The position numbers were made by a program, and so were the translations under genes. Positions 1 through 64,000 of a DNA stretch of 64,000 nt are shown piece after piece. Within the stretch, counting starts at the first letter, position 1, and the number at the start of each line of letters is the position of its first letter. Source of the stretch: Clostridia bacterium. GTDB lineage: Bacteria; Bacillota; Clostridia; Oscillospirales; Acutalibacteraceae. The stretch is taken from assembly GCA_017416345.1 (NCBI GenBank), contig JAFQCR010000028.1, positions 1-64,000 of the forward strand, in the 5' to 3' direction. Below the pieces are notes generated by a model. That model saw only the letters and a program-made list of their open reading frames with translations. It was not told where the DNA came from and ran no database searches.

Positions 1-64
1 AATTTTCTGCCTTTACGAAACTGCGAAGCACCTTAAAAAGAAAAATTTTAGTAGCAGAAAAGAA

Positions 65-103
65 AAAGCCACCCGATAACGCTGACGCGTATCGGGTGGC
101 TTT
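65..103 (-). terminator. Intrinsic terminator after yhaM
   Basis: A 14-bp perfect stem (65-78 with 90-103) encloses an 11-nt loop. On the minus strand it is followed by a T-rich run, so it fits a terminator for yhaM, which ends at 184. Nothing gene-like is visible in 1-64 or 104-183. Confidence 0.8.
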
Positions 104-183
104 GACGCTTTATGATGCAAAATTTTCGCTTTTTAAGGAAACACTGCCTTATGCGGCGTGGGCGTTGAACTTGAGGTTTTTTG

Positions 184-1146
184 TTACAGTAATTTAGCCT
201 TGGTGTCGACCTCGTTGCGGCCGTGGTTGTAGAATTTGCGGTTGTCAAGTGCCCACATTTTGTTGGTGTATTCGCCGGGCTGCACGTTTCCGATGGCCTC
301 GGTCAGCTCGTATACACGGGCGTCCATCAGGTCAAGCTCGCTTAACAGCTCGGCTTCCAAAAACATGGGTCTTACTGCGGCGCCAAATTCGGGCTCACCG
401 TGGTGAGAAAGCACCATATGCTGCAATAACAGCTTGGTCTCCTCCGAAACACCCAACCTTTCGCAGGTGTTGCCGATTATCATTGCGCCCTTGGCAAGGT
501 GACCGACAAGGTTGCCCTCAAGCGAATAGCCGCTGGCAGTGCCTGCGTCGTTGACGACAAATTCATCGGTCTTGGCAATGTCGTGAAGCATTGCGCCGCC
601 GATAAGCAGGTCGGGGTTGACCGAAGGGTATATCCTGCAAACGGCCTGTGCCAGACGGACGATTGACAGCGTGTGGTACAAAAGACCGCCGCGGATTGCG
701 TGGTGCAGACGGAATGCGGCCGGCCAATAGGTCAGCTTTTCCTTGTATTCGGTGTAAATTTCAACGACCACCTTGCGGATCTCGTCGTTGGCCATATTGT
801 TGGCAACCGTCATAAGCTCGGAATAAAGCTGTTCACCGCTGACATCGGCACTCGGCACAAAATCGGAGGGGTCAACGCCGTCGGACGGCAGAGCCTTGCG
901 TATTTTTTCGATGCGAAGCTGATCAACGCCGTTGTAAGGGCTGACGGTGCCACGGATCTTGACGATGGTACCCGGCTCAAAAACGCCTTGGACCTCCTCG
1001 TGATAATCCCACAGTTTGGCCGAGATCTCACCCGTTTTGTCGCACAGCATAAGGTCAAGGTACGGCATACCCTTTTGAGTGACCTTGCGGTCGGCGGTCT
1101 TGACCATCAAAAAGGCATCCTGCACACCGTTATTAGAAAAATCCAT
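184..1146 (-). CDS. yhaM: YhaM-family 3'-5' exoribonuclease (OB fold + HD domain)
   Basis: A 320-residue cytoplasmic protein with an OB-fold nucleic-acid-binding domain in roughly the first 80 residues and an HD-superfamily phosphohydrolase domain from about residue 145. The HD pair lies in MLHDIAKTDEF near residue 188, with LSHHGEPEFGA further on. This order and length match YhaM, a metal-dependent nuclease that degrades RNA and single-stranded DNA from the 3' end in Firmicutes. I chose the ATG at 1146 because AAGGAG lies 7 nt upstream of it; the Met two codons earlier sits almost on the Shine-Dalgarno. The gene has its own promoter and terminator. Substrate preference cannot be read from sequence. 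Confidence 0.9.
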   Translation of the reverse strand: MDFSNNGVQDAFLMVKTADRKVTQKGMPYLDLMLCDKTGEISAKLWDYHEEVQGVFEPGTIVKIRGTVSPYNGVDQLRIEKIRKALPSDGVDPSDFVPSADVSGEQLYSELMTVANNMANDEIRKVVVEIYTEYKEKLTYWPAAFRLHHAIRGGLLYHTLSIVRLAQAVCRIYPSVNPDLLIGGAMLHDIAKTDEFVVNDAGTASGYSLEGNLVGHLAKGAMIIGNTCERLGVSEETKLLLQHMVLSHHGEPEFGAAVRPMFLEAELLSELDLMDARVYELTEAIGNVQPGEYTNKMWALDNRKFYNHGRNEVDTKAKLL

Positions 1147-1178
1147 AACCATTCTCCTTAAGAACATTTGTTAAAAAC

Positions 1179-1207
1179 ATTATACATTATTTTAATGTGT
1201 TTGTAAA
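1179..1207 (-). promoter_or_regulatory. Sigma-A promoter for yhaM
   Basis: On the minus strand TTTACA (1202-1207) and TATAAT (1179-1184) are 17 bp apart, 32 bp upstream of the chosen start codon. Confidence 0.75.
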
Positions 1208-1274
1208 TCATCAAATGTCGGTTTGATAAAAAGAAAATTTTTTATTATTGCGTACATTTAAATCCTCAAACGCA

Positions 1275-1324
1275 CGTAGGGGCGAACTGCGTTCGCCCGC
1301 GGGCGACCACAGGTCGCCCCTACG
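1275..1324. repeat. Type I palindromic repeat (CGTAGGGGCG...CGCCCCTACG)
   Basis: A composite palindrome of two hairpin arms ending in CGTAGGGGCG and CGCCCCTACG. Close relatives lie at 2515-2564 and 8820-8869, with half-copies in several other gaps. It lies between yhaM and the first oxidoreductase gene. The rest of 1208-1363 shows nothing else. Confidence 0.85.
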
Positions 1325-1363
1325 GTCAGAATTTTAAAATATTTATTAGAATTGTTGTGTTGA

Positions 1364-2419
1364 TTATGCCTTTTCGTCGAACTTTACGGGGGCTCCGTTG
1401 ATTGCATCGGATGCGAATGCGGCCTCCATGACCTTCATTACACGGCGGACCTGCGGCAGGGTGATAAGCGCAGGCTCGATACCGTCAATTGCCTTGACAA
1501 GGTTGCGGTAGTAATCGTGGACATCGCTCTGCGGACGCTCGACCTCATAGGTGTCGGTTGTGATCTCGTCACGGGGAGCCATGGTCTTGGTGATACCTGC
1601 GGCGGTCTGTACGGGCAGAACGTCGTTCTCGTGCCAGGCCTTGCACTTTACGACCTTGGCATTCTCACGCCAATCCTGAATAATGGCGGTACCCTTTTTG
1701 CACTGCATATAGAATCTGGGAAGTGCTATGAAGTTGAAGGTGCCAACCTCGATATAAGCGGTCTTGCCGTCTGTGAACTTGATGGTAAGCTTGAAGCCGT
1801 CATCGACCTCGTCGGTGGTGATGTGGGTGCAGGTGCAGGAAACGGTGTCGATCTCGCTTGTGATGAGGAACAGCATCTGGTCGATAAGATGCACACCCCA
1901 GTCAAGGATCATACCGCCGCCGTAAGGCTTGTGGCATCTCCAGTCAGAGGGGATACCGCGAGAACCGTGGATCCTCGATTCGATATTGATGACCTCACCG
2001 ATGTCGCCGTCCTCGATAATTTTCTTCATTCCGAGGAAGTCAACGTCCCAACGGCGGTTCTGATGAACGGTGAACAGCTTGCCCGATTCATTCGCGGCAG
2101 CGATCATTCGGTCAAGTGCGGCTACGCTCATCTCAACCGGCTTTTCGCAAACAACGTTCTTACCTGCCTTCAAGGAACGGACAACGATATCCTCGTGAAC
2201 ATCGTTAGGGGTTGCACAAACAACTACGTCGACCTTGGGGTCGGCCAAAACAGCCTCGAAGGATTCGTAAGTATGGATGCCCTTATTGCGTGCATACTCC
2301 ATACGGGCTTCCTTAATATCATATATACCGGCGAGTGATACAACGTCACTTTTAAGTGCATGGTCGCCGTGCCAGCCACCCTGGCCACCGAAACCAACGA
2401 TTGCGATATTCTTTTTCAT
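1364..2419 (-). CDS. Gfo/Idh/MocA family oxidoreductase
   Basis: A 351-residue NAD(P)-dependent dehydrogenase of the Gfo/Idh/MocA family. The N-terminal Rossmann fold carries GFGGQGGWHGDH near residue 10 and the family signature CEKPVEMS near residue 90. The C-terminal half is the usual alpha/beta substrate domain with GGGMILDWGVHLID. Such enzymes oxidise or reduce a sugar or cyclitol hydroxyl. The start is the ATG at 2419, with AGAGG upstream; the 26 in-frame codons before it have no ribosome site. It is the most distal of four minus-strand sugar genes and, unlike the other two oxidoreductases here, is not a close copy. A 265-bp repeat-filled gap separates it from them, so it may be transcribed separately. 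Confidence 0.85.
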   Translation of the reverse strand: MKKNIAIVGFGGQGGWHGDHALKSDVVSLAGIYDIKEARMEYARNKGIHTYESFEAVLADPKVDVVVCATPNDVHEDIVVRSLKAGKNVVCEKPVEMSVAALDRMIAAANESGKLFTVHQNRRWDVDFLGMKKIIEDGDIGEVINIESRIHGSRGIPSDWRCHKPYGGGMILDWGVHLIDQMLFLITSEIDTVSCTCTHITTDEVDDGFKLTIKFTDGKTAYIEVGTFNFIALPRFYMQCKKGTAIIQDWRENAKVVKCKAWHENDVLPVQTAAGITKTMAPRDEITTDTYEVERPQSDVHDYYRNLVKAIDGIEPALITLPQVRRVMKVMEAAFASDAINGAPVKFDEKA

Positions 2420-2514
2420 AAAATTTACCTCTCTTTTCTTTAGAGAACAATCTTCAAATACATCCTTCACCCTCATGCAGATGTTGGACGGTATCAAAAA
2501 CTAATTTGTAAAAT

Positions 2515-2564
2515 CGTAGGGGCGTTCTTTGAACGCCCGCGGGCGAACGCAGTTCGCCCCTACG
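2515..2564. repeat. Type I palindromic repeat
   Basis: Same family as 1275-1324: CGTAGGGGCG at one end, CGCCCCTACG at the other, with two internal hairpins. It separates two oxidoreductase genes of the same strand. Confidence 0.85.
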
Positions 2565-2607
2565 GTTGAATGAATCTAAAAAAGTGTAGCTCTCATTCGA
2601 AGGGTCA

Positions 2608-2653
2608 AACTCCCTCAGTCAGCTTCGCTGACAGCTCCCTCAAAGAGGGAGCC
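2608..2653. repeat. Type III repeat (CTCCCTC...GAGGGAG)
   Basis: AACTCCCTCAGTCAGC and its partner arms form two short hairpins (GTCAGCTTCGCTGAC and CTCCCTCAAAGAGGGAG). Related CTCCCTC/GAGGGAGG pieces occur at 8951-9095, 28840-29143, 30108-30215 and 47868-47970. Confidence 0.7.
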
Positions 2654-2684
2654 ATCAGTGTGAGCAATTGACTTAAATAAGAAA

Positions 2685-3851
2685 TCAGATCTCGGGGATC
2701 TCGATCTCGATCTCCTTGCCAAGCTGGTTCGACTTTACGATACCGTCGATAATAGCCTGGTTGTAGATGATCTCGCTCGAAGGAACGGTAGCGGAGCCGC
2801 CTTCCTTGATAGCGTCAACAAAAGCGCGGAGCTTCTGGCTGAAGAGGCTGGTCTTGGTGGGAATAAGCGGAACCTCGTACTGAATGTTCTTGCCTGCAAC
2901 GTTCTTGTAAACGGTCAGAGGCTTGTTGAACTCACCGTTCCAGCACTCGGTCGAGGGGATTCTCAAACCGCCCTTGGTACCAAGGATAAGTGCGTCGCCG
3001 CAGGTATCCATGTGCATTGCCCAAGAAATTCTGAAGTCGAGAATGATGCCGCCCTCAAGACGTACAAATGCTGCTGCGAAGTCGTCAACGCCGAACTTCT
3101 CTGCATACTCGGGATGGTTCTTGTTAACGTAGTCGGAATAGTTGGGATCGGTTCCGAAGAAGTTGGACATATAACCGGTAACGGTCAACGGCTTGGGATA
3201 ACCAACTGCTTTGAGAAGCATATCGAGAGAGTAAGAGCCGATGTCACCGACAGCGCCGATACCGCCGGTTTCCTTCTCGATGAAGGTGGTGCCGAACGGA
3301 GTGGGGATACCGGTACGGCGTCCGCCGCCTGCCTGCAGGTAGTAGACCTGACCAAGCTCACCGCTGTCAACGATCTTCTTGATCATCTTCATATTCTCAC
3401 TCATTCTGGGCTGGAAGCCGATGGTGAGGATCTTGCCCGACTTCTTCTCGGCCTTCATAACCTCAACAGCCTCGTCGAGAGTTACGGTGAAGGGCTTTTC
3501 GAGCATGACGTTTACGCCGTGCTCAAGAGCATAGATAGCGGGTGCTGCGTGCTGGCAGTTGTAGGTACAGATGGAAACACCGTCGATGTCCTTCTCTGCA
3601 TCGATAAGCTCACGGTCGGAGTTGTAGAAATGGATCTTATCTACATCAAGTCCGTGCTTCTCAGCGAATTTCAGTGCCTTGCCGGGAACGATGTCGGCCA
3701 AAGCAACGATCTCAACGTCGGGCATATTCTTGTAGCCTGCGATGTGAGAATCTGCGATCCAGCCGGTACCGATGATACCGACCTTGACCTTCTTTGAAAG
3801 GTCAATTTCTTTTACTTCCTGGTTTTCTTTGAAAGCGTCTAAGCCTGCCAT
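2685..3851 (-). CDS. Gfo/Idh/MocA family oxidoreductase (paralogue A)
   Basis: A 388-residue NAD(P)-dependent oxidoreductase. After a polar tail of about 20 residues comes the Rossmann motif GIIGTGWIADSHI, then MLEKPFTVTLDEA with the conserved EKP, and a C-terminal domain with GDIGSYSLDML. It is clearly a tandem duplicate of the gene at 3913-5100: both share LEKPFTVTLDEA, MKAEKKSGKI, GGGRR.GIP, RLEGGIILDFRI and an IPEI C-terminus. AGGAGG lies 8 nt before the ATG. The gene is co-directional with the isomerase at 5155 and probably in its operon. The substrate is unknown; the conserved GGGRR insert may mark a specific sugar. Confidence 0.87.
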   Translation of the reverse strand: MAGLDAFKENQEVKEIDLSKKVKVGIIGTGWIADSHIAGYKNMPDVEIVALADIVPGKALKFAEKHGLDVDKIHFYNSDRELIDAEKDIDGVSICTYNCQHAAPAIYALEHGVNVMLEKPFTVTLDEAVEVMKAEKKSGKILTIGFQPRMSENMKMIKKIVDSGELGQVYYLQAGGGRRTGIPTPFGTTFIEKETGGIGAVGDIGSYSLDMLLKAVGYPKPLTVTGYMSNFFGTDPNYSDYVNKNHPEYAEKFGVDDFAAAFVRLEGGIILDFRISWAMHMDTCGDALILGTKGGLRIPSTECWNGEFNKPLTVYKNVAGKNIQYEVPLIPTKTSLFSQKLRAFVDAIKEGGSATVPSSEIIYNQAIIDGIVKSNQLGKEIEIEIPEI

Positions 3852-3912
3852 AGAAAAAACCTCCTAAAAATTTAAATTTAATACTAAAACCGAAATGTTA
3901 CTTTGCGGTATA

Positions 3913-5100
3913 TTAGATTTCAGGGATCTCAACCTCGATCTCACGACCCAGCTTGGAAGAACGGTTGATACCGTCCAGAATGGCCTGGTTGTAGATGATC
4001 TGGCTGGTGGGAACGGGAGCCTCGGTTCCGTTGATGCAAGCATCAAGGAAGGAGCGGATCTTTCTGTTCCAAAGATCCTCGGTCTTGGGCAACAGAGGAA
4101 CCTCGGTCTGGGTGGGAACGCCTGCGACATCGTGATAGATGGTCATAGGCTGTCTGAAGGTGCCGTTCCAGCAATCGGTCGAAGGAACTCTCAGTGAGCC
4201 CTTGGTACCCATGATAATGGTGTCACCGGGGGTGTCGAGGTGCATATACCATGCAATTCTGAAGTCGAGGATGATGCCGCCCTCAAGACGGATGTAAGCC
4301 GAAGCAAAATCATCAACCGAGAACTTCTCGGCACACTCGGGCTTGCCGACCTTGGCATAAGCCTCGGGAGTGGTTCCGAAATAGTCGGTAGCAGTACCCG
4401 AAACGGTCAACGGCTTGGGGTTGCCCAAAGCGTTCATAACAAGGTCAATGGAGTAGCAACCAATGTCACCCAATGCACCAAGGCCTGCCTTATCCTTCTC
4501 AATGAAGGTCTCGGACCAGGAAACAGGGATACCGTGACGGCGTCCGCCACCGGTCTGAACGTAGTAGATACGTCCCAATTCGCCCGACTGAACGACCTTC
4601 TTGATCATCTGCATATTGGCATCGAATCTGGGCTGGAAGCCGACCGATACGATCTTGCCCGACTTCTTCTCGGCCTTCATAACCTCGATAGCCTCGTCCA
4701 AGGTTACGGTAAAGGGCTTCTCAAGAAGAACGTTGAGACCGTGCTCAAGTGCATAGATAGCGCACTCTGCGTGGGTGCAGTTGTATGTACAAACAGAAAC
4801 TGCGTCCATGGGAACGGTGTCGATCATTTCCTTGTAATCGGTGAAGAACTTTGCGTTGGCAACCATTTCAGCATTGCCAAACTTCTCGGCACAGGTGGCG
4901 AATTTTTCTTCTGCCTTGCCTTCGATAAGGTCACAGCCTGCAACGATCTCAACATCGGGCTGCTGCATATAAGCCTTAATGTGGCTGGAAGAAATACCGC
5001 CGCAACCGATGATACCGATGCGCATTTTCTTGCCGGTGTTTACGACTGTTTCCTCAACCTGATTGGAGGAAAAATCATTCATATCAATTTCTTTTGCCAT
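3913..5100 (-). CDS. Gfo/Idh/MocA family oxidoreductase (paralogue B)
   Basis: A 395-residue NAD(P)-dependent dehydrogenase and tandem paralogue of the gene at 2685. The Rossmann motif is GIIGCGGISSSHI near residue 30, the EKP signature is in LLEKPFTVTLDEA, and GDIGCYSIDLV lies in the C-terminal domain. The N-terminal 25 residues are polar and variable. Two duplicated oxidoreductases beside a TIM-barrel isomerase fit a pathway that oxidises a sugar or glycoside hydroxyl, isomerises or eliminates, and reduces again. That role is inferred from family context only. The gap to the upstream isomerase is 54 bp. Confidence 0.87.
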   Translation of the reverse strand: MAKEIDMNDFSSNQVEETVVNTGKKMRIGIIGCGGISSSHIKAYMQQPDVEIVAGCDLIEGKAEEKFATCAEKFGNAEMVANAKFFTDYKEMIDTVPMDAVSVCTYNCTHAECAIYALEHGLNVLLEKPFTVTLDEAIEVMKAEKKSGKIVSVGFQPRFDANMQMIKKVVQSGELGRIYYVQTGGGRRHGIPVSWSETFIEKDKAGLGALGDIGCYSIDLVMNALGNPKPLTVSGTATDYFGTTPEAYAKVGKPECAEKFSVDDFASAYIRLEGGIILDFRIAWYMHLDTPGDTIIMGTKGSLRVPSTDCWNGTFRQPMTIYHDVAGVPTQTEVPLLPKTEDLWNRKIRSFLDACINGTEAPVPTSQIIYNQAILDGINRSSKLGREIEVEIPEI

Positions 5101-5154
5101 TGTTATCTGCTCCTTCTTATAGATGAATATATCTTTAAATTATTAAAGAACCAA

Positions 5155-5976
5155 TTAAAGTGACTTGATGTAGTCGATACTCATTTTAGCGCACTCCATC
5201 GGAGTCTTGCCAAGAGAAGGCTGATCCTGCTCAACGATGATTGCCTCTGCGCCTGCGGCCTCTGCTGCTGCGATGATAGCGGCAACATCCTGAACGCCGT
5301 AGCCAACGGGACGAAGCTCAAACGGCTCTGCAGGCTCTGCGCCGTTGTCCTCGGTCTTACCGCCGCCGATAAGTCCGTACATATTGTTGGATTTCTGACC
5401 GACAAAGTCCTTAATGTGAACCAGAGGTGCACGGCCGGTGTACTTCTTTACGTACTCGGCAGGATTCTCGCCGCCAACATTTGCCCAGCAGGTGTCGATC
5501 TGGGTCTGAAGCTCGTCGGGAGTGGTATCTGCATAAAGGATGTCGAGCTTATACTTGCCGTCGACCTTCAGGAACTCAAAGTCGTGGTTGTGATAACCAA
5601 GCTTCATACCGTACTTCTTGAGCTCGGCAGCAATGGTCTTGATATCCTTAAGGAACTGCTCATACTTGGGGCCACCGGGGAGGGACTCACCGTTCATCCA
5701 CGGAATGACCATATACTTACAACCGATATCGGCATAGGTCTTAACAACGCCCTCAATATCGGGGAGAACTACGGTGGGAGCTACGTGAGCCGAAATAGGT
5801 GTTACGCCTGCCTCAGCACAGATAGCCTTGACCTCCTCTGCCGAGTGACCGAAAAGGCCTGCGAACTCAACCTGGTCATAGCCCATCTCGGCAACCGCCT
5901 TAATGGTGCCGGCAAAGTCCTTCTCCATTGCGTCTCTGACGGAATAGAGCTGAAGTCCGATAGGTAATTTTGTCAT
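5155..5976 (-). CDS. Sugar phosphate isomerase/epimerase-like TIM barrel protein
   Basis: A 273-residue xylose-isomerase-like TIM barrel protein (AP-endonuclease-2 superfamily) with no signal peptide. It starts IGLQLYSVRD and carries metal-site type motifs GYHNHDFEF near residue 150 and VHIKDF near residue 205, with IIVEQDQ near the C-terminus. Members isomerise or epimerise sugars and cyclitols. AAGGAGG precedes the ATG. It is the first gene of the minus-strand sugar operon that continues with two Gfo/Idh/MocA oxidoreductases. That pairing recurs in inositol, 3-keto-sugar and glycoside-cleaving pathways. The exact reaction is not predictable. Confidence 0.82.
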   Translation of the reverse strand: MTKLPIGLQLYSVRDAMEKDFAGTIKAVAEMGYDQVEFAGLFGHSAEEVKAICAEAGVTPISAHVAPTVVLPDIEGVVKTYADIGCKYMVIPWMNGESLPGGPKYEQFLKDIKTIAAELKKYGMKLGYHNHDFEFLKVDGKYKLDILYADTTPDELQTQIDTCWANVGGENPAEYVKKYTGRAPLVHIKDFVGQKSNNMYGLIGGGKTEDNGAEPAEPFELRPVGYGVQDVAAIIAAAEAAGAEAIIVEQDQPSLGKTPMECAKMSIDYIKSL

Positions 5977-6007
5977 AATTGTTTCCTCCTTGAAATTTCA
6001 AGTTTGA

Positions 6008-6013
6008 ATTATA
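6008..6013 (-). promoter_or_regulatory. -10 box of the minus-strand sugar operon
   Basis: TATAAT on the minus strand, 32 bp before the start of the isomerase gene. No good -35 lies 16-18 bp upstream, as expected for a promoter needing an activator such as the AraC-type protein encoded at 7126. Confidence 0.45.
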
Positions 6014-6170
6014 TATTGCCAAACAGCGTGGAAGTTATTTTATCAATTCCTTCAATCTGTCTATGCACAAATCTATGCGCCGAAATACGAACCGAAAAGT
6101 GGAATAAAGTTGAACTGTAATCGGCAAGCTCATAAAAATACACCTTTTCGTTACAGTTACGGCATTTTAT

Positions 6171-6207
6171 ACTTGTATTTTACATTATTTTGTTATACAA
6201 TACAAGT
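6171..6207 (+). promoter_or_regulatory. Promoter with inverted repeat for the 6271 operon
   Basis: TTGTAT (6173-6178) and TACAAT (6196-6201) are 17 bp apart. The same stretch is bracketed by a 9-bp inverted repeat, ACTTGTATT (6171-6179) and AATACAAGT (6199-6207), so an operator may overlay both promoter boxes. The rest of the 294-bp divergent gap (5977-6270) has no gene. Confidence 0.55.
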
Positions 6208-6270
6208 CATAAAGAGAAAAAAAGTAGACAAATATTGCACTAAAATTTTGTCTAAAAGGAGAAAAACGTT

Positions 6271-7122
6271 ATGTGGAAGCAAAAATTATGCCTCAATTGC
6301 TCCAAAAGCTTTCCGTTATCCGTCCCCGAACAGCTCCGTCTTTATAAAAGAATAGGCTTTGATGGCGTGTTTTTTCCGTGGTCGAAGGATGATCCGATCG
6401 ATGAGTGGAAGTCCGTTGCCGACGAGGTGGGGCTTACGGTACAGTCCATCCACGCACCGTTTAACAAGATAGATGCCTTATGGCGGGACGATGAGGAAAG
6501 AGCAAATTTGGCGCTCGACGAGCAGCTTGCCTGCATCCACACCTGCCAAGAACTTGGCGTTCCCATAATGGTGTCGCACGCATTTATAGGATTTCGTGAT
6601 CATACTCCGACCGAGATCGGCTTGAAGCGCTTTGAAATAATGGTCAACGAAGCCGCAAAATGCGGTGTGAAGATAGCCTTTGAGAACACCGAGGGTGAGG
6701 AATACCTTGCCGCTTTAATGGAGCATTTCAAGGGCAACGGCACCGTCGGTTTTTGTTGGGATACCGGTCACGAAATGTGCTACAATCATTCGCAGGATAT
6801 GCTATCTCTCTACGGTGACCGCCTTTTTGCTACCCACATAAACGACAATCTCGGCATCCGTGATTTTGGCGGCGAAATTATATATACCGACGACCTGCAT
6901 TTGCTGCCGTTTGACGGTATCGGTGATTGGGACGATGTCGCCGCAAGGCTTGACCGTGAGAATTTCTCGGACTTTATGACCTTCGAGCTTAAGATCGCCT
7001 CGCAGAAAGGTCGAATTGACAATGTGATCTACGAAAATATGCCGTTTGAGCTTTGGGTGGCCGAAGCCTTCAAGCGTGCCTGCCGTGTTGCCGCCAAGAG
7101 AAAACAGTACCGAAAGGGTTAA
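6271..7122 (+). CDS. Sugar phosphate isomerase/epimerase-like TIM barrel protein
   Basis: A 283-residue TIM-barrel protein of the xylose-isomerase-like superfamily. Recognisable elements are GFDGVFFPW in strand 2, VQSIHAPFN, KIAFENTEGEEYL near residue 135, FCWDTGHE near residue 160 with the Asp/His pair typical of the metal site, and ATHINDN near residue 190. AAGGAG lies 9 nt before the ATG. The gene is divergent from the oxidoreductase operon, and only 3 bp separate it from the AraC-type gene downstream, so the two are cotranscribed. It is only distantly related to the isomerase at 5155. Substrate unknown. Confidence 0.8.
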   Translation: MWKQKLCLNCSKSFPLSVPEQLRLYKRIGFDGVFFPWSKDDPIDEWKSVADEVGLTVQSIHAPFNKIDALWRDDEERANLALDEQLACIHTCQELGVPIMVSHAFIGFRDHTPTEIGLKRFEIMVNEAAKCGVKIAFENTEGEEYLAALMEHFKGNGTVGFCWDTGHEMCYNHSQDMLSLYGDRLFATHINDNLGIRDFGGEIIYTDDLHLLPFDGIGDWDDVAARLDRENFSDFMTFELKIASQKGRIDNVIYENMPFELWVAEAFKRACRVAAKRKQYRKG

Positions 7123-7125
7123 GCT

Positions 7126-7926
7126 ATGTATTTTCATTTTGAGACAAAAAAATCAGCCTATGAAGCACGTCTCGGTCACGGGCTCGGCCCAACACCCCAC
7201 CTGCACAGCCATATTGAAATGGTGCTGACACAAACAGGTACAACTGTGGCTTTTGCCGACTCGACCGAGGTCAAGGTTGAGGCAGGTGATCTGTTCATTG
7301 CCTTCCCCAACCAAATACACTATTATATCGACAAGCAACGTCCGGTTGAACATAAAATACTGATAGTTTCTCCCGATATGTGCCCGGAGTTCAGCCGAAT
7401 TTTTAAATCAATGGTGCCCAAGGTGCCGTTGCTTAAAAAGGCCATCGAAAACCCCCGAATAGTGTCGGCTGTCGAAAATATGGTGCAATGCAAAAAAGAG
7501 CAGGGTGAATACTCCGAGACCGAAGCCCGAGGCTGTGTGCTGATTCTGATGAGCGAGATCTTCCGTAACATTGAGCTTCAGGAAAAGGAGCCTTACGATA
7601 ATGACCTTGTGAAGGATATCATCACCTATTGTTATGAAAATTACAACAGCGATATCAGCCTGCAGGCCATTGCAGATGAGCTGCACGTCAGCCGATGCTA
7701 TATTTCCCGATTATTCAGCCGAAGATTGCACATCGGCTTTAACGATTACATAAATTCCTTGCGAGTGAGAAATGCCTGTGAAATGCTCAAAACAACCGAT
7801 CTGTCGGTCACCGAGGTGGCCTATGCCGTGGGTTATAACTCGGTGAGAACCTTTGACCGAGCGTTTTTCAACGCACGTCAAATGACACCCAAGGAATACC
7901 GCCAAAAGGCCTTTGAGAAAAAGTAA
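7126..7926 (+). CDS. AraC-family transcriptional regulator
   Basis: A 266-residue regulator. The N-terminal cupin-like sensor has HSHIEMVL near residue 27 and AGDLFIAFPNQIHYY near residue 63. The C-terminal AraC DNA-binding domain (about 165-266) has two helix-turn-helix motifs, the second with TEVAYAVGYNSVRTFDRAF and the closing TPKEYR. It is cotranscribed with the TIM-barrel gene 6271-7122 and is the likely activator of both arms of this divergent sugar cluster. The ligand is probably a sugar or its derivative; this is inference from the family and context. Confidence 0.88.
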   Translation: MYFHFETKKSAYEARLGHGLGPTPHLHSHIEMVLTQTGTTVAFADSTEVKVEAGDLFIAFPNQIHYYIDKQRPVEHKILIVSPDMCPEFSRIFKSMVPKVPLLKKAIENPRIVSAVENMVQCKKEQGEYSETEARGCVLILMSEIFRNIELQEKEPYDNDLVKDIITYCYENYNSDISLQAIADELHVSRCYISRLFSRRLHIGFNDYINSLRVRNACEMLKTTDLSVTEVAYAVGYNSVRTFDRAFFNARQMTPKEYRQKAFEKK

Positions 7927-7934
7927 AAACAGTA

Positions 7935-7962
7935 ATATGGGACAAACAAAGCCTCATAATCT
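7935..7962 (+). promoter_or_regulatory. Candidate sigma-E-type sporulation promoter of pdaB
   Basis: CATAATCT (7955-7962) fits the CATAnnnT form of mother-cell sigma -10 boxes. ATA (7935-7937) lies 17 bp upstream, near the usual 16-bp distance. The -10 box is also the left arm of the inverted repeat 7952-7986. Confidence 0.4.
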
Positions 7963-7986
7963 TTAACGGGAGTTGAGATTATGAGG
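7952..7986 (+). promoter_or_regulatory. Hairpin with Shine-Dalgarno in the loop and pdaB start codon in the stem
   Basis: A perfect 11-bp inverted repeat, CCTCATAATCT (7952-7962) and AGATTATGAGG (7976-7986), flanks a 13-nt loop containing the ribosome site GGGAG. The pdaB ATG (7981-7983) lies inside the right arm. Confidence 0.6.
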
Positions 7987-8736
7987 TTTTTAATTTTAAC
8001 AAAAAAGCATCTTTTGATGATAGGGTGCGGTGTGCTGGCGGTTTTGATCGGTGCTGTCGTGTCGGTCAGCGCATTTGCCAAGGGTGAACGGCTGTTGCCG
8101 ATATATTGCGTTCAAACGGCCGAGAAAAAGGTTGCTCTGACCTTTGATGCGGCCTGGGGTGCCGATGACACCGACACTCTTATAAGCGTGCTCAAAAAGT
8201 ACAACGCCACGGCCACATTTTTCGTGGTGGGGGAGTGGGTGGATAAGTACCCCGACGAGGTCAAAAAGCTATCGGACGCAGGCTTTGATGTGATGAACCA
8301 TTCGGCCACACACCCGTATATGACTAATTTAAGCGTGGACAAAATGAAGGAACAGTTGAAGGCCTGCAACGATAAAATTGCCGCCATCACGGGCAAGGCA
8401 CCTACGCTGTTCCGTCCACCCTACGGCGACTACGACAACAAGGTCATCAGCACGGTCGAAAGCGTAGGAATGAAGACCATCCAATGGGACGTTGACAGCC
8501 TTGATTGGAAGGACACGGCCACGGTCGACAGCATCGTTACAAGGGTCACGGGCAAGGTCAAACCGGGCAGTATCGTGCTGTTCCACAACGATGCCGACCA
8601 CACACCCGAAGCGTTGCCCATCATCCTCGAAAAGCTGACCGCCGACGGCTATACCTTCGTCAAGGCCGCTGACCTTATTTACTACGATAACTACGAGATC
8701 CTCCACGACGGAACACAAAAGAAAAAAGACGGCTGA
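7981..8736 (+). CDS. pdaB: Polysaccharide deacetylase, PdaB-type sporulation protein
   Basis: A 251-residue NodB-homology (CE4) deacetylase with an N-terminal membrane anchor or signal (about residues 12-32). Motifs run in order: LTFDAAWG near residue 53, NHSATH (metal-binding histidines) near residue 103, RPPYGDYD near residue 140 and a VLFHND segment near residue 200. The TFDxxWG form with no second Asp is typical of the PdaB group, which acts in cortex maintenance of late spores. In B. subtilis PdaB is needed for spore stability. The last codons (KKKDG-stop) are written by the left arm of the terminator. The 54-bp leader holds a striking hairpin and a sporulation-type promoter. Confidence 0.82.
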   Translation: MRFLILTKKHLLMIGCGVLAVLIGAVVSVSAFAKGERLLPIYCVQTAEKKVALTFDAAWGADDTDTLISVLKKYNATATFFVVGEWVDKYPDEVKKLSDAGFDVMNHSATHPYMTNLSVDKMKEQLKACNDKIAAITGKAPTLFRPPYGDYDNKVISTVESVGMKTIQWDVDSLDWKDTATVDSIVTRVTGKVKPGSIVLFHNDADHTPEALPIILEKLTADGYTFVKAADLIYYDNYEILHDGTQKKKDG

Positions 8737-8750
8737 CGCCGTCTTTTTTC
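8721..8750 (+). terminator. Terminator of pdaB, overlapping its stop codon
   Basis: A 13-bp perfect stem (8721-8733 with 8738-8750) with a 4-nt loop and a T run. The left arm encodes the last residues of PdaB. Confidence 0.85.
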
Positions 8751-8819
8751 AGGTAATAAGTAAGAAGTAATAGTGAAGAGGTAAGGTGTGCCTGCGGCAC
8801 GGAATAAATAGAAAGATAT

Positions 8820-8869
8820 CGTAGGGGCGAACTGTGTTCGCCTGCGGGCGTTCGCAGAACGCCCCTACG
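8820..8869. repeat. Type I palindromic repeat
   Basis: CGTAGGGGCG to CGCCCCTACG with two internal hairpins, as at 1275 and 2515. A half copy follows at 8891-8918 (TGTAGGGGCGATT with AATCGCCC). Confidence 0.85.
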
Positions 8870-8950
8870 GCAAACGAAAACCAAGGTCATTGTAGGGGCG
8901 ATTCACGAATCGCCCATCAACCGGTATAAAGCGACAGAACAAAAAGTTTC

Positions 8951-9095
8951 CTCGAGGGAGTCTTTTCGGTTTTTCAGAACCTTCCTCTGACGAGGAAGGT
9001 GGATTGCCGAAGGCAAGACGGAAAGAGAGACGGGCGAACACATAGGTTCGCCCCTACAAAAATTTTTGCCACCTCCCTTTAGGCAAGGGAGGCAA
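8951..9095. repeat. Composite repeat island (types I and III)
   Basis: This holds CTTCCTC/GAGGAAGG arms, a GGATTGCCGAAGGCAAGACGG block, a half type I copy (GGGCGAACACATAGGTTCGCCC) and a CCTCCCTTTAGGCAAGGGAGG hairpin. The whole gap 8737-9242 consists of such pieces and terminators; no gene is seen. Confidence 0.7.
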
Positions 9096-9096
9096 C

Positions 9097-9125
9097 AAAA
9101 AAGACAGCTGACGCCGTCTTTTTTT
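9097..9125 (+). terminator. Second copy of the pdaB-type terminator
   Basis: AAAAAAGACAGC and GCCGTCTTTTTT form a stem nearly identical to 8721-8750, followed by a long T run. The repeat island appears to lie between two terminator copies. Confidence 0.65.
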
Positions 9126-9194
9126 ATTTTTTATTCCGTGCCGCAGGCACACCTAAATTATTAATTATTCATCATTCATCATTCATTATTCACT

Positions 9195-9226
9195 AAAACC
9201 GCAGGGCTTGGTCCTGCGGTTTTTTG
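9195..9226. terminator. Bidirectional terminator next to the glycosyltransferase gene
   Basis: AAAACCGCAGG and CCTGCGGTTTT form an 11-bp stem with a 7-nt loop and T runs on both strands. It ends the minus-strand glycosyltransferase gene (stop at 9243). Confidence 0.8.
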
Positions 9227-9242
9227 TAAAAATATTATGAGG

Positions 9243-10193
9243 TTATTTATCCTCATCCATTGTATTCTTTTCAATGATATACCTCGGGCGGTGCTTAGTC
9301 TCGAGGTAGATTTTGCCGATGTATTTTCCGATAACACCGATGGCCGAAAGCTGAATACCGCCCAACGTCCAGATGGATGCCATAAGGCTGGTCCAGCCTG
9401 CGGTGGTGTGTCCAAGAAAATGCTGAATGAGTGCGTAAATAAGTATTCCCACGCCAACGGCACACAGCAATATGCCAAGTCGGATGATAAGATCGATGGG
9501 GCGGATGCTCAACGAGGTTATGCCCTCAAAGGCAAACGACAGCATTTTTCTGAAGGGGTATTTGCTTTTGCCTGCAAAGCGCTTACTGCGCTCGTAATAA
9601 ACCGTGTCCGACTTAAAGCCGATAAGCGGCACCATTCCTCGCAAAAAGAGGTTGACCTCGGAAAATTCGGCCAGAGCATCCAGCGCACGTCGGCTCATAA
9701 GACGGAAATCGGCGTGGTTGTACACCGTTTCGGCGCCCATCCATTTCATCACCTTATAAAAGCTCTGCGCCGTCCAACGCTTGAAGCAGGAATCCTTCCT
9801 TCGGCCGGAGCGAACGCCGTAAACTATGTCGTTACCGTCACAATAGCTTTCGATCATTTTGTCGATTGCGTTGATGTCGTCCTGCAGGTCGGCATCCATT
9901 GAGATGACGGCGTCAAACTTGTCCTTCACCGTCAAAAGGCCTGCAAGCAGAGCGTTCTGATGACCACGGTTGCGGCTTAATTTCAGCCCCTCAAAATACA
10001 CATTTTCCTTTGAAAGACGGGAAATTATGGCCCAGGTCCGGTCCTTTGAGCCGTCATCCACAAAAACGATACGGCTGTCGCTTGATATCTTGCCGTCAAA
10101 TATCAGTTTATCATATTTTTCGGAAAGTCTTGCCGCAGTTTCGAGCAGGACCTCCTCCTCGTTATAGCAGGGGATAACCATGCAAAGCTTCAT
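9243..10193 (-). CDS. Family 2 glycosyltransferase with two C-terminal membrane helices
   Basis: A 316-residue GT2 protein of the DPM/GtrB type. The N-terminal GT-A domain opens MKLCMVIPCYNEEEVL, has VFVDDGSKDRT near residue 45 and the catalytic/metal motif MDADLQDD near residue 100. Two hydrophobic helices lie at about 235-257 and 268-292, followed by a short basic tail. Relatives move a sugar from a nucleotide to undecaprenyl phosphate for cell-envelope glycans. The gene has its own strong promoter carrying a palindrome and stands alone between a repeat island and an AraC gene, so the acceptor pathway is not shown here. Confidence 0.87.
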   Translation of the reverse strand: MKLCMVIPCYNEEEVLLETAARLSEKYDKLIFDGKISSDSRIVFVDDGSKDRTWAIISRLSKENVYFEGLKLSRNRGHQNALLAGLLTVKDKFDAVISMDADLQDDINAIDKMIESYCDGNDIVYGVRSGRRKDSCFKRWTAQSFYKVMKWMGAETVYNHADFRLMSRRALDALAEFSEVNLFLRGMVPLIGFKSDTVYYERSKRFAGKSKYPFRKMLSFAFEGITSLSIRPIDLIIRLGILLCAVGVGILIYALIQHFLGHTTAGWTSLMASIWTLGGIQLSAIGVIGKYIGKIYLETKHRPRYIIEKNTMDEDK

Positions 10194-10230
10194 AAAACAA
10201 TTTCCTTTTAATAAAAGTTATTCTCATATA

Positions 10231-10259
10231 AGTATATTTTCCGATATCGGATTTGTCAA
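10231..10259 (-). promoter_or_regulatory. Promoter with palindromic operator for the glycosyltransferase gene
   Basis: On the minus strand TTGACA (10254-10259) and TATACT (10231-10236) are 17 bp apart. The spacer contains the perfect 12-bp palindrome TCCGATATCGGA (10240-10251), a good candidate repressor site. Confidence 0.75.
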
Positions 10260-10271
10260 GGGAGAACGATG

Positions 10272-11063
10272 CTATTCACCCTTATATCTTTTTCTGAAAT
10301 CGGTGGGTGACACGCCGATCCGTGCCTTAAAGGTGCGGCTGAAATTACTGTTATCGGAAAAACCGCACTTTTCAACTATAAGGCCGATGTCCATGTCGGT
10401 TTCGGCAAGCAGCTGTTTGGCACGTGCAATGCGGCAGGACATAAGATGCCCCATGACCGAAACGCCCGTTACCTCACGGAAGCGGTGGGAAAGCGAAGAT
10501 GCGCTGATGCTGTATTGCTTCGCAAGAGCATTTAAGGAAAACGGCTCACCGCAGTTTTCTTCAAACCGCCTTTTGATATCTGTGACGGTTTCGTCGGTCA
10601 CGGTGCCGAGATCAAGCGGTGTGCATCGGCAGACCGTGATAAGCAGTTGCTTTACGGCAAGCTGCTCCATCTCTTCGGCCAGACTTTCAAGGCTTTGATG
10701 CTCACGCAATATCCGCTTGAAGGCATCAACCGCTTCGTGCATCGCTTTGGACACATTTACAATATTGCAAAAGCCTTCGGGACGGTCGGTCAAAAGGGAA
10801 TATACGGGGCTGCTTTTGTTGATGACGGTGGGGTCGATGTGCAAAACGTATCGCTCATATTCTGCCGATCTTATTGTGACCGAGTGGTTTTCGTAACGGC
10901 TGAAAATCATAATATCGCCGCCTTTTGCGGTCAAGGCTTTACCGTTTACCTGAAGCTCGGCTTCGCCCTTTAGTATCAGAATTATCTGGTGGCAATCGTG
11001 AAAATGCGGCTTTTTCAAAAGCGTATCGTCGGCATAATAAACCTTTTGGACAATGCTTTGCAT
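10272..11063 (-). CDS. AraC-family transcriptional regulator
   Basis: A 263-residue regulator. The N-terminal cupin domain begins with KPHFHDCHQIILIL near residue 20 and AKGGDIMIFSRYENHSV. The C-terminal AraC domain (about 165-263) has FSLNALAKQYSISASSLSHRF, then IGLIVEKCGFSDNSNFSRTF and SPTDFRKRY. I chose the ATG at 11063, 7 nt after GGAGG-like AAGGAG; a TTG one codon earlier is possible. It is divergent from the flavin-enzyme operon starting at 11411 and is its probable activator. Confidence 0.88.
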   Translation of the reverse strand: MQSIVQKVYYADDTLLKKPHFHDCHQIILILKGEAELQVNGKALTAKGGDIMIFSRYENHSVTIRSAEYERYVLHIDPTVINKSSPVYSLLTDRPEGFCNIVNVSKAMHEAVDAFKRILREHQSLESLAEEMEQLAVKQLLITVCRCTPLDLGTVTDETVTDIKRRFEENCGEPFSLNALAKQYSISASSLSHRFREVTGVSVMGHLMSCRIARAKQLLAETDMDIGLIVEKCGFSDNSNFSRTFKARIGVSPTDFRKRYKGE

Positions 11064-11177
11064 CAAAACACTCCTTCCTTAACAATATTATATCAAAGTT
11101 TTTAAAATTTGCAAGATTTACATAATTAAAAGCAGAATTTATATAGCATATTTCGGCCGCTTATATTAAAATGTATC

Positions 11178-11183
11178 TATAAT
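11178..11183 (+). promoter_or_regulatory. Possible -10 box of the flavin-enzyme operon
   Basis: TATAAT sits just before the hairpin clusters. No fitting -35 is seen, which would suit an AraC-activated promoter. If used, the whole of unit B and most of unit A would be transcribed as leader RNA. Confidence 0.35.
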
Positions 11184-11383
11184 GATTGTAGAACGTGGAA
11201 ACGCATTGCGTTCCACAAAAGCTGATATATCAGCTTTTAAACAATCAAATTTATTGAAATTTGATTGTTTTTTCTACATCATTGCAATGGTTGTTGTCAA
11301 ATTTTCTTTGAAAATTTGCTACCAAATCGAAGATTTGGTGTTGAAATAGTATTTTAGTACTATTTCAATGTTCAACCACCATT
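11181..11383 (+). other. Two consecutive cloverleaf-like hairpin clusters in the operon leader
   Basis: Unit A: an outer stem 11181-11193 with 11272-11283 (one bulge) encloses three hairpins, 11195-11216, the perfect palindrome 11217-11238, and 11239-11270 with a perfect 14-bp stem. Unit B: an outer stem 11286-11296 with 11373-11383 (one mismatch) encloses three perfect hairpins, 11298-11318 (9 bp), 11321-11339 (8 bp) and 11341-11368 (11 bp). The units share no obvious sequence but have the same architecture. The SD of the next gene (AAAAGGAG) starts 10 nt after unit B. It is not one of the known riboswitch classes I can recognise. It may be a structured leader RNA or a miniature mobile element. 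Confidence 0.75.
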
Positions 11384-11410
11384 ATAAGGTGCAAAAGGAG
11401 ACGTGCAACA

Positions 11411-12730
11411 ATGCCAAGGGTGTATACCTCTTTTGATGAATTTAACAGCCAAAACACCGAGCTTCAGACGAATCTTCCGTTTTCGGAGGATGTGTCGGTG
11501 CTGGGAACTCCGTTTGAAATAGGCGGCAAAATCATACCCAATCGCCTTGTTTGTCAGGCTATGGAGGGCTGTGACGGCACGGCTGACGGTCGCCCCGATA
11601 CCCTCACCAAGCGTCGCTACGACCGATTTGCCAAGGGCGGAGCGGGTCTTATCTGGTTTGAGGCTACCGCCGTGATGCGAGAGGCAAGAGCCAATCCCCG
11701 TCAGCTTTTTATAAACGAAAACAACCTTGACGATTTCAAGCGCGAGGTCGAAAGCATCAAGGAAACTGCGCTCAAAGTCAACGGTTACGAGCCGATGATC
11801 GTTATGCAGGCCACCCATTCGGGAAGGTATTCAAAGCCCAACGGCACCCCTCAACCGCTTATAGCTTATAACAACCCTATTTTTGAAAAGGACTGCCCCA
11901 TATCACCCGACCGCATCGTGACCGATGAATACCTTGACCGTGTGGGCGAGGCGCTGGTAAAGGGCGCAATGCTGGCCGAAAAGGCAGGCTTTGACGGTGT
12001 GGATATAAAATGCTGTCACCGATACTTAAATTCCGAGCTGCTTTCGGCATTTGACCGTGACGGACGCTACGGCGGCAGTTTGGAAAATCGCACAAGATTG
12101 CTTCGTGAAAGCGTTTTGGGTGCAGTTCAAAGCTGTTCAAAGGACTTTTTGGTGTCATCCCGACTTAACGTTTACGACGGTTTCAAGCATCCTTACGGCT
12201 TTGGCGTGAAAAAGGACGGCAGTCTTGAGCTCGACCTTTCAGAACCCGATTGGCTGATAAAGGAGCTTTATAAATACGGTGTCCGATTGCTCAATATCAC
12301 TATGGGTAACCCCTATTTCAACCCCCACGTCAACCGTCCGTATGCACAAGGCGGTTACGAGGCTCCCGAACATCCCTTGACGGGTGTTGCACGTGTGCTT
12401 AACGGCACGGCCGAGCTTAAAGAAAAGAACCCTCAAATGGCAATTATCTGCTCGGCGGTATCCTTTTTGGGAACAGCGGCACCAAACGTTGTTGCGGCAT
12501 TTATCAAGGAAAATAAATTCGATCTTGCAGGCTTTGGCCGAACGGTTTTTGCTTATCCCGATTTTGCCAAGGATGTTTTGACAAAGGGCAGCATGGATAA
12601 AAATAAAATTTGTATCTGCTGTTCAAAATGCACCGAGATTATGCGAAAGCCCGGCGGCACACCCGGATGTGTTATCCGAGATAAAGAGGTTTATCTGCCT
12701 ATATATAAGGAATTGTGTGGAGGGAAATAA
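11411..12730 (+). CDS. Old Yellow Enzyme family NADH:flavin oxidoreductase
   Basis: A 439-residue FMN-dependent TIM-barrel reductase. It has the OYE opening (PFEIGGKIIPNRLVCQAMEG), the substrate/FMN motif ATHSGRY near residue 138, the YGGSLENRTR signature near residue 220 and CSAVSFLG near residue 355. A C-terminal cysteine cluster (ICICCSKCTEIM and GTPGC, about 400-425) resembles the 4Fe-4S site of 2,4-dienoyl-CoA and 2-enoate reductases. It would reduce an activated C=C bond using NAD(P)H. AAAAGGAG lies 10 nt upstream. It is the first gene of a six-gene operon. It lacks the second, NAD-binding domain of the long OYE enzymes; the flavoprotein at 13463 may partner it. Confidence 0.85.
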   Translation: MPRVYTSFDEFNSQNTELQTNLPFSEDVSVLGTPFEIGGKIIPNRLVCQAMEGCDGTADGRPDTLTKRRYDRFAKGGAGLIWFEATAVMREARANPRQLFINENNLDDFKREVESIKETALKVNGYEPMIVMQATHSGRYSKPNGTPQPLIAYNNPIFEKDCPISPDRIVTDEYLDRVGEALVKGAMLAEKAGFDGVDIKCCHRYLNSELLSAFDRDGRYGGSLENRTRLLRESVLGAVQSCSKDFLVSSRLNVYDGFKHPYGFGVKKDGSLELDLSEPDWLIKELYKYGVRLLNITMGNPYFNPHVNRPYAQGGYEAPEHPLTGVARVLNGTAELKEKNPQMAIICSAVSFLGTAAPNVVAAFIKENKFDLAGFGRTVFAYPDFAKDVLTKGSMDKNKICICCSKCTEIMRKPGGTPGCVIRDKEVYLPIYKELCGGK

Positions 12731-12731
12731 A

Positions 12732-13463
12732 ATGAAAACTGCATTGGTTACAGGTGTTGCAGGCGGTATTGGATTTGCCACCGCCGAAAAACTTTTGCAA
12801 GAGGGCATTGCCGTTGTCGGTATGGACATTGCACCTAAAATGCCCCAAAGCTTAGAGGGTGAGTTCACCTATGTTCAGGGTGACCTGAGCAAGAGTGCCG
12901 ACCGTGAGCATTACATAAACACCGCAATGAAAAAGTACGGCCGGATCGACATTCTGGTCAATGTCGCAGGCGTGGCTCCCAAGGTGCGCAACGACATTTT
13001 GGAAATGACCGAAGAATCTTATGATTTTGTTATGAACATCAACACCAAGGGCACGTTGTTCCTCACTCAGGCGGTCGCCAATATAATGAAGAATGATAAC
13101 CCTTCAAATAAGGCAATAGTCAACATTTCCTCAATGTCGGCCTACACCAGCAGTACCTCTCGTGGTGAATACTGTATTTCCAAGGCAGGAGTTTCGATGG
13201 TGACCAAGCTTTTTGCCGACCGACTTGCGGAGTACGGTATAATGGTAAACGAGATACGCCCCGGCATTATTGCCACGGGTATGACCGAAAAGGTAAAGGC
13301 AAAATATGATGCTTTGATCGACGGCGGTCTGCTCCCCATCAAGCGCTGGGGTCAGCCCGAGGACATCGCCAACGCCGTATGGACGCTTTGCAATGGTTCT
13401 TTGCCTTATGTCACAGGTCAATCCATTGATGTTGACGGCGGCTTCCACATAAGGAGATTATAA
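12732..13463 (+). CDS. Short-chain dehydrogenase/reductase
   Basis: A 243-residue classical SDR. It has the cofactor motif TGVAGGIG near residue 7, NVAG near residue 78, and the catalytic Ser and YCISK (Tyr-x3-Lys) near residues 136-153. The C-terminus VTGQSIDVDGGF is typical of the 3-oxoacyl-ACP-reductase-like SDR group that acts on sugar acids and alcohols. GGAGG lies 8 nt before the ATG. The in-frame codons upstream lie inside the previous gene. The stop overlaps the next ATG (TAATG), so translation is coupled. It probably performs an NAD(P)-linked hydroxyl/ketone step in the operon pathway. Confidence 0.88.
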   Translation: MKTALVTGVAGGIGFATAEKLLQEGIAVVGMDIAPKMPQSLEGEFTYVQGDLSKSADREHYINTAMKKYGRIDILVNVAGVAPKVRNDILEMTEESYDFVMNINTKGTLFLTQAVANIMKNDNPSNKAIVNISSMSAYTSSTSRGEYCISKAGVSMVTKLFADRLAEYGIMVNEIRPGIIATGMTEKVKAKYDALIDGGLLPIKRWGQPEDIANAVWTLCNGSLPYVTGQSIDVDGGFHIRRL

Positions 13464-15178
13464 TGAAAACATACACATACGACTGTATTGTTATCGGCAC
13501 GGGTGCGGCAGGCTATAACGCCGCCTGCCGTTTGAAAGAGCTTGGCGTGGATGTCGCCATTGTTACCGAAGGGGTCAACTGCGGCACCTCCAGAAATACA
13601 GGCTCGGATAAGCAGACCTATTATAAGCTGGGCCTTTCGGGTGACAGCCCCGATTCGGTGCGCAAAATGGCCGGGAATCTGTTTGACGGCGGGTGTGTTG
13701 ACGGTGACAATGCGCTTTGTGAAGCGGATTTATCGGCACGGTGCTTTTTGAATCTGTGCGAGCTCGGCGTGCCGTTTCCTCATAACCGCTACGGTGAATA
13801 TATCGGCTATAAAACCGACCACGACCCATATGAAAGAGCAACCTCGGCAGGACCTTTGACCTCAAAATTTATGACCGAGGCCTTGGAAAGCAAAGCCCAA
13901 GCTCTTAATATCAAGATCTTTGACGGATACACCGCCGTAAAGCTTTTAAAACACAATGACAAGATATGTGGACTGCTTTGCCAAAGCCAAGGCGAAACGG
14001 TAGCTTTCCGTTGCCGTGATATAATTATGGCAACGGGCGGTCCTGCAGGTATTTATGCCGACAGCGTTTACCCCGAATGTCACCACGGCTCTACGGGTCT
14101 TGCCATTGACGCAGGCGCAAAGCTGCAAAATCTTGCCCTTTGGCAGTACGGACTCGCATCCACCAAGCCTCGCTGGAACGTGTCAGGCACCTATATGCAG
14201 GTGTTGCCAAGGTTTGTTTCGGTGGATAAAAACGGCACAGAGTACGATTTTTTGTGGGATTATTTTGACGACAAATACCACGGACTGTCACTCGTGTTTT
14301 TGAAGGGTTATCAATGGCCGTTTGACCCCAAAAAAGCCGAAAAGGGCTCATCGCAGATCGATATGCTGGTCTACCGTGAGTGCGTTGAAAAGGGCAGAAG
14401 GGTCTATCTCGATTTTACAAAAAATCCCTTCCCGATCGACTTCAATAAACTCTCGAATGAGGCATTTGAATATTTGAACAAAGCAGGGGCAACCTTTGGC
14501 ACACCAATTGAGCGCCTCAAAAAAATGAACGCACCTGCCATTGAGCTTTATAAATCAAAAGGAGTTGACCTTTGCACCGAATACCTGCCCATTGCCCTTT
14601 GTGCACAGCACAACAACGGCGGGATTGCGGTCGATATGTGGTGGCAGACCTCAATAAAGGGTCTGTTTGCGGCGGGCGAGTGCGCAGGCACCCACGGTAT
14701 TGCCCGACCGGGCGGCTCGGCACTCAATGCCGGTCAGGTCGGTTCTTTAAGGGCGGCACAGTATATTTCCGAGCATCCCAATGAGCTTGTTGATGAAAAG
14801 ATTTTTTCAGAGCTTTTGGACAAGGTTGAGATAACATTTTCAGACGGTGCCGACGAGCGCATAAGCTCAGCACAGCGACGTATGAGTGACAATGCGGCCG
14901 CCGTGCGTGACCTTGAAAAAATCAAGTCGACCCTTAAAATAACCTTGGACGAACTTAAAATGGCCACCGATCTTCGTTTAAGAGAAGTGCTTTTAACTCA
15001 GGGTGCGGTGCTGACCGCAATGGCCGATCCTAACACCGACCCCAAAAAGGTGCAGGAGGTCACTTTTACCGAAAACGGATTTGAAGTGACCGAAAGATCT
15101 GTCCGTCCCATTCCTTCGGACGATGCGTTTTTTGAAAACGTTTGGCGTACTTTCAGAGAAAATAAAAATATTTTTTAG
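13463..15178 (+). CDS. Fumarate-reductase/L-aspartate-oxidase-like FAD-dependent oxidoreductase
   Basis: A 571-residue soluble flavoprotein. The FAD dinucleotide motif is VIGTGAAGYNAA near residue 11, an ATGG motif precedes GPAGIYAD near residue 195, and the FAD-closing motif GLFAAGECAGTHGIARPGG is near residue 405. A helical C-terminal domain follows. The fold is that of fumarate reductase flavoprotein, aspartate oxidase and adenylylsulfate reductase A. No membrane or cytochrome subunit gene accompanies it, so electrons may pass to or from the OYE-type enzyme of the same operon. This is inference. Start overlaps the SDR stop by one base. Confidence 0.83.
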   Translation: MKTYTYDCIVIGTGAAGYNAACRLKELGVDVAIVTEGVNCGTSRNTGSDKQTYYKLGLSGDSPDSVRKMAGNLFDGGCVDGDNALCEADLSARCFLNLCELGVPFPHNRYGEYIGYKTDHDPYERATSAGPLTSKFMTEALESKAQALNIKIFDGYTAVKLLKHNDKICGLLCQSQGETVAFRCRDIIMATGGPAGIYADSVYPECHHGSTGLAIDAGAKLQNLALWQYGLASTKPRWNVSGTYMQVLPRFVSVDKNGTEYDFLWDYFDDKYHGLSLVFLKGYQWPFDPKKAEKGSSQIDMLVYRECVEKGRRVYLDFTKNPFPIDFNKLSNEAFEYLNKAGATFGTPIERLKKMNAPAIELYKSKGVDLCTEYLPIALCAQHNNGGIAVDMWWQTSIKGLFAAGECAGTHGIARPGGSALNAGQVGSLRAAQYISEHPNELVDEKIFSELLDKVEITFSDGADERISSAQRRMSDNAAAVRDLEKIKSTLKITLDELKMATDLRLREVLLTQGAVLTAMADPNTDPKKVQEVTFTENGFEVTERSVRPIPSDDAFFENVWRTFRENKNIF

Positions 15179-15186
15179 GTGATTCA

Positions 15187-16875
15187 ATGAAAGAAATATA
15201 CCTTGATATAATGGAAAAGGCGCTTTCGGCATATACCGAGGAGCGGATACGGGATTATATTGAGGAGGTAAAGCGTGACGGACTTTCGGAGCACGGTTTC
15301 CCTCGTCTTGGTGCTAACATCGGAATTTTGATGGCACACGGCAGACAGCTTGAGCTTAAAGCAGAGTTTATTGAGATCATCGACCTTTGCTTATACGGGT
15401 TTGCCCATCCGCAGAATAAATCAAAGGGCGGCAATAATTTCGCCGTCCGTGAGGTCTGTCATGCCTTGATGGAACTTCAAAAAGCCGATATTATAGACCT
15501 TGAGCAATTAGAGGCTTGGAAGAAAAAGCTTGCCGAGCTTGACGTTTTGACGACCTACACCCATATTGTGTCAGAGGACGTTAAGCATCCCAACAACTGG
15601 GCGTATTTTGGCGTTTTGAGCGAGCAGGCAAGAGGTCTTTTGTGCGGTATTCCCACCGATACCTTCCTTGAGCATCAGCTACCGTCCCAGCTGCTTCGTC
15701 TTGACAAAAACGGAATGTATCGTGACGGAAGCGTTACAGGACCGCATCAGCCGATGGTCTACGACCTGGTCACAAGAAATCTGATCGGATTATCGCTTTT
15801 TATGGGTTACGACGGCAAGTATGCCGAAAAAATCGAAAAGATGATGGACGATTCGGACGACCTCACCCTTAAAATGCAATCGGTCACGGGTGAGCTTGCC
15901 TTTGGCGGCCGAAGCAATCAATGCGTTCACAATGAAATGATGTCGGCGAATTATTATGAGCTTCGAGCCACGCTTCTCAATAAAAAAGGTGACCTTAAAA
16001 AAGCAGCCTTGTTTAAGGCGGCGGCTAAAAAGGCGGCCGAAACCTGTTTGCGGTGGCTTTCTCAAAAGCCAATGAGCCACATCAAAAACCATTTTGATCC
16101 CGATCTAAAGCTTGGCTGTGAGGACTACTCATATTTCAATAAATATATGATAACGGTGGCATCTAACGCTTATCTTGCCTACCTTGTTGCCGATGACAGC
16201 ATTGAACCGACCGTGATGCCTGCCGAAATCGGCGGTTACGTTGCCGAAACAAGCGAGGACTTCCATAAGGTGTTTTTAAACTGTGGAGGATACTTCCTTG
16301 AATTTGACTGCAATGCCGACATCCGCTACGATGCCAACGGCTTGGGTCGTGTTCACAAGAAAGATTGCGATTCAAGGGTCTGCCTTTCGGTGCCGTTCCC
16401 TGCAGGGAAAACCAATTACAAGCTTGAAACACCGAACAAGCATCCGTTGTCGATCTGTTGCTATAAAAATACCGCCGACGGTATCCTTTGTTCGGCCGAG
16501 GACGGTGTTAAACACGTTTTGATCTCCAAATCCGAGGGTGCCGACCGATGCTCGGTGACCTTTGAATGTGTTTTGAATGAGGAGCGCTTGTTCACCGAAA
16601 AATGCACCGTGTCAAGTGACGGAGTTGATATCAACTTCACGGGTACCGACGGTGTTTTAGTGCCTGCTTTTTTGTTTGACGGTGCAAACGAGACCGAGAT
16701 AATGACCGCAAACGGACAAATTACCGTAAAATATAACGGCAGCTTTTGTAAATACACCTTTAGTGGTGAATTTGAGGACTACGGTGTGTTTTTCAACCGT
16801 AACGGCCGCTACCGTGTATATAAAATCGCAACCGACCGACTTCATATTGAGATAGGTGATGTAAATGAGCTTTAA
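15187..16875 (+). CDS. Unknown protein with alpha/alpha-barrel-like N-half and beta-rich C-half
   Basis: A 562-residue protein with no signal peptide. Roughly the first 350 residues are helical and the last 200 rich in beta strands. The layout recalls heparinase II/III-like and other (alpha/alpha)-toroid polysaccharide lyases. The stretch FGGRSNQCVHNEMMSANYYE near residue 240 holds Asn, His and Tyr that could be catalytic. I do not recognise the family with confidence; an intracellular oligosaccharide lyase or hydrolase is one possibility. It follows the flavoprotein by 8 bp and overlaps the next gene by 11 bp, so it belongs firmly to the operon. Confidence 0.55.
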   Translation: MKEIYLDIMEKALSAYTEERIRDYIEEVKRDGLSEHGFPRLGANIGILMAHGRQLELKAEFIEIIDLCLYGFAHPQNKSKGGNNFAVREVCHALMELQKADIIDLEQLEAWKKKLAELDVLTTYTHIVSEDVKHPNNWAYFGVLSEQARGLLCGIPTDTFLEHQLPSQLLRLDKNGMYRDGSVTGPHQPMVYDLVTRNLIGLSLFMGYDGKYAEKIEKMMDDSDDLTLKMQSVTGELAFGGRSNQCVHNEMMSANYYELRATLLNKKGDLKKAALFKAAAKKAAETCLRWLSQKPMSHIKNHFDPDLKLGCEDYSYFNKYMITVASNAYLAYLVADDSIEPTVMPAEIGGYVAETSEDFHKVFLNCGGYFLEFDCNADIRYDANGLGRVHKKDCDSRVCLSVPFPAGKTNYKLETPNKHPLSICCYKNTADGILCSAEDGVKHVLISKSEGADRCSVTFECVLNEERLFTEKCTVSSDGVDINFTGTDGVLVPAFLFDGANETEIMTANGQITVKYNGSFCKYTFSGEFEDYGVFFNRNGRYRVYKIATDRLHIEIGDVNEL

Positions 16876-17599
16876 ACTGGGATTGTGTTCCATATCTTTC
16901 AGAAAAAACACTCCGCAAGAGATACTTTCTGCAATGAAAACGGCAGGGCTGACCGTTATCGAGTGGGGAAGCGACGTTCATTGTCCTCCCGAAAAGGCGG
17001 AGGAAATTGCCGCACTTCAAAAGCAGTTCGGCATTGAGTGCAGCTCCTACGGTACCTATTTCAAGATCGGTGTCACACCGACCGAGGAATTGGAAAAGCA
17101 CATCGTTGCGGCCAAAACGCTTGGTACTAACGTGCTACGCCTGTGGTGCGGAGATAAAAACAGCGAAGATTACGCAGAAAGCGAAAAAGCGGAGCTTTTC
17201 GGCGCTTGCAAAGCGGCGGCCGAAATCGCCAAAGCAGAAGAGGTAACACTTTGTATGGAGTGCCACAACAACACCTACACCAACCGAAAAGAGTCGGCAT
17301 TGGAATTGATGGAGACCGTAAACAGCCCGAAATTTAAGATGTATTGGCAGCCCAATCAGCTTCGTTCGGTCGATGAAAACCTTGATTATGCCAAGTTGCT
17401 TGCGCCGCATACCAAGAACATCCACGTGTTCAATTGGAAGGCAAGTGAAAAGTATCCGTTGAACGAGGCTCAAGGTGTTTGGCGGCAGTATCTTGCAAAC
17501 TTCAAGGGCAACCACGCCTTGTTGCTTGAATTTATGCCGGATGGCAGGATAGAGACCTTAAAAACCGAAGCCGAAGCATTAAAGGAGATCGCAAAATGA
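16865..17599 (+). CDS. Sugar phosphate isomerase/epimerase-like TIM barrel protein
   Basis: A 244-residue TIM-barrel protein, short for the xylose-isomerase-like superfamily. It begins FKLGLCSISF and has VIEWGSDVH near residue 31, CMECHNNTYTN near residue 130 (Glu and His of the usual metal site), MYWQPNQ near residue 157 and NIHVFNWK near residue 180. It overlaps the preceding gene by 11 bp and the following one by 4 bp (ATGA), showing tight operon packing. It is the third protein of this superfamily in the window, and not a close copy of the other two. Reaction unknown. Confidence 0.78.
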   Translation: MSFKLGLCSISFRKNTPQEILSAMKTAGLTVIEWGSDVHCPPEKAEEIAALQKQFGIECSSYGTYFKIGVTPTEELEKHIVAAKTLGTNVLRLWCGDKNSEDYAESEKAELFGACKAAAEIAKAEEVTLCMECHNNTYTNRKESALELMETVNSPKFKMYWQPNQLRSVDENLDYAKLLAPHTKNIHVFNWKASEKYPLNEAQGVWRQYLANFKGNHALLLEFMPDGRIETLKTEAEALKEIAK

Positions 17600-18561
17600 A
17601 AAAAATATATTTGTGTGCAAACGCCAAAACAGTAAAAAATGTATATGCCACCGATGATACCGTATACACCAAGGAGGAGGTACTGTCCGAGCCCGAAAAG
17701 TTTAAAGCCACCGAATACGTTTTCTCCACTTGGGGCATGCCTGCCTTTACAGAAGAGGAAATAAAACGCTGCTTGCCAAGTCTGAAAGCGGTGTTTTACG
17801 GAGCAGGCACCGTTCAGGCCTTTGCCCGACCCTTTCTCAATTGCGGCGTAAAGGTCTTTTCGGCATGGGCGGCCAATGCCGTACCCGTTGCCGAATATAC
17901 CGTGGCGCAGATCGTTTTAGCCAACAAAGGCTTTTTCAGTAGCAGCCGCATTGCCAAAACGGGTGACCGCAAAGCCGCATCGCAATGCTTCCACTCATAC
18001 CCCGGAAACTATAATGTGAAGATCGGAATCATCGGAGCAGGCATGATCGGCAAGCTTGTTATAAAAATGCTTAAAAACTATAACCTTGAGGTCTTGGTGT
18101 TTGACCCATTCCTCCCCGACGAAAAGGCTGTCGAGCTGGACGTCAAGAAGGTCTCGCTTGAAATACTTTTCAAGGAGTGTCAGGTGGTATCCAATCACCT
18201 TGCCAATAACGAGCAGACCAAAGGTATGCTCGACGGCAGATTGTTTGAATCTATGCTCCCCTTTGCTACCTTTATAAATACAGGACGCGGGGCACAGGTG
18301 GTCGAGGCCGACCTGATAGATACCCTCAAAAGCCGCCCCGATCTTACGGCCTTGCTTGACGTGACCTACCCCGAGCCGCCCGAAAGCGACAGCGAGCTTT
18401 ACACCCTGCCAAACTGCATTTTGACACCCCATATCGCAGGCAGTGCAGGCAACGAGGTGCGCCGAATGGGCGAATATATGAAGGCGGAATACGCCAACTA
18501 CACAAGCGGCAAGCCGTGCCGATACGAGGTGACCCTCAAGATGCTTGAAACCATGGCTTAA
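17596..18561 (+). CDS. D-isomer-specific 2-hydroxyacid dehydrogenase
   Basis: A 321-residue NAD-dependent dehydrogenase. The nucleotide-binding motif is IGIIGAGMIGKLV near residue 145, followed by FINTGRGAQVVE near residue 225 with the conserved Arg, LDVTYPEPP near residue 260 (the Asp/Glu-Pro region) and TPHIAGS near residue 285 carrying the catalytic His. Such enzymes interconvert a 2-keto acid and a D-2-hydroxy acid. As last gene of the flavin-enzyme operon it may reduce a sugar-derived keto acid. It is coupled to the TIM-barrel gene by an ATGA overlap and followed directly by a terminator. Confidence 0.85.
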   Translation: MKKIYLCANAKTVKNVYATDDTVYTKEEVLSEPEKFKATEYVFSTWGMPAFTEEEIKRCLPSLKAVFYGAGTVQAFARPFLNCGVKVFSAWAANAVPVAEYTVAQIVLANKGFFSSSRIAKTGDRKAASQCFHSYPGNYNVKIGIIGAGMIGKLVIKMLKNYNLEVLVFDPFLPDEKAVELDVKKVSLEILFKECQVVSNHLANNEQTKGMLDGRLFESMLPFATFINTGRGAQVVEADLIDTLKSRPDLTALLDVTYPEPPESDSELYTLPNCILTPHIAGSAGNEVRRMGEYMKAEYANYTSGKPCRYEVTLKMLETMA

Positions 18562-18578
18562 ATAAAAATATTTATTAT

Positions 18579-18617
18579 ACCACAGTTCTTCGGTTGACCG
18601 AAAAACTGTGGTTTTTT
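18579..18617 (+). terminator. Terminator of the flavin-enzyme operon
   Basis: ACCACAGTT and AACTGTGGT pair around a nested TTCGG/CCGAA hairpin, followed by TTTTTT. It ends the operon begun at 11411. Confidence 0.85.
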
Positions 18618-18720
18618 ATTAAAAAAGCTGCAATTTTTCGGTTAAGAAGCTTTTGCAGCAATGCGTTATTTGCAAGAAGCTACAACAGCCATTTTCGAAA
18701 ATTTTTCGTTAGTTATATTG

Positions 18721-18749
18721 TTGACACATTTTACAGGGTGTTGTAAACT
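18721..18749 (+). promoter_or_regulatory. Promoter of the GH16 lipoprotein gene
   Basis: TTGACA (18721-18726) and TAAACT (18744-18749) are 17 bp apart, 45 bp before the start codon. The gap 18618-18720 shows only a possible GCTGCAA/TTGCAGC hairpin. Confidence 0.7.
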
Positions 18750-18794
18750 GTGATTGGCACCTTCCGCCACACATTTATGAAAAGGGGTCGACCT

Positions 18795-20570
18795 ATGAAA
18801 AAACTATTTTCTTTAATGCTTATTCTGACCGTATTGGTCGGTATGTTTGCCGCCTGCTCCGGTTCTGATACCGATGTCAATACGCCTTCGGACGGCATTA
18901 TCACCGACGGCGCATTCTCGACCGCCGACGTTAAATATCTTGACGGAAATGGCGAGTCGGTCTACCGTATCGTCCGTCCCGAAAACGATGATATGGGCGC
19001 CACGTCCAACGCTTCACTCATCTTTAAGCAGATGAAGGAGACCTTGGGCGTTACCGTGAAAAATGTTCAGGATTCCGAGAACGGAACCGATGCTTTTGAA
19101 ATACTTGTCGGCCATACCAACCGTCCCGAATCGCAGCAGGCTTTGGATTATCTTAAGGCCAATGTCGGCGGTCGCTACCGTGACTATATCATCTGCACCA
19201 TCGGCAAAAAGATAGTTATCAATGCCTTTTTTGAGGAGGCCTTGACCGAGGCTTGCGATTATTTTATCAAGAATTACCTTAATAAGGACGGCATTAAGGG
19301 CGGTATAAAATATACGGTTGCAACCGAGGGCGAGTTTTCGATCGTCACCGTCAACGGCACCTCGGTCGATAAGTTTTCGGTGATACGTCCGCATTTCAAT
19401 TCGTCGTATCTGACCCAGCTGCAGATAGAAAAAATGATCGCAGAGCTCACCGATAAAACGGGCTACCGCCTTGTTATCAAGGAGGATGAATACACGACTG
19501 AGGGCGATTTTGAGATAATTGTCGGAAATACCAACCGTTCGGGCGTCGAAAAGCTTGACGACTGTGACACCTATTCCGTAAAGGTGTCGGGCAATAAGGT
19601 TTATCTCAACGGCGGAAGCCCCTATGCCACCGCTCTGGCTGTTTCGGAATTCGCAAAAATGCTCCGTACGGGTGCTGTTACCGATGCCGACTCCGCCACG
19701 GGAAGCTATGCGACCGTTTCGGCAGGCTACGACTCGGCAAGCTATTACAAGCCGATGTGGACGGACGATTTTGATTATGCCGAGATCGGTATCAACGGTG
19801 TTGACACCGGCAAATGGTGGATAATCAGCGAGGATAAGGACAAATTCCATTCCGAGGGCTACAACGGCAAGACCTCGATACGGTCCTCTGCGCCCGATGT
19901 TTTAAGGGTGGAAAACGGCCATCTTAAGGTCAGCGCAAAATATGACGCTAATTATTATTACGGCGCAATGCTCCGCTCACCGTATTCATTGGTGTTCCGC
20001 TACGGATACGTTGAGGAATCGGCCATATTGCCCAACGGCGGCGGTCTTTGGACGGCACTTTGGGTGACCTCGGCAGGCGGTGACTACTGCGGCCAGGAGA
20101 TCGATATCAACGAGTGCTTCGGCAACGCCAAGGTCATTGCGGCCAACGGTCATACCTGGCCGAGTGATGCCGCTGTTGCTCAGAAGGGCTGGCAGCATAC
20201 CTCGCTTGACGGCGATTTCAGCAACGAAAAGAAGTATGACTGCCCCGACGGCAAGTCCTTTAACGACGGCTTCCACACCTTCGGTTATCTGTGGACCGAA
20301 AACGAAATGAGCTTCACCTGCGACGGCAGGATATTCTTTACCTATGAGATAAAGCCCGAAAACGAGCAGGATGTGGCGGCATTTACTACCGAAAGCCAGC
20401 TGATATTGAGCCTTGCCAACGGTTTTGCCTCCAACGGCTCGGCACCCGAGGAGGGCGCAGCCTATTGGAATGAAAGCAATACGCTGACTGTTGATTACGT
20501 ACACCTTTATCAGATAAAGGACGGTACCCAGGTCTGGCGCAACGGCGTGGATTCATCGGATTACAAATAA
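18795..20570 (+). CDS. GH16 family glycoside hydrolase lipoprotein with N-terminal accessory domains
   Basis: A 591-residue lipoprotein: signal peptide with candidate lipid-anchored Cys21 (FAAC, an imperfect lipobox). Residues about 45-310 form two alpha/beta domains, each with an EI(L/I)VG(H/N)TNR motif and one with LNGGSPYATALAVSEF, resembling N-terminal domains of secreted glucuronidase-type enzymes. The C-terminal GH16 domain (about 325-585) opens PMWTDDFDYAEI and carries the catalytic signature GQEIDINECFG near residue 435, giving two catalytic Glu in the E-x-D-x-x-E pattern. Predicted role: endo-cleavage of beta-1,3 or mixed-linked glucan, or another GH16 substrate, at the cell surface. 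The start was chosen from the AAAAGGGG site. The protein at 60472 is a paralogue with the same layout. Confidence 0.85.
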   Translation: MKKLFSLMLILTVLVGMFAACSGSDTDVNTPSDGIITDGAFSTADVKYLDGNGESVYRIVRPENDDMGATSNASLIFKQMKETLGVTVKNVQDSENGTDAFEILVGHTNRPESQQALDYLKANVGGRYRDYIICTIGKKIVINAFFEEALTEACDYFIKNYLNKDGIKGGIKYTVATEGEFSIVTVNGTSVDKFSVIRPHFNSSYLTQLQIEKMIAELTDKTGYRLVIKEDEYTTEGDFEIIVGNTNRSGVEKLDDCDTYSVKVSGNKVYLNGGSPYATALAVSEFAKMLRTGAVTDADSATGSYATVSAGYDSASYYKPMWTDDFDYAEIGINGVDTGKWWIISEDKDKFHSEGYNGKTSIRSSAPDVLRVENGHLKVSAKYDANYYYGAMLRSPYSLVFRYGYVEESAILPNGGGLWTALWVTSAGGDYCGQEIDINECFGNAKVIAANGHTWPSDAAVAQKGWQHTSLDGDFSNEKKYDCPDGKSFNDGFHTFGYLWTENEMSFTCDGRIFFTYEIKPENEQDVAAFTTESQLILSLANGFASNGSAPEEGAAYWNESNTLTVDYVHLYQIKDGTQVWRNGVDSSDYK

Positions 20571-20575
20571 CAATA

Positions 20576-20613
20576 AACTCCCTTGCGATAGGATGTCGCA
20601 GGGGAGTTTTGTG
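20576..20613 (+). terminator. Terminator of the GH16 lipoprotein gene
   Basis: AACTCCCTTGCGA and TCGCAGGGGAGTT pair around a short loop, followed by a TTTTGT tract. Confidence 0.75.
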
Positions 20614-20634
20614 TTCTAAACCCTTAAGCCGCTT

Positions 20635-20642
20635 CATACAAT
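20635..20642 (+). promoter_or_regulatory. Sigma-E-like -10 box upstream of spoIIID
   Basis: CATACAAT matches the -10 consensus of mother-cell sigma-E (CATACAnT). A convincing -35 is not seen. spoIIID is a sigma-E target in other spore formers, which supports the reading. Confidence 0.45.
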
Positions 20643-20669
20643 TTAACAGACCTTTTAGGAGTTGATTGT

Positions 20670-20918
20670 ATGAGGAACGAAGTGGAGTCAAGAGCGACCG
20701 TTTTGGGTGAGTACATAATCGAGCACGATGCCACCGTAAGGGCGGCGGCCAAGGTGTTCAAGATCAGCAAATCGACGGTGCATAAGGATGTCACCGAGCG
20801 ATTGAGAGCGCATGACCCCGAGCTGTGGAGGGCGGTCAAGGTTGTGCTTGAGCGCAACAAGGAGGAACGCCACATCCGCGGCGGCCTTGCCACAAGAAGA
20901 AAGTATAAGGGAATATAA
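20670..20918 (+). CDS. spoIIID: Sporulation transcriptional regulator SpoIIID
   Basis: An 82-residue DNA-binding protein closely resembling B. subtilis SpoIIID, the mother-cell regulator that modulates the sigma-E regulon. The helix-turn-helix runs about residues 20-45 with VRAAAKVFKISKSTVHKDV, and the basic C-terminal part has HIRGGLATRRKYKG, matching the family RHLRGGEATKLKYK region. AGGAG lies 8 nt before the ATG. It marks the organism as a spore former. A sigma-E-like -10 element lies just upstream; the gene is monocistronic. Confidence 0.95.
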   Translation: MRNEVESRATVLGEYIIEHDATVRAAAKVFKISKSTVHKDVTERLRAHDPELWRAVKVVLERNKEERHIRGGLATRRKYKGI

Positions 20919-20938
20919 GTAAAAGCAGAACTAAATTG

Positions 20939-21012
20939 TCATCCTGAGCGAAGCGAAGGATCTTAAAACTTTGATTACAGAAAAAAGATTCTTCACTTCG
21001 TTCAGAATGACA
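20939..21012. repeat. Type II repeat (GTCATTCTGAGCGAAGCGAAGAATC family)
   Basis: Two inverted arms, GTCATCCTGAGCGAAG and CTTCGTTCAGAATGAC, bracket a short centre. The same element occurs at 29935-30027. It lies between spoIIID and its terminator. Confidence 0.8.
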
Positions 21013-21079
21013 CCGCCTCTGTCGGATCTGCCGACATCTTCCGCTTACTGCGGCCGTCCCGCGATATGAGTATAACAAG

Positions 21080-21114
21080 AGAAGACCGCCTTTTTAACGA
21101 GGCGGTCTTCTTTT
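21080..21114. terminator. Bidirectional terminator between spoIIID and the surface-protein gene
   Basis: GAAGACCGCC (21081-21090) and GGCGGTCTTC (21101-21110) form a perfect stem with T/A runs on both sides. It serves the convergent genes. Confidence 0.85.
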
Positions 21115-21119
21115 GCGGG

Positions 21120-23369
21120 TTATTTCTTTTTCTTGATAATGACCAAAACTATCAAAGCGGCCAGCAATATTCCGATTATCGCAGAGCAAATAATAATTAC
21201 GGTAGTTAGGCTGTTGCCCTTTGGTGAACCGTTGGTCTTGTCAGCTTCGGGCTCGGGGTCGGTCTCGGGCTTGGGGTCGGATTCAAGCTTGGAGGAGGTG
21301 TCCTCCGACGGGGTGTTGCTTGATGTGTCGACCGAAATGTTGAGCTTGGGGGTGGTCTGTGTTTCGGTCTCGGAGCAGTTGTTGCACTTGCGCTCCAAAA
21401 CACCCTCTTTGTCGGCTGTAGCCTCGGTTTTAACTGCCCACTCACCAAACTTATGACCTAATGCAGGGGAACTCAGGGTTTCGGTTTCCTTGCAGCTTGA
21501 ACAAGTGCGCTTTTGAATTCCGCCAGCCTCACAGGTGGCGGTTTTTTCAACTACCCACTCGCCGAAGCTGTGACCGATAGCGGTGATTTCACGTGTTTCA
21601 AAAGACTTGCAGATAGAGCAGGTGCGCTTTTGAACGCCGTTTACCACGCAGGTGGCGGCGGTTTCGGTGACCCATTCTCCGAAATTGTGGGTATGACCGT
21701 CAAGCGGCAGCTTGGCTATAACGGAGGATTCCTCGGCCGAGCAACCGTTTACGGTGCACTCACGAACCTTAAGCCCGGTCTCCTCGTAGGTCGCTTTTTT
21801 AGTTACCGTCCAACCCGACCACGAATGTCCGTTGGCGGGAATGGTGGTCACGGAGGATCTGGCGGTACAGCGTGAGCAATGGTGGGACTTGGTGCCCGAG
21901 GCGGTGCAGGTGGCGGCCTTGTCGACCGTCCACGCCGAAGAATAATCGTGTCCGAGCGCCGCAATGGTCTTGTACTCGGTGTGAGAACAGCTTGAGCAAA
22001 CGTGCTTTTGCGAGCCGGTTGCCGTGCAGGAAGGCTTTGTCACGGTCTGCCAAGCGCCGTAGGAGTGACCCGTTGCAGGAATGGCGGTGACTTCGATTTT
22101 AGAAGTACACCAAGCACAGTGTTTTGATTTTGAACCTTGCGTGGTGCAGGTTGCAGGCTTATCGACCGTAAAGGTTGAAGAGTAGTTGTGACCGCCGGAA
22201 AGTAGCGTGCCGTATTCTATGTGGCCACAAGAACCACAGGTGCGCTTTTTTGTGCCGTTGGCGGTGCAGGTGGCTGTCTGCACATACTCCCACTCGCCGT
22301 AGGAGTGTCCTATTGCAGGAATGTGTTGGGTTTGAGTATCTCCGCAGGCGCAGGTGCGCTTTTGCGAACCACGTGTAGTACAACTGGCAGGTGTTACGGT
22401 CTGCCATGCGCCGTAGGAGTGGGAACCGGTGGTGGTAAATGTTGCCTCGGGACTGTAGTAGTCCTTGCCGTTAATGACCGCAAAAAACTGGTATGTGTAG
22501 CTTGTTTGATGTGTAAGAGGGTATCCAACCTCATCAACCATATCAAACCATATATCAAACGAGGACTCACCGACGTGCGATGATTGTGCGGCGTACGGAA
22601 AGGTTTTTTCCCAGCTGGCACTACTGCTTTTGCGGATGCTTATTCCGAATTTTGTAGCTGCATAAGAAGCTGGTTTGGTTACGTTACCGTAAATTCTTGC
22701 ATCGTTATCGCTTATGGTATTGCCGATTGTAGCCGAACCTATAGAGATAGAAACGGTTCCCGTTTCGTTACCGCCGTCGGTATTTGTGGAATATGAATAT
22801 ACTCGCTTAATGGTATAGCCCCTTGTTGCTATTGAAGACGGATTTGCAGAGGAATATCCTGTGTATGAGTTGTAACACCAAAGTTGACCGTTTTGGGTTG
22901 ATAAAGAGTTAGCTATCATTACATAATGTTCACCCCCGCTTGAGGTTTGGACACATATTAAAGACCAATATCCTTTTGAGATATTATCCCATATTTTACT
23001 TTCCATTGAGGATGTTGTATCACCTAAATATGTTAATGTTTTTCCTTTGGAATTTGCGTAAGCCTGAGGAGCAAACCCTCCATTTACTTGATAAAACCCT
23101 GAGTTTAGATAACTATTACTTTGTTCCCATACCATATAGGTATCGGGATTGAATGAAGAACTTCTGTCAATGTTGGCTTCGTAGATCAGTTTTGCTTGCG
23201 CTACAACCCAGCATCCGTATTTATCCATATTTGAATATGATGATGCACCTTGCGACCAGTATCTATAGTCGGATGAATAGCTTGCCGCACTGACGGTTGA
23301 TATTAGAGCTGTCGAAAAGACTGTGATAAGTAAAGCTAATGCTAATAATCTGATTATAATTTTTTTCAT
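21120..23369 (-). CDS. Cell-surface protein: cysteine-peptidase-like domain, nine Cys-rich repeats, membrane anchor
   Basis: A 749-residue exported protein. A signal peptide of about 28 residues ends near VSAAS. Residues about 30-190 form a C39-like papain-fold domain with YGCWVVAQAK (candidate Cys), GEHYVMIA (His) and WCYNSYTG (Asn). A fibronectin-like beta domain follows (about 200-320). Then come nine repeats of about 39 residues (about 320-680) with the pattern H-S-aromatic-G-x-W...C...G...R-x-C-x2-C. An acidic Pro/Glu linker, a transmembrane helix (about 722-745) and KKKK end the protein. It was started at the ATG after GGAGG. Expression is probably controlled at an operator inside its promoter. 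Enzyme activity is plausible, not proven. Confidence 0.78.
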   Translation of the reverse strand: MKKIIIRLLALALLITVFSTALISTVSAASYSSDYRYWSQGASSYSNMDKYGCWVVAQAKLIYEANIDRSSSFNPDTYMVWEQSNSYLNSGFYQVNGGFAPQAYANSKGKTLTYLGDTTSSMESKIWDNISKGYWSLICVQTSSGGEHYVMIANSLSTQNGQLWCYNSYTGYSSANPSSIATRGYTIKRVYSYSTNTDGGNETGTVSISIGSATIGNTISDNDARIYGNVTKPASYAATKFGISIRKSSSASWEKTFPYAAQSSHVGESSFDIWFDMVDEVGYPLTHQTSYTYQFFAVINGKDYYSPEATFTTTGSHSYGAWQTVTPASCTTRGSQKRTCACGDTQTQHIPAIGHSYGEWEYVQTATCTANGTKKRTCGSCGHIEYGTLLSGGHNYSSTFTVDKPATCTTQGSKSKHCAWCTSKIEVTAIPATGHSYGAWQTVTKPSCTATGSQKHVCSSCSHTEYKTIAALGHDYSSAWTVDKAATCTASGTKSHHCSRCTARSSVTTIPANGHSWSGWTVTKKATYEETGLKVRECTVNGCSAEESSVIAKLPLDGHTHNFGEWVTETAATCVVNGVQKRTCSICKSFETREITAIGHSFGEWVVEKTATCEAGGIQKRTCSSCKETETLSSPALGHKFGEWAVKTEATADKEGVLERKCNNCSETETQTTPKLNISVDTSSNTPSEDTSSKLESDPKPETDPEPEADKTNGSPKGNSLTTVIIICSAIIGILLAALIVLVIIKKKK

Positions 23370-23414
23370 TTTTATTCCTCCAAACAAAATACAGACCGAT
23401 AACGGGCAATATAT

Positions 23415-23443
23415 ATTATAGCCCGAATACGGGCTATTGTCAA
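23415..23443 (-). promoter_or_regulatory. Consensus promoter with palindromic operator for the surface-protein gene
   Basis: On the minus strand TTGACA (23438-23443) and TATAAT (23415-23420) are 17 bp apart. The spacer holds TAGCCCG-N4-CGGGCTA (23419-23436). An imperfect second copy lies at 23396-23407, just downstream of the start of transcription. Confidence 0.85.
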
Positions 23444-23465
23444 GATAAGAACATTATTTTACTAT
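23437..23465 (+). promoter_or_regulatory. Divergent promoter of the small Cro/CI-type regulator
   Basis: TTGTCA (23437-23442) and TACTAT (23460-23465) are 17 bp apart. Its -35 box overlaps that of the opposite promoter, so both cannot easily be occupied at once. Confidence 0.65.
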
Positions 23466-23496
23466 TATCGTATAGATTTAAAACGGAGATTGGAAA

Positions 23497-23697
23497 ATGA
23501 TCAAATACGATAAATTGTGGGAAACTATGAAGAAAAAGGGCATATCCCAATATAAATTGATCAAGGCTTACGGTATCAGCAGCGGTCAGTTGGACCGACT
23601 GCGAAAAAACGACAACGTCAGCACCTTTACGCTTGGGCAGTTATGCAAAATACTTGACTGCAGACTTGACGAGATCGCTGAATATGAAAAAGAATAA
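23497..23697 (+). CDS. Small Cro/CI (XRE)-type helix-turn-helix regulator
   Basis: A 66-residue DNA-binding protein that is nearly all one XRE-type HTH domain: ISQYKLIKAYGISSGQLDRLRKNDN (recognition region about 17-40) followed by the conserved FTLGQLCKILDCRLDEIAEY. Such stand-alone HTH proteins are common in Clostridia. It is divergent from the repeat-rich surface protein with overlapping promoters, so it could regulate that gene and itself through the GCCCG/CGGGC operator. This is inference. A perfect terminator follows at once. Confidence 0.85.
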   Translation: MIKYDKLWETMKKKGISQYKLIKAYGISSGQLDRLRKNDNVSTFTLGQLCKILDCRLDEIAEYEKE

Positions 23698-23728
23698 GCC
23701 ACCGTGTCAACACGGTGGCTTATTCTTT
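23693..23728. terminator. Terminator after the small regulator
   Basis: AATAAGCCACCGTGT and ACACGGTGGCTTATT form a 15-bp perfect stem with a 2-nt centre, then a T run. It also faces the convergent gene at 23751. Confidence 0.85.
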
Positions 23729-23750
23729 TGAGAAAATCAAACCGATCACT

Positions 23751-24161
23751 TTACTCATTAGGCAGTTTTTCAACCAAATTTGCGGCGATCATTACGCATT
23801 CGTCGCAGGATTTTAGGGGGTTTTTAGTCTCAAGCCCTCTGATGACCGAGCAGGTACACGAGCCGCATTCCTTTTCAAATTGGGAAGTCAGCTCACGGCA
23901 AACGGCATAGGTGTCCTTTTTTGAGGTATGGGTGTTCAGATCACCGTTGCAGTTTTTAAGACCTGCAACCATTATTGCGCCCGAAAGCGCACCGCAGGTG
24001 TGCTGACAAGCACCCATTCCCGCGCCAAAGCCCTCGGCCATTTTCATTGCGGTAACACGGTCAACGCCAAGCTCCTCTGCGAATGGCAAAACCACTGCCT
24101 GCGCACAGTTGAAGCCCTTTTTATGAAGCATCAAAGCCTCCATCGTTTTCTTTCCTGCCAT
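23751..24161 (-). CDS. C_GCAxxG_C_C family protein
   Basis: A 136-residue cytoplasmic protein of the C_GCAxxG_C_C family, known from anaerobes and related to split-Soret cytochrome sequences without the haem motif. Seen here: FNCAQAVVLPFAEELG near residue 18, GFGAGMGACQHTCGALSGA near residue 45, CGSCTC near residue 99 and SCDECV near residue 118. The conserved cysteines suggest a redox or metal-binding role, but no reaction is established. GGAGG precedes the ATG. It is last in line after tsaD but separated from it by a 27-bp-arm inverted repeat, so it is probably transcribed separately. Confidence 0.85.
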   Translation of the reverse strand: MAGKKTMEALMLHKKGFNCAQAVVLPFAEELGVDRVTAMKMAEGFGAGMGACQHTCGALSGAIMVAGLKNCNGDLNTHTSKKDTYAVCRELTSQFEKECGSCTCSVIRGLETKNPLKSCDECVMIAANLVEKLPNE

Positions 24162-24190
24162 AGTTTGCCTCCTTGTTGTTTAGATAAGAG

Positions 24191-24267
24191 GTAGGGAGCG
24201 ACGCCCTCGTCGCTCCGTTGCGAAGTTCTTATGATATTTGCGGAGCGACGAGGGCGTCGCTCCCTAC
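24191..24267. repeat. Perfect 27-bp inverted repeat, each arm itself palindromic
   Basis: 24191-24217 (GTAGGGAGCGACGCCCTCGT...) pairs exactly with 24241-24267 around a 23-nt loop. Each arm also folds alone (GAGCGACG/CGTCGCTC). The GTAGGG...CCCTAC ends relate it to the type I repeats. Confidence 0.9.
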
Positions 24268-24281
24268 AAAAACACATAATA

Positions 24282-25283
24282 TCAGGTAATACTCATAGTT
24301 GCCCGGGCGTTGAGGTCGGCTCCCGATATATGACCTGCCTCATATTCGTGGATGGCCTGCGCACCCACCATTGCGGCGTTGTCACCGCAATATTTTTTCT
24401 CGGGATAATAAAGGCTGTAGCCTTTGTCGGCACATTCCTTTTCCATGCGCTCACGCAGTTCCGAATTGGCCGAAACACCGCCTGCGATAACGATCTTGTT
24501 CATCCCCGTCAGCTCGGCGGCCCTCATCGTGTTAGCAATAAGTATATCGCACACACGACACCTTACGGTGGCCGAAAGCACGGGCACATCAATGGGGGCA
24601 CCCTTCTGCTCGGCATTGTGGGTCAGATTGATGACGGCGGTCTTGAGCCCCGAAAAGCTGAAATCAAGCTCGGCACCCTCAACCTTTGGCCACGGCATGG
24701 GGTATTTTATAAAATCGGGCTCGGTGGCTATCTTATCCAGCATAACTCCGCCGGGATAGTCTAACCCCATCGACCTTGCCGACTTATCAAAGCATTCGCC
24801 TGCGGCATCGTCACGTGTGCGGCCGATAACCTCGAAATCGGTATAGCCGTTGACCTTTACGATAAGGCTGTTTCCGCCCGAAACAAGCAGGCATAAAAAC
24901 GGCGGCTTGAGGTCGGGGTGGCAGATGTAGTTTGCGGCAATGTGGCTTCTCAAATGGTGCACGGGGATAAGCGGCACACCCAAGGACATTGACAGACCCT
25001 TGGCAAAGTTTACGCCGACCAGCAACGCACCGATAAGACCGGGTGCATGGGTCACGGCCACGGCATCAATATCCTTTAAAGTAAGCCCTGCGGTCTCAAC
25101 AGCATCACGTACCACCGTCGAAATAGCCTCGGTGTGACGGCGGGAGGCGATCTCGGGCACAACACCGCCGTAAATGCGGTGCTCGGCTATCTGTGTCGCA
25201 ACAATGTTGGAAAGCACGTTGCGGCCTTCAACAACGGCGGCGGCGGTCTCATCGCAGGATGATTCGATTGCTAAAATTTTCAT
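24282..25283 (-). CDS. tsaD: tRNA N6-adenosine threonylcarbamoyltransferase TsaD
   Basis: A 333-residue ASKHA-fold enzyme that transfers the threonylcarbamoyl group to A37 of tRNAs reading ANN codons, together with TsaB and TsaE. It has the opening ILAIESSCDETAAAVV, the metal-binding pair in HHLRSH near residue 110, LCLLVSGGNS near residue 130, TRDDAAGECFDKSAR near residue 155 and CGDNAAMVGA near residue 300. Length is standard. It closes the polA-ywlE-rimI-tsaD operon, 11 bp after rimI. tsaB, often in such clusters, is not in the window. Confidence 0.95.
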   Translation of the reverse strand: MKILAIESSCDETAAAVVEGRNVLSNIVATQIAEHRIYGGVVPEIASRRHTEAISTVVRDAVETAGLTLKDIDAVAVTHAPGLIGALLVGVNFAKGLSMSLGVPLIPVHHLRSHIAANYICHPDLKPPFLCLLVSGGNSLIVKVNGYTDFEVIGRTRDDAAGECFDKSARSMGLDYPGGVMLDKIATEPDFIKYPMPWPKVEGAELDFSFSGLKTAVINLTHNAEQKGAPIDVPVLSATVRCRVCDILIANTMRAAELTGMNKIVIAGGVSANSELRERMEKECADKGYSLYYPEKKYCGDNAAMVGAQAIHEYEAGHISGADLNARATMSIT

Positions 25284-25294
25284 AAAATACCTTC

Positions 25295-25750
25295 TTAAAA
25301 GTTCAAAGTCATAATAATTGCGTCTTCGGTGGGTTCAGAATAAAACCTTTTTCGCAGTCCCACTCGCAAAAATCCGTGCTTTTCATAAAGCGCAATGGCG
25401 GCCGAGTTTGACTCTCTGACCTCAAGGGTCAGAAAGCTTAGCTTCAGCTCCTTTGCTTTGGATATCAGCGCCTTTGTCAGCTCGGTTGCGGCACCGTTGC
25501 GGCGAAATTGCGGCAACACGGCAACGTTGGTTATGTAGCCCTCGTCGGCAACGGCGGTAAACCCTGCGTGACCGACAAATTCGGCACCCAAAAAAGCGCC
25601 GAAATAGTAGCCGTTGCGTTGCATTGTTTCCATTATTCCGTCGGCCGACCAAGCCTCGTGACCAAGTGATAACCGCTCACACGCCGAGGCAAGCTCGGTT
25701 TCGTTTAAGTCAAGCGGTCGAACCGTCAATTTATTTTCTGATCCTGTCAT
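25295..25750 (-). CDS. rimI: GNAT acetyltransferase, RimI-type (ribosomal protein S18-alanine N-acetyltransferase)
   Basis: A 151-residue GNAT-fold protein. The acetyl-CoA loop is VLPQFRRNGAATELTKAL near residue 80 (R-x-x-G-x-A), followed by the RimI-type segment FLTLEVRESNSAAIALYEKHGF near residues 105-126. Position next to tsaD is the usual one for RimI, which acetylates the N-terminus of ribosomal protein S18. The first 20 bp overlap the end of ywlE, so translation is coupled. A broader GNAT substrate cannot be excluded. Confidence 0.88.
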   Translation of the reverse strand: MTGSENKLTVRPLDLNETELASACERLSLGHEAWSADGIMETMQRNGYYFGAFLGAEFVGHAGFTAVADEGYITNVAVLPQFRRNGAATELTKALISKAKELKLSFLTLEVRESNSAAIALYEKHGFLRVGLRKRFYSEPTEDAIIMTLNF

Positions 25751-26156
25751 AAACCTTTTTAAGCTCCGTTTTTATCTTTTCGGCACATCGGCGGTAGTCC
25801 TCTAAAGTGCCTTTATACGGGTCGGGAATGTCAAAAACGATCAGTTTTTCGGGCTCGACCCCGACCTGCAGTAACACCCTTGAATGAGCCTCGGTCATAC
25901 AGACCACAAGCTCGGCTTCGGCCAATGCGTAGCGGTTAAGCGGTGTTGAACGGTGGCCTGCAATGTCGATGCCGTGCTCCTCCATAGTCTCGATCGCATG
26001 GTCCGAGGCAGGCTCACCGCCAAAGGCGGCAAGGCCAAAGCTTCGCACCTCGTATTGCTCACGCTCCTCGGCGGTAAGACCGCTCTCAAAAAGGGCGGCC
26101 GCCATGGGCGAACGGCAGGTGTTACCCGTGCAGAGAAAAATTATCAGTTTTTTCAT
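25731..26156 (-). CDS. ywlE: Low-molecular-weight protein phosphatase, probable protein-arginine phosphatase
   Basis: A 141-residue LMW-PTP-fold phosphatase. The P-loop CTGNTCRSP near residue 9 has Thr where tyrosine phosphatases have Ile or Leu. In YwlE of B. subtilis this Thr sets preference for phosphoarginine, the mark written by McsB on proteins for ClpCP. The general-acid region is FDIPDPYKGT near residue 110. It lies 3 bp after polA and overlaps rimI by 20 bp. The partner kinase mcsB is not in the window, so the arginine-phosphatase call rests on the P-loop residue. Confidence 0.85.
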   Translation of the reverse strand: MKKLIIFLCTGNTCRSPMAAALFESGLTAEEREQYEVRSFGLAAFGGEPASDHAIETMEEHGIDIAGHRSTPLNRYALAEAELVVCMTEAHSRVLLQVGVEPEKLIVFDIPDPYKGTLEDYRRCAEKIKTELKKVYDRIRK

Positions 26157-26159
26157 TCT

Positions 26160-28697
26160 TTAATCCTTGGCATCGTACCAGGTGGCTCCGAAATGTGCGT
26201 CAACGGTCAGCGGAACCTTGAGCTGTACGGCGTTTTCCATTTCTTCGGTTAGTATCCTGCAGGCAAGCTCAGCCTTTTCCTCGGGCGCTTCAACGATAAG
26301 CTCATCGTGCACCTGCAAAATAAGGGTTGCCTCGGGGAGCTCCTTTTTCAAGCGCTCCGACACACGGATCATAGCGATCTTTATAATGTCGGCGGCGGTG
26401 CCTTGGATGGGCATATTGCGTGCAACACGCTCACCGAAGGCACGAAGCATTCCGTTACTGTTTTTAAGCTCGGGCAACAGTCTTCTGCGGCCGAAGACAG
26501 TCTCGGCAAAGCCCGATTCCTTGGCGTCCTCGACCACTCGGTGCATATAAGCATCAACCTCGGGGTAGGTGGCAAGATAACCCTTGATATAGGCGCTTGC
26601 CTCCTTGGTCGAAACACCGATGTCCTTGCCTAAAGAGAAGGGTCCGATGCCGTAAACAATACCGAAATTGACGGCCTTGGCCGAGGATCTCATCTGCGGA
26701 GTGACCATCGGTATCGGCATATTGAAAACTTGACTTGCGGTGAGAGTGTGAATGTCGGTGTCGCTAAGAAAAGCGTTTATCATATTTTTGTCGTTGGCAA
26801 TGTGGGCAAGCACTCGCAGTTCGATCTGCGAATAGTCGGCATCACACAGCACAAATCCGTCCTTGGCCTTAAAAAATCTGCGAAGCTCTCTGCCCTCGGG
26901 TCGGCGGACGGGGATGTTCTGCAAATTGGGCTCGGACGAGCTGATACGTCCCGTTCGGGTCTCGGTCTGATTGAGGGTGGAGTGTATACGGCCGTCGGCG
27001 GCCACCACGGCGGTGAGACCGTCGCAATAGGTCGATTTCAGCTTGGACAGAGTGCGGTATTCCAAAAGATGCTCAACAGCAGGGTGCAACGGCTTGAGTT
27101 CCTCCAAAACATCTGCATTGGTGGAGTAGCCGCTTTTGGTCTTTTTCTTGCAGGGGAGTCCAAGCTTTTCAAAAAGCGCAACACCCAACTGCTTGGGGGA
27201 GTTGAGGTTAAATTCATAGCCGACCTCATCATAAATTGCGGTCTGAAGCTGCTCAATTCGCTCACCCAAAATGTTGCCGTAACGGGTTATTGCATCGGTG
27301 TCAACCAGAAAGCCTGCGTGTTCCATTTCGGCAAGCACCTTTGCCAAAGGTATCTCAATGTCGTGCAACAGCTTGTCTTGCTTGGTCTCGCATAAAACGG
27401 CGGTCAGCTTATCCATAACCTCGGATGACAAGGCGGCGGTGGCAAGCTGCTCACCGTCAATCTCGGGGGTGGGGATGAGGTACTCCTCGGAAAGTCTTGT
27501 CAGAGAATACTCCGACGAGGACGGGTTGATAAGATATGCGGCAAGCATTGTGTCGAACTGCACGTTGCTGACCTCGATGCCCTTGTCAATGCAGGCCTTG
27601 TGAAGTGCCTTGGAATCGTAAACACGCTTTTTGATATCGCCGCTTGAAAGCACTGTGGCAAAGGTGTCGATGTCGGTTTGAGCTACCTTTTGGTTGGACA
27701 CAACAAACAGATCGCCGTCCGACAGAAGAATATCGCAAGAGTGCGATTTTTTGGCCTCGGCAAGCAGTTCAAATTCGCTTACAGTGGCATAAGCTTTGGC
27801 TTCGGCGGTCTCGGGTGCGCTTTCAACGGCCGAAAGTCCCAATTTTTCAAGCATCGAGAAAAATTCAAGCTCGGAAAGCATTTTGGCAAGCTCAACATCC
27901 TGACGGGTGCCGATTCTATAGTTTTCAACGTTGTTATCGATCGGCACCTCACGGTTGATGGTGCCCAAGAAACGGCTGAGGTACGCCGAATCCTTACCTG
28001 CGGCAAGCTTTATGCGTAAAGAATCACGGATGTCCAACTCGTCAAGGTGGTCATAGATATAGTCAATGTCACCGTATTTTCTGATAAGGTCATCGGCGGT
28101 CTTTTCACCGACACCGGGAACACCGGGGATGTGGTCGGATGCGTCACCCTGAAGCGCCTTTATTTCGATCATCTGAATCGGCTTTACACCGTATTTTTCG
28201 AAAATAGTCTCAGGGGTATAGGGGGTTATCTCGGGTCGACCCATCTTGGTGGCCGAAAGCAGGACCTTGGTGGAATCCGACACAAGCTGAAAAGAGTCAC
28301 GGTCACCCGTGGCAATAACGCAGATGTTGCCGCTTTTTTCGCATAGGGACGCCATAGTTCCCAGAATATCGTCGGCCTCAAAGCCCTCCATTTCAAGGCA
28401 GGTATAGCCGAAAAGGGTCAGCAGTTTTTTTAAGATAGGCATCTGTGAACGCAACTCATCGGGCATACCTTTTCTGCCTGCTTTGTATTCGGCGTATTCC
28501 TTGTGACGGAAGGTGGGTGCGTGCAGGTCAAAGGCCACCACAACGCCGTCGGGATCTTCGGCCTCCAAAAGGCGGTTCAAAATGCTCATAAAGCCGTAAA
28601 CGCCGTTGGTGTAAAGTCCCGATTTGGTGGTCAGCAGTTTGATTCCGTAAAAAGCACGGTTGATGATACTGTTGCCGTCGATAGCAAGAATCTTCAT
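26160..28697 (-). CDS. polA: DNA polymerase I
   Basis: An 845-residue DNA polymerase I. The N-terminal 5'-3' exonuclease (about 1-290) has IDGNSIINRAFYG, GFEADDILGT and GDASDHIPGVPGVGEKTA. The middle 3'-5' exonuclease-like domain (about 300-470) lacks the DxE metal motif: the position reads CDILLSDGDLF, so proofreading is probably lost, as in Bacillus and Thermus enzymes. The polymerase domain (about 480-845) has motif A DADYSQIELRVLAHI, motif B SSAKAVNFGIVYG and motif C VHDELIVEAP. GGGAG lies 7 nt before the ATG. It heads the operon with ywlE, rimI and tsaD. It serves in repair and Okazaki-fragment processing. Confidence 0.97.
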   Translation of the reverse strand: MKILAIDGNSIINRAFYGIKLLTTKSGLYTNGVYGFMSILNRLLEAEDPDGVVVAFDLHAPTFRHKEYAEYKAGRKGMPDELRSQMPILKKLLTLFGYTCLEMEGFEADDILGTMASLCEKSGNICVIATGDRDSFQLVSDSTKVLLSATKMGRPEITPYTPETIFEKYGVKPIQMIEIKALQGDASDHIPGVPGVGEKTADDLIRKYGDIDYIYDHLDELDIRDSLRIKLAAGKDSAYLSRFLGTINREVPIDNNVENYRIGTRQDVELAKMLSELEFFSMLEKLGLSAVESAPETAEAKAYATVSEFELLAEAKKSHSCDILLSDGDLFVVSNQKVAQTDIDTFATVLSSGDIKKRVYDSKALHKACIDKGIEVSNVQFDTMLAAYLINPSSSEYSLTRLSEEYLIPTPEIDGEQLATAALSSEVMDKLTAVLCETKQDKLLHDIEIPLAKVLAEMEHAGFLVDTDAITRYGNILGERIEQLQTAIYDEVGYEFNLNSPKQLGVALFEKLGLPCKKKTKSGYSTNADVLEELKPLHPAVEHLLEYRTLSKLKSTYCDGLTAVVAADGRIHSTLNQTETRTGRISSSEPNLQNIPVRRPEGRELRRFFKAKDGFVLCDADYSQIELRVLAHIANDKNMINAFLSDTDIHTLTASQVFNMPIPMVTPQMRSSAKAVNFGIVYGIGPFSLGKDIGVSTKEASAYIKGYLATYPEVDAYMHRVVEDAKESGFAETVFGRRRLLPELKNSNGMLRAFGERVARNMPIQGTAADIIKIAMIRVSERLKKELPEATLILQVHDELIVEAPEEKAELACRILTEEMENAVQLKVPLTVDAHFGATWYDAKD

Positions 28698-28839
28698 AAA
28701 AAATCTCCCAATAGCAGGCTGTTATTATTCGCTCAAAACCACAAACCTGCATCATCACATAATTATACAAATATATTGTACCATTAAACTTTCAAAAACA
28801 CAAATATAAATTAACGAAAATGAAAAGATTTATATTTAT

Positions 28840-29143
28840 TGTAGGGACCGACGCTTACTGCGCCGTCTCCCTCTGTCACTTCGTGACATCTCCCTCACAC
28901 CGTGAGGAAGTCTTCCCGGGCGGTCCGTCGCAAGACGGCTTGCGGCGGGCGAACACAGTTCGCCCCTACGATGAGATATTGTTTCTTTTAGCCTTCCCCG
29001 GCGGGGGAAGGGGGACCACGGAGTGGTGGATGAGGCGTTGGTTAGACTTATATTCAAGTGAATATGACACTATGGCTTTGGCTACTCATCCGTCACGGCG
29101 TTACCGTGCCACCTTCCCTCACAAGGGAAGGCTAGCAAACTAA
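28840..29143. repeat. Large composite repeat island
   Basis: GTAGGGACCGACGC, TCCCTC/GAGG arms, CGGTCCGTCGCAAGACGG, a half type I copy (GGGCGAACACAGTTCGCCCC), a GCCTTCCCCGGCGGGGGAAGG hairpin and CCTTCCCTCACAAGGGAAGG. The gap 28698-29226 holds only this and a terminator; an open frame across it is built from repeat units. Confidence 0.75.
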
Positions 29144-29167
29144 AATATGTAAATAGTTCTAAAGTGT

Positions 29168-29203
29168 TGACAAAACCGCCGTGAGCGGTCAAGCTCACGG
29201 CGG
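29168..29203 (-). terminator. Terminator of the unknown gene at 29227
   Basis: CCGCCGTGAGC (29176-29186) and GCTCACGGCGG (29193-29203) form an 11-bp stem; on the minus strand TTTTG follows. Confidence 0.8.
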
Positions 29204-29226
29204 CATAGGGTCACGGCAGATTTTTA

Positions 29227-29826
29227 TTAGTTCAAATGTCTGATGGTATCTAACATATTAGAAAGAATTTCTGCACCTTGTTCAGTATCGTAAAAACTCA
29301 TTTCTGTTACGATTTTAGAAATTATTTCTAATGCTTTACTTTTTGCACTTTCTTCCTTAGGCTTTAAGTCATCATACATCTTTTCATAAAGAGCAATTAA
29401 TTTTTGATTTGTTGCTTCACGACTTTCTACAACCTCGGCAATTGCTTCTGCCTGTTCAGCTCCGGCCACATCGGGAGTTGTGCTGTTTGTTTTAGGAACC
29501 ATATTTCCTAATGCGGCTAATGCCATGCCTATGTGGTCTGTTTGATTTTGGATTTTTTCAATCTGTTCCAACACATAGTTGATGGTTAGCTTTTGGGGTT
29601 CTTCAATAGGGGTTGTAGCAGTTGTTTCAACAATATCATTTTTATTTTCTGACATATCGTTGTCCTCCAATTCGATTTCAGGCGGACACACTAAACATAT
29701 CGTATTTTCGTCTATGAAGCGTGCCCTGCCGTTTTTTACAAGTCCTTTGGCTCTTTTTAAGTAGGTAGCCTCATATTCTTTTCCTAAATTATCTACAACT
29801 CTGATGTTTTTTGCGATGGGTGTCAT
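29227..29826 (-). CDS. Unknown protein with N-terminal YEATYLKRAKGLVK-type domain and coiled-coil-like middle
   Basis: A 199-residue cytoplasmic protein I do not recognise by name. Residues 1-47 form a compact basic unit (IRVVDNLGKEYEATYLKRAK, NGRARFIDENTICLVCPP) like short domains seen in other clostridial proteins. Residues 50-80 are acidic and Ser/Thr-rich; about 80-185 are helical with likely coiled coil. Base composition is lower in G+C than its neighbours. I chose the ATG at 29826 because a good promoter lies between it and the upstream in-frame Met. AAAGGGG directly abuts this ATG with no spacer, which is unusual. Confidence 0.7.
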   Translation of the reverse strand: MTPIAKNIRVVDNLGKEYEATYLKRAKGLVKNGRARFIDENTICLVCPPEIELEDNDMSENKNDIVETTATTPIEEPQKLTINYVLEQIEKIQNQTDHIGMALAALGNMVPKTNSTTPDVAGAEQAEAIAEVVESREATNQKLIALYEKMYDDLKPKEESAKSKALEIISKIVTEMSFYDTEQGAEILSNMLDTIRHLN

Positions 29827-29871
29827 CCCCTTTGCAGATTTTCGCTGTTTTTTGTTATGGGTGCCGTCCCC
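29803..29871. repeat. Imperfect 26-bp direct repeat across the start region of the unknown gene
   Basis: TGTTTTTTG..ATGGGTG.C.TCCCC occurs at about 29805-29830 and again at 29846-29871, with about four differences. One copy covers the start codon, the other the start of transcription. Confidence 0.6.
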
Positions 29872-29877
29872 AAAAAT

Positions 29878-29906
29878 ATTGTAACATCTATTGCGATAAT
29901 TTGCAA
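29878..29906 (-). promoter_or_regulatory. Promoter of the unknown gene at 29227
   Basis: On the minus strand TTGCAA (29901-29906) and TACAAT (29878-29883) are 17 bp apart. It places the transcript start near 29870, downstream of the alternative upstream Met codon. Confidence 0.75.
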
Positions 29907-29934
29907 CATAAAACATTGCGGTGTTTCGAATTTT

Positions 29935-30027
29935 TTAAGATTCTTCACCTGCGGTTCAGAATGACGGGCGAACGCAGTTCGCCCCTACGGGTGAGGCTGT
30001 GTCATTCTGAGCGAAGCGAAGAATCCT
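29935..30027. repeat. Composite repeat: type I half inside a type II inverted pair
   Basis: AAGATTCTTC...TTCAGAATGAC and GTCATTCTGAGCGAAGCGAAG frame a half type I palindrome (GGGCGAACGCAGTTCGCCCC). One repeat family appears nested in another. Confidence 0.8.
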
Positions 30028-30073
30028 TATATGTGATTTCATTTTGAAATTTTATACCCGATTTGATTTCGGC

Positions 30074-30102
30074 TTGTTTTAAGTGCGTGTGTGTGGTATA
30101 AT
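30074..30102 (+). promoter_or_regulatory. Promoter of dusB
   Basis: TTGTTT (30074-30079) and TATAAT (30097-30102) are 17 bp apart. The transcript would start near 30109, exactly where a repeat island begins. Confidence 0.65.
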
Positions 30103-30107
30103 TCATC

Positions 30108-30215
30108 CGTAGGGGCGACCTGTGGTCGCCCGCAGACCATAGCCTCCCTCTTTGAGGGAGGTGGATTCGCCAAAGGCGAAGACGGAAGGAGTGCCCTCTC
30201 AGAGGGGCCTGAATG
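30108..30215. repeat. Composite repeat forming most of the dusB leader
   Basis: A half type I copy (CGTAGGGGCGACC...GGTCGCCC), a CCTCCCTCTTTGAGGGAGG hairpin, GGATTCGCCAAAGGCGAAGACGG and CCCTCTCAGAGGGG. It lies wholly between the promoter and the start codon. Confidence 0.75.
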
Positions 30216-30231
30216 GGCTTTTAAAAGTAGT

Positions 30232-31203
30232 ATGAAAATAGGAAATCTGGAAATTAAAGGATATGCTTGTCTGGCACCTATGGCGGGTGTGGCAGACAGG
30301 GCAATGCGTGAGGTCTGCCGTGAGCACGGTGCGGCCTATGCCGTGGGTGAGCTGGCAAGCGCCAAGGGCATAAGCCTGCACGACAAAAAATCGGCCGCCT
30401 ATCTTGAGGTCAACGATTCGGAGCGGCCTTACGGCTCGCAGTTGTTCGGCTGTGAGCCCGACATTATGGCCGAGGCCGCCAAAATGGCCGAGGCTCAAGG
30501 CCCAGACTTTATCGACATAAATATGGGTTGCCCTGCGCCCAAGGTTGCGGTGTCGTCGGGCGGGGGAAGTGCCTTGATGAAGGATCCCGACCTTGCCGCA
30601 CGCATTGTCGAGGCTGTGGTCAAGGTCGTCAAGGTGCCCGTTACCGTCAAGATGCGTGCAGGCTGGGACGACACTTTGAAAAACGCCGTCGAGCTGGCAC
30701 GGCTTGTTGAATCGGCCGGTGCCGCCGCCATAACGGTGCACGGCAGGACAAGGGTTCAGATGTATGCGCCGCCCGTGGATATCGACATCATCCGCCGTGT
30801 AAAGCAGGCGGTCAAGGTGCCGGTCATTGCCAACGGTGACGTTGATTCGCCCAAGGCCGCCGCCAAAATGTATGAGGAAACGGGCTGCGATTTTGTAATG
30901 GTCGGCAGAGGTGCTATGGGTCAGCCGTGGATTTTTTCACAGATAAACGCTTACCTTGAGCATGAGGTGATTTTGCCCGATCCTCCGTTGGAGAAAAAAA
31001 TGCTGACGCTTATCGACCAGGTAAACCGAATGGAGCAGTATAAAGGTACAAAAATTGCCATGATGGAGGCCAGAAAACACGTTGCCTGGTATATGAAAGG
31101 CTTGAACGGTGCCGCCGAACTTCGCAGAATGGCAGGCTGTATAAGATCGCAGGACGACATCATCGAGATCGTCAAAAAAGCAATGGAGTTAAATAAGGTA
31201 TAA
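30232..31203 (+). CDS. dusB: tRNA-dihydrouridine synthase
   Basis: A 323-residue FMN-dependent tRNA-dihydrouridine synthase. It has the TIM-barrel opening CLAPMAGVADRAMREV, the catalytic INMGCPAPKV near residue 97 (Cys as general acid), VKMRAGWDD near residue 140, TVHGRTR near residue 168, IANGDVDS near residue 197 and VMVGRGAMGQPW near residue 222. It reduces specific uridines in the tRNA D-loop with NADPH. The longer open frame upstream is repeat sequence, so the start is set at the ATG before KIGNLEIKG. No clear Shine-Dalgarno precedes this ATG. Transcription starts just before a repeat island. Confidence 0.93.
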   Translation: MKIGNLEIKGYACLAPMAGVADRAMREVCREHGAAYAVGELASAKGISLHDKKSAAYLEVNDSERPYGSQLFGCEPDIMAEAAKMAEAQGPDFIDINMGCPAPKVAVSSGGGSALMKDPDLAARIVEAVVKVVKVPVTVKMRAGWDDTLKNAVELARLVESAGAAAITVHGRTRVQMYAPPVDIDIIRRVKQAVKVPVIANGDVDSPKAAAKMYEETGCDFVMVGRGAMGQPWIFSQINAYLEHEVILPDPPLEKKMLTLIDQVNRMEQYKGTKIAMMEARKHVAWYMKGLNGAAELRRMAGCIRSQDDIIEIVKKAMELNKV

Positions 31204-31205
31204 GC

Positions 31206-31250
31206 AAAAGACGGTTGTAGCCACAATGAGGATTGCAACCGTCTTTTTTT
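31206..31250 (+). terminator. Terminator of dusB
   Basis: AAAGACGGTTG and CAACCGTCTTT pair around a 19-nt loop, followed by a T run. Confidence 0.8.
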
Positions 31251-31296
31251 GTATTGAGGATTATACGATTTTATAAAAATTGTGTGTTTTAAGACA

Positions 31297-31325
31297 TTTA
31301 CTTGCACAAAAATGTTGTTTATAAT
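31297..31325 (+). promoter_or_regulatory. Promoter of the giant metallophosphoesterase gene
   Basis: TTTACT (31297-31302) and TATAAT (31320-31325) are 17 bp apart, 55 bp before the start codon. Confidence 0.6.
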
Positions 31326-31379
31326 GAAACTGTGATTCCATCGGATGTTATCCGAAATCTTTTTGGAGGTGTTTCTGTG

Positions 31380-34300
31380 ATGAAACGTTTCAGAAAAATC
31401 ATCAGTATCGCTGTGGCACTTGTAATGTTGCTTACACTGTGTCTGTCAGCACCGCTGACCGCATCGGCCGCAACGGTCAAGGTCACGGTAAACAACTCGG
31501 GCTCCGTTTACTCGGTCGATGCCACCGTCGGCGCAGAGCTTACCGCACCCGAAAGGGTCAACGGTATGGCCTTCCTCGGCTGGTATTCCGACCCTGAATG
31601 CACCGAAGAATACGGCGTTGTTCAGGCAAACGAGACCCGCAAGGCCTATGCCAAGTATCCGAGCACCTTTATCGGATTTGAGGGCAAGAGTGACTATGTT
31701 AAAGGCACCGATTTCCGCCCTGCAAGTGACGGTAGCGGCGTTGTCACCGACCCGACAAATGATAATAATAAGGTGTTCAAGCTTTATGCCAAAAATTTGT
31801 GGGCCAACGTCATTATGCCGCAGTATGATGATGCCGATTCGGGTAAATATATGCTCGAATCAAACCATTCCTACACCTTCACCTTTAAGTTTATGATCCC
31901 CGGCGGTTCCTCGGTCGATTCACTTGTTATCCGTATGAACCAGGGTGACCTGCCCGAGGGCGGCAACGGCAGAACTCCGTTCGGCCAGAAATCCTACAGC
32001 CAGGCCGCATTAACTCCTCTCACCTGGTACACCTACAGTGTTACCTACAGCGTGGGCGATGCCTCGCTAAAGACCTCACCTCAGCTTGTTGCCAACTGGA
32101 ACGGCGGCACAAACGCAACCACGGACTATATTTATTTTGATGATGTTATGATTACCGATAATGATTCAGGTATTGAAATTGAGGTTGATAATACGTTTAC
32201 AAGCTTTGAGGGCTGCACCGTTAATTATGACGGTGGCTTTGCATCATCTACCTCGGCATCTGTTTCGACCGAGAAGGCACATGGCGGTTCTTCTTCCTTG
32301 AAGATTGCTCCCTCGGGCGCTAACACCTACCGTTCTTATGCTTACAACGGCAAAGGCTCGGTACTCAAGCTTGATTCGTATACCAGATATACCGTCAGCT
32401 ATTGGTATATGGCAACCGCTTTGGCCGGTGACTATACCAACATTTACTCTACCTTGAACGGAAACGGTAATGTTTGGGATAAAAACGTACAGCTTAACAA
32501 GACCGGTATCCACAGTTCTGCTTTGAACGAGTGGCACAAGGTTGAGTACACCGTAATTACAGGTGACTGCTCGAGCCAGGCTTACCTCACCTTTGGTCTG
32601 CAGACTGCCGCCGCAGGTACCGTTGTTTATATCGATGACGTCACCGTAACTTCCGTTGAGTACATCGGTATGCACGACTATTACTGCGATTTCAGCGCCG
32701 ATTTCTCACACTACGGCGATCCTTCAAGCTCTGCAACCTGGCCTTATTATTCATCCAAGGTCAACTTTAACACCGATGACGGTGTGCTGTATTTCCCCAC
32801 GACCCACGGCACAGCACCCTCTATATCCTCGGGCAACTGGATCCAGCATTTTGCTCCGTATGACGGAAGCGGATATTATCAGTTTGAGACCAACTCGTCC
32901 TACCGTGTAGTCGTCCGCTACAAGCAGACCCTTGCGACCGATTCCAATACAGGCTACTTCTCGGTTGGTGTTAAGAAAACCAACACCGGCTCGCAGGTCG
33001 TAAAGGCTTTGGCCATCAACAACCTCGTTGGTGATACCGAGTGGAAAGAATATACCTTTGACTTTGTTACCGACAGCCTTTCGGACGGCAAGTACCTCAC
33101 CTTGACCTTTGGCTCCAAGGATGGCTCTTTGGCCGAGTTTGAGGTCGATTGGATCAAGGTCACAAAGGGCCCCTTTATCAACAACAACGGTGAGATCTCC
33201 AAGAACTCCACCGCCGTTGGTTACGAAATAGCAACTCCTTCTTACGATGCAGATAAGTATGATTTTATCGGTTGGTATTCTAACCCCGAATGCACCACGC
33301 CCTTCGGCAAGGTTCGTGAGAACGAAGTAAGAACCGCTTACGCACGTTATAACAAGACGGTCATCACCTTCTCGGAGGCAGAGTTTATCCAAAAGGTGAC
33401 CTACCGTGATGACGGTGAGGATTATGGCGGATATCAAAGCGGAATCGTACTTGATCCCAATGATGCAACCAACAAGGTGTTTAAGCTTCACAGCCCCAGC
33501 ATCTGGGCCAACTTTGCCGTTCCCGTTTACGATGCAAAGGGCGTACCGTCCTACGACTTGATCGCAGGTGTCAAGTATACCGTAAGTGTGGATTTCAAGA
33601 TCCCCTCGACCGTCAACGCAAGCACTATCACCATCCGCACCATTGTCGGTGATATGGCTGAAGGCGGCGTCGGCAGAACACCTTACGACGGCACAAGGGT
33701 AAATTATACCGTTTCCGAGCTTGAGGTCGGCAAGTGGTATACCTATACAACCACCTTTACCGCTACAAGTGATGTCAACACCAAGCCTTATCTGTTTTTG
33801 AGTTATATTCTTGACGACGGAGCAGCTGCTTCAAGCTCTCAGGTCGGTGCTTCAAGCTATCTCTATTTTGATAATGTGAGCGTTTATAACTCTGCACAGT
33901 TTGAGAAGCTGACCATCAGCAACAACGGTGTGGAAAAAGAGATAGATATGGTCGTCGGAACCGAGCTTCCTTCGCTCAACAGCAACCTTGACGAGCAGGT
34001 ATTCCTCGGCTGGTATTCCGACCCTGAATGCACCGTTCCCTTTGGTGCCGTTCAGGCCAACGAGACCCGCACCGCTTATGCCAAGTTTGATACCGTAAAG
34101 ATCACCTTCGGCAATGCTGACAAGCAGCTCAATGCAGGTGATATCTTCACCGTGCCTTGCTATGAGGGTGTTGAAAATGCTTATAACCTTACTGCAGGCA
34201 AGACCTACGCAATGCGCTTTGTTTATAAGTCCGTAAAGGACAGCGTTGCAGGCAAGTTTGCGGTTTTGGGCAACGAGCTGAAGTTTAGCGCCTACGATGC

Positions 34301-36335
34301 CGAAAATGCCAACGTCTGGACCCCTGCGGCAATAACCTTCACCGCAACCGAGGCCACCGCTTTGCAGTTGGCAGTTATCTCGGACGGCTCGGCAGGTGTT
34401 TTGGTTGACGATATTCTCATTTATGAGATCGACTACACTCCCGAGACTTCTGTTACCGCAGGCAACAGCACTATCTCGGCAACCAAGCCCACCGCACAGA
34501 ACAATATGCAGACCGGTAAGGTCTCTGTCAGCCTTGCCGACGGCGAGCAGCTCAAGGTCGGCGGACTTACCGTCACCTACGATCTGTATGCGACCGCATT
34601 CAGCGATTTTGTGACCTCCAAGGTCATGCTTTCCAACGGCTCTTACGACCTTGACCGTGACAATGAGCCCGGCAACGGCAACGAGTTTGTCTACTTTGTT
34701 CCTGCAAACGCCAAGAACATCAAGATCTCGGCCGAGTTTGTTTCGGCAGACGATACCAATATCGGCATAATCGCAGGCTCTGTCCGTGAGAAGAGCGACA
34801 AGTATTCTTCGGGTCTCCGTTTCAGAGGCCGTGTTTACAAGGATGACAGCATCAAGAATGTAGGCTTCCTCCTTGCACCCGAAAAGCTTGTTACCGACGC
34901 AGGCTATGACACCCTTACTGTTGATAATGCCGTTGCTTGCTCGGCAATAAACGCACTTGCCACCGGCGTGGTATACGACGGAACCGACCTTTACACCGAT
35001 TACCAGGTACTGCTTACCGGCGACAAAATGGAAAATCTGCTCGATACCTCGATCATGTGCGTAATGTACATCGAGCATAATGACGGCACCGTTGAGTATG
35101 CCGATGCCAAGACCCAGTCCTATAACGGCATCAAGAAGGCTATGAACCCCGTTTACAGAGGTATTACCTCCTATCATTCCGAGGAGTACGAGGATACCCG
35201 CAATAAGCTTCTCAAGACCCAGAACGACGGAACCTTCTCGTTCCTTGTTCTGACCGATATCCACATCGACTATGTTAAAACGGTCGCAGACGGAGAGTAT
35301 TGGTACACCACTCCCGTAGGCGGAAAGCTCCCCGACCGTCCCAACATCGAGCGTGAGATCGCAATGGTCATCGAAATGGCCAACACCACCGACGTTGACT
35401 GCATCATTTTGGGCGGTGACCTTATCCACGGAACCAACTCACACGCAAACTCTATGGCCGACCTTAACTACCTGGCACAGGTATTCCAGAAGGCCAAGGT
35501 CCCTGTGATCGCATCCCGCGGTAACCACGATAACAATGACTACCACGGCAAGCCCTGCGCTTTAGAGCATATCATCACCAACGAGGAATGGACCACCACC
35601 CTTATCGATCCGCTTGCTAAGGATACTTTGGCAGTTCACGATACCGAAAACGATCCGTATTCGCCTTACTACTATATGGATTTCCCCGAGAAGAAGACCC
35701 GTGTTATCGTGCTTGATGCATGGAACTATCCCATCATTTCGACCGACGGTATCCATTCGACCTATTCTGCCGAAAACGGTTGGGAGATGTACGGTGACAA
35801 TGCTCAGATAGAGTGGTTTGCAAAGGTTGCCCTTGATGCCGAGCTTCAGGGTTGGAACTACGTTTTGTCCACCCACGCACCTATTGTCGGTTCTATGTCG
35901 GGCAGCTCATCCAACGCCGGTCTTCTCCGCAACATTATCACCGCCTTCAACAACAAGACTACAATTGATGTGTTCGGCACTACAATGGATTACTCCAATT
36001 ACGACGGTCAGATGCCTCTGAACGTTTCGGGTCACACCCACATCCAGTCGTGGAGAACACTTGGTGACGACCACGTAGCTGTCAACACCGGTTCGGGAAG
36101 ATTTGCCTATTATACCGACGACGGCACCACCGATACCGCCACCGAAAAGCAGTATCAGCCTGTACGCTGGGAGGGCACCTATTCCGAGGCCTGCTTCGAT
36201 GCAGTTGTGTACGATCCTGCTATTAACACGATCCAGCGCTTTAACTTCGGTAACCGTCCCGACAACAAGTTTGTCATAACCGATTCGGGTATTGAAATAA
36301 CCGAAACACCGCACGAAGGAGAGTATGCAGAATGA
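31380..36335 (+). CDS. Giant secreted multidomain protein with C-terminal calcineurin-like metallophosphoesterase
   Basis: A 1651-residue exported protein. The signal peptide (1-31) ends TASAA. Three InlB/Listeria-Bacteroides-type beta repeats carry (L/I)GWYS(D/N)PEC near residues 66, 630 and 876. Each is followed by jelly-roll carbohydrate-binding-like modules (for example FEGKSDYV and FEGCTVNYDG). A domain with SGLRFRGRV and VGFLLAPEKL (about 1140-1260) precedes the phosphoesterase (about 1270-1651). Its metal motifs are LTDIHID, LGGDLIHG, RGNHDNND, STHAPI and SGHTHIQSW. Targets may be phosphate esters on cell-wall or host glycans. No transmembrane or LPxTG anchor is seen. GGAGG precedes; a GTG one codon earlier is possible. 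Two related phosphoesterases follow, and a 43-residue gene overlaps its stop. Confidence 0.85.
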   Translation: MKRFRKIISIAVALVMLLTLCLSAPLTASAATVKVTVNNSGSVYSVDATVGAELTAPERVNGMAFLGWYSDPECTEEYGVVQANETRKAYAKYPSTFIGFEGKSDYVKGTDFRPASDGSGVVTDPTNDNNKVFKLYAKNLWANVIMPQYDDADSGKYMLESNHSYTFTFKFMIPGGSSVDSLVIRMNQGDLPEGGNGRTPFGQKSYSQAALTPLTWYTYSVTYSVGDASLKTSPQLVANWNGGTNATTDYIYFDDVMITDNDSGIEIEVDNTFTSFEGCTVNYDGGFASSTSASVSTEKAHGGSSSLKIAPSGANTYRSYAYNGKGSVLKLDSYTRYTVSYWYMATALAGDYTNIYSTLNGNGNVWDKNVQLNKTGIHSSALNEWHKVEYTVITGDCSSQAYLTFGLQTAAAGTVVYIDDVTVTSVEYIGMHDYYCDFSADFSHYGDPSSSATWPYYSSKVNFNTDDGVLYFPTTHGTAPSISSGNWIQHFAPYDGSGYYQFETNSSYRVVVRYKQTLATDSNTGYFSVGVKKTNTGSQVVKALAINNLVGDTEWKEYTFDFVTDSLSDGKYLTLTFGSKDGSLAEFEVDWIKVTKGPFINNNGEISKNSTAVGYEIATPSYDADKYDFIGWYSNPECTTPFGKVRENEVRTAYARYNKTVITFSEAEFIQKVTYRDDGEDYGGYQSGIVLDPNDATNKVFKLHSPSIWANFAVPVYDAKGVPSYDLIAGVKYTVSVDFKIPSTVNASTITIRTIVGDMAEGGVGRTPYDGTRVNYTVSELEVGKWYTYTTTFTATSDVNTKPYLFLSYILDDGAAASSSQVGASSYLYFDNVSVYNSAQFEKLTISNNGVEKEIDMVVGTELPSLNSNLDEQVFLGWYSDPECTVPFGAVQANETRTAYAKFDTVKITFGNADKQLNAGDIFTVPCYEGVENAYNLTAGKTYAMRFVYKSVKDSVAGKFAVLGNELKFSAYDAENANVWTPAAITFTATEATALQLAVISDGSAGVLVDDILIYEIDYTPETSVTAGNSTISATKPTAQNNMQTGKVSVSLADGEQLKVGGLTVTYDLYATAFSDFVTSKVMLSNGSYDLDRDNEPGNGNEFVYFVPANAKNIKISAEFVSADDTNIGIIAGSVREKSDKYSSGLRFRGRVYKDDSIKNVGFLLAPEKLVTDAGYDTLTVDNAVACSAINALATGVVYDGTDLYTDYQVLLTGDKMENLLDTSIMCVMYIEHNDGTVEYADAKTQSYNGIKKAMNPVYRGITSYHSEEYEDTRNKLLKTQNDGTFSFLVLTDIHIDYVKTVADGEYWYTTPVGGKLPDRPNIEREIAMVIEMANTTDVDCIILGGDLIHGTNSHANSMADLNYLAQVFQKAKVPVIASRGNHDNNDYHGKPCALEHIITNEEWTTTLIDPLAKDTLAVHDTENDPYSPYYYMDFPEKKTRVIVLDAWNYPIISTDGIHSTYSAENGWEMYGDNAQIEWFAKVALDAELQGWNYVLSTHAPIVGSMSGSSSNAGLLRNIITAFNNKTTIDVFGTTMDYSNYDGQMPLNVSGHTHIQSWRTLGDDHVAVNTGSGRFAYYTDDGTTDTATEKQYQPVRWEGTYSEACFDAVVYDPAINTIQRFNFGNRPDNKFVITDSGIEITETPHEGEYAE

Positions 36336-36463
36336 AACAATATGTAAAGCCTGATTTCGTGCTTAAAAGTCTGGTAGCCGAGGAAAATATCTCGGCTGAC
36401 GGCTTTGGTAACGAAGTCCCTGTTGTGTCATTCCCCGGCAATTGGGTCGCCAATGACGATTGA
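36332..36463 (+). CDS. 43-residue peptide, translationally coupled to the giant phosphoesterase
   Basis: A short gene not previously listed among the long frames. It starts in an ATGA overlap with the stop of the preceding gene and has AAGGAG 10 nt upstream. The peptide begins MKQYVKPDFVLKSLVAEENI, continues SADGFGNEVPVVSFPGNWV and ends with ANDD. It has no cysteine, signal peptide or membrane helix. Short proteins opening MKxYxKPxF with an acidic middle occur in many Clostridia without known function; some precursor peptides of modified peptides look similar. No maturation enzyme is adjacent. A promoter for the next gene overlaps its stop codon, and a long hairpin follows. Confidence 0.65.
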   Translation: MKQYVKPDFVLKSLVAEENISADGFGNEVPVVSFPGNWVANDD

Positions 36464-36488
36464 CACGTACGGAATTAAATGTTAAAAT
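36460..36488 (+). promoter_or_regulatory. Promoter of the phosphoesterase lipoprotein gene
   Basis: TTGACA (36460-36465) overlaps the stop codon of the 43-residue gene; TAAAAT (36483-36488) is 17 bp downstream. The start point falls inside the hairpin 36484-36521. Confidence 0.7.
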
Positions 36489-36521
36489 AAGGGAGGCAGG
36501 ATTTCCTGCTTCCCTTATTTA
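36484..36521 (+). terminator. Long hairpin, probable terminator of the upstream operon
   Basis: AAATAAGGGAGGCAGG and CCTGCTTCCCTTATTT pair with one bulge around a short loop. The T tract is weak (TTATTT), with a second run 10 nt later. Confidence 0.6.
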
Positions 36522-36556
36522 AAAGCCTTCTTTTTTCAGTATTTGGAGTGATTTTT

Positions 36557-37939
36557 ATGAAAAACATTTCAATATTCTTCCGCAAGATATTTATACCTGT
36601 GGCACTTATTTTGTGCATGGTGCTTTTCTGTACACAATGCGGCTCAGGCAATACCGCAAGCATAAACAGCTCATCCGAAAATGCTTCATCAAGCACGGTC
36701 TCGACCGTGTCGAAGGACACCGCATCGACCGAAAGTGCCGAGCCCGAGCTTACCTTTGAGGAAAAGGTCAAGGCAATGGGAAGCGGCTATTGGGAGGAGT
36801 ATAACGACACCCGTGATAAGCTTCTGGCCGCACAGTCGGACGGCAGTTTTTCCTTTATTATGCTGACCGATATTCATATCGATTACGTTAAAAAGGTGGC
36901 TGAGGGGGAGGAATGGTATACCGTAACACCCGTAGGGGGCTCTCTGCCCGACCGTTACAACATTCAAAATGAGATCGCAATGGTCATCGAAATGGCCAAC
37001 ACCACCGATGTTGATTGCATACTTTTAGGCGGCGACCTTGTTCACGGAACACGGCCGCACTACAGTGCCTTGGGTGAGTTGGATTACCTTGCTGAGGTAT
37101 TTAAGGAGGCCAAGGTTCCCGTGTTTGCGACCCGTGGCAACCACGACCATAATGATTATCACGGCAAGCCCTGTGCCTTGGAGCATATTATTACCGACGA
37201 GGAATGGACAACCCACCTTATAAATCCATTGGCAAAGGATATGACGATTGTCCGTCCTGATGGCAACCCAAATTCATCGTATTATTATGTTGATTTCCCC
37301 GATAAAAAGACACGTCTTATCGTGCTGGACGGTTGGAACTATCCCGTTATCTCCGACGACGGTATTTACTCGGTTTATTCTGCCGAAAACGGTTGGAGTT
37401 TCTATGGAGACGACGAGCAGGTCGAATGGTTCGCAAGTGAGGCTCTCGACCCCGAAAAGGACGGTTGGAATTACGTTCTGCTTACCCACGCACCCATCAC
37501 GGGTGATGAAAGCGGAAGCTCGAACAATGCTAACCTTATCCGCAGCATCATCAATGCGTTCAACAATAAGGCTTCTGTTTCGGTTTACGGTAAAGCTTAC
37601 GATTTTTCAAAGGTCGATATCAAGCTTGAGCTCAGCGTTTCGGGTCATACACATATTCAGTCATGGCGTACTATGAGCAACAACCACGTTGCCATCAACA
37701 CGGGCTCGGGCAGGTTTGCGTATTACCCCTCGGAAATACCTTTTGACAACGCCAACGGCAAGGAATATCAGCCGATGCGTATTGAGGGCACCTACAGTCA
37801 GTCTTTGTTTGATGCTATTGTTTACGATGCAAAGGACCGCACTGCCAAGCGCTTTAACTTCGGCAACCGCCCCGATAATCTGTTTGAATATACCGCCAAC
37901 GGTATAGTTCACACCGAGGGAGAGCATCAAGTATGGTAA
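36557..37939 (+). CDS. Calcineurin-like metallophosphoesterase lipoprotein
   Basis: A 460-residue exported protein, probably a lipoprotein with anchor Cys28 (FCTQCGSG, an unusual lipobox). A Ser/Thr-rich linker follows, then one phosphoesterase domain (about 85-460). Metal motifs are LTDIHIDYV near residue 102, LGGDLVHG, RGNHDHNDYHGKPC, LTHAPITG and SGHTHIQSW, with FGNRPDN near the C-terminus. It is very similar along its length to the last 380 residues of the giant protein upstream, so the two arose by duplication and differ in added modules. GGAG lies 8 nt before the ATG; a GTG within the ribosome site is unlikely. It is followed by a cytosolic relative. Confidence 0.87.
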   Translation: MKNISIFFRKIFIPVALILCMVLFCTQCGSGNTASINSSSENASSSTVSTVSKDTASTESAEPELTFEEKVKAMGSGYWEEYNDTRDKLLAAQSDGSFSFIMLTDIHIDYVKKVAEGEEWYTVTPVGGSLPDRYNIQNEIAMVIEMANTTDVDCILLGGDLVHGTRPHYSALGELDYLAEVFKEAKVPVFATRGNHDHNDYHGKPCALEHIITDEEWTTHLINPLAKDMTIVRPDGNPNSSYYYVDFPDKKTRLIVLDGWNYPVISDDGIYSVYSAENGWSFYGDDEQVEWFASEALDPEKDGWNYVLLTHAPITGDESGSSNNANLIRSIINAFNNKASVSVYGKAYDFSKVDIKLELSVSGHTHIQSWRTMSNNHVAINTGSGRFAYYPSEIPFDNANGKEYQPMRIEGTYSQSLFDAIVYDAKDRTAKRFNFGNRPDNLFEYTANGIVHTEGEHQVW

Positions 37940-37966
37940 CCCTGCATTGACTTTGGAGATGATAAT

Positions 37967-39103
37967 ATGGCAACCGTAAAAATCGACCCCATTTATATTG
38001 AAGAATTTGAAGATACCGTTAAAAAAGCCAAGCCGCTTATAACCGACACATCTTTTTGTGTTCTGCTGATGTCGGATGCTCATATCGAGTATTCGGGCGG
38101 GTTACAACCTGAGCGACCCGGTATTATGCGTCAGGTCGAGGCTATTCAGGCCTTGGCAGGTGAGATAGGCGCCGACGCAATAATGCTCGGCGGAGATATA
38201 CTTCACGGAACCAACTCGCACGAGGGCGCAATGAGGGATCTCAATATTTACGCCGAAAGCTTTAAGGATGCCCCCGTGCCGGTATTACCCACACGTGGTA
38301 ACCACGATGACAACGGCTATCACAACACCAAAGACCGACCGGGAGATAAATATGACCCGCATTACTGTCCCATCGAGTACATAGTCAATCAGCAGATGTG
38401 GGTCGACACGCTGGTCGACCGTGTGTGCAAGGGCAAGGCGGTCCACGCCGACGGTGACCCCAAATCGACCTATTATTACGCCGATTTCGAGGACAAAAAG
38501 GTCAGAATGATATTCCTCGATGCCTACGATTATCCGTATGTTTCGTCAAACGGTGTGCATATTGATACGGCCTCCGAGGGCTTTAACCGCGTGCCCGATC
38601 ATCAGATAAAATGGCTGTGCGACGTTGCGCTTGACACTGAAAAGGTCGGTTGGAATTTCATCGCCTGCTCACACGCACCGCTTAAAAGGTTTGGCACATA
38701 CAAAAATGTCGAAGAGGTAATGGGGATCTTCTCGGCCTTCAATAACCGCAGGCTGTATAAAAACGAGCGTCTCAATATCGTCAAGGACTTCACCAAAGTC
38801 ACCGCCTCAACTCCGTTGCAGCTGTTCGGTCACACACACCTGACCGTTACCAAAAGCTGTGCGCCCGAAAAGATGCAGCTTATCGGTGTCGGAAGCGCCA
38901 AGGTCTCGTTCTATCCGAAGTCCATTCCCGATCTTCTTGCCCACGGCGATTACGACTACGGCGAGATGCACCCGAGAGTGGCAGGAACCTACACCGAGGC
39001 CAATATCGACGTTATCATAATGGACAAGGGCGTCATCAACAAAATACGCTTCGGCGCAGGTGTCGACCAAAAATTTGACGTTTCGGATTATATGAATTAT
39101 TAA
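37967..39103 (+). CDS. Cytosolic calcineurin-like metallophosphoesterase
   Basis: A 378-residue phosphoesterase with no signal peptide or membrane helix. Motifs are LMSDAHIEY near residue 35, LGGDILHG near residue 70, TRGNHDDNGYH near residue 105, CSHAPLKRFG near residue 240 and FGHTHLTV near residue 287, giving the two-metal site. It shares the AMxxLN/LxYxAExFK layout with the two exported relatives but is more distant from them. It lies 27 bp after the lipoprotein gene and is probably cotranscribed. A pair of surface and cytosolic phosphoesterases could act in turn on an imported phosphorylated compound. The substrate is unknown. Confidence 0.85.
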   Translation: MATVKIDPIYIEEFEDTVKKAKPLITDTSFCVLLMSDAHIEYSGGLQPERPGIMRQVEAIQALAGEIGADAIMLGGDILHGTNSHEGAMRDLNIYAESFKDAPVPVLPTRGNHDDNGYHNTKDRPGDKYDPHYCPIEYIVNQQMWVDTLVDRVCKGKAVHADGDPKSTYYYADFEDKKVRMIFLDAYDYPYVSSNGVHIDTASEGFNRVPDHQIKWLCDVALDTEKVGWNFIACSHAPLKRFGTYKNVEEVMGIFSAFNNRRLYKNERLNIVKDFTKVTASTPLQLFGHTHLTVTKSCAPEKMQLIGVGSAKVSFYPKSIPDLLAHGDYDYGEMHPRVAGTYTEANIDVIIMDKGVINKIRFGAGVDQKFDVSDYMNY

Positions 39104-39104
39104 G

Positions 39105-39147
39105 AAAAAAGCTCCAAGCAACCGTTCGGTTTGCCTGGAGCTTTTTG
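39105..39147. terminator. Bidirectional terminator between convergent operons
   Basis: AAAAAGCTCCA and TGGAGCTTTTT pair around a nested GCAAACC-type hairpin with T/A runs on both sides. Confidence 0.85.
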
Positions 39148-40080
39148 TTATTCTTTTACCGAGCCTTTGAAGATGGTCTTTCTGAAATGGCCGGGAGTGT
39201 GACCTGTGAGTGAACGGAAGACCTTGCTGAAATACTGCGGATTTCCAAAGCCCAAGGTGTCCGATATACTCGTGAAATCCTGGTTGGTCTCCAGAATCAG
39301 CCGCTTGGCTTCCTCGATCTTAAGATACTGGAAGTAAGAGTTCACGGTCTTGCCGGTCTCTTTTTTGAAGTGACTGCAAACGTGGCCTCTGCTGTAACCG
39401 ACCTGCTTGCAGATATCCTCGATGCTGACGGTTGAATACACGTGGCTTTCAAGTATCTCCACCACCTGCGAGACAAGCTCGCTTCGGTTGTCGCTGTGCT
39501 CAAAAAAGATCTTTTCCTTATTCTTTTCCTTTTTCAAGCCTTTGATTATCTGCAAAAGCAATATTTCAATATAATTGATATGTATCTGTCGGTCAAGATG
39601 CGGCGCTTTTGATTTTAAACTGCACCAATGCCCGTTGATGTCGTAGGCCTTGGCACCTGCCTCAAAGGCCAAGGACAGTATCTGGCGCTGTTCGGGGGTA
39701 AAATGCACAAAGGTCCTTGTGTTGTCGGGGAAAAACTCTAGCATCAGCTCACTGTTGCAAATGAACGAGGAAATAAATATAGAGGCCGAATGCTCGCCGT
39801 CGCAGTTGTTTCTGTGAGGGTAGCCTCTGCCGTAGATCACAGCATCGCCTGCGTGCATAATGACATCCTTTTCTTCGCTTTTATCAAGATAAACACCCTT
39901 TTCAAGGTATATGATCTCATATTCCTCGTGCTCATCAAGAGGATGATTGTAGGTGTACCGTGCAGGAAGCTCGAAATACCGAATGGTATATATCTTTTCT
40001 ATGCTGATGGGTATTTCGGGAACGCAAGGCTCGTTATAATCGCCACGGTACTGGTTATTGGATTTTTCTTTAAAAGGCAT
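39148..40080 (-). CDS. AraC-family transcriptional regulator
   Basis: A 310-residue regulator. The N-terminal cupin sensor has HPLDEHEEYEIIYLEKG near residue 45 and HAGDAVIYGRGYPHRNN near residue 75. The AraC domain (about 210-305) has VSIEDICKQVGYSRGHVCSHFK and ISDTLGFGNPQYFSKVF, ending TPGHFRKT. It starts 9 bp after the HAD gene on the same strand and is convergent with the phosphoesterase cluster, so its target is not obvious. Candidates are its own operon or the nearby phosphoesterase genes. Confidence 0.88.
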   Translation of the reverse strand: MPFKEKSNNQYRGDYNEPCVPEIPISIEKIYTIRYFELPARYTYNHPLDEHEEYEIIYLEKGVYLDKSEEKDVIMHAGDAVIYGRGYPHRNNCDGEHSASIFISSFICNSELMLEFFPDNTRTFVHFTPEQRQILSLAFEAGAKAYDINGHWCSLKSKAPHLDRQIHINYIEILLLQIIKGLKKEKNKEKIFFEHSDNRSELVSQVVEILESHVYSTVSIEDICKQVGYSRGHVCSHFKKETGKTVNSYFQYLKIEEAKRLILETNQDFTSISDTLGFGNPQYFSKVFRSLTGHTPGHFRKTIFKGSVKE

Positions 40081-40089
40081 AGTATCACC

Positions 40090-40800
40090 TCAAAGCTCGG
40101 CTTCGATAAACCGCTTCAGCTCTTTAAATCCGCCGTGGGGGTATGCGCTTATATCCTTGTTTTCCTTGTTGATGATGCAATCGGTCAGCAAAAACACCTT
40201 CATGCCCAACGTTTCTGCCACCATATCCTCGGTCACGTCGTTGCCCACCATAAGGCATTCCTTGGGGTCAAGCTTCAGCTTTTCGCATATCTCAATGTAA
40301 TACTTGGGGTTGGGCTTGCAATAGCAGGAGTTTTCGTATGTGGTGTAGAGCAAAAAGTCCGAGATATCAAGGCCTGCCCACGAAGCACGGTTGCGTGTGG
40401 CGACCGAAGGGAACAGCGGGTTTGTAGCCAGCACAACGCCTTCCCCTTTAGCCTTCAACAGCTTTATGACTTTGTCGGCCTCAGGTGCAAAGCCGCAGGC
40501 TTCCTTGGCCTTGCAAAACTCGTTGGAGTAAAATTCATCAAAGATCGGCTTGTGGTTTATGGCGTCAGGTCCGTAGATACCGCAAAAGGTGTCCCAAAAG
40601 GCTTGCTCGTTTATGCGGCTGCCGTCGTTTTTGACCATTGCCGCCGTGCCTGCCCAAATGTTTTTCACAAGCGCTTTGGGCTCGTAACCCAAGGGTGCGG
40701 CCTTTATGGCAAGGTTGGTGAAATATATTTCCGTAAACCTTTCCTGATCCATTGGAAGCAATGTTCCGTCGAGGTCGAACAATACCGTTTTTATAGCCAT
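40090..40800 (-). CDS. HAD-superfamily hydrolase
   Basis: A 236-residue HAD phosphatase. Motif I is LFDLDGTL (nucleophile Asp10), motif II is LATNPLF near residue 120, motif III has Lys in CKPNPKYY near residue 160 and motif IV is MVGNDVTEDM near residue 183. A helical cap lies between residues 20 and 90. Such enzymes dephosphorylate small metabolites such as phosphoglycolate or sugar phosphates; the substrate is not predictable. It precedes the AraC gene in a two-gene operon with its own promoter. Confidence 0.88.
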   Translation of the reverse strand: MAIKTVLFDLDGTLLPMDQERFTEIYFTNLAIKAAPLGYEPKALVKNIWAGTAAMVKNDGSRINEQAFWDTFCGIYGPDAINHKPIFDEFYSNEFCKAKEACGFAPEADKVIKLLKAKGEGVVLATNPLFPSVATRNRASWAGLDISDFLLYTTYENSCYCKPNPKYYIEICEKLKLDPKECLMVGNDVTEDMVAETLGMKVFLLTDCIINKENKDISAYPHGGFKELKRFIEAEL

Positions 40801-40833
40801 AGAAACCTCCGAAAAAGTGAATTTTACCTTTTT

Positions 40834-40862
40834 ATTTTACAATGCTTTATACCAAAAAGCAA
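40834..40862 (-). promoter_or_regulatory. Promoter of the HAD-AraC operon
   Basis: On the minus strand TTGCTT (40857-40862) and TAAAAT (40834-40839) are 17 bp apart, 34 bp before the HAD start codon. Confidence 0.65.
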
Positions 40863-40905
40863 TATATTAAAGTGTAAACTTTTTATAAAATCGTATTGTT
40901 ATAGT

Positions 40906-40937
40906 ATAAAAAACACCCCAAGCCGAAGCTTGGGGTG
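40906..40937 (-). terminator. Terminator of the NhaC-family transporter gene
   Basis: CACCCCAAGC (40914-40923) and GCTTGGGGTG (40928-40937) form a 10-bp stem with a CGAA loop; a T run follows on the minus strand. Confidence 0.88.
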
Positions 40938-40959
40938 AGATTGAGATCTATGGATCAGG

Positions 40960-42753
40960 TTATGCGTTGGTCTTTTTGCCGAAGAACATCTTAATAACAA
41001 ACAGGGTGCCGATCATAAGCACAAATGCAATGGGCAGAGCAATTATCCAGTTCTGGATAAAGCCTGCGATGATGTAGCTTACGAAGGAAACTCCTGCAAC
41101 GGTGAGTGCATAGGGCAACTGTGTCGAAACATGGTTGATGTGGTTGCACTGACCGCCGGCCGAAGCCATAATGGTGGTATCCGAAATGGGTGAGCAATGG
41201 TCACCGCAAACGGCACCTGCCATACAAGCGGAAATTGCAACAACTGCGATCTCGCCGCCCTGGTTGAATACGCTAAGCACGATGGGGATAAGGATACCGA
41301 AGGTTCCCCAGGAGGTGCCGGTTGCGAACGAAAGTCCGACAGCGATAAGGAAGATGATGGCGGGCAGGAAGTTCTGCAATGCGCCTGCGTTGTTCTGGAT
41401 AAGCTCGGCAATAAAGACGTTGGCACCGATAGAATCGGTCATGGCCTTGAGAGTCCATGCGCAGATAAGGATCATAATTGCGGGAACCATTGCCTTGAAG
41501 CCCTCGGGGATGGATTCCATACAAGCCTTGAACGAAAGCACACGGCGGCACATGAAGAATATGATGGTGAAGATAACAGCGAAGAACGAACCGTACATAA
41601 GACCTACGGAGGCATCACTGTTGGAGAATGCGGTGATGAAGTCCTCTCCGTCGAAGAAGCCGCCGGAGTAGATCATACCGATAACGCAAGCGATAACAAG
41701 GAAAATGACGGGAACGATAAGGTCGCAAACACGGCCTCTGGGGTTCTCGGGCAGAGCCTCAACAGCATCCTGAACGCCGGCAGAGAACAGGTCTCCGTTC
41801 TTGGCGTTGTCCTCGTGCTTTTTCATCGGGCCAAACTCAAGGCCGGTGACCGCAAGGAAGATGAGCATTGCGATGGTGAGCAATGCGTAGAAATTGTAGG
41901 GAATAGCGTGGATAAACAGCGACATACCGCTGTCCTCACCTGCGCCTGCGGCAAAGCCCGAAACGGCTGCTGCCCAGGAAGAAATGGGAGCGATGATACA
42001 AATGGGAGCTGCGGTAGAGTCGATGATGTAAGCAAGCTTTGCACGGGAGATCTTCTGCTCGTCGGTAACAGGTCTCATAACAGAACCGACGGTAAGGCAG
42101 TTGAAATAGTCATCAACGAAGATAAGCACGCCCAAAGCAACGGTGGCAAGCTGTGCGCCCACACGTGACTTGATATGTTTGGTTGCCCAGCGACCGAATG
42201 CGGCCGAGCCGCCTGCCTTGTTCATCATGGCAACCATTGCACCAAGCATTACAAGGAATACAAGGATACCGACGTTGTAGGAATCGGCGATTGAGCCGAC
42301 AAAGCCGTCCGACAGAACGTGGGTTATAGTGCCCTCAAAGCCAAAGTTGGAGTAGATAAGTCCGCCTGCCAAGATTCCGATAAAGAGGGAAGAATAGACC
42401 TCTTTGGTGATAAGGGCAAGCACAATGGCGATGACCGGGGGAAGAAGAGCCCAGAAGCTTGCAAAAAGCGGGATCTCCTGGCGGACGGTTCCGAGAGCCG
42501 TCTCAAGGTTTTGGTCGAAATTGGGATCGGCATTGACATTGGTGTCATAAGCATCGATATACTCATTTGCCGAGTCATAGTCCGAAAGATCATACTGAAC
42601 ATCGTCAACGGTGACGGTGATCTGGGTGATCTCGGTGGTGGGTTCGTCTTCGGCTGCGGTTGCAGTGGTGAAAAGCGATGTGATACAGAAAACGACAAGG
42701 CACATCAATGCAACGGTAACCCAGACTTTGCGTTTTGCGGGTCGAAGTTTCAT
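40960..42753 (-). CDS. NhaC-family Na+/H+ antiporter-like transporter, lysine-regulated
   Basis: A 597-residue membrane protein of the NhaC (ion transporter) family with 11-12 helices. Conserved stretches are FVDDYFNCLTVGSVMRP near residue 215, IDSTAAPICIIAPISSW near residue 245, ATGTSWGTFGILIPI near residue 470 and CGDHCSPISDTTIMAS near residue 515. It has an N-terminal signal-like helix (about 10-33) and a polar segment of about 60 residues before the first core helix, unusual for NhaC. GAGGAGG precedes the ATG. Its mRNA starts with a lysine riboswitch and attenuator. NhaC-type genes under L-box control are considered lysine transporters, so lysine import (or lysine/H+ or Na+ exchange) is the best guess. 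Confidence 0.88.
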   Translation of the reverse strand: MKLRPAKRKVWVTVALMCLVVFCITSLFTTATAAEDEPTTEITQITVTVDDVQYDLSDYDSANEYIDAYDTNVNADPNFDQNLETALGTVRQEIPLFASFWALLPPVIAIVLALITKEVYSSLFIGILAGGLIYSNFGFEGTITHVLSDGFVGSIADSYNVGILVFLVMLGAMVAMMNKAGGSAAFGRWATKHIKSRVGAQLATVALGVLIFVDDYFNCLTVGSVMRPVTDEQKISRAKLAYIIDSTAAPICIIAPISSWAAAVSGFAAGAGEDSGMSLFIHAIPYNFYALLTIAMLIFLAVTGLEFGPMKKHEDNAKNGDLFSAGVQDAVEALPENPRGRVCDLIVPVIFLVIACVIGMIYSGGFFDGEDFITAFSNSDASVGLMYGSFFAVIFTIIFFMCRRVLSFKACMESIPEGFKAMVPAIMILICAWTLKAMTDSIGANVFIAELIQNNAGALQNFLPAIIFLIAVGLSFATGTSWGTFGILIPIVLSVFNQGGEIAVVAISACMAGAVCGDHCSPISDTTIMASAGGQCNHINHVSTQLPYALTVAGVSFVSYIIAGFIQNWIIALPIAFVLMIGTLFVIKMFFGKKTNA

Positions 42754-42781
42754 AAATAGTCCTCCTCAAATTTATGCAAAG

Positions 42782-42812
42782 AAAAAAAGCCGTGGCGTAC
42801 CACAGCTTTTTG
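42782..42812 (-). terminator. Riboswitch-controlled attenuator of the transporter gene
   Basis: On the minus strand AAAAAGCTGTGG and CCACGGCTTTTTTT pair around a TACG loop, followed by T residues. It lies between the aptamer and the start codon, as in L-box termination control. Confidence 0.88.
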
Positions 42813-42827
42813 AAAAACAAAAGCGAT

Positions 42828-42982
42828 GATAGCCCTCCACAAACTGTGACAGTACGCGGCGTGTTTCACCGCATCCCAACCGCAGTAGCCCGAAAAAACA
42901 ACTACGGCTTCGGCAGTTATTCCCTTCACGTGGGTGTTTTCGCACCGTGGTCACGCTACTCATAATAACCGCACCTCTATCT
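42828..42982 (-). ncRNA. Lysine riboswitch (L-box)
   Basis: The minus strand reads AGATAGAGGTGC at 42982-42971, then the conserved pieces GAGTAGC, GAAGGGAATAACTGCCGAAG, GGGCTACTGC, GGTGAAACACGCC and ACTGTCA, and closes with GGAGGGCTATC (42838-42828), which pairs with the opening AGATAG as P1. These are the hallmark segments of the lysine aptamer in the right order and spacing. With lysine bound, the attenuator at 42782-42812 should form and stop transcription. Confidence 0.95.
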
Positions 42983-42993
42983 TTGCTTCTTAC

Positions 42994-43022
42994 ATTATAA
43001 ACGGAAAATGCCACAAAATCAA
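42994..43022 (-). promoter_or_regulatory. Promoter of the lysine riboswitch-transporter unit
   Basis: On the minus strand TTGATT (43017-43022) and TATAAT (42994-42999) are 17 bp apart, just upstream of the aptamer. Confidence 0.8.
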
Positions 43023-43053
43023 GTAGTTTGTGTAAAAAAGCAGAACAGTGTCG

Positions 43054-43869
43054 TTAAATCTGATAAAAATGCTTTTTGCGGAAGGCTTTGGGCGACATTT
43101 TGAAGCGCTCCTTAAAAACATAACTGAAATAGCTCTGCGAATTAAAGCCGCAACGTGCGGCAACGTCGACGATCGGCATATCGCAGGAGGCCAGCAGGCT
43201 TTGAGCCGCCGTAAGCCGTGTTCGGGTGATAAATTCGTTGGGAGGAAGGTCGGTCACCTGCGTGAAGATGCGGTAAAAATAGGACGTACTCAAATGACAC
43301 CGTTTGGCCAGAGTTTCGGCGTTCAAGGGTTCGGAATAATGCTCACGTATGTATTCGACCGATGTCTTTACCGCCGATTGGCTTGTGTCGGCAGGTACAT
43401 TGTCCGAGGTGCTTACGGCGCAGTCCTTTCTTAAGGTGTAAAGCAGACGTATCAGCCGACCTGCTGCTTTGACGTCGCTGAAATCATCAAAATCGGGCTC
43501 GGGGTCGCAAAGAGCCGAAAACAGCTTTTTGTAGCTTTCAAAATCACAGCCTCTTATAAACTTAGGCAGGGTGGCAATAAGCTGACGCAAACGTTCATCG
43601 GTGGCCGAAAAATGTAAAAACAAAGCTTTGAAGTGTAAAAGGCTCTGACGCCTGTCCCCCGGGGAGGCCATCAGAATACAGCCTTTTTTTATCTCGTTGC
43701 GCTGACCGTTGATGAACGAAACACCGCCGTCCTCACAAAAAAGCTCAAGTTCGTATTCCTTAACGGTGCGCAAAGGGGTCAGAATCTCGCCGCCCTTAAA
43801 GCGGTATTCCTGTCGGATGCTTGTGTCAAATACTCCCGAGCCGAAAATTTTAGGTAATCCCGATTCCAA
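43054..43869 (-). CDS. AraC-family transcriptional regulator
   Basis: A 271-residue regulator starting with TTG at 43869; GGAGG lies 7 nt upstream, which decides the start. The N-terminal half is a cupin-like sensor with YELELFCEDGGVSFINGQRNE. The AraC domain (about 170-268) has LNAETLAKRCHLSTSYFYRIF, then IVDVAARCGFNSQSYFSYVF and SPKAFRKK. It is divergent from the intracellular GH16/dehydratase operon at 44012 and very likely activates it in response to an oligosaccharide or sugar acid. Confidence 0.88.
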   Translation of the reverse strand: MESGLPKIFGSGVFDTSIRQEYRFKGGEILTPLRTVKEYELELFCEDGGVSFINGQRNEIKKGCILMASPGDRRQSLLHFKALFLHFSATDERLRQLIATLPKFIRGCDFESYKKLFSALCDPEPDFDDFSDVKAAGRLIRLLYTLRKDCAVSTSDNVPADTSQSAVKTSVEYIREHYSEPLNAETLAKRCHLSTSYFYRIFTQVTDLPPNEFITRTRLTAAQSLLASCDMPIVDVAARCGFNSQSYFSYVFKERFKMSPKAFRKKHFYQI

Positions 43870-43944
43870 GCAAAGCCCTCCTTTTGGATAGAATTTCTAA
43901 AATATAAAAATTGAATATTGATAGCAATGCGCCGTTACACTTGC

Positions 43945-43950
43945 TATAAT
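43945..43950 (+). promoter_or_regulatory. -10 box of the GH16/dehydratase operon
   Basis: TATAAT without a recognisable -35 at 16-18 bp, in the gap between the AraC gene and GH16. A direct repeat of ACACTTG (43936-43942 and 43972-43978) could serve the divergent AraC protein. Confidence 0.4.
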
Positions 43951-44011
43951 TAGCATAGCACAGCAAGAAACACTTGTAAAGACCAAAATTTATAAAAGGA
44001 GTGTTGCCATT

Positions 44012-44866
44012 ATGAAAGAATACAAAATTGATAATCACGAGCCGTCATACTTACCCGACGGTGAATGGAAGCTTGTGTGGGCGGACGAGTTTGACGGCAC
44101 CGAGCTTGACCGAACAAAATGGGATTTACGTTTGAATTTTTGGGGCAAGCGCTTTGATGCTTATACCGATCAAGGTGTGATCGTTCGCAACGGCTGTGTG
44201 GAGCTTCACCGCACCGAGGTTGACGGTCGATATGTTTCTCCTCAGCTTCAAACAGGCAGTAACTCGTTTGATATCCCGCAGGAGGGCACCGATAACCCTT
44301 GGGGTGAAGACAAAATTTGGAAGCTTGGTATTTTGGAAGAGCCCAAATTTGTCCACCGCTACGGTTATTATGAGTGCCGTTGCAAATTCCAAAAGGATCC
44401 CAAAACCATGTGGAGTGCATTCTGGACGCAATCACCGACCATTGGCGCACGTTTTGAGCCCGAATGGTGCGGTATTGAGTCGGATATAATGGAGCATTTC
44501 AAGATAGGCGAAGCCACAACCGGCAACATTATGGGCGGCTACGGCAAGCAGTACCGTGAAGAGGGTCGCGTTTATTACCCCATTGTTGAGGAAGGTTGGC
44601 ACTATTTCGGCATGGATTGGCAGCCCGACGGCTACGTTTTCTATTGCGACGGCAAAGAGGTTTCCCGTTGCAATAAAAACGTTTCACACGTTCCGCAGTT
44701 CATTTTGCTGACTACCGAGGTTATGGGATACCGCAGCTCAAAGGGTAAGACAATAATAGATGCCGACGGCAAGGAAAAGATATTTCATTCCTACGATATT
44801 GTCGGTGAGTATGAGGACGATGCCTTTATCTGCGATTTCGTGCGTGTTTTTGATAAGATCAAATAA
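44012..44866 (+). CDS. Intracellular GH16 family glycoside hydrolase
   Basis: A 284-residue single-domain GH16 protein without signal peptide. It opens HEPSYLPDGEWKLVWADEFDG, then RYGYYECRCKF near residue 120, the catalytic signature GIESDIMEHF near residue 152 (Glu-x-Asp-x-x-Glu) and YGMDWQPDGY-like GMDWQPDGYVFYCDG near residue 205. Most GH16 enzymes are secreted, so a cytosolic copy implies uptake of oligosaccharides before cleavage. AAAAGGAG precedes the ATG. It is the first gene after the divergent AraC regulator but is followed by a terminator at 44884. A truncated N-terminal relative lies at 48004. Linkage specificity cannot be assigned. Confidence 0.87.
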   Translation: MKEYKIDNHEPSYLPDGEWKLVWADEFDGTELDRTKWDLRLNFWGKRFDAYTDQGVIVRNGCVELHRTEVDGRYVSPQLQTGSNSFDIPQEGTDNPWGEDKIWKLGILEEPKFVHRYGYYECRCKFQKDPKTMWSAFWTQSPTIGARFEPEWCGIESDIMEHFKIGEATTGNIMGGYGKQYREEGRVYYPIVEEGWHYFGMDWQPDGYVFYCDGKEVSRCNKNVSHVPQFILLTTEVMGYRSSKGKTIIDADGKEKIFHSYDIVGEYEDDAFICDFVRVFDKIK

Positions 44867-44883
44867 TATAATTTTTAAAGTTG

Positions 44884-44918
44884 ACCGCCTTAAAACACAG
44901 TTTTAGGGCGGTTTTTTG
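44884..44918 (+). terminator. Terminator after the intracellular GH16 gene
   Basis: ACCGCCTTAAAAC (44884-44896) and GTTTTAGGGCGGT (44900-44912) pair with one G-T/offset position, then TTTTTT. Genes from 45027 on need read-through or their own promoter. Confidence 0.8.
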
Positions 44919-45026
44919 CGTAAAATAATAGAATATTTAAAAAGTGCGATAGAATTTTGATATTAAAACGCAAATTAAAATGCTACTATTATATCAAAGA
45001 AAAAATCGGAAAGGGGGAGTGTGATC

Positions 45027-46577
45027 ATGGCTTATCAGAACGGAAAGACCTTTTTTGCCTGCGGTCAGCCTGTAGTTGTGCGTTTGGCCGACGGTGAGAC
45101 CCATATTTTTTCAACCGACGGTGAAAGGCTTTCGACCGAGGATATGAGCTTCGGCACGCTTTACGGCGGCGGCGAAGGGTTGGAGCTTGACAGCGTTTCG
45201 ATCATTCAGGAATCGGGCCATTTGCAGGCTATATACGGCGGCGGTATCGGTGACACGGTCAAAAACGTTGATATCACCGTAAACGGTGGCGTTGTCCGAA
45301 GCAAATATGTCGGCGGCGGTATGGCAAAGCGTGTCGGCGAGGTCCACATAACCCTTAATAACACTGCGGCACACACCGTTATGACGGGTAGCGAAGCCGA
45401 GGGTGCCGTCATAGAAGGTGTGGCCAACGTGACCTTGAACAGCGGCGTTGTGTTGAACATCAAATGCGGCGGCGGTGAGGTCTTGGGGGGCGTCAACGTT
45501 ACCGTAAACGGCGGCAGGATCGAAAAGCAGATCACAGACGAGGGTATCAAGGGCAAGCTGAACATTTCGCTGCCCGAGGATATTTTTGTTAAAAACTCCA
45601 AGGGCGGACAGTTCCCCATGTTGCCCGAAACCGCCAATATCACGCTGACCCCTGCGTTAAATTATGACGACATAAAAATATACAAAAGAAACAAGGACGA
45701 GTTTTTCAAGCGTGATGCAAAAAGGACAGAAATTAGGATGTTTGAGCTTCGTGACCCCGCCCTTAAAAAGGAGGACACTCCATTCCCTGAGTTTATCGGC
45801 GATAGCATTCTCATCACTCTGCCAAAGGGCAAAACGGTGCTGGTCGACACGGGTCTGCAGTATAGCCGGGAAGAACTGAAAAACGGTCTTGAGAGCTTAG
45901 GCATCACGACCATAAATTACCTTGTCATCACCCACCTGCACGGTGACCACGGCGGTAATCTGCTCATGTTGTTGGACAACTTCATTGTCGATACCGTTAT
46001 TGTTCCCGATGTTTACGCAGGCGCTGAAAGATCCGTTCTTCCGCAAATAAATGAAACGATGAGACGTGCACAATTGGGTCGGCAGAAGGTGTGGCGTGTT
46101 GCCGAGGGTGATGAATTTCAGCTTGGCGATGCAAGGTTTGAGGTTTTGAGCCCCGAATACCACGGCTTTTGCACTACAGACCTCAACAGCACCTCGATAG
46201 TGCTTAAAATGACCTACTTTGAAAACACCGTACTGCTGACGGGTGACATCACCCAAGCGGTCGAGCTACGGTTGGTTGAAAAGTACGGCGATGCGTTAAA
46301 GTGCGATATTTTAAAATCAGCACACCACGCAATTTTGTCGCAGAACCACTATAAATTCATAGATGCGTGTTCTCCTAAAATTGTTGCTGTGCACAACCTG
46401 CGTGAAAACGGCGTGTTTATGAATGTCACTCGATACACCCTGGAAAATGTCAATAAATTGCCACCGAACAGCATTTATTTCACAGGTCGTGACGGTGCGA
46501 TGAAGTTTACGCTTGACGGCAAGGCAGACGGAATAAAAATATGGACTGAATATGATAGAGAGGTAATTTTAAAATGA
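45027..46577 (+). CDS. MBL-fold metallohydrolase with glycine-rich beta-repeat N-terminal domain
   Basis: A 516-residue protein with no signal peptide. Residues about 45-195 are glycine- and valine-rich repeats such as YGGGIGDTVKNVDITVNGGVV and TLNSGVVLNIKCGGGEVLGG, suggesting a beta-helix. From about residue 245 an MBL-fold domain follows with LVDTGLQY, the zinc motif HLHGDHGG near residue 305, LLTGDIT near residue 410 and SAHHAI near residue 435; its closest look is to ComEC-type MBL domains. I do not know a characterised protein with this fusion. It is coupled to the dehydratase gene by an ATGA overlap, so a role in the same sugar pathway is likely. Confidence 0.72.
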   Translation: MAYQNGKTFFACGQPVVVRLADGETHIFSTDGERLSTEDMSFGTLYGGGEGLELDSVSIIQESGHLQAIYGGGIGDTVKNVDITVNGGVVRSKYVGGGMAKRVGEVHITLNNTAAHTVMTGSEAEGAVIEGVANVTLNSGVVLNIKCGGGEVLGGVNVTVNGGRIEKQITDEGIKGKLNISLPEDIFVKNSKGGQFPMLPETANITLTPALNYDDIKIYKRNKDEFFKRDAKRTEIRMFELRDPALKKEDTPFPEFIGDSILITLPKGKTVLVDTGLQYSREELKNGLESLGITTINYLVITHLHGDHGGNLLMLLDNFIVDTVIVPDVYAGAERSVLPQINETMRRAQLGRQKVWRVAEGDEFQLGDARFEVLSPEYHGFCTTDLNSTSIVLKMTYFENTVLLTGDITQAVELRLVEKYGDALKCDILKSAHHAILSQNHYKFIDACSPKIVAVHNLRENGVFMNVTRYTLENVNKLPPNSIYFTGRDGAMKFTLDGKADGIKIWTEYDREVILK

Positions 46578-47734
46578 AGGTAACCGATGTAAAGGCATTT
46601 GTTGTTGACTGCTTCAGAACAAATTGGGTATTCGTCAAAATTTACACCGATGAGGGCATCACCGGTGTTGGTGAGGGTACCTTGGAGTACAAGGAAAAGG
46701 CTTTCCTTGGTGCTTTGGAGCATATTAAAGAATATCTTGTGGGGCAGGATCCCAGGGACATTGAAAAGCATTGGCACCACACCTACCGTGACGCTTATTG
46801 GCGCGGAGGCCCTGTTTTAATGAGCGCCTTGTCGGCGGTCGAGTGCGCTTTGTGGGACATTTTGGGCAAGTCCTTGAACGTTCCCGTTTATCAGTTGCTC
46901 GGCGGCAAGTATCACGACAAGGTTCGTATCTACGTCAACGGTTGGTTTGCAGGCGCAAAGGAGCCCGAGGAGTTTGCCGAAAAGGCAAAAATTGCCGTGA
47001 GCCGAGGCGTTACGGCAATGAAGTGGGACCCGTTCGGCAAGTCATACTTACAGATTTCCAATGCCGACCTTGACAAGGCGCTTCGCAATGTTGCCGCAGT
47101 ACGTGAGGCGGTCGGCAGCTCGGTCGATCTGCTTATCGAGGGTCACGGACGATTTGACGTGCCTACGGGTATCAAAATCGCCAAGGAGCTTGAACAGTTC
47201 AAGCCGATGTTCTTTGAAGAGCCCACACCGCCCGATAATATCGACGCTTTAAAGGCCGTCAGAGACAAGTCTCCCGTTGCCATTTCGGCAGGTGAGCGAC
47301 TTTACAGCCGTTGGGATTACCGCAAGCTGTTTGACATCCGTGCAGCAGATTATATCCAGCCCGATATTTCCCACGCAGGCGGTATTTCGGAGCTGAAAAA
47401 GATAGCCGCCGAGGCCGAGTCGAGATATATTCCGTTTGCACCGCACAATCCGTCAGGTCCTGTTGCCAATGCAGCAACTCTGCAGTTGGCCGCCGCTTGT
47501 CCCAATTTCTGCATTCTGGAAATTATGTACAGTGACGTCGATTGGCGCAAGGATGTCACCAACGAAAAATTGGAGTATAAGGACGGTTATATCACCATTC
47601 CCGATAAGCCGGGTCTTGGAATTGAAATCAACGAGGAGGAGTGCTTGAAGCACCCCTATCAGCCGCATACCTTACGTCATTACACGGGTCAGCTGACCAA
47701 CATCCGCCCTGCAAAGAGTGAGTTTTATTTTTAA
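46574..47734 (+). CDS. Enolase-superfamily sugar acid dehydratase (galactonate dehydratase-like)
   Basis: A 386-residue mandelate-racemase-type enolase-superfamily enzyme. The capping domain covers about 1-125; the barrel has LIEGHGRF near residue 190, FEEPTPP near residue 217 and ISAGERLYSRWDYR near residue 240, supplying metal ligands. The catalytic His is in FAPHNPSGP near residue 290, as in D-galactonate, D-gluconate and D-mannonate dehydratases. The first metal ligand is Glu rather than the Asp common in DgoD. It should remove water from an aldonic acid to give a 2-keto-3-deoxy acid. It sits between the MBL protein and a GH42-like hydrolase. Confidence 0.85.
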   Translation: MKVTDVKAFVVDCFRTNWVFVKIYTDEGITGVGEGTLEYKEKAFLGALEHIKEYLVGQDPRDIEKHWHHTYRDAYWRGGPVLMSALSAVECALWDILGKSLNVPVYQLLGGKYHDKVRIYVNGWFAGAKEPEEFAEKAKIAVSRGVTAMKWDPFGKSYLQISNADLDKALRNVAAVREAVGSSVDLLIEGHGRFDVPTGIKIAKELEQFKPMFFEEPTPPDNIDALKAVRDKSPVAISAGERLYSRWDYRKLFDIRAADYIQPDISHAGGISELKKIAAEAESRYIPFAPHNPSGPVANAATLQLAAACPNFCILEIMYSDVDWRKDVTNEKLEYKDGYITIPDKPGLGIEINEEECLKHPYQPHTLRHYTGQLTNIRPAKSEFYF

Positions 47735-47749
47735 TAAAATTCACTTGTA

Positions 47750-47990
47750 GGGACAGGCGTCCTCGACTGTCCGTATGTTGGGAATAACTGCAAAGAGTAG
47801 GAATATGCGTCCCCCCTACGGTAAGGATTTGAATGATGAACATTTTGAATCCTCCCGTCACACCTGACGGTGCGCCACCCTCCTTTGACAAGGAGGGCTT
47901 ATCGGCCTCCCTTGTTAAAGGGAGGTGGATTTTGCGTAGCAAAAGACGGAGGGATTCAAAGGTTGGTTTATGAATCGCCCTACAAATAAA
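47750..47990. repeat. Composite repeat island before the truncated GH16 ORF
   Basis: TTGTAGGGACAGGCGTCC, CCCCCCTACGG, TCCCGTCACACCTGACGG, CCTCCTTTGACAAGGAGG, CCTCCCTTGTTAAAGGGAGG, GGATTTTGCGTAGCAAAAGACGG and CGCCCTACAAA. It fills the gap 47735-48003 and splits the operon; recombination here could explain the truncated GH16. Confidence 0.75.
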
Positions 47991-48003
47991 AGGAGAAATT
48001 ATT

Positions 48004-48105
48004 ATGAAAAAGTTTGAGGTTTTGGGTCACGAGCCTTCGCTTTTGCCCGATGATTTTGAATTTGAATTGGCTTGGGCTGACGAATTTGACGGGTGGAATC
48101 TATGA
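48004..48105 (+). pseudogene. Truncated GH16 N-terminus, now a 33-residue leader ORF
   Basis: An ORF of 33 codons with a strong ribosome site (AAAAGGAG, 8 nt spacing). It reads MKKFEVLGHEPSLLPDDFEF then ELAWADEFDGWNL and stops. Residues 9-30 match the start of the intact GH16 at 44012 (HEPSYLPDG...LVWADEFDG). After DEFDG the homology ends abruptly and the ORF runs into the next gene with an ATGA overlap. It is best explained as the remnant of a deleted GH16 gene whose start region now leads the GH42-like gene and may drive its translation by coupling. Confidence 0.8.
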
Positions 48106-50123
48106 AAACAAAGGTAATACGTGATAACGGTGTTTTAAAAATAGACATTGGCGGTAAAATATACGATCCGTTGTCTTTTAAATCGTTTAGAGCCAATCCC
48201 AAAAACGTTTCTGAGTTTTACAAGGCGGGAGTGCGACTTTTCAGCGTGCTTTCGAGTGGTGTGACCTCGGCGTTGGGTGTTCCTTATTCACTTTACGGTG
48301 AATCGTGGGTTGGTGAAGGGAAGTATGATTTTTCCGCCATCGACCGACAGATGGATATGTTTATAGAAAACGCTCCCGACGGCTTTTTTGCGCCCATGTT
48401 TCAGGTCGATACAAGGGATTGGTATTTGGCAACTCATGACGTACCAAACTCGTTTACCCACTTGTCGCAAATAGCGTGTGACGAACAATGGAAAAAGGCT
48501 TCTGCCGATTACATAAAGGCCGCAATCACTCATTGCGAGCAAAAATACGGTGATCGCATTTACGGTTATTTTTTGCTTGGCGGAATGACTACCGAATGGT
48601 TTTCGGCACGCGATTATGAGGAATCGCACCCCATAAAAGAGGCAGGCTATCGTAAATGGAGAAATGATGATAATGCAAAGCTTCCCTCAAAGGAAGAACT
48701 TGACTGCGAGGGTAAGGTGTTTTTGGAGGATGAGGAAAGCGAGGTCTATCTTGCAAGGCGGTTCCACAGTGAAACAATTGCAGATCTTATACTTTACTTT
48801 GTTGGAGAAGCACAGTCTGTATTAAAGCATAACAAACTGTTGGGCCTTTATTACGGCTATTTGTTTGAGCTTGGCGGTGCCCGTCTTTATAATGACGGAA
48901 GCTTGGCTTATGAAAAGGTTTTCTTTAGCCCTGATATTGACATGATATCCAGCCCTTCGGCATATGGCTATCGCAGAATAGACGACCCAAGTGCTTTTAT
49001 GCTCACCCAAAAAACGCTGGATGCACATAATAAACTCTATTTTCTTGAATTTGACCACATAACGCATACTGCACCCGAGATGGTAAACGACCCCGAAGGT
49101 GCAACCCAAAAGAATAAAGCACTTGCAAAGATACCGGGTGCAAACTCAAAGTGTAAAAATGAAACGGAATCGTTGAATTTGATGTACAGAGATTTCATTC
49201 TTTGCAATTCCAATCTAACGGCACTTTGGTGGTTCGATATGTTTGACGGATGGTTCCGTTCGGACGGTATGATGCAGGCTGTTGCCAAAATGATAAAATT
49301 ATCTAAAGAATTTGGCGAAACGAATACTCATCGTGTTTCGGAAATAGCAGTGTTTGCCGAAGGCGAGGCTATGTACCGTGTGCGAAAAACATCGAATATG
49401 GCAACGCTGTGCCTTTCAAATATCCGCAGAACATTGGCCGAATGCGGTGCGCCGTATGACTTGTATTCAATCGGCGACGTCACCCTGCCCGATGTTTTGG
49501 ATTATAAGCTTTATATTTTTGTCAATCAGTACGATATGCCCGAAAGCATCAAAAATTATATTGCTAAAAAACTTAAAACTGAGGGTAAAACCGTATTATG
49601 GCTTTATGCACCTGATTATGCCAAGGGCGGAATGAAGGATGTGAAACGGATATCAAAAACAGTGGGTATGCAGGTTGAAATCAGTGATGTTTCACACGGA
49701 AATATGATTTTTAATGGTGAAGGCTACGAATATCCGTTGGCGGAACCGTATTTTTCAATAAACGATGATACTTCAACAGAGCTTTGTCGTTTTGAGGACG
49801 GTACGGTTGCGGCGGCATACAAGGAACAAAATGGGTCAAAATCGATTTACGTTGCCGCCTGTAACCTGCCGTCGTCTTTGCTTCGCCATATTGCAGAGCT
49901 TGCGGGTGTGTTTGTATATAGCCAAAGCAACAAGGTCTACGTTTATCCGAATTCGCAGTGCATTGGTGTATATAATGCAACCCAAAATGCTTGTGAAATA
50001 CACCTTGCCGAGGATGGAAGATATACCGATTTGCTCAGTGGCAACATTTTTACTTGCACAAACGGTGTGCTGAAAATACCTAAAAACAAAATCAACGCAT
50101 ATTACTTGAAAAGGGAGATATAA
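48102..50123 (+). CDS. GH42-like (clan GH-A) glycoside hydrolase
   Basis: A 673-residue protein without signal peptide. Residues about 15-410 look like a TIM-barrel hydrolase of the beta-galactosidase (GH42) type: FKSFRANPKN, IDRQMDMFIENAPDG, YGYFLLGGMTTEWF near residue 155 (acid/base region, with Glu), and YFLEFDHITH near residue 320 (candidate nucleophile Glu). Residues about 420-560 resemble the trimerisation domain, and a small beta domain ends the protein. Annotation at family level is tentative. The ATG at 48102 overlaps the stop of the truncated GH16 leader ORF and has only a weak GGTGG site. The next gene starts directly after its stop. Confidence 0.68.
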   Translation: MKTKVIRDNGVLKIDIGGKIYDPLSFKSFRANPKNVSEFYKAGVRLFSVLSSGVTSALGVPYSLYGESWVGEGKYDFSAIDRQMDMFIENAPDGFFAPMFQVDTRDWYLATHDVPNSFTHLSQIACDEQWKKASADYIKAAITHCEQKYGDRIYGYFLLGGMTTEWFSARDYEESHPIKEAGYRKWRNDDNAKLPSKEELDCEGKVFLEDEESEVYLARRFHSETIADLILYFVGEAQSVLKHNKLLGLYYGYLFELGGARLYNDGSLAYEKVFFSPDIDMISSPSAYGYRRIDDPSAFMLTQKTLDAHNKLYFLEFDHITHTAPEMVNDPEGATQKNKALAKIPGANSKCKNETESLNLMYRDFILCNSNLTALWWFDMFDGWFRSDGMMQAVAKMIKLSKEFGETNTHRVSEIAVFAEGEAMYRVRKTSNMATLCLSNIRRTLAECGAPYDLYSIGDVTLPDVLDYKLYIFVNQYDMPESIKNYIAKKLKTEGKTVLWLYAPDYAKGGMKDVKRISKTVGMQVEISDVSHGNMIFNGEGYEYPLAEPYFSINDDTSTELCRFEDGTVAAAYKEQNGSKSIYVAACNLPSSLLRHIAELAGVFVYSQSNKVYVYPNSQCIGVYNATQNACEIHLAEDGRYTDLLSGNIFTCTNGVLKIPKNKINAYYLKREI

Positions 50124-50939
50124 ATGAACAAAGCAGTATTTATAACGGGAGCTCAAAGCGGTACGGGTTACGGTATTGCCGAAACCTTTGCGAAGAACGG
50201 TTGGGATGTGTTTATTACAAGTCGCAACGGTGAAGAGGCCGAAAGAGCCGCCGAACAATTGACCGCTGATTACGGCGTTTTCTCAAAGGGCTATGAGTGC
50301 AATATCCGCAACGAGCAGCAGGTTATTGATATTTTCAACGATATTGATAAAACGGGTCGGTTTGTCGAAACAATAGTGCTCAACGCCGCTAACCTCGGCT
50401 TTGGCAACGACCCTGCAAAGGGGCTTGACTTTTTTGAGCAATCCTTGGACGAGTTTCAGGAGGTTTTTGAAACCAACCTTGTTTGGAACTTTTCAATGGT
50501 ACGTCAGGCCGCTATACGTATGCGTGATCACCACAAGGGCGCCATTGTTTTTATCAGCTCCAATACGGCCTACCGTGCCATTCCCAACCGTGCCGCATAC
50601 TCGGCATCAAAGGGCGGTATAAACTCGCTTTCCCGTGCGCTTGCTATTGACCTCGGTAAGTACGGCATCCGTTCCAATGTTGTGCTTCCGGGTACCATAA
50701 AGACCGAACGCTGGGTCAAGATGGGTAATAAGCAGATAGTAAACGGTGAGCTGACCCCCATCGGTGACATTTCGGATTTTGAGGACATCGCCAATGCTGC
50801 TTACTTCCTGGGCACTGACCTTTCCAAGAACATCACGGGTACCGAAATTACGGTCGACGGCGGTATGACCTGCCAGCTTTACCCCACCGTTTTAAACGAC
50901 CTTAAGCGAGAAAAGCTCAAAAGAGAGGGTATTCTGTAA
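50124..50939 (+). CDS. Short-chain dehydrogenase/reductase
   Basis: A 271-residue classical SDR. The cofactor motif is TGAQSGTGYGIA near residue 8, LNAAN replaces the usual NNAG near residue 90, and SSN...YSASK (catalytic Ser, Tyr and Lys) lies near residues 145-165. The C-terminus has ITGTEITVDGGM. Immediately after the GH42-like gene (TAA then ATG), it is the last gene of the operon. It probably oxidises or reduces a sugar released by that hydrolase or feeds the aldonate to the dehydratase. Confidence 0.87.
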   Translation: MNKAVFITGAQSGTGYGIAETFAKNGWDVFITSRNGEEAERAAEQLTADYGVFSKGYECNIRNEQQVIDIFNDIDKTGRFVETIVLNAANLGFGNDPAKGLDFFEQSLDEFQEVFETNLVWNFSMVRQAAIRMRDHHKGAIVFISSNTAYRAIPNRAAYSASKGGINSLSRALAIDLGKYGIRSNVVLPGTIKTERWVKMGNKQIVNGELTPIGDISDFEDIANAAYFLGTDLSKNITGTEITVDGGMTCQLYPTVLNDLKREKLKREGIL

Positions 50940-50950
50940 GTAAATACCAA

Positions 50951-50996
50951 AAAGCAAAAGAGCGGAAAAGCATTGCTTTTCCGCTCTTTTTTGCTT
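50951..50996. terminator. Strong bidirectional terminator between the sugar and histidine operons
   Basis: AAGCAAAAGAGCGGAAAAGC pairs perfectly with its complement in 50974-50993, with A/T runs on both strands, so it ends both convergent operons. Confidence 0.92.
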
Positions 50997-51006
50997 ATAG
51001 ATAGTT

Positions 51007-51810
51007 TCATATTTTTTCGGCTTTCCAGCCGTTTTTGGTTAGTATCCAGCGCTCCGAAAAACCACATTCTTTGGCTAAAGCGGCGGCGTCTTCGAGAAAA
51101 TCACCCAACCGTTCTTTTTCGTGGCAGTCGCCGTTGATGACGATCTTGCCGCCGAGTCGGTTTATCTCCTTCAAAATAAACTCGGCAGGGTAGGGTGCGG
51201 TGCGGTAGCTTCGGGTCATCGCACCGACATTGATCTCAAAGAATTTATCAAACGGGACAAGCTTCCTCACGGCATTCAAGGCCGCATTTTTGTAGCGGTC
51301 GGTCAAAAATCGGGGCTCGCGCTCAAAAAATTTTGAAATAACATCAAGATGTCCGATAATATCACAGTTTGTTTTGTTGACAACATCGCTGACAAGGTCG
51401 AAATATTCCTCGGCGAAGCTTTCAAAATCGCCGCCGTAATGCTCGTCCAAAACCTCCTGCAACATCTCAGGTGTAAGGTCAACAGGATACAGCTTGCCGT
51501 CCTTTTTGACGTTGTGCACCGAGCCTATTATGTAGTCATATCCGTCACCGTAGGGCTCGGAATAGTAGTCCTGCTCTAACCCTAAAAAGATGTCTATCTT
51601 GTCTTTAAACTCTTCCTTCAAGGCCAAAACCTCGGCTTTGTAGACCTCGGTGCTTTCGGGGGTCATGCTGTACGGTTCAACGCACGGGTCATAGGAATGC
51701 CCCGAAAATCCGTAAATTTTAAAGCCTCTTTTTATGGCTTCTTCAACCATTTCACGGGGTGTGTTTTCACCGTCGCAGTAATTGGTATGTGTGTGAAGAT
51801 CAATCGTTAT
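51007..51810 (-). CDS. hisJ: Histidinol-phosphatase, PHP family
   Basis: A 267-residue PHP-domain phosphatase that converts histidinol phosphate to histidinol. Metal-binding motifs are DLHTHTNYCDGEN at the N-terminus, GFSGHSYDP near residue 38, GLEQDYY near residue 77, GSVHNVKKDG near residue 95, IIGHLDVISKF near residue 160 and INGDCHEKERLGD near residue 230. The start is taken as GTG at 51810, 10 nt after AGGAG and overlapping the end of hisIE by 11 bp. It replaces the HAD-type phosphatase domain found in some HisB proteins and is the last gene of the his operon. Confidence 0.93.
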   Translation of the reverse strand: MTIDLHTHTNYCDGENTPREMVEEAIKRGFKIYGFSGHSYDPCVEPYSMTPESTEVYKAEVLALKEEFKDKIDIFLGLEQDYYSEPYGDGYDYIIGSVHNVKKDGKLYPVDLTPEMLQEVLDEHYGGDFESFAEEYFDLVSDVVNKTNCDIIGHLDVISKFFEREPRFLTDRYKNAALNAVRKLVPFDKFFEINVGAMTRSYRTAPYPAEFILKEINRLGGKIVINGDCHEKERLGDFLEDAAALAKECGFSERWILTKNGWKAEKI

Positions 51811-52468
51811 CACTGGCCATCTTCTCCTGCTTGACCTTGTGGTCGATAACGTGACGTGAGGAAAGCTCCTTGCGCACATCGTTGACCGAAATGCCGTTTT
51901 CAACCATCATGACCATCACGTGGTAGGCAAGGTCGGCAATTTCATAAACGGTCTCTTTTTTGTCGTGATCCTTGGCGGCAATGATGACCTCGGTGCACTC
52001 CTCGCCAACCTTTTTGAGGATCTTATCAAGACCCTTAGAGAACAGATAGGTGGTGTAAGAGCCCTCGGGCATCTGTGCCTTTCTGCCTTGCAACAGCTCA
52101 TAAAGTCCGTCCATCGAGTATTCGGAAAGCTCGTTGCTTTCCCAAACGGTTTCGGTAAAGCAGGAATCGGTGCCCTTGTGGCAGGCGGGACCGTCCTTTT
52201 CGACAACTACAGTCAGAGCGTCACGGTCACAGTCGGCGGTTATCGACACAATGTGCTGATAGTTGCCGCTGGTCTCGCCTTTAAGCCAAAGCTCCTGACG
52301 TGAACGGCTGAAAAAGCAGGTCAAGCCCTTTTCCATCGAAATTTTAAGGCTTTCCTCATTCATATAGGCCAGGGTCAGCACTTTTTTGGTCAGACTGTCA
52401 ACAACGATGGCAGGGATAAGTCCCTTTTCGTCAAATTTAAGCTGTGATATATCAAAATTAGTATTCAT
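51800..52468 (-). CDS. hisIE: Bifunctional phosphoribosyl-AMP cyclohydrolase/phosphoribosyl-ATP pyrophosphatase
   Basis: A 222-residue fusion. HisI (about 1-115) has AYMNEESLKISMEKGLTCFF, SRSRQELWLKGETSGNYQ and DCDRDALTVVV, GPACHKGTDSCF with the zinc cysteines. HisE (about 120-205) has LYELLQGRKAQMPEGSYTTYLF, KVGEECTEVIIAAK and EIADLAYHVMVMM. It performs pathway steps 2 and 3 on the ATP-PRPP adduct. The ATG at 52468 has GAGG 8 nt upstream and lies 2 bp after hisF. Confidence 0.95.
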   Translation of the reverse strand: MNTNFDISQLKFDEKGLIPAIVVDSLTKKVLTLAYMNEESLKISMEKGLTCFFSRSRQELWLKGETSGNYQHIVSITADCDRDALTVVVEKDGPACHKGTDSCFTETVWESNELSEYSMDGLYELLQGRKAQMPEGSYTTYLFSKGLDKILKKVGEECTEVIIAAKDHDKKETVYEIADLAYHVMVMMVENGISVNDVRKELSSRHVIDHKVKQEKMASDND

Positions 52469-52470
52469 TA

Positions 52471-53229
52471 TTAAAGCCTCACTAAAATATCGTTTTTCTT
52501 GAGTTCTTTTTTTAGGTCTTGTATCTTGACCTCGCCAAAGTGGAAGATAGATGCGGCAAGTCCTGCCGAAACACATGGGTCAGCCTTGAAAAGCTCGGTG
52601 AAATGGTCAATACCGCCGGCACCGCCCGAAGCAATAACGGGCACCTTTACGGCATCGCACACGGCGCTTAACATTTCAAGGTCAAAGCCTTGCTTTACAC
52701 CGTCGGTGTCGATGGAATTAACAACGACCTCGCCTGCGCCCATTCCGACACAGCGCTTTATCCATTCAATGGCTTCCATCCCCGTATTCTCACGGCCGCC
52801 TTTTGAAAAAACGGTAAACCTGCCGTCAACACGCTTGATGTCGGCCGACAGAACAACACATTGGTCGCCGTATTTTTTTGCGGCCTCCTCAACAAGCTGT
52901 GGGTTTCTGATTGCGCCCGAGTTTACGCTGACCTTGTCGGCACCGCATTTTAATACACGGTCAAAATCGTCCAGAGTGTTAATGCCTCCGCCAACCGTCA
53001 AGGGTATAAATATCTTGGATGCAACCTCTTTTAAAATGTCGGTAAACAGCTGCCTGCCCTCGGCCGATGCGGTTATGTCGTAAAAAACCAGCTCGTCGGC
53101 ACCGGCGTTACTGTAATAAGCGGCAAGGCTCACGGGGTCGGAAACGTCGTTCAGCCCTTCAAAATTGACACCCTTGACAACACGGCCGTTTTTAACATCA
53201 AGGCAGGGGATTATCCTTTTGGTTATCAT
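52471..53229 (-). CDS. hisF: Imidazole glycerol phosphate synthase cyclase subunit
   Basis: A 252-residue (beta/alpha)8 barrel. It has IIPCLDVKNGRVVKGVNFEG with the catalytic Asp11, ADELVFYDITAS, IPLTVGGGI, VSVNSGAI, LSADIKRVDGRF (second Asp region), NSIDTDG and VIASGGAGG. With HisH it makes imidazole glycerol phosphate and AICAR. The start ATG at 53229 has GGAGG upstream and overlaps the hisA stop (ATGA). The C-terminus VRL and all barrel motifs are complete. Confidence 0.96.
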   Translation of the reverse strand: MITKRIIPCLDVKNGRVVKGVNFEGLNDVSDPVSLAAYYSNAGADELVFYDITASAEGRQLFTDILKEVASKIFIPLTVGGGINTLDDFDRVLKCGADKVSVNSGAIRNPQLVEEAAKKYGDQCVVLSADIKRVDGRFTVFSKGGRENTGMEAIEWIKRCVGMGAGEVVVNSIDTDGVKQGFDLEMLSAVCDAVKVPVIASGGAGGIDHFTELFKADPCVSAGLAASIFHFGEVKIQDLKKELKKNDILVRL

Positions 53230-53939
53230 TTTGCCGCCTCCAATGCTTCTTCTAATTTGATTGCGCCCGTGTAGTATGCTTTGCCGATGATGCATCCGTA
53301 AATATCCATTTCGCGGAGTGCTTTCACATCATCCATATTCGAAACACCGCCCGAAGCGGTGATATTCATAGAAAATTTTTGCGACATTTCACGGTAAAGC
53401 GGCAGGTTTGTGCCCTTCATGGCACCGTCCTTTGAAACGTCGGTGCAGATTATGCAGGAAACGCCAAGATTTTGCATTTTTTCGCAAAACTGTAACCCCG
53501 TAAACTGCGATTTTTCAAGCCAGCCCTTTATGGCCACAAAGCCGTCCTTAATGTCAACACCGACGGCGATCTTGTCACCGTATTTCTTAACGGCGGCCTT
53601 CAAAAATTCCTCGTCGTTTACGGCGGCGGTGCCCAAAATGCAACGGTCAACGCCGACCGAGAGATATCGGTCGACCGTTTCCATATTGCGGATGCCACCG
53701 CCTATTTCAATGAACAGCTTGGTGGTTTCCCTTATCTTTTTTACGGTGTCAAGATTGGGGGTATCGCCATTCTTGGCACCCTCAAGGTCGACAAGGTGGA
53801 TATGTGTTGCACCTGCGGCCTCAAAATCACGTGCTACGGCCGAAGGGTCGTCGTTATACACCGTCATTTGTGCGTAGTCGCCTTTAAAAAGTCGGACAGC
53901 CTTGCCGCCGACAATGTCGATTGCGGGGAAAATTATCAT
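53226..53939 (-). CDS. hisA: ProFAR isomerase
   Basis: A 237-residue barrel, sister fold of HisF. It has FPAIDIVGGKAVRLFKGDY with catalytic Asp8, THIHLVDLEGAK, FIEIGGGIRN, CILGTAAV, VGVDIKDGFVAIKGW near residue 130 and ICTDVSKDGAMKGTN. It opens the ring of ProFAR to PRFAR. ATGA overlaps at both ends (with hisH and hisF) show translational coupling in this part of the operon. Confidence 0.96.
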   Translation of the reverse strand: MIIFPAIDIVGGKAVRLFKGDYAQMTVYNDDPSAVARDFEAAGATHIHLVDLEGAKNGDTPNLDTVKKIRETTKLFIEIGGGIRNMETVDRYLSVGVDRCILGTAAVNDEEFLKAAVKKYGDKIAVGVDIKDGFVAIKGWLEKSQFTGLQFCEKMQNLGVSCIICTDVSKDGAMKGTNLPLYREMSQKFSMNITASGGVSNMDDVKALREMDIYGCIIGKAYYTGAIKLEEALEAAK

Positions 53940-54556
53940 TGAATGCCGTCCTCCTCACAAAATGCTTTTAAGATTTTCAGTCCAACGTTACCGCTTTTTT
54001 CGGGGTGAAACTGACAGCCGTAAACGTTGCCGCTCTGCACAGCGGCGGTTATTCTGATGCCGTATTCGGCGGAGGCGATAAGGCTTTGGTCACAGCCGTC
54101 GGCAAAATAGGAATGAACAAAATAAACACAGTCCCCCTCATTTATATATTTAAAAATGGGGGAGGAATTGTGGAATTTTAAGGCGTTCCAGCCCATATGC
54201 GGAATGTCCAGGCCTTCCGGAATACGGCCTTTCATGGCAACGACCTTGCCTTTGATAAGACCAAGACCCTTGTGCACGCCGTATTCGTGGCTTTCCTCAA
54301 AAAGCATCTGCATTCCAAGGCAGATACCCAATACGGGAGAGCCGCTTTTGGCCTTTTCGATCACAAGCTCGTCAAGTCCGTTGACCGACAGCTTTTTGCG
54401 GGCGTCTTGGAACGCTCCGACACCCGGCAGAATTATTTTGTCGGCCTTTTTTATAACCTCGGGGTCACCCGTGACCACCGTGTCGGCTCCGACATATTTT
54501 AACGACGAACAGAGTGAGAAAAGGTTTCCCACTCCGTAATCAATAACTGCTATCAT
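53936..54556 (-). CDS. hisH: Imidazole glycerol phosphate synthase glutaminase subunit
   Basis: A 206-residue class I glutamine amidotransferase. It has VIDYGVGNLFSLCSSL at the N-terminus, the oxyanion/nucleophile motif VLGICLGMQMLFEES near residue 77, HMGWNALKF near residue 123 and CQFHPEKSG near residue 182 completing the Cys-His-Glu triad. It supplies ammonia to HisF. Unusually the gene order is hisB-hisH-hisA-hisF, the common Firmicutes arrangement. The hisB stop directly precedes its ATG. Confidence 0.96.
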   Translation of the reverse strand: MIAVIDYGVGNLFSLCSSLKYVGADTVVTGDPEVIKKADKIILPGVGAFQDARKKLSVNGLDELVIEKAKSGSPVLGICLGMQMLFEESHEYGVHKGLGLIKGKVVAMKGRIPEGLDIPHMGWNALKFHNSSPIFKYINEGDCVYFVHSYFADGCDQSLIASAEYGIRITAAVQSGNVYGCQFHPEKSGNVGLKILKAFCEEDGIQ

Positions 54557-55144
54557 TTAAAGTACACCCTTTGTGGAAGGAATTTCGTTTGCAAATTTTG
54601 GGTCGATGCTGACGGCATCCTTGAGCGACCTTGCAACCGACTTGAAGGTGCCCTCAATAATGTGGTGGGTATTTTCACCGTCAAACTGCTTGATGTGCAA
54701 GGTCAGCTCGGCATTGCGGACAAACGCCATGAAAAACTCCTCAACCAGCTCGGTGTCAAAGTCGCCAACCTTTTCGCAAAGTCCGAAAAACGTGCATTTC
54801 AAGTAGCTTCTGCCTGAAATATCAACGGCCGAAAGAATGAGTGCCTCATCCATCGGCAGGATCATATTACCGTAGCGGATGATGCCCTTTTTATCGCCCA
54901 AAGCGGTTTTAAAGCATTGACCCAGCACAATGCCGATATCCTCGGCGGTGTGGTGATAGTCGACCTCGGTGTCGCCCTGGCATTTAACGTCAAGGTCAAA
55001 ACGGCCGTGTTTTGCAAAAAGGGTCAGCATATGATCCAAAAATCCGCAACCCGTGTCGACGGTGGATTTTCCCTCGCCGTCAAGGTTTAAGGACATTTTA
55101 ATATCGGTCTCGTTAGTCTTGCGGTCAATAGAGGCGGTTCTCAT
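54557..55144 (-). CDS. hisB: Imidazoleglycerol-phosphate dehydratase
   Basis: A 195-residue single-function HisB without phosphatase domain. The duplicated metal motifs are seen as GCGFLDHMLTLFAKHG near residue 35 and VDYHHTAEDIGIVLGQ near residue 65, with LEEFFMAFVRNAEL-like VEEFFMAFVRNAELTLH and TFKSVARSLKDAV near the C-terminus. It dehydrates imidazole glycerol phosphate to imidazole acetol phosphate in a manganese-dependent step. Overlaps hisC by 4 bp. Confidence 0.96.
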   Translation of the reverse strand: MRTASIDRKTNETDIKMSLNLDGEGKSTVDTGCGFLDHMLTLFAKHGRFDLDVKCQGDTEVDYHHTAEDIGIVLGQCFKTALGDKKGIIRYGNMILPMDEALILSAVDISGRSYLKCTFFGLCEKVGDFDTELVEEFFMAFVRNAELTLHIKQFDGENTHHIIEGTFKSVARSLKDAVSIDPKFANEIPSTKGVL

Positions 55145-56202
55145 TTTATATCCTCCAGAATTTGTTTTGTTGCCTTGATAAAGGCTTCCATTTCGGCTTT
55201 ACTGCCGATGGTTATACGGTTAAAATCCTTGATGGCTTCCTTGGTGAAATGACGGACGAGTATGCCGTTGTCCTTCAATTTAAGGTACAGCTCTTCACCG
55301 CCGATTTTGTCCGACTTTGCAAAAATGAAGTTAGCCTTTGAAGGGATGACGTAAAATCCTAAAGCCTCAAGCTCACGGGTGGTGTAGTCACGGTTTTCAA
55401 TGATTTTTTGGCAGTTTTCCATGTAATAATCATTGTCCTTGACCGCCGCCACGCCTGCCGCCATGGTCAGACGGTTGATGTTATAGGGGTTGGTGGAGTA
55501 TTTTATCCTCTCAAGGTCGGATATCAGCTCCTCGTCGGCAATCGCAAAGCCAAGTCTTGCTCCTGCCATACTGCGTGACTTTGAGAAGGTCTGCACCACC
55601 AAAAGGTTTTTGTATTTATTTATCAACGGATAGCACGATTGTCCGCCGAAATCAACATAAGCCTCGTCTATCACAACAACGCTTTTGGGATTGGCCTTCA
55701 AAATACCCTCAATATCATTGACCGAAAGGCAAAGTCCCGTGGGAGCGTTGGGGTTGGCGATGACCACCATTTTGCCGTCACCCGTATAGTCTTCAGGGTC
55801 GACGGAAAAATCGCTTTTTAAAGGAACCTTTACATAGTCAATGCCGTGAAGCTCGGCAAATACCTCATAAAAGCCGTAGCTTATTTCGGGGAACATAGCG
55901 CCCTTTTCGGTGAATGCCATAAACGAAAAATTGAGGATATCGTCCGAACCGTTGGAAAGGAAGATGTTTTCGGGTCTTACACCGTGCAAATCGGCCAAGG
56001 CGGCTTTGAGCGCATTGGCGGTGGGATCGGAATAAAGACGAAGATCACGCACCTCATTCTCGTTCACAGCCTTTATAACGCCCTCGGACGGCGGAAACGG
56101 TGACTCGTTCGTATTAAGCTTTATGTATTTTTTGTCTCTCGGCTGTTCACCCGGGGTGTAGACCTCGAGTGAGCAGTAGCGTGCTTTTAAAAATTTACTC
56201 AT
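55141..56202 (-). CDS. hisC: Histidinol-phosphate aminotransferase
   Basis: A 353-residue class I/II aminotransferase. It has KLNTNESPFPPS near residue 28, IFLSNGSDDILNFSF near residue 80, NPNAPTGLCL near residue 150, VVIDEAYVDFGG near residue 178 and the PLP-lysine motif TFSKSRSMAGARLGF near residue 208. It transaminates imidazole acetol phosphate with glutamate. ATGA overlaps link it to hisD and hisB. Confidence 0.96.
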   Translation of the reverse strand: MSKFLKARYCSLEVYTPGEQPRDKKYIKLNTNESPFPPSEGVIKAVNENEVRDLRLYSDPTANALKAALADLHGVRPENIFLSNGSDDILNFSFMAFTEKGAMFPEISYGFYEVFAELHGIDYVKVPLKSDFSVDPEDYTGDGKMVVIANPNAPTGLCLSVNDIEGILKANPKSVVVIDEAYVDFGGQSCYPLINKYKNLLVVQTFSKSRSMAGARLGFAIADEELISDLERIKYSTNPYNINRLTMAAGVAAVKDNDYYMENCQKIIENRDYTTRELEALGFYVIPSKANFIFAKSDKIGGEELYLKLKDNGILVRHFTKEAIKDFNRITIGSKAEMEAFIKATKQILEDIK

Positions 56203-57479
56203 TTTTCTTCCTCAAAACGGATGGTTGCACTTTTTGCGTGTGCGGTGAGACCCTCTTTTTCGGCAAAGAAGGCAACGTCGTCGGCAACCTTTTTAAGAGC
56301 GTCACGTGTGTAATAGGTGTACTGGCTCTTTTTCACAAAATCATCAACCGACAAGGGGCTGGAGAATCTTGCGGTGCCGCTTGTGGGCAGGGTGTGGTTG
56401 GGACCTGCGTAATAGTCGCCCAAGGCCTCGGGGCAGTATTTACCCATAAAAATACTGCCTGCGTGCTTTATCTTGTCGAGATAATCAAACGGGTTGTCAA
56501 CGCAGATCTCAAGATGCTCGGGAGCGATCTCGTTGGCAATGTCGATAGCCTTCATCAGGTCATCGGCAACGATGATCTTACCGTTATTGTCAATAGATGT
56601 GCGTGCGATCTCACAACGCAGAAGCTTCGGAATCTGTTTTTCCAAAGAATCGCTGACTTTGTTGGCAAGCTCCATACTGTCGGTAACCAAAACGGCACTT
56701 GCCATCTTGTCGTGCTCGGCCTGACTGAGCAGGTCGGCGGCAACAAAATCGGGGTTGCAGGTACCGTCGGCAACAACAAGGATCTCACTCGGACCTGCGA
56801 TCATATCAATGGATACAAGTCCGAAAACCTGGCGCTTGGCTTCGGCAACAAAGGCGTTACCGGGGCCCACGATCTTGTCCACCTTGGGGACGGTCTCGGT
56901 GCCGTATGAAAGTGCGGCAATGGCCTGAGCACCGCCGGTCTTGAAGATGCGGTCAACACCTGCAATCTTTGCGGCGGCAAGAATTACGGGATTGACTTTG
57001 CCGTCTTTAGAAGGCGGTGTGGTGATGCAGATCTCCTTACAGCCGGCAATTTTTGCAGGGATGCTGTCCATCAAAACGGTGGACGGATAGGCGGCTGTGC
57101 CGCCGGGAACATAAAGGCCGACCTTTTCAATAGGGGTGACCTTCTGACCTGTAACGATGCCGTCCTTTTCGGAGATAATAAAGCTGTTTCGTACCTGCTT
57201 TTCGTGGAAAGCACGGATGTTTTCGGCGGCGGTGCGGATGATCTCCAAAAACTTGGGCTCGACCGCATTGAAGGCCTCTTCAATTTCGGCCTCGGTGACC
57301 TCAAGTGAGGTCAAAATCGCCTTGTCAAACTTTTCGGCATATTTTATGAGTGCGGCATCGCCGTTTTGTTTAACGTCCTCGATAATTTCGGTAACAATTC
57401 CCGAAACATCGGTGCTCGCTGTGCCGCGTGCAAATATTTCGGAATTAGGCACCTCGCCGTATTTCAAAATTTTAATCAT
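56199..57479 (-). CDS. hisD: Histidinol dehydrogenase
   Basis: A 426-residue NAD- and zinc-dependent enzyme oxidising histidinol to histidine in the last two steps. It has VGLYVPGGTAAYPSTVLM near residue 110, GVDRIFKTGGAQAIAALSYG near residue 150, DKIVGPGNAFVAEAKRQV near residue 185, DMIAGPSEILVVAD near residue 212, LLSQAEHDKMASAVLV near residue 235 with zinc ligands and catalytic residues, and YAGPNHTLPTSGTARF near residue 365. Length is standard. It overlaps hisG by 8 bp and hisC by 4 bp. Confidence 0.97.
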   Translation of the reverse strand: MIKILKYGEVPNSEIFARGTASTDVSGIVTEIIEDVKQNGDAALIKYAEKFDKAILTSLEVTEAEIEEAFNAVEPKFLEIIRTAAENIRAFHEKQVRNSFIISEKDGIVTGQKVTPIEKVGLYVPGGTAAYPSTVLMDSIPAKIAGCKEICITTPPSKDGKVNPVILAAAKIAGVDRIFKTGGAQAIAALSYGTETVPKVDKIVGPGNAFVAEAKRQVFGLVSIDMIAGPSEILVVADGTCNPDFVAADLLSQAEHDKMASAVLVTDSMELANKVSDSLEKQIPKLLRCEIARTSIDNNGKIIVADDLMKAIDIANEIAPEHLEICVDNPFDYLDKIKHAGSIFMGKYCPEALGDYYAGPNHTLPTSGTARFSSPLSVDDFVKKSQYTYYTRDALKKVADDVAFFAEKEGLTAHAKSATIRFEEEK

Positions 57480-58107
57480 CAGTCTTCACCTGTTCTTTCA
57501 ACCCCAAGCGTACACGCTCGATCAGTTCATTTTTAAACTTATAACTCGATTTATTGGCAATCAGTCGGGCGCTTATGGGGAGTATGGTCTCTTTCGGTTC
57601 AAGGTCGTTTTCAAGTAGGGTCTTGCCCGTTTCAACAATATCAACAATAACGTCCGAAAGTCCCAAGATCGGTGCTATTTCAATAGAACCGTTGAGTTTG
57701 ATAATGTCAATATCACGGCACTTTTCGGCATAGTATCTTGATGCGATGTTGGTGAATTTGGTTGCAACACGTAAAGTGGAGTTGGGGTCGTCTCTGAAAT
57801 CCTTTTTGGCGGCCACGGCCATACGGCATTTGCCAAGGTTCAGATCAAGCAACTCATAAACATCGGGCTCGTATTCAAGTAAAATGTCCTTGCCTGCAAC
57901 GCCGATGTCGGCCGCTCCGCGTTCAACGTAAATTGCAACATCCGACGGCTTGACCCAGAAGTAACGCACACCTGCAGCCTCATTCTCAAATATCAGCTTG
58001 CGGTTAGGCTCTTTTATCGAAGGGCAGGGGAAACCGCTTTTTTCAAACATATCGTAGACCTTTTCGCCCAAACGTCCCTTAGGCAATGCCACGTTAATCA
58101 TTTCCAT
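57472..58107 (-). CDS. hisG: ATP phosphoribosyltransferase, short form
   Basis: A 211-residue short-form HisG lacking the C-terminal regulatory domain. It has VALPKGRLGEKVYDMF at the N-terminus, DIGVAGKDILLEYEPDVYEL near residue 68, VATKFTNIASRYYAEK near residue 115 and the PRPP loop ADVIVDIVETGKTLLENDL-like DVIVDIVETGKTL near residue 155. Short HisG works only with the HisZ regulatory subunit, which is encoded directly upstream with a 14-bp overlap. This is the committed step of the pathway. Confidence 0.96.
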   Translation of the reverse strand: MEMINVALPKGRLGEKVYDMFEKSGFPCPSIKEPNRKLIFENEAAGVRYFWVKPSDVAIYVERGAADIGVAGKDILLEYEPDVYELLDLNLGKCRMAVAAKKDFRDDPNSTLRVATKFTNIASRYYAEKCRDIDIIKLNGSIEIAPILGLSDVIVDIVETGKTLLENDLEPKETILPISARLIANKSSYKFKNELIERVRLGLKEQVKTDD

Positions 58108-59203
58108 TGACGGTCTCCAATCCTTTCTCGGTTATTTTAAGCAGCTGACGGTAGCGCAGATCTTTAGGTACCTCTTTGGCAACCATCACCGAACTGCCGC
58201 CGCTTGACAGCATTTCGGAGGTCTTTATTGCGGCGCTTATGTCATCGCCGTACAAAAGCACGGTGTCAATATCAAACTCTGCATTACTGCGGTCGTAACG
58301 GCCAAGCTCGTCAAGATAAACGGCAAAGCCGACGGCGCCCGCGGTGCGGTGCAGCTTTTTCATAAGCTTATCATACTGTCCGCCCGACAAAACTGCATCG
58401 GGAATATCACGGATATAGCCCTTGAAGACCACGCCGCTGTAGTAGCTCATTGTGCCGATGCAGGAGAAGTCGACGATCAGCTTAACGGCACTTGAAAGCT
58501 CTGAAAGCACGTTGAAGATCGTTTCAAATTCGTTCAATGCATCAAGCACGGCACCCGAGGTGTAGACCGCCTTTACGGCGTTGAATGCATCATCGGGGCA
58601 GGGATAGTTTTTGGTGAAAACGGTCAGTTTTTCGGGTTCAACACCGTTTTGCTCGCAAAGCGATATGAGGTCGTCGGTGTTTTTGGCGTTGATAAAGGCG
58701 GTGACAGCCTTGCGAAGCTCCTTGGAAAGCTTCAGCTCGTCAAAGGCGGCCTCGATAAGTCCTACGTGCGACAGCTCCAAAGCGCAGTCGGATGCTACCG
58801 TTTCAAGGCTCTTTACGGCAAGGCTCAAAACCTCGCAGACCTCAAAAAGACCGATGTGGCCAATGCACTCAAGGCCGGTCTGCATAATTTCCTTATAGGT
58901 GTGGGTGGTGCCCGAAATACGGTAAACGTTTTCGTTGTAGTAAAGCTTCTGCACCCCGTCAGAGTCCTTGGAATTGTTGATGATGGACAGCGTGACGTCG
59001 GGCTTTAAGGCTTTTAGTCGGCCGTTAGTGTCGGTAAAGGTTATGATGCCGTCGGATACTAAAAAGTCCTTGTTTCTGACATAAAGGTCATACTCCTCAA
59101 ACTTACTCATCTTAAACTGTGTGTAGCCGAAACGGCGATAAAGCGAGCGAAGGGCATATACCGCCGCTTCCTCACGTTTTAACAAGGATTCATCAATAGC
59201 CAT
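58094..59203 (-). CDS. hisZ: ATP phosphoribosyltransferase regulatory subunit
   Basis: A 369-residue paralogue of histidyl-tRNA synthetase without the anticodon-binding domain. It has LRSLYRRFGYTQFKMSKFE near residue 20, LKPDVTLSI near residue 65, YNENVYR near residue 85, EIMQTGLECIGH near residue 102 and SGGQYDKLMKKLH near residue 265. The tRNA synthetase active-site motifs are degenerate, as expected for HisZ. The start is the ATG at 59203, 5 nt after GGAGG; the longer frame starts with TTG and includes the ribosome site. It is the first gene of the complete his operon. Confidence 0.93.
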   Translation of the reverse strand: MAIDESLLKREEAAVYALRSLYRRFGYTQFKMSKFEEYDLYVRNKDFLVSDGIITFTDTNGRLKALKPDVTLSIINNSKDSDGVQKLYYNENVYRISGTTHTYKEIMQTGLECIGHIGLFEVCEVLSLAVKSLETVASDCALELSHVGLIEAAFDELKLSKELRKAVTAFINAKNTDDLISLCEQNGVEPEKLTVFTKNYPCPDDAFNAVKAVYTSGAVLDALNEFETIFNVLSELSSAVKLIVDFSCIGTMSYYSGVVFKGYIRDIPDAVLSGGQYDKLMKKLHRTAGAVGFAVYLDELGRYDRSNAEFDIDTVLLYGDDISAAIKTSEMLSSGGSSVMVAKEVPKDLRYRQLLKITEKGLETVNGND

Positions 59204-59255
59204 TTTTGCCTCCGAAAAAGGGTTCAAAAACCCTTAATGTGTGATTTATTTTAAT

Positions 59256-59284
59256 ACTCTACCATATTAGCACGCTAAAGTCAA
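59256..59284 (-). promoter_or_regulatory. Promoter of the his operon with TTAGC/GCTAA operator
   Basis: On the minus strand TTGACT (59279-59284) and TAGAGT (59256-59261) are 17 bp apart. The spacer is almost filled by the inverted repeat TTAGC-N2-GCTAA (59267-59278), a candidate site for a histidine repressor such as the TrpR-like YerC/HisR proteins of Firmicutes. No T-box is seen. Confidence 0.7.
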
Positions 59285-59314
59285 GAGTAATTCTTCGAAA
59301 ATTTTATCTTTTTA

Positions 59315-59343
59315 TTGACTTAAAACGAACCCTATTATACAAT
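59315..59343 (+). promoter_or_regulatory. Promoter of the SGNH-GH16 operon
   Basis: TTGACT (59315-59320) and TACAAT (59338-59343) are 17 bp apart, 37 bp before the start codon and back to back with the his promoter. Confidence 0.75.
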
Positions 59344-59379
59344 GTATATATAAATTTATCAATAGCAAAGGTGATAAAA

Positions 59380-60453
59380 ATGAGTGATATTACAAAAATT
59401 GATAAAAATTTCGCCGTTCAACCCGTTGAAATAGGCGTTGATACGGTATTCTTCAACTGTTTAGAGGAGCCTTTTAAGGTTTACGGACTTATGTTCCCCG
59501 AAAATGAAAAGGACGTTTTCCACAGAATGCCTTACGAGGTTGCCGAGACCGTAAACGATGGTGTTAATACACTCAATCACCATTCGGCAGGCGGCCGTGT
59601 AAGATTTAAGACTAATTCTCCCTACATCATCATCCGTGCCAAGGAGCCTGCCATCTACCGTGCACCGCATTTCACCCTTTGCGGAAGCGCAGGCTTTGAC
59701 CTTTACAAAGATGCTGACGGTGAAACAGTGTTCATCAGCTCTTTTATGCCGCCTTATGATATGAAGGACGGCTTTGAGGCCAAGCGCGAAACGGGAATTA
59801 CCGATGAAACCGATATAACCATCCATTTTCCGCTGTATACAAGGGTCAAGAGCCTTGAAATAGGTATTGCGGTCGGTTCAATTCTAAAGCCTGCCGCAGA
59901 GTACAAATACGATGTTCCCGTTGTGTATTACGGCTCGTCCATCACGCAGGGCGGATGCGCCTCACGACCTGGTATGGCCTATCAGAACATCATCTCCCGT
60001 GAGCTTTCCTGCGACCACATAAACCTCGGCTTTTCGGGCTCGGCCAGGGGTGAGGATGCGATAGCAGAGTATATTGCAGGCTTGAATATGTCGGTGTTCG
60101 TTTATGATTACGACCATAATGCACCGAACGTTGAGCATCTCAAAAACACCCACTCGAGGATGTTCAAGATAATCCGTGAAAAACAGCCCGAGTTGCCTAT
60201 CGTTATGGTTTCGGCACCCAACGGAAGACCTTATCCCGATCAGAAGCTTCGCCGTGATATAATCAAGGCAACCTATGATGAGGCAAGGGCTAACGGAGAT
60301 AATAACGTTTGGTTTATCGACGGCAGTGAAATGATGAAATTCCCCGGCGGAAACGAGGGTACTGTTGACAACTGCCACCCCACCGACCTCGGCTTCAGAC
60401 GTATGGCCGACGTTATAGGCGCAACGGTCAAGGAAATTTTGGAAAGAAAATAA
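59380..60453 (+). CDS. SGNH/GDSL-type hydrolase with N-terminal beta domain
   Basis: A 357-residue protein with no signal peptide. Residues about 1-165 form a beta-rich domain as in SGNH-type esterases that carry a jelly roll. The hydrolase part has YYGSSITQGGCASRPG near residue 182 (catalytic Ser), NLGFSGSARGE near residue 207 (Gly block), VYDYDHNAP near residue 230 in place of the usual Asn block, and VDNCHPTDLGF near residue 332 (Asp-His). It is probably a carbohydrate esterase, for example deacetylase, acting with the GH16 lipoprotein 18 bp downstream. The start is the ATG at 59380; the GTG three codons earlier overlaps the ribosome site. Confidence 0.83.
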   Translation: MSDITKIDKNFAVQPVEIGVDTVFFNCLEEPFKVYGLMFPENEKDVFHRMPYEVAETVNDGVNTLNHHSAGGRVRFKTNSPYIIIRAKEPAIYRAPHFTLCGSAGFDLYKDADGETVFISSFMPPYDMKDGFEAKRETGITDETDITIHFPLYTRVKSLEIGIAVGSILKPAAEYKYDVPVVYYGSSITQGGCASRPGMAYQNIISRELSCDHINLGFSGSARGEDAIAEYIAGLNMSVFVYDYDHNAPNVEHLKNTHSRMFKIIREKQPELPIVMVSAPNGRPYPDQKLRRDIIKATYDEARANGDNNVWFIDGSEMMKFPGGNEGTVDNCHPTDLGFRRMADVIGATVKEILERK

Positions 60454-60471
60454 AATTTTGGAGGCGGTATT

Positions 60472-62250
60472 ATGAAGATACTCGTTAAAAGAGCACTATT
60501 CCTGATACTGTCCCTATGCATTTTAATAACGCTTTTTTCCTGCGGCTCGGATGACGGCTCAAAGCCGTCCGACGAGGCAAAGAAGATTATCTCAACCGAC
60601 GACATTTCCTTCACTAACGCCGAAGGCAAGGCCACCTTTAACATTGTCCGGGCGGAAAGTGAAAATGAAAAAACGGGGCCGGTTGCGGTCGATATTTTCA
60701 AAAAATACAAGGAGCTTCATAAGGCTGCACCCAAGCAGATGACCGATTCCGACGACGGCACCGACTGCCGTGAGATACTTGTCGGCGACTGTGACCGTGA
60801 GGCATCACGTCAGGTCAAAAAGCTGTTTGAGATCGACGGTAGCGGCAGAGATTCCGATTTTATTATCTGCTCGGTCGGTGACGATATAGTCATCCGGGGC
60901 GGCTGTGAGGCCTCGCTGAAGGCGGCGGGTCAGTATTTTATCGAAAACTTTTTGCCAACCGATGTCAAGGGTGGCATATACTACCACCACAAGGGCAATG
61001 AGGCAGGTCTTACGGTCTGCAGTATCTCGGATGTTTCAAAATTCACCGTCGTCCGTCCGATATACAACGTGTCATACCTCACCCAATGCGAGACCGATAA
61101 GCTGATAGATGTCCTTTACAAAAAGACCGGCTATGAGGTGTCTGTCATTCACGATAACACCTCGGTTTATAAAAACGTTGACGCACACATCAAGGGTGTG
61201 CTTGAGCCGACCGCCATTACCGAGTATGAGATAATCATCGGCAACTCTCAACGTGACGGTGTCAAAAAAATCGGCGTTGCATATAACTATGAGATCCGCA
61301 TCGAGGGCACGAAAATATACCTCAACGGCGGCAGTCCCTATGCCACCGCAATGGCAGTTTCGGAATTTATAAAAATTGTCGAGAACAATTCCGCTATTGA
61401 CAGCAGTATGTCGGTATTAAACGGCAACTATAACAACGTTGTAAAGTCCTACGACACCAAAACAAGCTACCGTCCCGTTTGGTGGGATGAGTTTAACGGT
61501 ACCGAAATTGACGAAAGCAAGTGGCACGTTGCCTGGGGTGCTAAGGGCGGCGTTTCGGTCGATGGAAAGACCTGCTACCGTGGAAACAAAGAACTGAAAA
61601 ACAACTACGTCAAGGACGGAAAGCTGTACATCGAAGCGGTCGAGACCGAGGACGCCTACTACGGCGGAATGCTCAAGACCGACAGTACTATGGAATTTTT
61701 GTATGGCTTCCTTGAAATTTCGGACGTTCACCCCAAGGGCAACGGCTTTTGGACGGCGCTCTGGACGGTCTCAAAATCGGGCAAGTACAACAAGGAAATG
61801 TGGTACAGCGAGACCGATATTGACGAGTCATTCGGCGAAGGTAACATGATAAAGGGCAACCTTTGGGCGTGGCCGACCTCACACGGACGGTTTATGAATA
61901 ACCTGAACAACGGCCGTGCCGATACCGTGAAGGACCACGGCGAATACAACACCGATGACCCCAGAGGACTTTGGATGGACTTCCACACCTACGGCTTTGA
62001 GTGGGTCGACAACAAGACCATTCGTTTTACCATCGACGGCTATGTATGGCGTGAGACCGAGCTGCAGGAGGAAGAGCTGCAGAAGGTATATGCTCAGTAT
62101 ATGGTTCTGCAGATCAGTATGGCCACCGCCTTTGAGTCACGGGGGCTTGTCACGCAGGATGAATGGCATTGGAAAAACACCAATAAATTTATCGTTGACT
62201 GGATATACCTTTACCAGAAGGACGGTCACGGTCTTTTGAGATACAGATAA
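60472..62250 (+). CDS. GH16 family glycoside hydrolase lipoprotein with N-terminal accessory domains
   Basis: A 592-residue lipoprotein with clear lipobox LFSC (Cys24). The layout matches the paralogue at 18795: two alpha/beta domains with EILVGDCDR and EIIIGNSQR motifs and YLNGGSPYATAMAVSEF (about 40-310), then a GH16 domain (about 325-590). That domain has WWDEFNGTEIDESKWH, the catalytic SETDIDESFG near residue 447 and DFHTYGFEWVDNKTIRFTIDG. Insertions around MNNLNNGRADTVKDHG differ from the paralogue, so substrate fine specificity may differ. GGAGG precedes the ATG. It is in an operon with the SGNH esterase and closed by a terminator. Confidence 0.88.
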   Translation: MKILVKRALFLILSLCILITLFSCGSDDGSKPSDEAKKIISTDDISFTNAEGKATFNIVRAESENEKTGPVAVDIFKKYKELHKAAPKQMTDSDDGTDCREILVGDCDREASRQVKKLFEIDGSGRDSDFIICSVGDDIVIRGGCEASLKAAGQYFIENFLPTDVKGGIYYHHKGNEAGLTVCSISDVSKFTVVRPIYNVSYLTQCETDKLIDVLYKKTGYEVSVIHDNTSVYKNVDAHIKGVLEPTAITEYEIIIGNSQRDGVKKIGVAYNYEIRIEGTKIYLNGGSPYATAMAVSEFIKIVENNSAIDSSMSVLNGNYNNVVKSYDTKTSYRPVWWDEFNGTEIDESKWHVAWGAKGGVSVDGKTCYRGNKELKNNYVKDGKLYIEAVETEDAYYGGMLKTDSTMEFLYGFLEISDVHPKGNGFWTALWTVSKSGKYNKEMWYSETDIDESFGEGNMIKGNLWAWPTSHGRFMNNLNNGRADTVKDHGEYNTDDPRGLWMDFHTYGFEWVDNKTIRFTIDGYVWRETELQEEELQKVYAQYMVLQISMATAFESRGLVTQDEWHWKNTNKFIVDWIYLYQKDGHGLLRYR

Positions 62251-62252
62251 GA

Positions 62253-62290
62253 AAAGCCTTCCGATCGGTCGATCGGAAGGCTTTGTTTTG
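62253..62290. terminator. Bidirectional terminator after the GH16 lipoprotein gene
   Basis: AAAGCCTTCCGATCG (62253-62267) and CGATCGGAAGGCTTT (62270-62284) form a 15-bp perfect stem with a TGTTTT tract. It also ends the convergent HdeD-like gene. Confidence 0.88.
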
Positions 62291-62294
62291 CTGA

Positions 62295-62918
62295 TTACTT
62301 CTGTTCGTCCTCGGTGGGAGCGGGATCTGCGGGAGGAAGCTCGGTAAGACCGGTCTCCTCGGTCGGCTTGTCCTTGGAGGCTTTTTTGGCCTTCTTGGAC
62401 ACCCAAATGCTTGAGAACAGGTCGGTTGAGCCGCTGTAAACAAGACCCACGCCGATAAGGATCGTGATGACCTTGGCAGTCTCCAAAGCGCAGATTATCA
62501 TAATAACGCCGAAGATGATGTTGATGGCGGCAAGGATGAGCAGAGGCTTCCAGCCATCCATCTTAAGTCTTAAAATATCAAGGCCGTTCTGAAGCTTTTT
62601 AACACCGCTGATGGTGATCATTGCGCCCAAAGCCACAGGTACGAGCGATATAACAACATCCTTTTTGGCCAGAAGGATGATTCCGACCACCAACGCAACA
62701 ACGCCGAAAACAAGGTCGTTGCGGTAAAAATGCAATGCAATATCCTTTTTGAAGTAGTTGTAAAATTCAATGACCGCCACAACAAACATGGCTGCAGCCA
62801 GCACATAAGCGATCATTTCGTTGACGGCATCAGGGAAGAAGATGAGCACACCGCCCAAAACCACCCATACCGCCGAGGTGAGGATAGATTCCCAGCTTAC
62901 TTTTTTTAAAGGTTCCAT
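62295..62918 (-). CDS. HdeD/DUF308 family membrane protein
   Basis: A 207-residue integral membrane protein with about six helices arranged in pairs (for example ILTSAVWVVLGGVLIFF and LVFGVVALVVGIILLA), the DUF308 (HdeD-like) pattern. The internal repeat of helix pairs suggests duplication. A charged, Pro/Glu-rich cytoplasmic tail of about 40 residues (SKKAKKASKDKP, then acidic) ends it. HdeD of E. coli is linked with acid resistance; in Firmicutes the role is unknown. The gene is monocistronic with a strong promoter and AAGGAGG site. Confidence 0.85.
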   Translation of the reverse strand: MEPLKKVSWESILTSAVWVVLGGVLIFFPDAVNEMIAYVLAAAMFVVAVIEFYNYFKKDIALHFYRNDLVFGVVALVVGIILLAKKDVVISLVPVALGAMITISGVKKLQNGLDILRLKMDGWKPLLILAAINIIFGVIMIICALETAKVITILIGVGLVYSGSTDLFSSIWVSKKAKKASKDKPTEETGLTELPPADPAPTEDEQK

Positions 62919-62945
62919 AGTTTTTTGACCTCCTTTTATATCTTT

Positions 62946-62974
62946 ATTTTACCAATTATGTCACCGTTTGTCAA
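62946..62974 (-). promoter_or_regulatory. Promoter of the HdeD-like gene
   Basis: On the minus strand TTGACA (62969-62974) and TAAAAT (62946-62951) are 17 bp apart, 28 bp before the start codon. Confidence 0.82.
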
Positions 62975-63003
62975 TAGGGCAGAGCGCTGTTCCAAGCCGT
63001 TTC

Positions 63004-63032
63004 TTGACAACCGACGGCGGTGAGATTATAAT
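63004..63032 (+). promoter_or_regulatory. Consensus promoter of comEC
   Basis: TTGACA (63004-63009) and TATAAT (63027-63032) are 17 bp apart, a perfect sigma-A consensus, 35 bp before the start codon. Confidence 0.85.
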
Positions 63033-63067
63033 AATAGAGTATAAATATAAGTGATGGGAGCGGCGCT

Positions 63068-64000
63068 ATGCGGAGAACGGCTTTGCCTTGTGCGGCGGTG
63101 CTGGTTGCCGTTGCGGCTTTGTTTTATATTTTCGGCTTCGGTTTTACCCTTTTGGTCGGTTCCGTGCTTTGTGTTGCCGCAGGCATCTGTGCCTTTTGGG
63201 GCAAGCGCAAGGGGTTTGGTCTGCGTTCTGCTGTGGTATTGCTGATCGGTGCCGCTTATTGCCTTTATGTCTGCAATGTTACCGCCGTTAAGCTGTTCAG
63301 AGACGAGGCGCTGATAGGAAAGACCCATACTGTCACGGTGCGTGTGACCGAGGAGCCTCAAAAGACCGACAGCTTCGGTGAATTTGAGGTTGAGACCACG
63401 GGTGACAACGGCTTTGACCAAGGGCTTTCGGGCAAGGTGCGGTTTTATATTACTATGTTTTCGTCAGATGAGGCCTTCAATGCCTTGGAGGGCGACATTT
63501 TAAGTGCGACCGTGACCTTCGGGCCGCTTGAGGTCGGTCAGCGCAGTTTTGATTATCCCAAGTCGATATTCGTTTCGGCTGAGGCGACCGATGTTAAAAT
63601 AATCGGGCACAAGGAATCGCTTTACACCCGTTGTATCGATGTCCGCCGTGCGGTCAGAAACCGTATACACAGCTACACGAATGGCGATAACGCCGCCATT
63701 TTGGAAGGACTTTTGCTGGGCGGCACAGGGTCGATGAGCCGTGAGCTTGACCATTGCTTCAAAGTGGTCGGTGTCAAGCACATTACCGCTGTTTCGGGTA
63801 TGCATATCGGTGCATTCTGTATGATGACGGTCACGGTGCTGTCACTCTTTATGCATCGGCGCAAGGCTTCTCTTATCGCAATATTTCCTATGCTGCTGGC
63901 CGTTATGCTGGCAGGATTAAGTCCGTCGGCCGTCAGGGCAGGGATCATGTGCTCGCTCACGCTGTTGGCCAACTGCCTGCTCAAAAAGACCGATCCGCTA
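63068..64000 (+). CDS. comEC: ComEC/Rec2-type DNA uptake channel (partial, runs off the window)
   Basis: The first 311 residues of ComEC, the membrane channel that passes single-stranded DNA into competent cells. Two or three N-terminal helices (about 5-75) are followed by the periplasmic OB-like DUF4131 domain (about 80-190). The start of the competence domain has the diagnostic HITAVSGMHIGAF near residue 240 and LSPSAVRAGIM near residue 285. The frame is open to position 64000; the C-terminal MBL-like domain would lie outside. GGGAG lies 7 nt before the ATG. Confidence 0.9.
   Translation, partial: MRRTALPCAAVLVAVAALFYIFGFGFTLLVGSVLCVAAGICAFWGKRKGFGLRSAVVLLIGAAYCLYVCNVTAVKLFRDEALIGKTHTVTVRVTEEPQKTDSFGEFEVETTGDNGFDQGLSGKVRFYITMFSSDEAFNALEGDILSATVTFGPLEVGQRSFDYPKSIFVSAEATDVKIIGHKESLYTRCIDVRRAVRNRIHSYTNGDNAAILEGLLLGGTGSMSRELDHCFKVVGVKHITAVSGMHIGAFCMMTVTVLSLFMHRRKASLIAIFPMLLAVMLAGLSPSAVRAGIMCSLTLLANCLLKKTDPL

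Follow-up and report, generated by a model that had tools for sequence, protein, structure and literature searches.

Prokaryotic MITEs are described, in the main text of a review on these elements, as short and AT-rich, with inverted ends, AT-rich intergenic sites and folded transcripts, and the word 'cloverleaf' is absent from that main text (PMC10969869). In the Bacillus cereus group, the dispersed MITE-like repeats bcr1-bcr3 (BCR, 100-400 bp) have been identified, which are often located in UTRs or operons and carry a TTTAT motif (PMC6542083, PMC3446304). REP elements of 20-40 bp with their RAYT transposases represent a system of palindromic intergenic DNA (PMC3733652).

This paper describes an element of 203 bp located at positions 11181-11383 (+ strand) of the window, which is the whole stretch of 64,000 nucleotides that was analysed. 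Like the prokaryotic MITEs, the element is short and AT-rich, has inverted ends, occupies AT-rich intergenic sites and would give folded transcripts. It differs from them in that no parent insertion sequence was found, and in its cloverleaf architecture of two units, marked by extensive covariation and by a conserved centre that is not AT. The repeats bcr1-bcr3 resemble the element as dispersed MITE-like repeats and in their TTTAT motif, the counterpart of the TTATAA-like target of the element. They belong to another host group, and the descriptions of bcr repeats used here give no cloverleaf units. With the REP/RAYT system, the element shares the palindromic intergenic DNA and the presence of RAYT-like genes in some of its hosts. 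It is longer than the 20-40 bp of REPs, and the ends and the target of REPs differ from the ends and the palindromic target of the element. Integron attC sites are folded DNA with a conserved shape and a variable sequence, and by this description the element is similar to them. In the open-access literature searched, no description of the element family, with its unusual modular build of conserved shape, was found. The copy in the window is very probably a dispersed, non-autonomous, MITE-like mobile DNA element which landed 5' of a gene of the Old Yellow Enzyme family, and its position before this gene is one insertion among many.

The two-unit element in the window

A sequence-only reading of the region had reported eight helices in two units, each closing three hairpins, and this was confirmed: two cloverleaf-like units were identified at 11181-11383 (203 nt), each consisting of an outer stem around three hairpins. 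The folding energy of the segment is -76.8 kcal/mol, compared to a mean of -34.1 kcal/mol (sd 3.6) for 200 dinucleotide shuffles, none of which folded as well (z -11.7). The arrangement had been read as two consecutive clusters; two units are indeed present, but as parts of one element. Unit 1 (11181-11283, + strand) was defined by the fold and by covariation, and contains an outer stem of 11181-11193 paired with 11272-11283 and hairpins at 11195-11216, 11217-11238 and 11239-11270. Unit 2 (11286-11383, + strand) was defined by the fold, with 11286-11296 paired with 11373-11383 as outer stem and hairpins at 11298-11318, 11321-11339 and 11340-11369. The centre between the units is the dinucleotide GC at 11284-11285 (+ strand), read from the sequence and from related copies as part of CATT-GC-AATG (11280-11289). 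Of the stems that had been called perfect, those of 14, 9 and 8 bp are so. The 11-bp stem AAAAGCTGATA/TATCAGCTTTT turned out to be a loopless palindrome of which 9 bp are paired in the fold, and the second 11-bp stem is TTGAAATAGTA/TACTATTTCAA.

With AATG starting at 11181 and CATT ending at 11383, the segment fits the element exactly under a boundary model that was derived from an empty site and from tandem junctions, and these ends are common to the dispersed copies. For the window copy no empty site was found; the two parts of the presumed 2-bp target duplication would be the AT at 11179-11180, inside the TATA at 11178-11181, and the AT at 11384-11385. The 3' end of the element is located 27 nt upstream of the start codon (ATG at 11411) of the Old Yellow Enzyme family gene, an Oxidored_FMN gene (11411-12730, + strand). 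On the 5' side, a divergent gene for an AraC-family regulator is present (10272-11066, - strand). Both neighbours were assigned by Pfam matches and lie outside the element. In Rfam, no match at gathering was obtained within the element, and all matches of a more permissive scan fell far short of the gathering scores (best E 0.14). Elsewhere in the window, Rfam identified a single RNA at gathering, a lysine riboswitch at 42822-42987 (- strand, 95.3 bits).

Copies, ends and modules of the element family

It had been stated that the region is not one of the intergenic repeat families. This was wrong, since dispersed copies are present in other genomes and about 11 copies in the own genome, where 25 DNA matches, combined with the hits of the covariance model, were read as six copies with both flanks plus five left and five right parts. 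The partial copies break off at contig ends some 140 bp inside the element, which is the pattern that an assembler breaking on a repeat would produce. The element is present in all four genomes of the genus, the own genome counted. A covariance-model search of related genomes, which had been suggested as a check, was carried out with a model built from 15 copies. Within the bacterial family, the element was identified in at least 18 of 200 genomes and at least 14 of 135 genera, and within a class sample in at least 3 of 391 genomes, in each case with the own genome counted; these counts are lower bounds, with 12 candidates per genome scored for the family and 6 for the class. Among the genomes of the family, the distribution is patchy.

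In public genomes, 39 stretches were identified with a three-part pattern, of which 38 carry the label Clostridia bacterium or Oscillospiraceae bacterium and one that of an uncultured bacterium; the 39 include some copies known from the searches of G001, G002 and other genomes. Ruminant gut sites are named in 25 of the 39 titles. No match was obtained in viral contigs with two element patterns, or in phages and plasmids for the window copy or for the copy L101. In genome G199, three identical copies with different flanks were present, in addition to another identical pair. As in MITEs, a short non-coding element thus occurs in several dispersed copies, and a family with the fixed ends AATG...CATT at unrelated loci in many genomes was shown. 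The right flank of the copy L020 (G000:C32, about 158750-158859) contains another repeat, found in more than 20 places in G000 and in several in G002, which is unrelated to the element.

Since both the ends and the centre are prescribed by the pattern behind the 39 stretches, all copies in loci L077-L115 were excluded from the counts of ends and centres. Among 50 copies with both flanks, the left end ATAATG was identified in 48 and the right end CATTAT in 43. In the 48 copies with ATAAT..TTAT, the flanking base is T before the element in 40 and A after it in 40, followed outwards by a further T in 34 and a further A in 38. Judged from these flanks, the target is palindromic and TTATAA-like, and the copies lie between AT dinucleotides. 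Inverted ends of about 25 bp are present in some subfamilies. In one subfamily, TATAATGRTTRTRGTTWGTCGAAAC is found at both ends of many copies, in the manner of the terminal inverted repeats of MITEs. A 25-mer end gave 102 matches in 9 genomes with up to 3 mismatches, compared to none for the reversed control. In the subfamily of the window, only about 7 bp (TATAATG/CATTATA) of the inverted ends are clearly matched.

One clean pair of an occupied and an empty site was identified (G201:C75 and G199:C38), with 98% identity over 244 bp and an overlap of TTAT. Taken alone, this site fits a duplication of 0-4 nt, for which AT is the symmetric solution. In 12 other comparisons, the sequences had diverged too far for the boundary to be located; the paralogous L042 site is compatible. 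Where copies are arranged in tandem, exactly AT is present between CATT and AATG in 5/5 detected junctions (spacers of 0-8 scanned), and a sixth junction was seen by eye in L054. Scattered copies flanked by target duplications had been named as the mark of a mobile element: the scatter was found, and a duplication of the 2 bp AT is presumed from the symmetry of ends and target. In a test for direct duplications of 1-9 nt beyond the ends, for which the filter fixes positions 2-7 of the element ends, no convincing excess was detected (3 nt, 3 seen versus 1.3 expected; 4 nt, 1 versus 0.2). A duplication of TA was considered as well and was dropped after the empty site, at which it leaves asymmetric ends, and after the tandem junctions. 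In L095 (5573-6462), two inverted copies span 890 bp around a predicted gene of 158 aa, like in a composite transposon, with a third copy attached through AT.

Besides the dimers of about 200-218 bp, single hairpins of 54-61 bp and single cloverleafs of 104-133 bp were identified. Two identical single cloverleafs of 104 bp, located at different places in G201, correspond to unit 2 of a G199 dimer in 101/101 bases. The dimer centre CATT-NN-AA was counted in 47 readable copies that had not been fetched by the pattern, one further copy being unreadable; NN is GC in 37, TC in 5, GA in 3, TG in 1 and AA in 1, and AT in none. This suggests that the single unit is a movable module and the dimer centre a junction without an AT core. 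The 200-bp form would accordingly consist of two units joined at CATT-GC-AATG, a junction which, for the lack of the AT core, would not be used as an end. In L028, another type of unit 1 is combined with unit-2 hairpins equal to those of L031, so that units appear to have been exchanged between copies.

Conserved shape and genomic context

For the analysis of covariation, 32 diverse sequences were chosen from 78 unique copies. In the alignment, 57 of 88 pairs were changed on both sides, and 90.4% of cells pair, a percentage that is favoured by taking the structure from folds of the same sequences. None of 500 shuffles reached any of five measures, and slid structures pair in 35-46% of cells. 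The fold consists of 3+3 hairpins in 51 of the 78 unique copies, and of a single ring of seven in 19. In G378, a genome that belongs to another family within the class, the stems of the four copies read differ considerably, and the two-unit plan and the centre CATTGCAATG are retained. It was shown that many copies keep the 3+3 architecture while the stem sequences change in a compensated way. Selection on shape, which had been suggested from two units of like architecture and different sequence, is supported by this covariation.

Palindromes are known to correct themselves by template switching, which yields compensated changes. It is conceivable, though rather doubtful, that the shape of the mobile element is unselected and that its compensated changes were produced by mutation alone in this way. 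Perfect stems would follow from such a process, and both strands fold about equally (the plus strand is the more stable in 28 of the 78 unique copies), with no strand preference in the distinct wobble changes. A constant architecture is explained less easily, since in many copies the hairpins have the same number and order, and the outer stems persist, even where stems were replaced, as seen in the four G378 copies and in L022, L076 and L171. The strand preference was judged from wobble pairs: with the RNA of one strand under selection, G.U should exceed A.C on that strand. The raw mismatch cells on the plus strand, 22 G.U versus 60 A.C, favour the minus strand, with 35 of the 60 A.C cells coming from two columns. 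Counted as distinct events, the numbers are 16 versus 21 (p 0.51), and therefore no RNA strand is indicated. The conserved shape fits a constraint on DNA better than a constraint on one RNA.

The sequence-only reading had also considered a regulatory RNA of the operon. For a riboswitch-like cis-regulatory leader of the Old Yellow Enzyme operon, with homologues regulating related operons, the strong fold, the covariation and the short distance to the start codon speak, as does the location of copies near gene starts, with 64 of 108 distances of 100 bp or less. Against it, the orientation is random, gene starts lying on the sense side of the element in 51 cases and on the antisense side in 57 (p 0.63), and for tandem gene arrangements the corresponding numbers are 14 and 22 (p 0.24). 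The context of 73 copies (31 divergent, 36 tandem, 6 convergent) is similar to that of 95 intergenic TTATAA sites (33, 51 and 11), so that neither a constant orientation nor a constant location was found. Among 20 neighbour proteins, including the two of the window, 19 match Pfam families of many kinds and one matches none; the repeated occurrence before similar operons that was expected for an RNA is thus not seen. Because of orientation, neighbours and the dispersal as a repeat with fixed ends, to which the lack of an Rfam match at gathering is added, the regulatory RNA was rejected as very improbable. The other proposal of that reading, a miniature mobile element with a cloverleaf fold, agrees with the dispersed copies, the fixed ends, the empty site, the AT-joined tandems, the random orientation and the unrelated neighbours. 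For the mobile element, any effect on the Old Yellow Enzyme operon, as a structured 5' leader if transcribed, would be a by-product of insertion. The discovery of structured RNAs depends on covariation. This family passes such a test convincingly, yet it acts as mobile repetitive DNA and shows no preference for a strand or a gene. It thus offers a ready warning case and a negative control for structured-RNA searches.

With the flanks joined, 8 of 77 copies lie inside an open frame spanning at least 80 codons, compared to 311 of 454 TTATAA sites; the copies are thus mostly intergenic, and a few insertions may interrupt genes. An earlier measure, by which 0 of 87 copies lie inside a gene predicted with a simple custom script, was set aside, since a gene-breaking copy would escape prediction; the mobile-element interpretation does not depend on this measure. 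The copies at L104 3692, L110 1144, L103 832 and L095 5573 lie, with the flanks joined, in open frames of at least 200 codons and may interrupt genes. In L031, a copy starting at 1397 directly follows a THF riboswitch aptamer (1297-1397) on its 3' side, before the following gene, and is absent from the relatives L147 and L148. The copy at L029 1476-1677 (- strand) is located between the terminator of a T-box-like leader, recognised by eye, and a gene for phenylalanyl-tRNA synthetase. In L024, L027, L033, L037 and L167, copies appear by eye to lie directly 3' of a promoter-like TTGAMA...TATAAT, near the likely transcription start.

Candidate mobilising enzymes

An autonomous partner was searched for by paired ends in 916 kb, where ends more than 220 bp apart gave three pairs, each of them two copies. 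Orphan ends that were checked among the matches listed were contig ends or belonged to short or decayed copies. Since no autonomous element with the same ends was found, the element was filed as MITE-like only. A 96-bp match in L098, obtained in the end-pairing search, looks like chance.

We propose that a trans-acting enzyme would recognise the element ends, brought together by the outer stem in folded DNA, and would insert the unit with a 2-bp AT duplication. As a tentative extension, the recognised form may be the folded DNA cloverleaf itself, with the unit of about 100 bp as the movable form, dimers locked by the non-AT centre, and a putative enzyme reading shape over sequence. A possible candidate would be a serine recombinase that uses AT as its 2-bp crossover core, or else a novel type of transposase. 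If a shape-reading enzyme is involved, the covariation of an 'RNA-like' structure would report selection on DNA. The family raises tractable questions: what maintains the two cloverleafs of this non-coding mobile element although their stems are replaced, and by which enzyme the element is moved.

IS630/Tc1-type elements usually have short inverted ends and insert into AT-rich targets, and both features are found here. Mobilisation by a DDE transposase of this type with TA duplication is nevertheless hardly credible: DDE_3 (PF13358) was detected in 0 of 28 genomes, and besides the asymmetry at the clean empty site, the ends TAATG...CATTA predict CATTATATAATG in tandems, whereas CATTATAATG was observed. 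A Y1/HUH transposase of the RAYT-like type, acting on folded single strands as in the case of REP elements, would insert AATG...CATTAT 3' of TTAT without target duplication, which also fits the empty site and the tandem junctions, and folded ends suit such enzymes. Divergent Y1 open reading frames (about 160-225 aa) were present in 7 of 17 genomes that carry the element, compared to 0 of 11 in which the element searches gave no match (Fisher p 0.023, the grouping being post hoc). For eight of these proteins, from six genomes, the best family is the NCBI REP-associated transposase, although all eight score under the NCBI cut-off. When every Y1 match was counted, the numbers were 12 of 17 versus 4 of 11, and none was found in five element-bearing genomes, including G001, G003 and G199 with its three identical copies. 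Of 16 Y1 stretches scanned, only L272 (genome G012) clearly contains a copy of the element, at a distance of 1.4 kb from the gene, so that the element was not found to flank a RAYT gene of its own. In addition, A prevails next to the right end, which speaks for a symmetric target, and element orientation shows no relation to the G-rich local strand (42 versus 39). Mobilisation by a Y1/HUH enzyme is therefore considered unlikely, and the co-occurrence of RAYT-like genes with the element is a lead only. Of seven RAYT-like regions searched, five hold another short inverted repeat. In L263-L273, RAYT-like open reading frames of 161-224 aa were identified, several of which have their own short inverted repeat next to them or close by.
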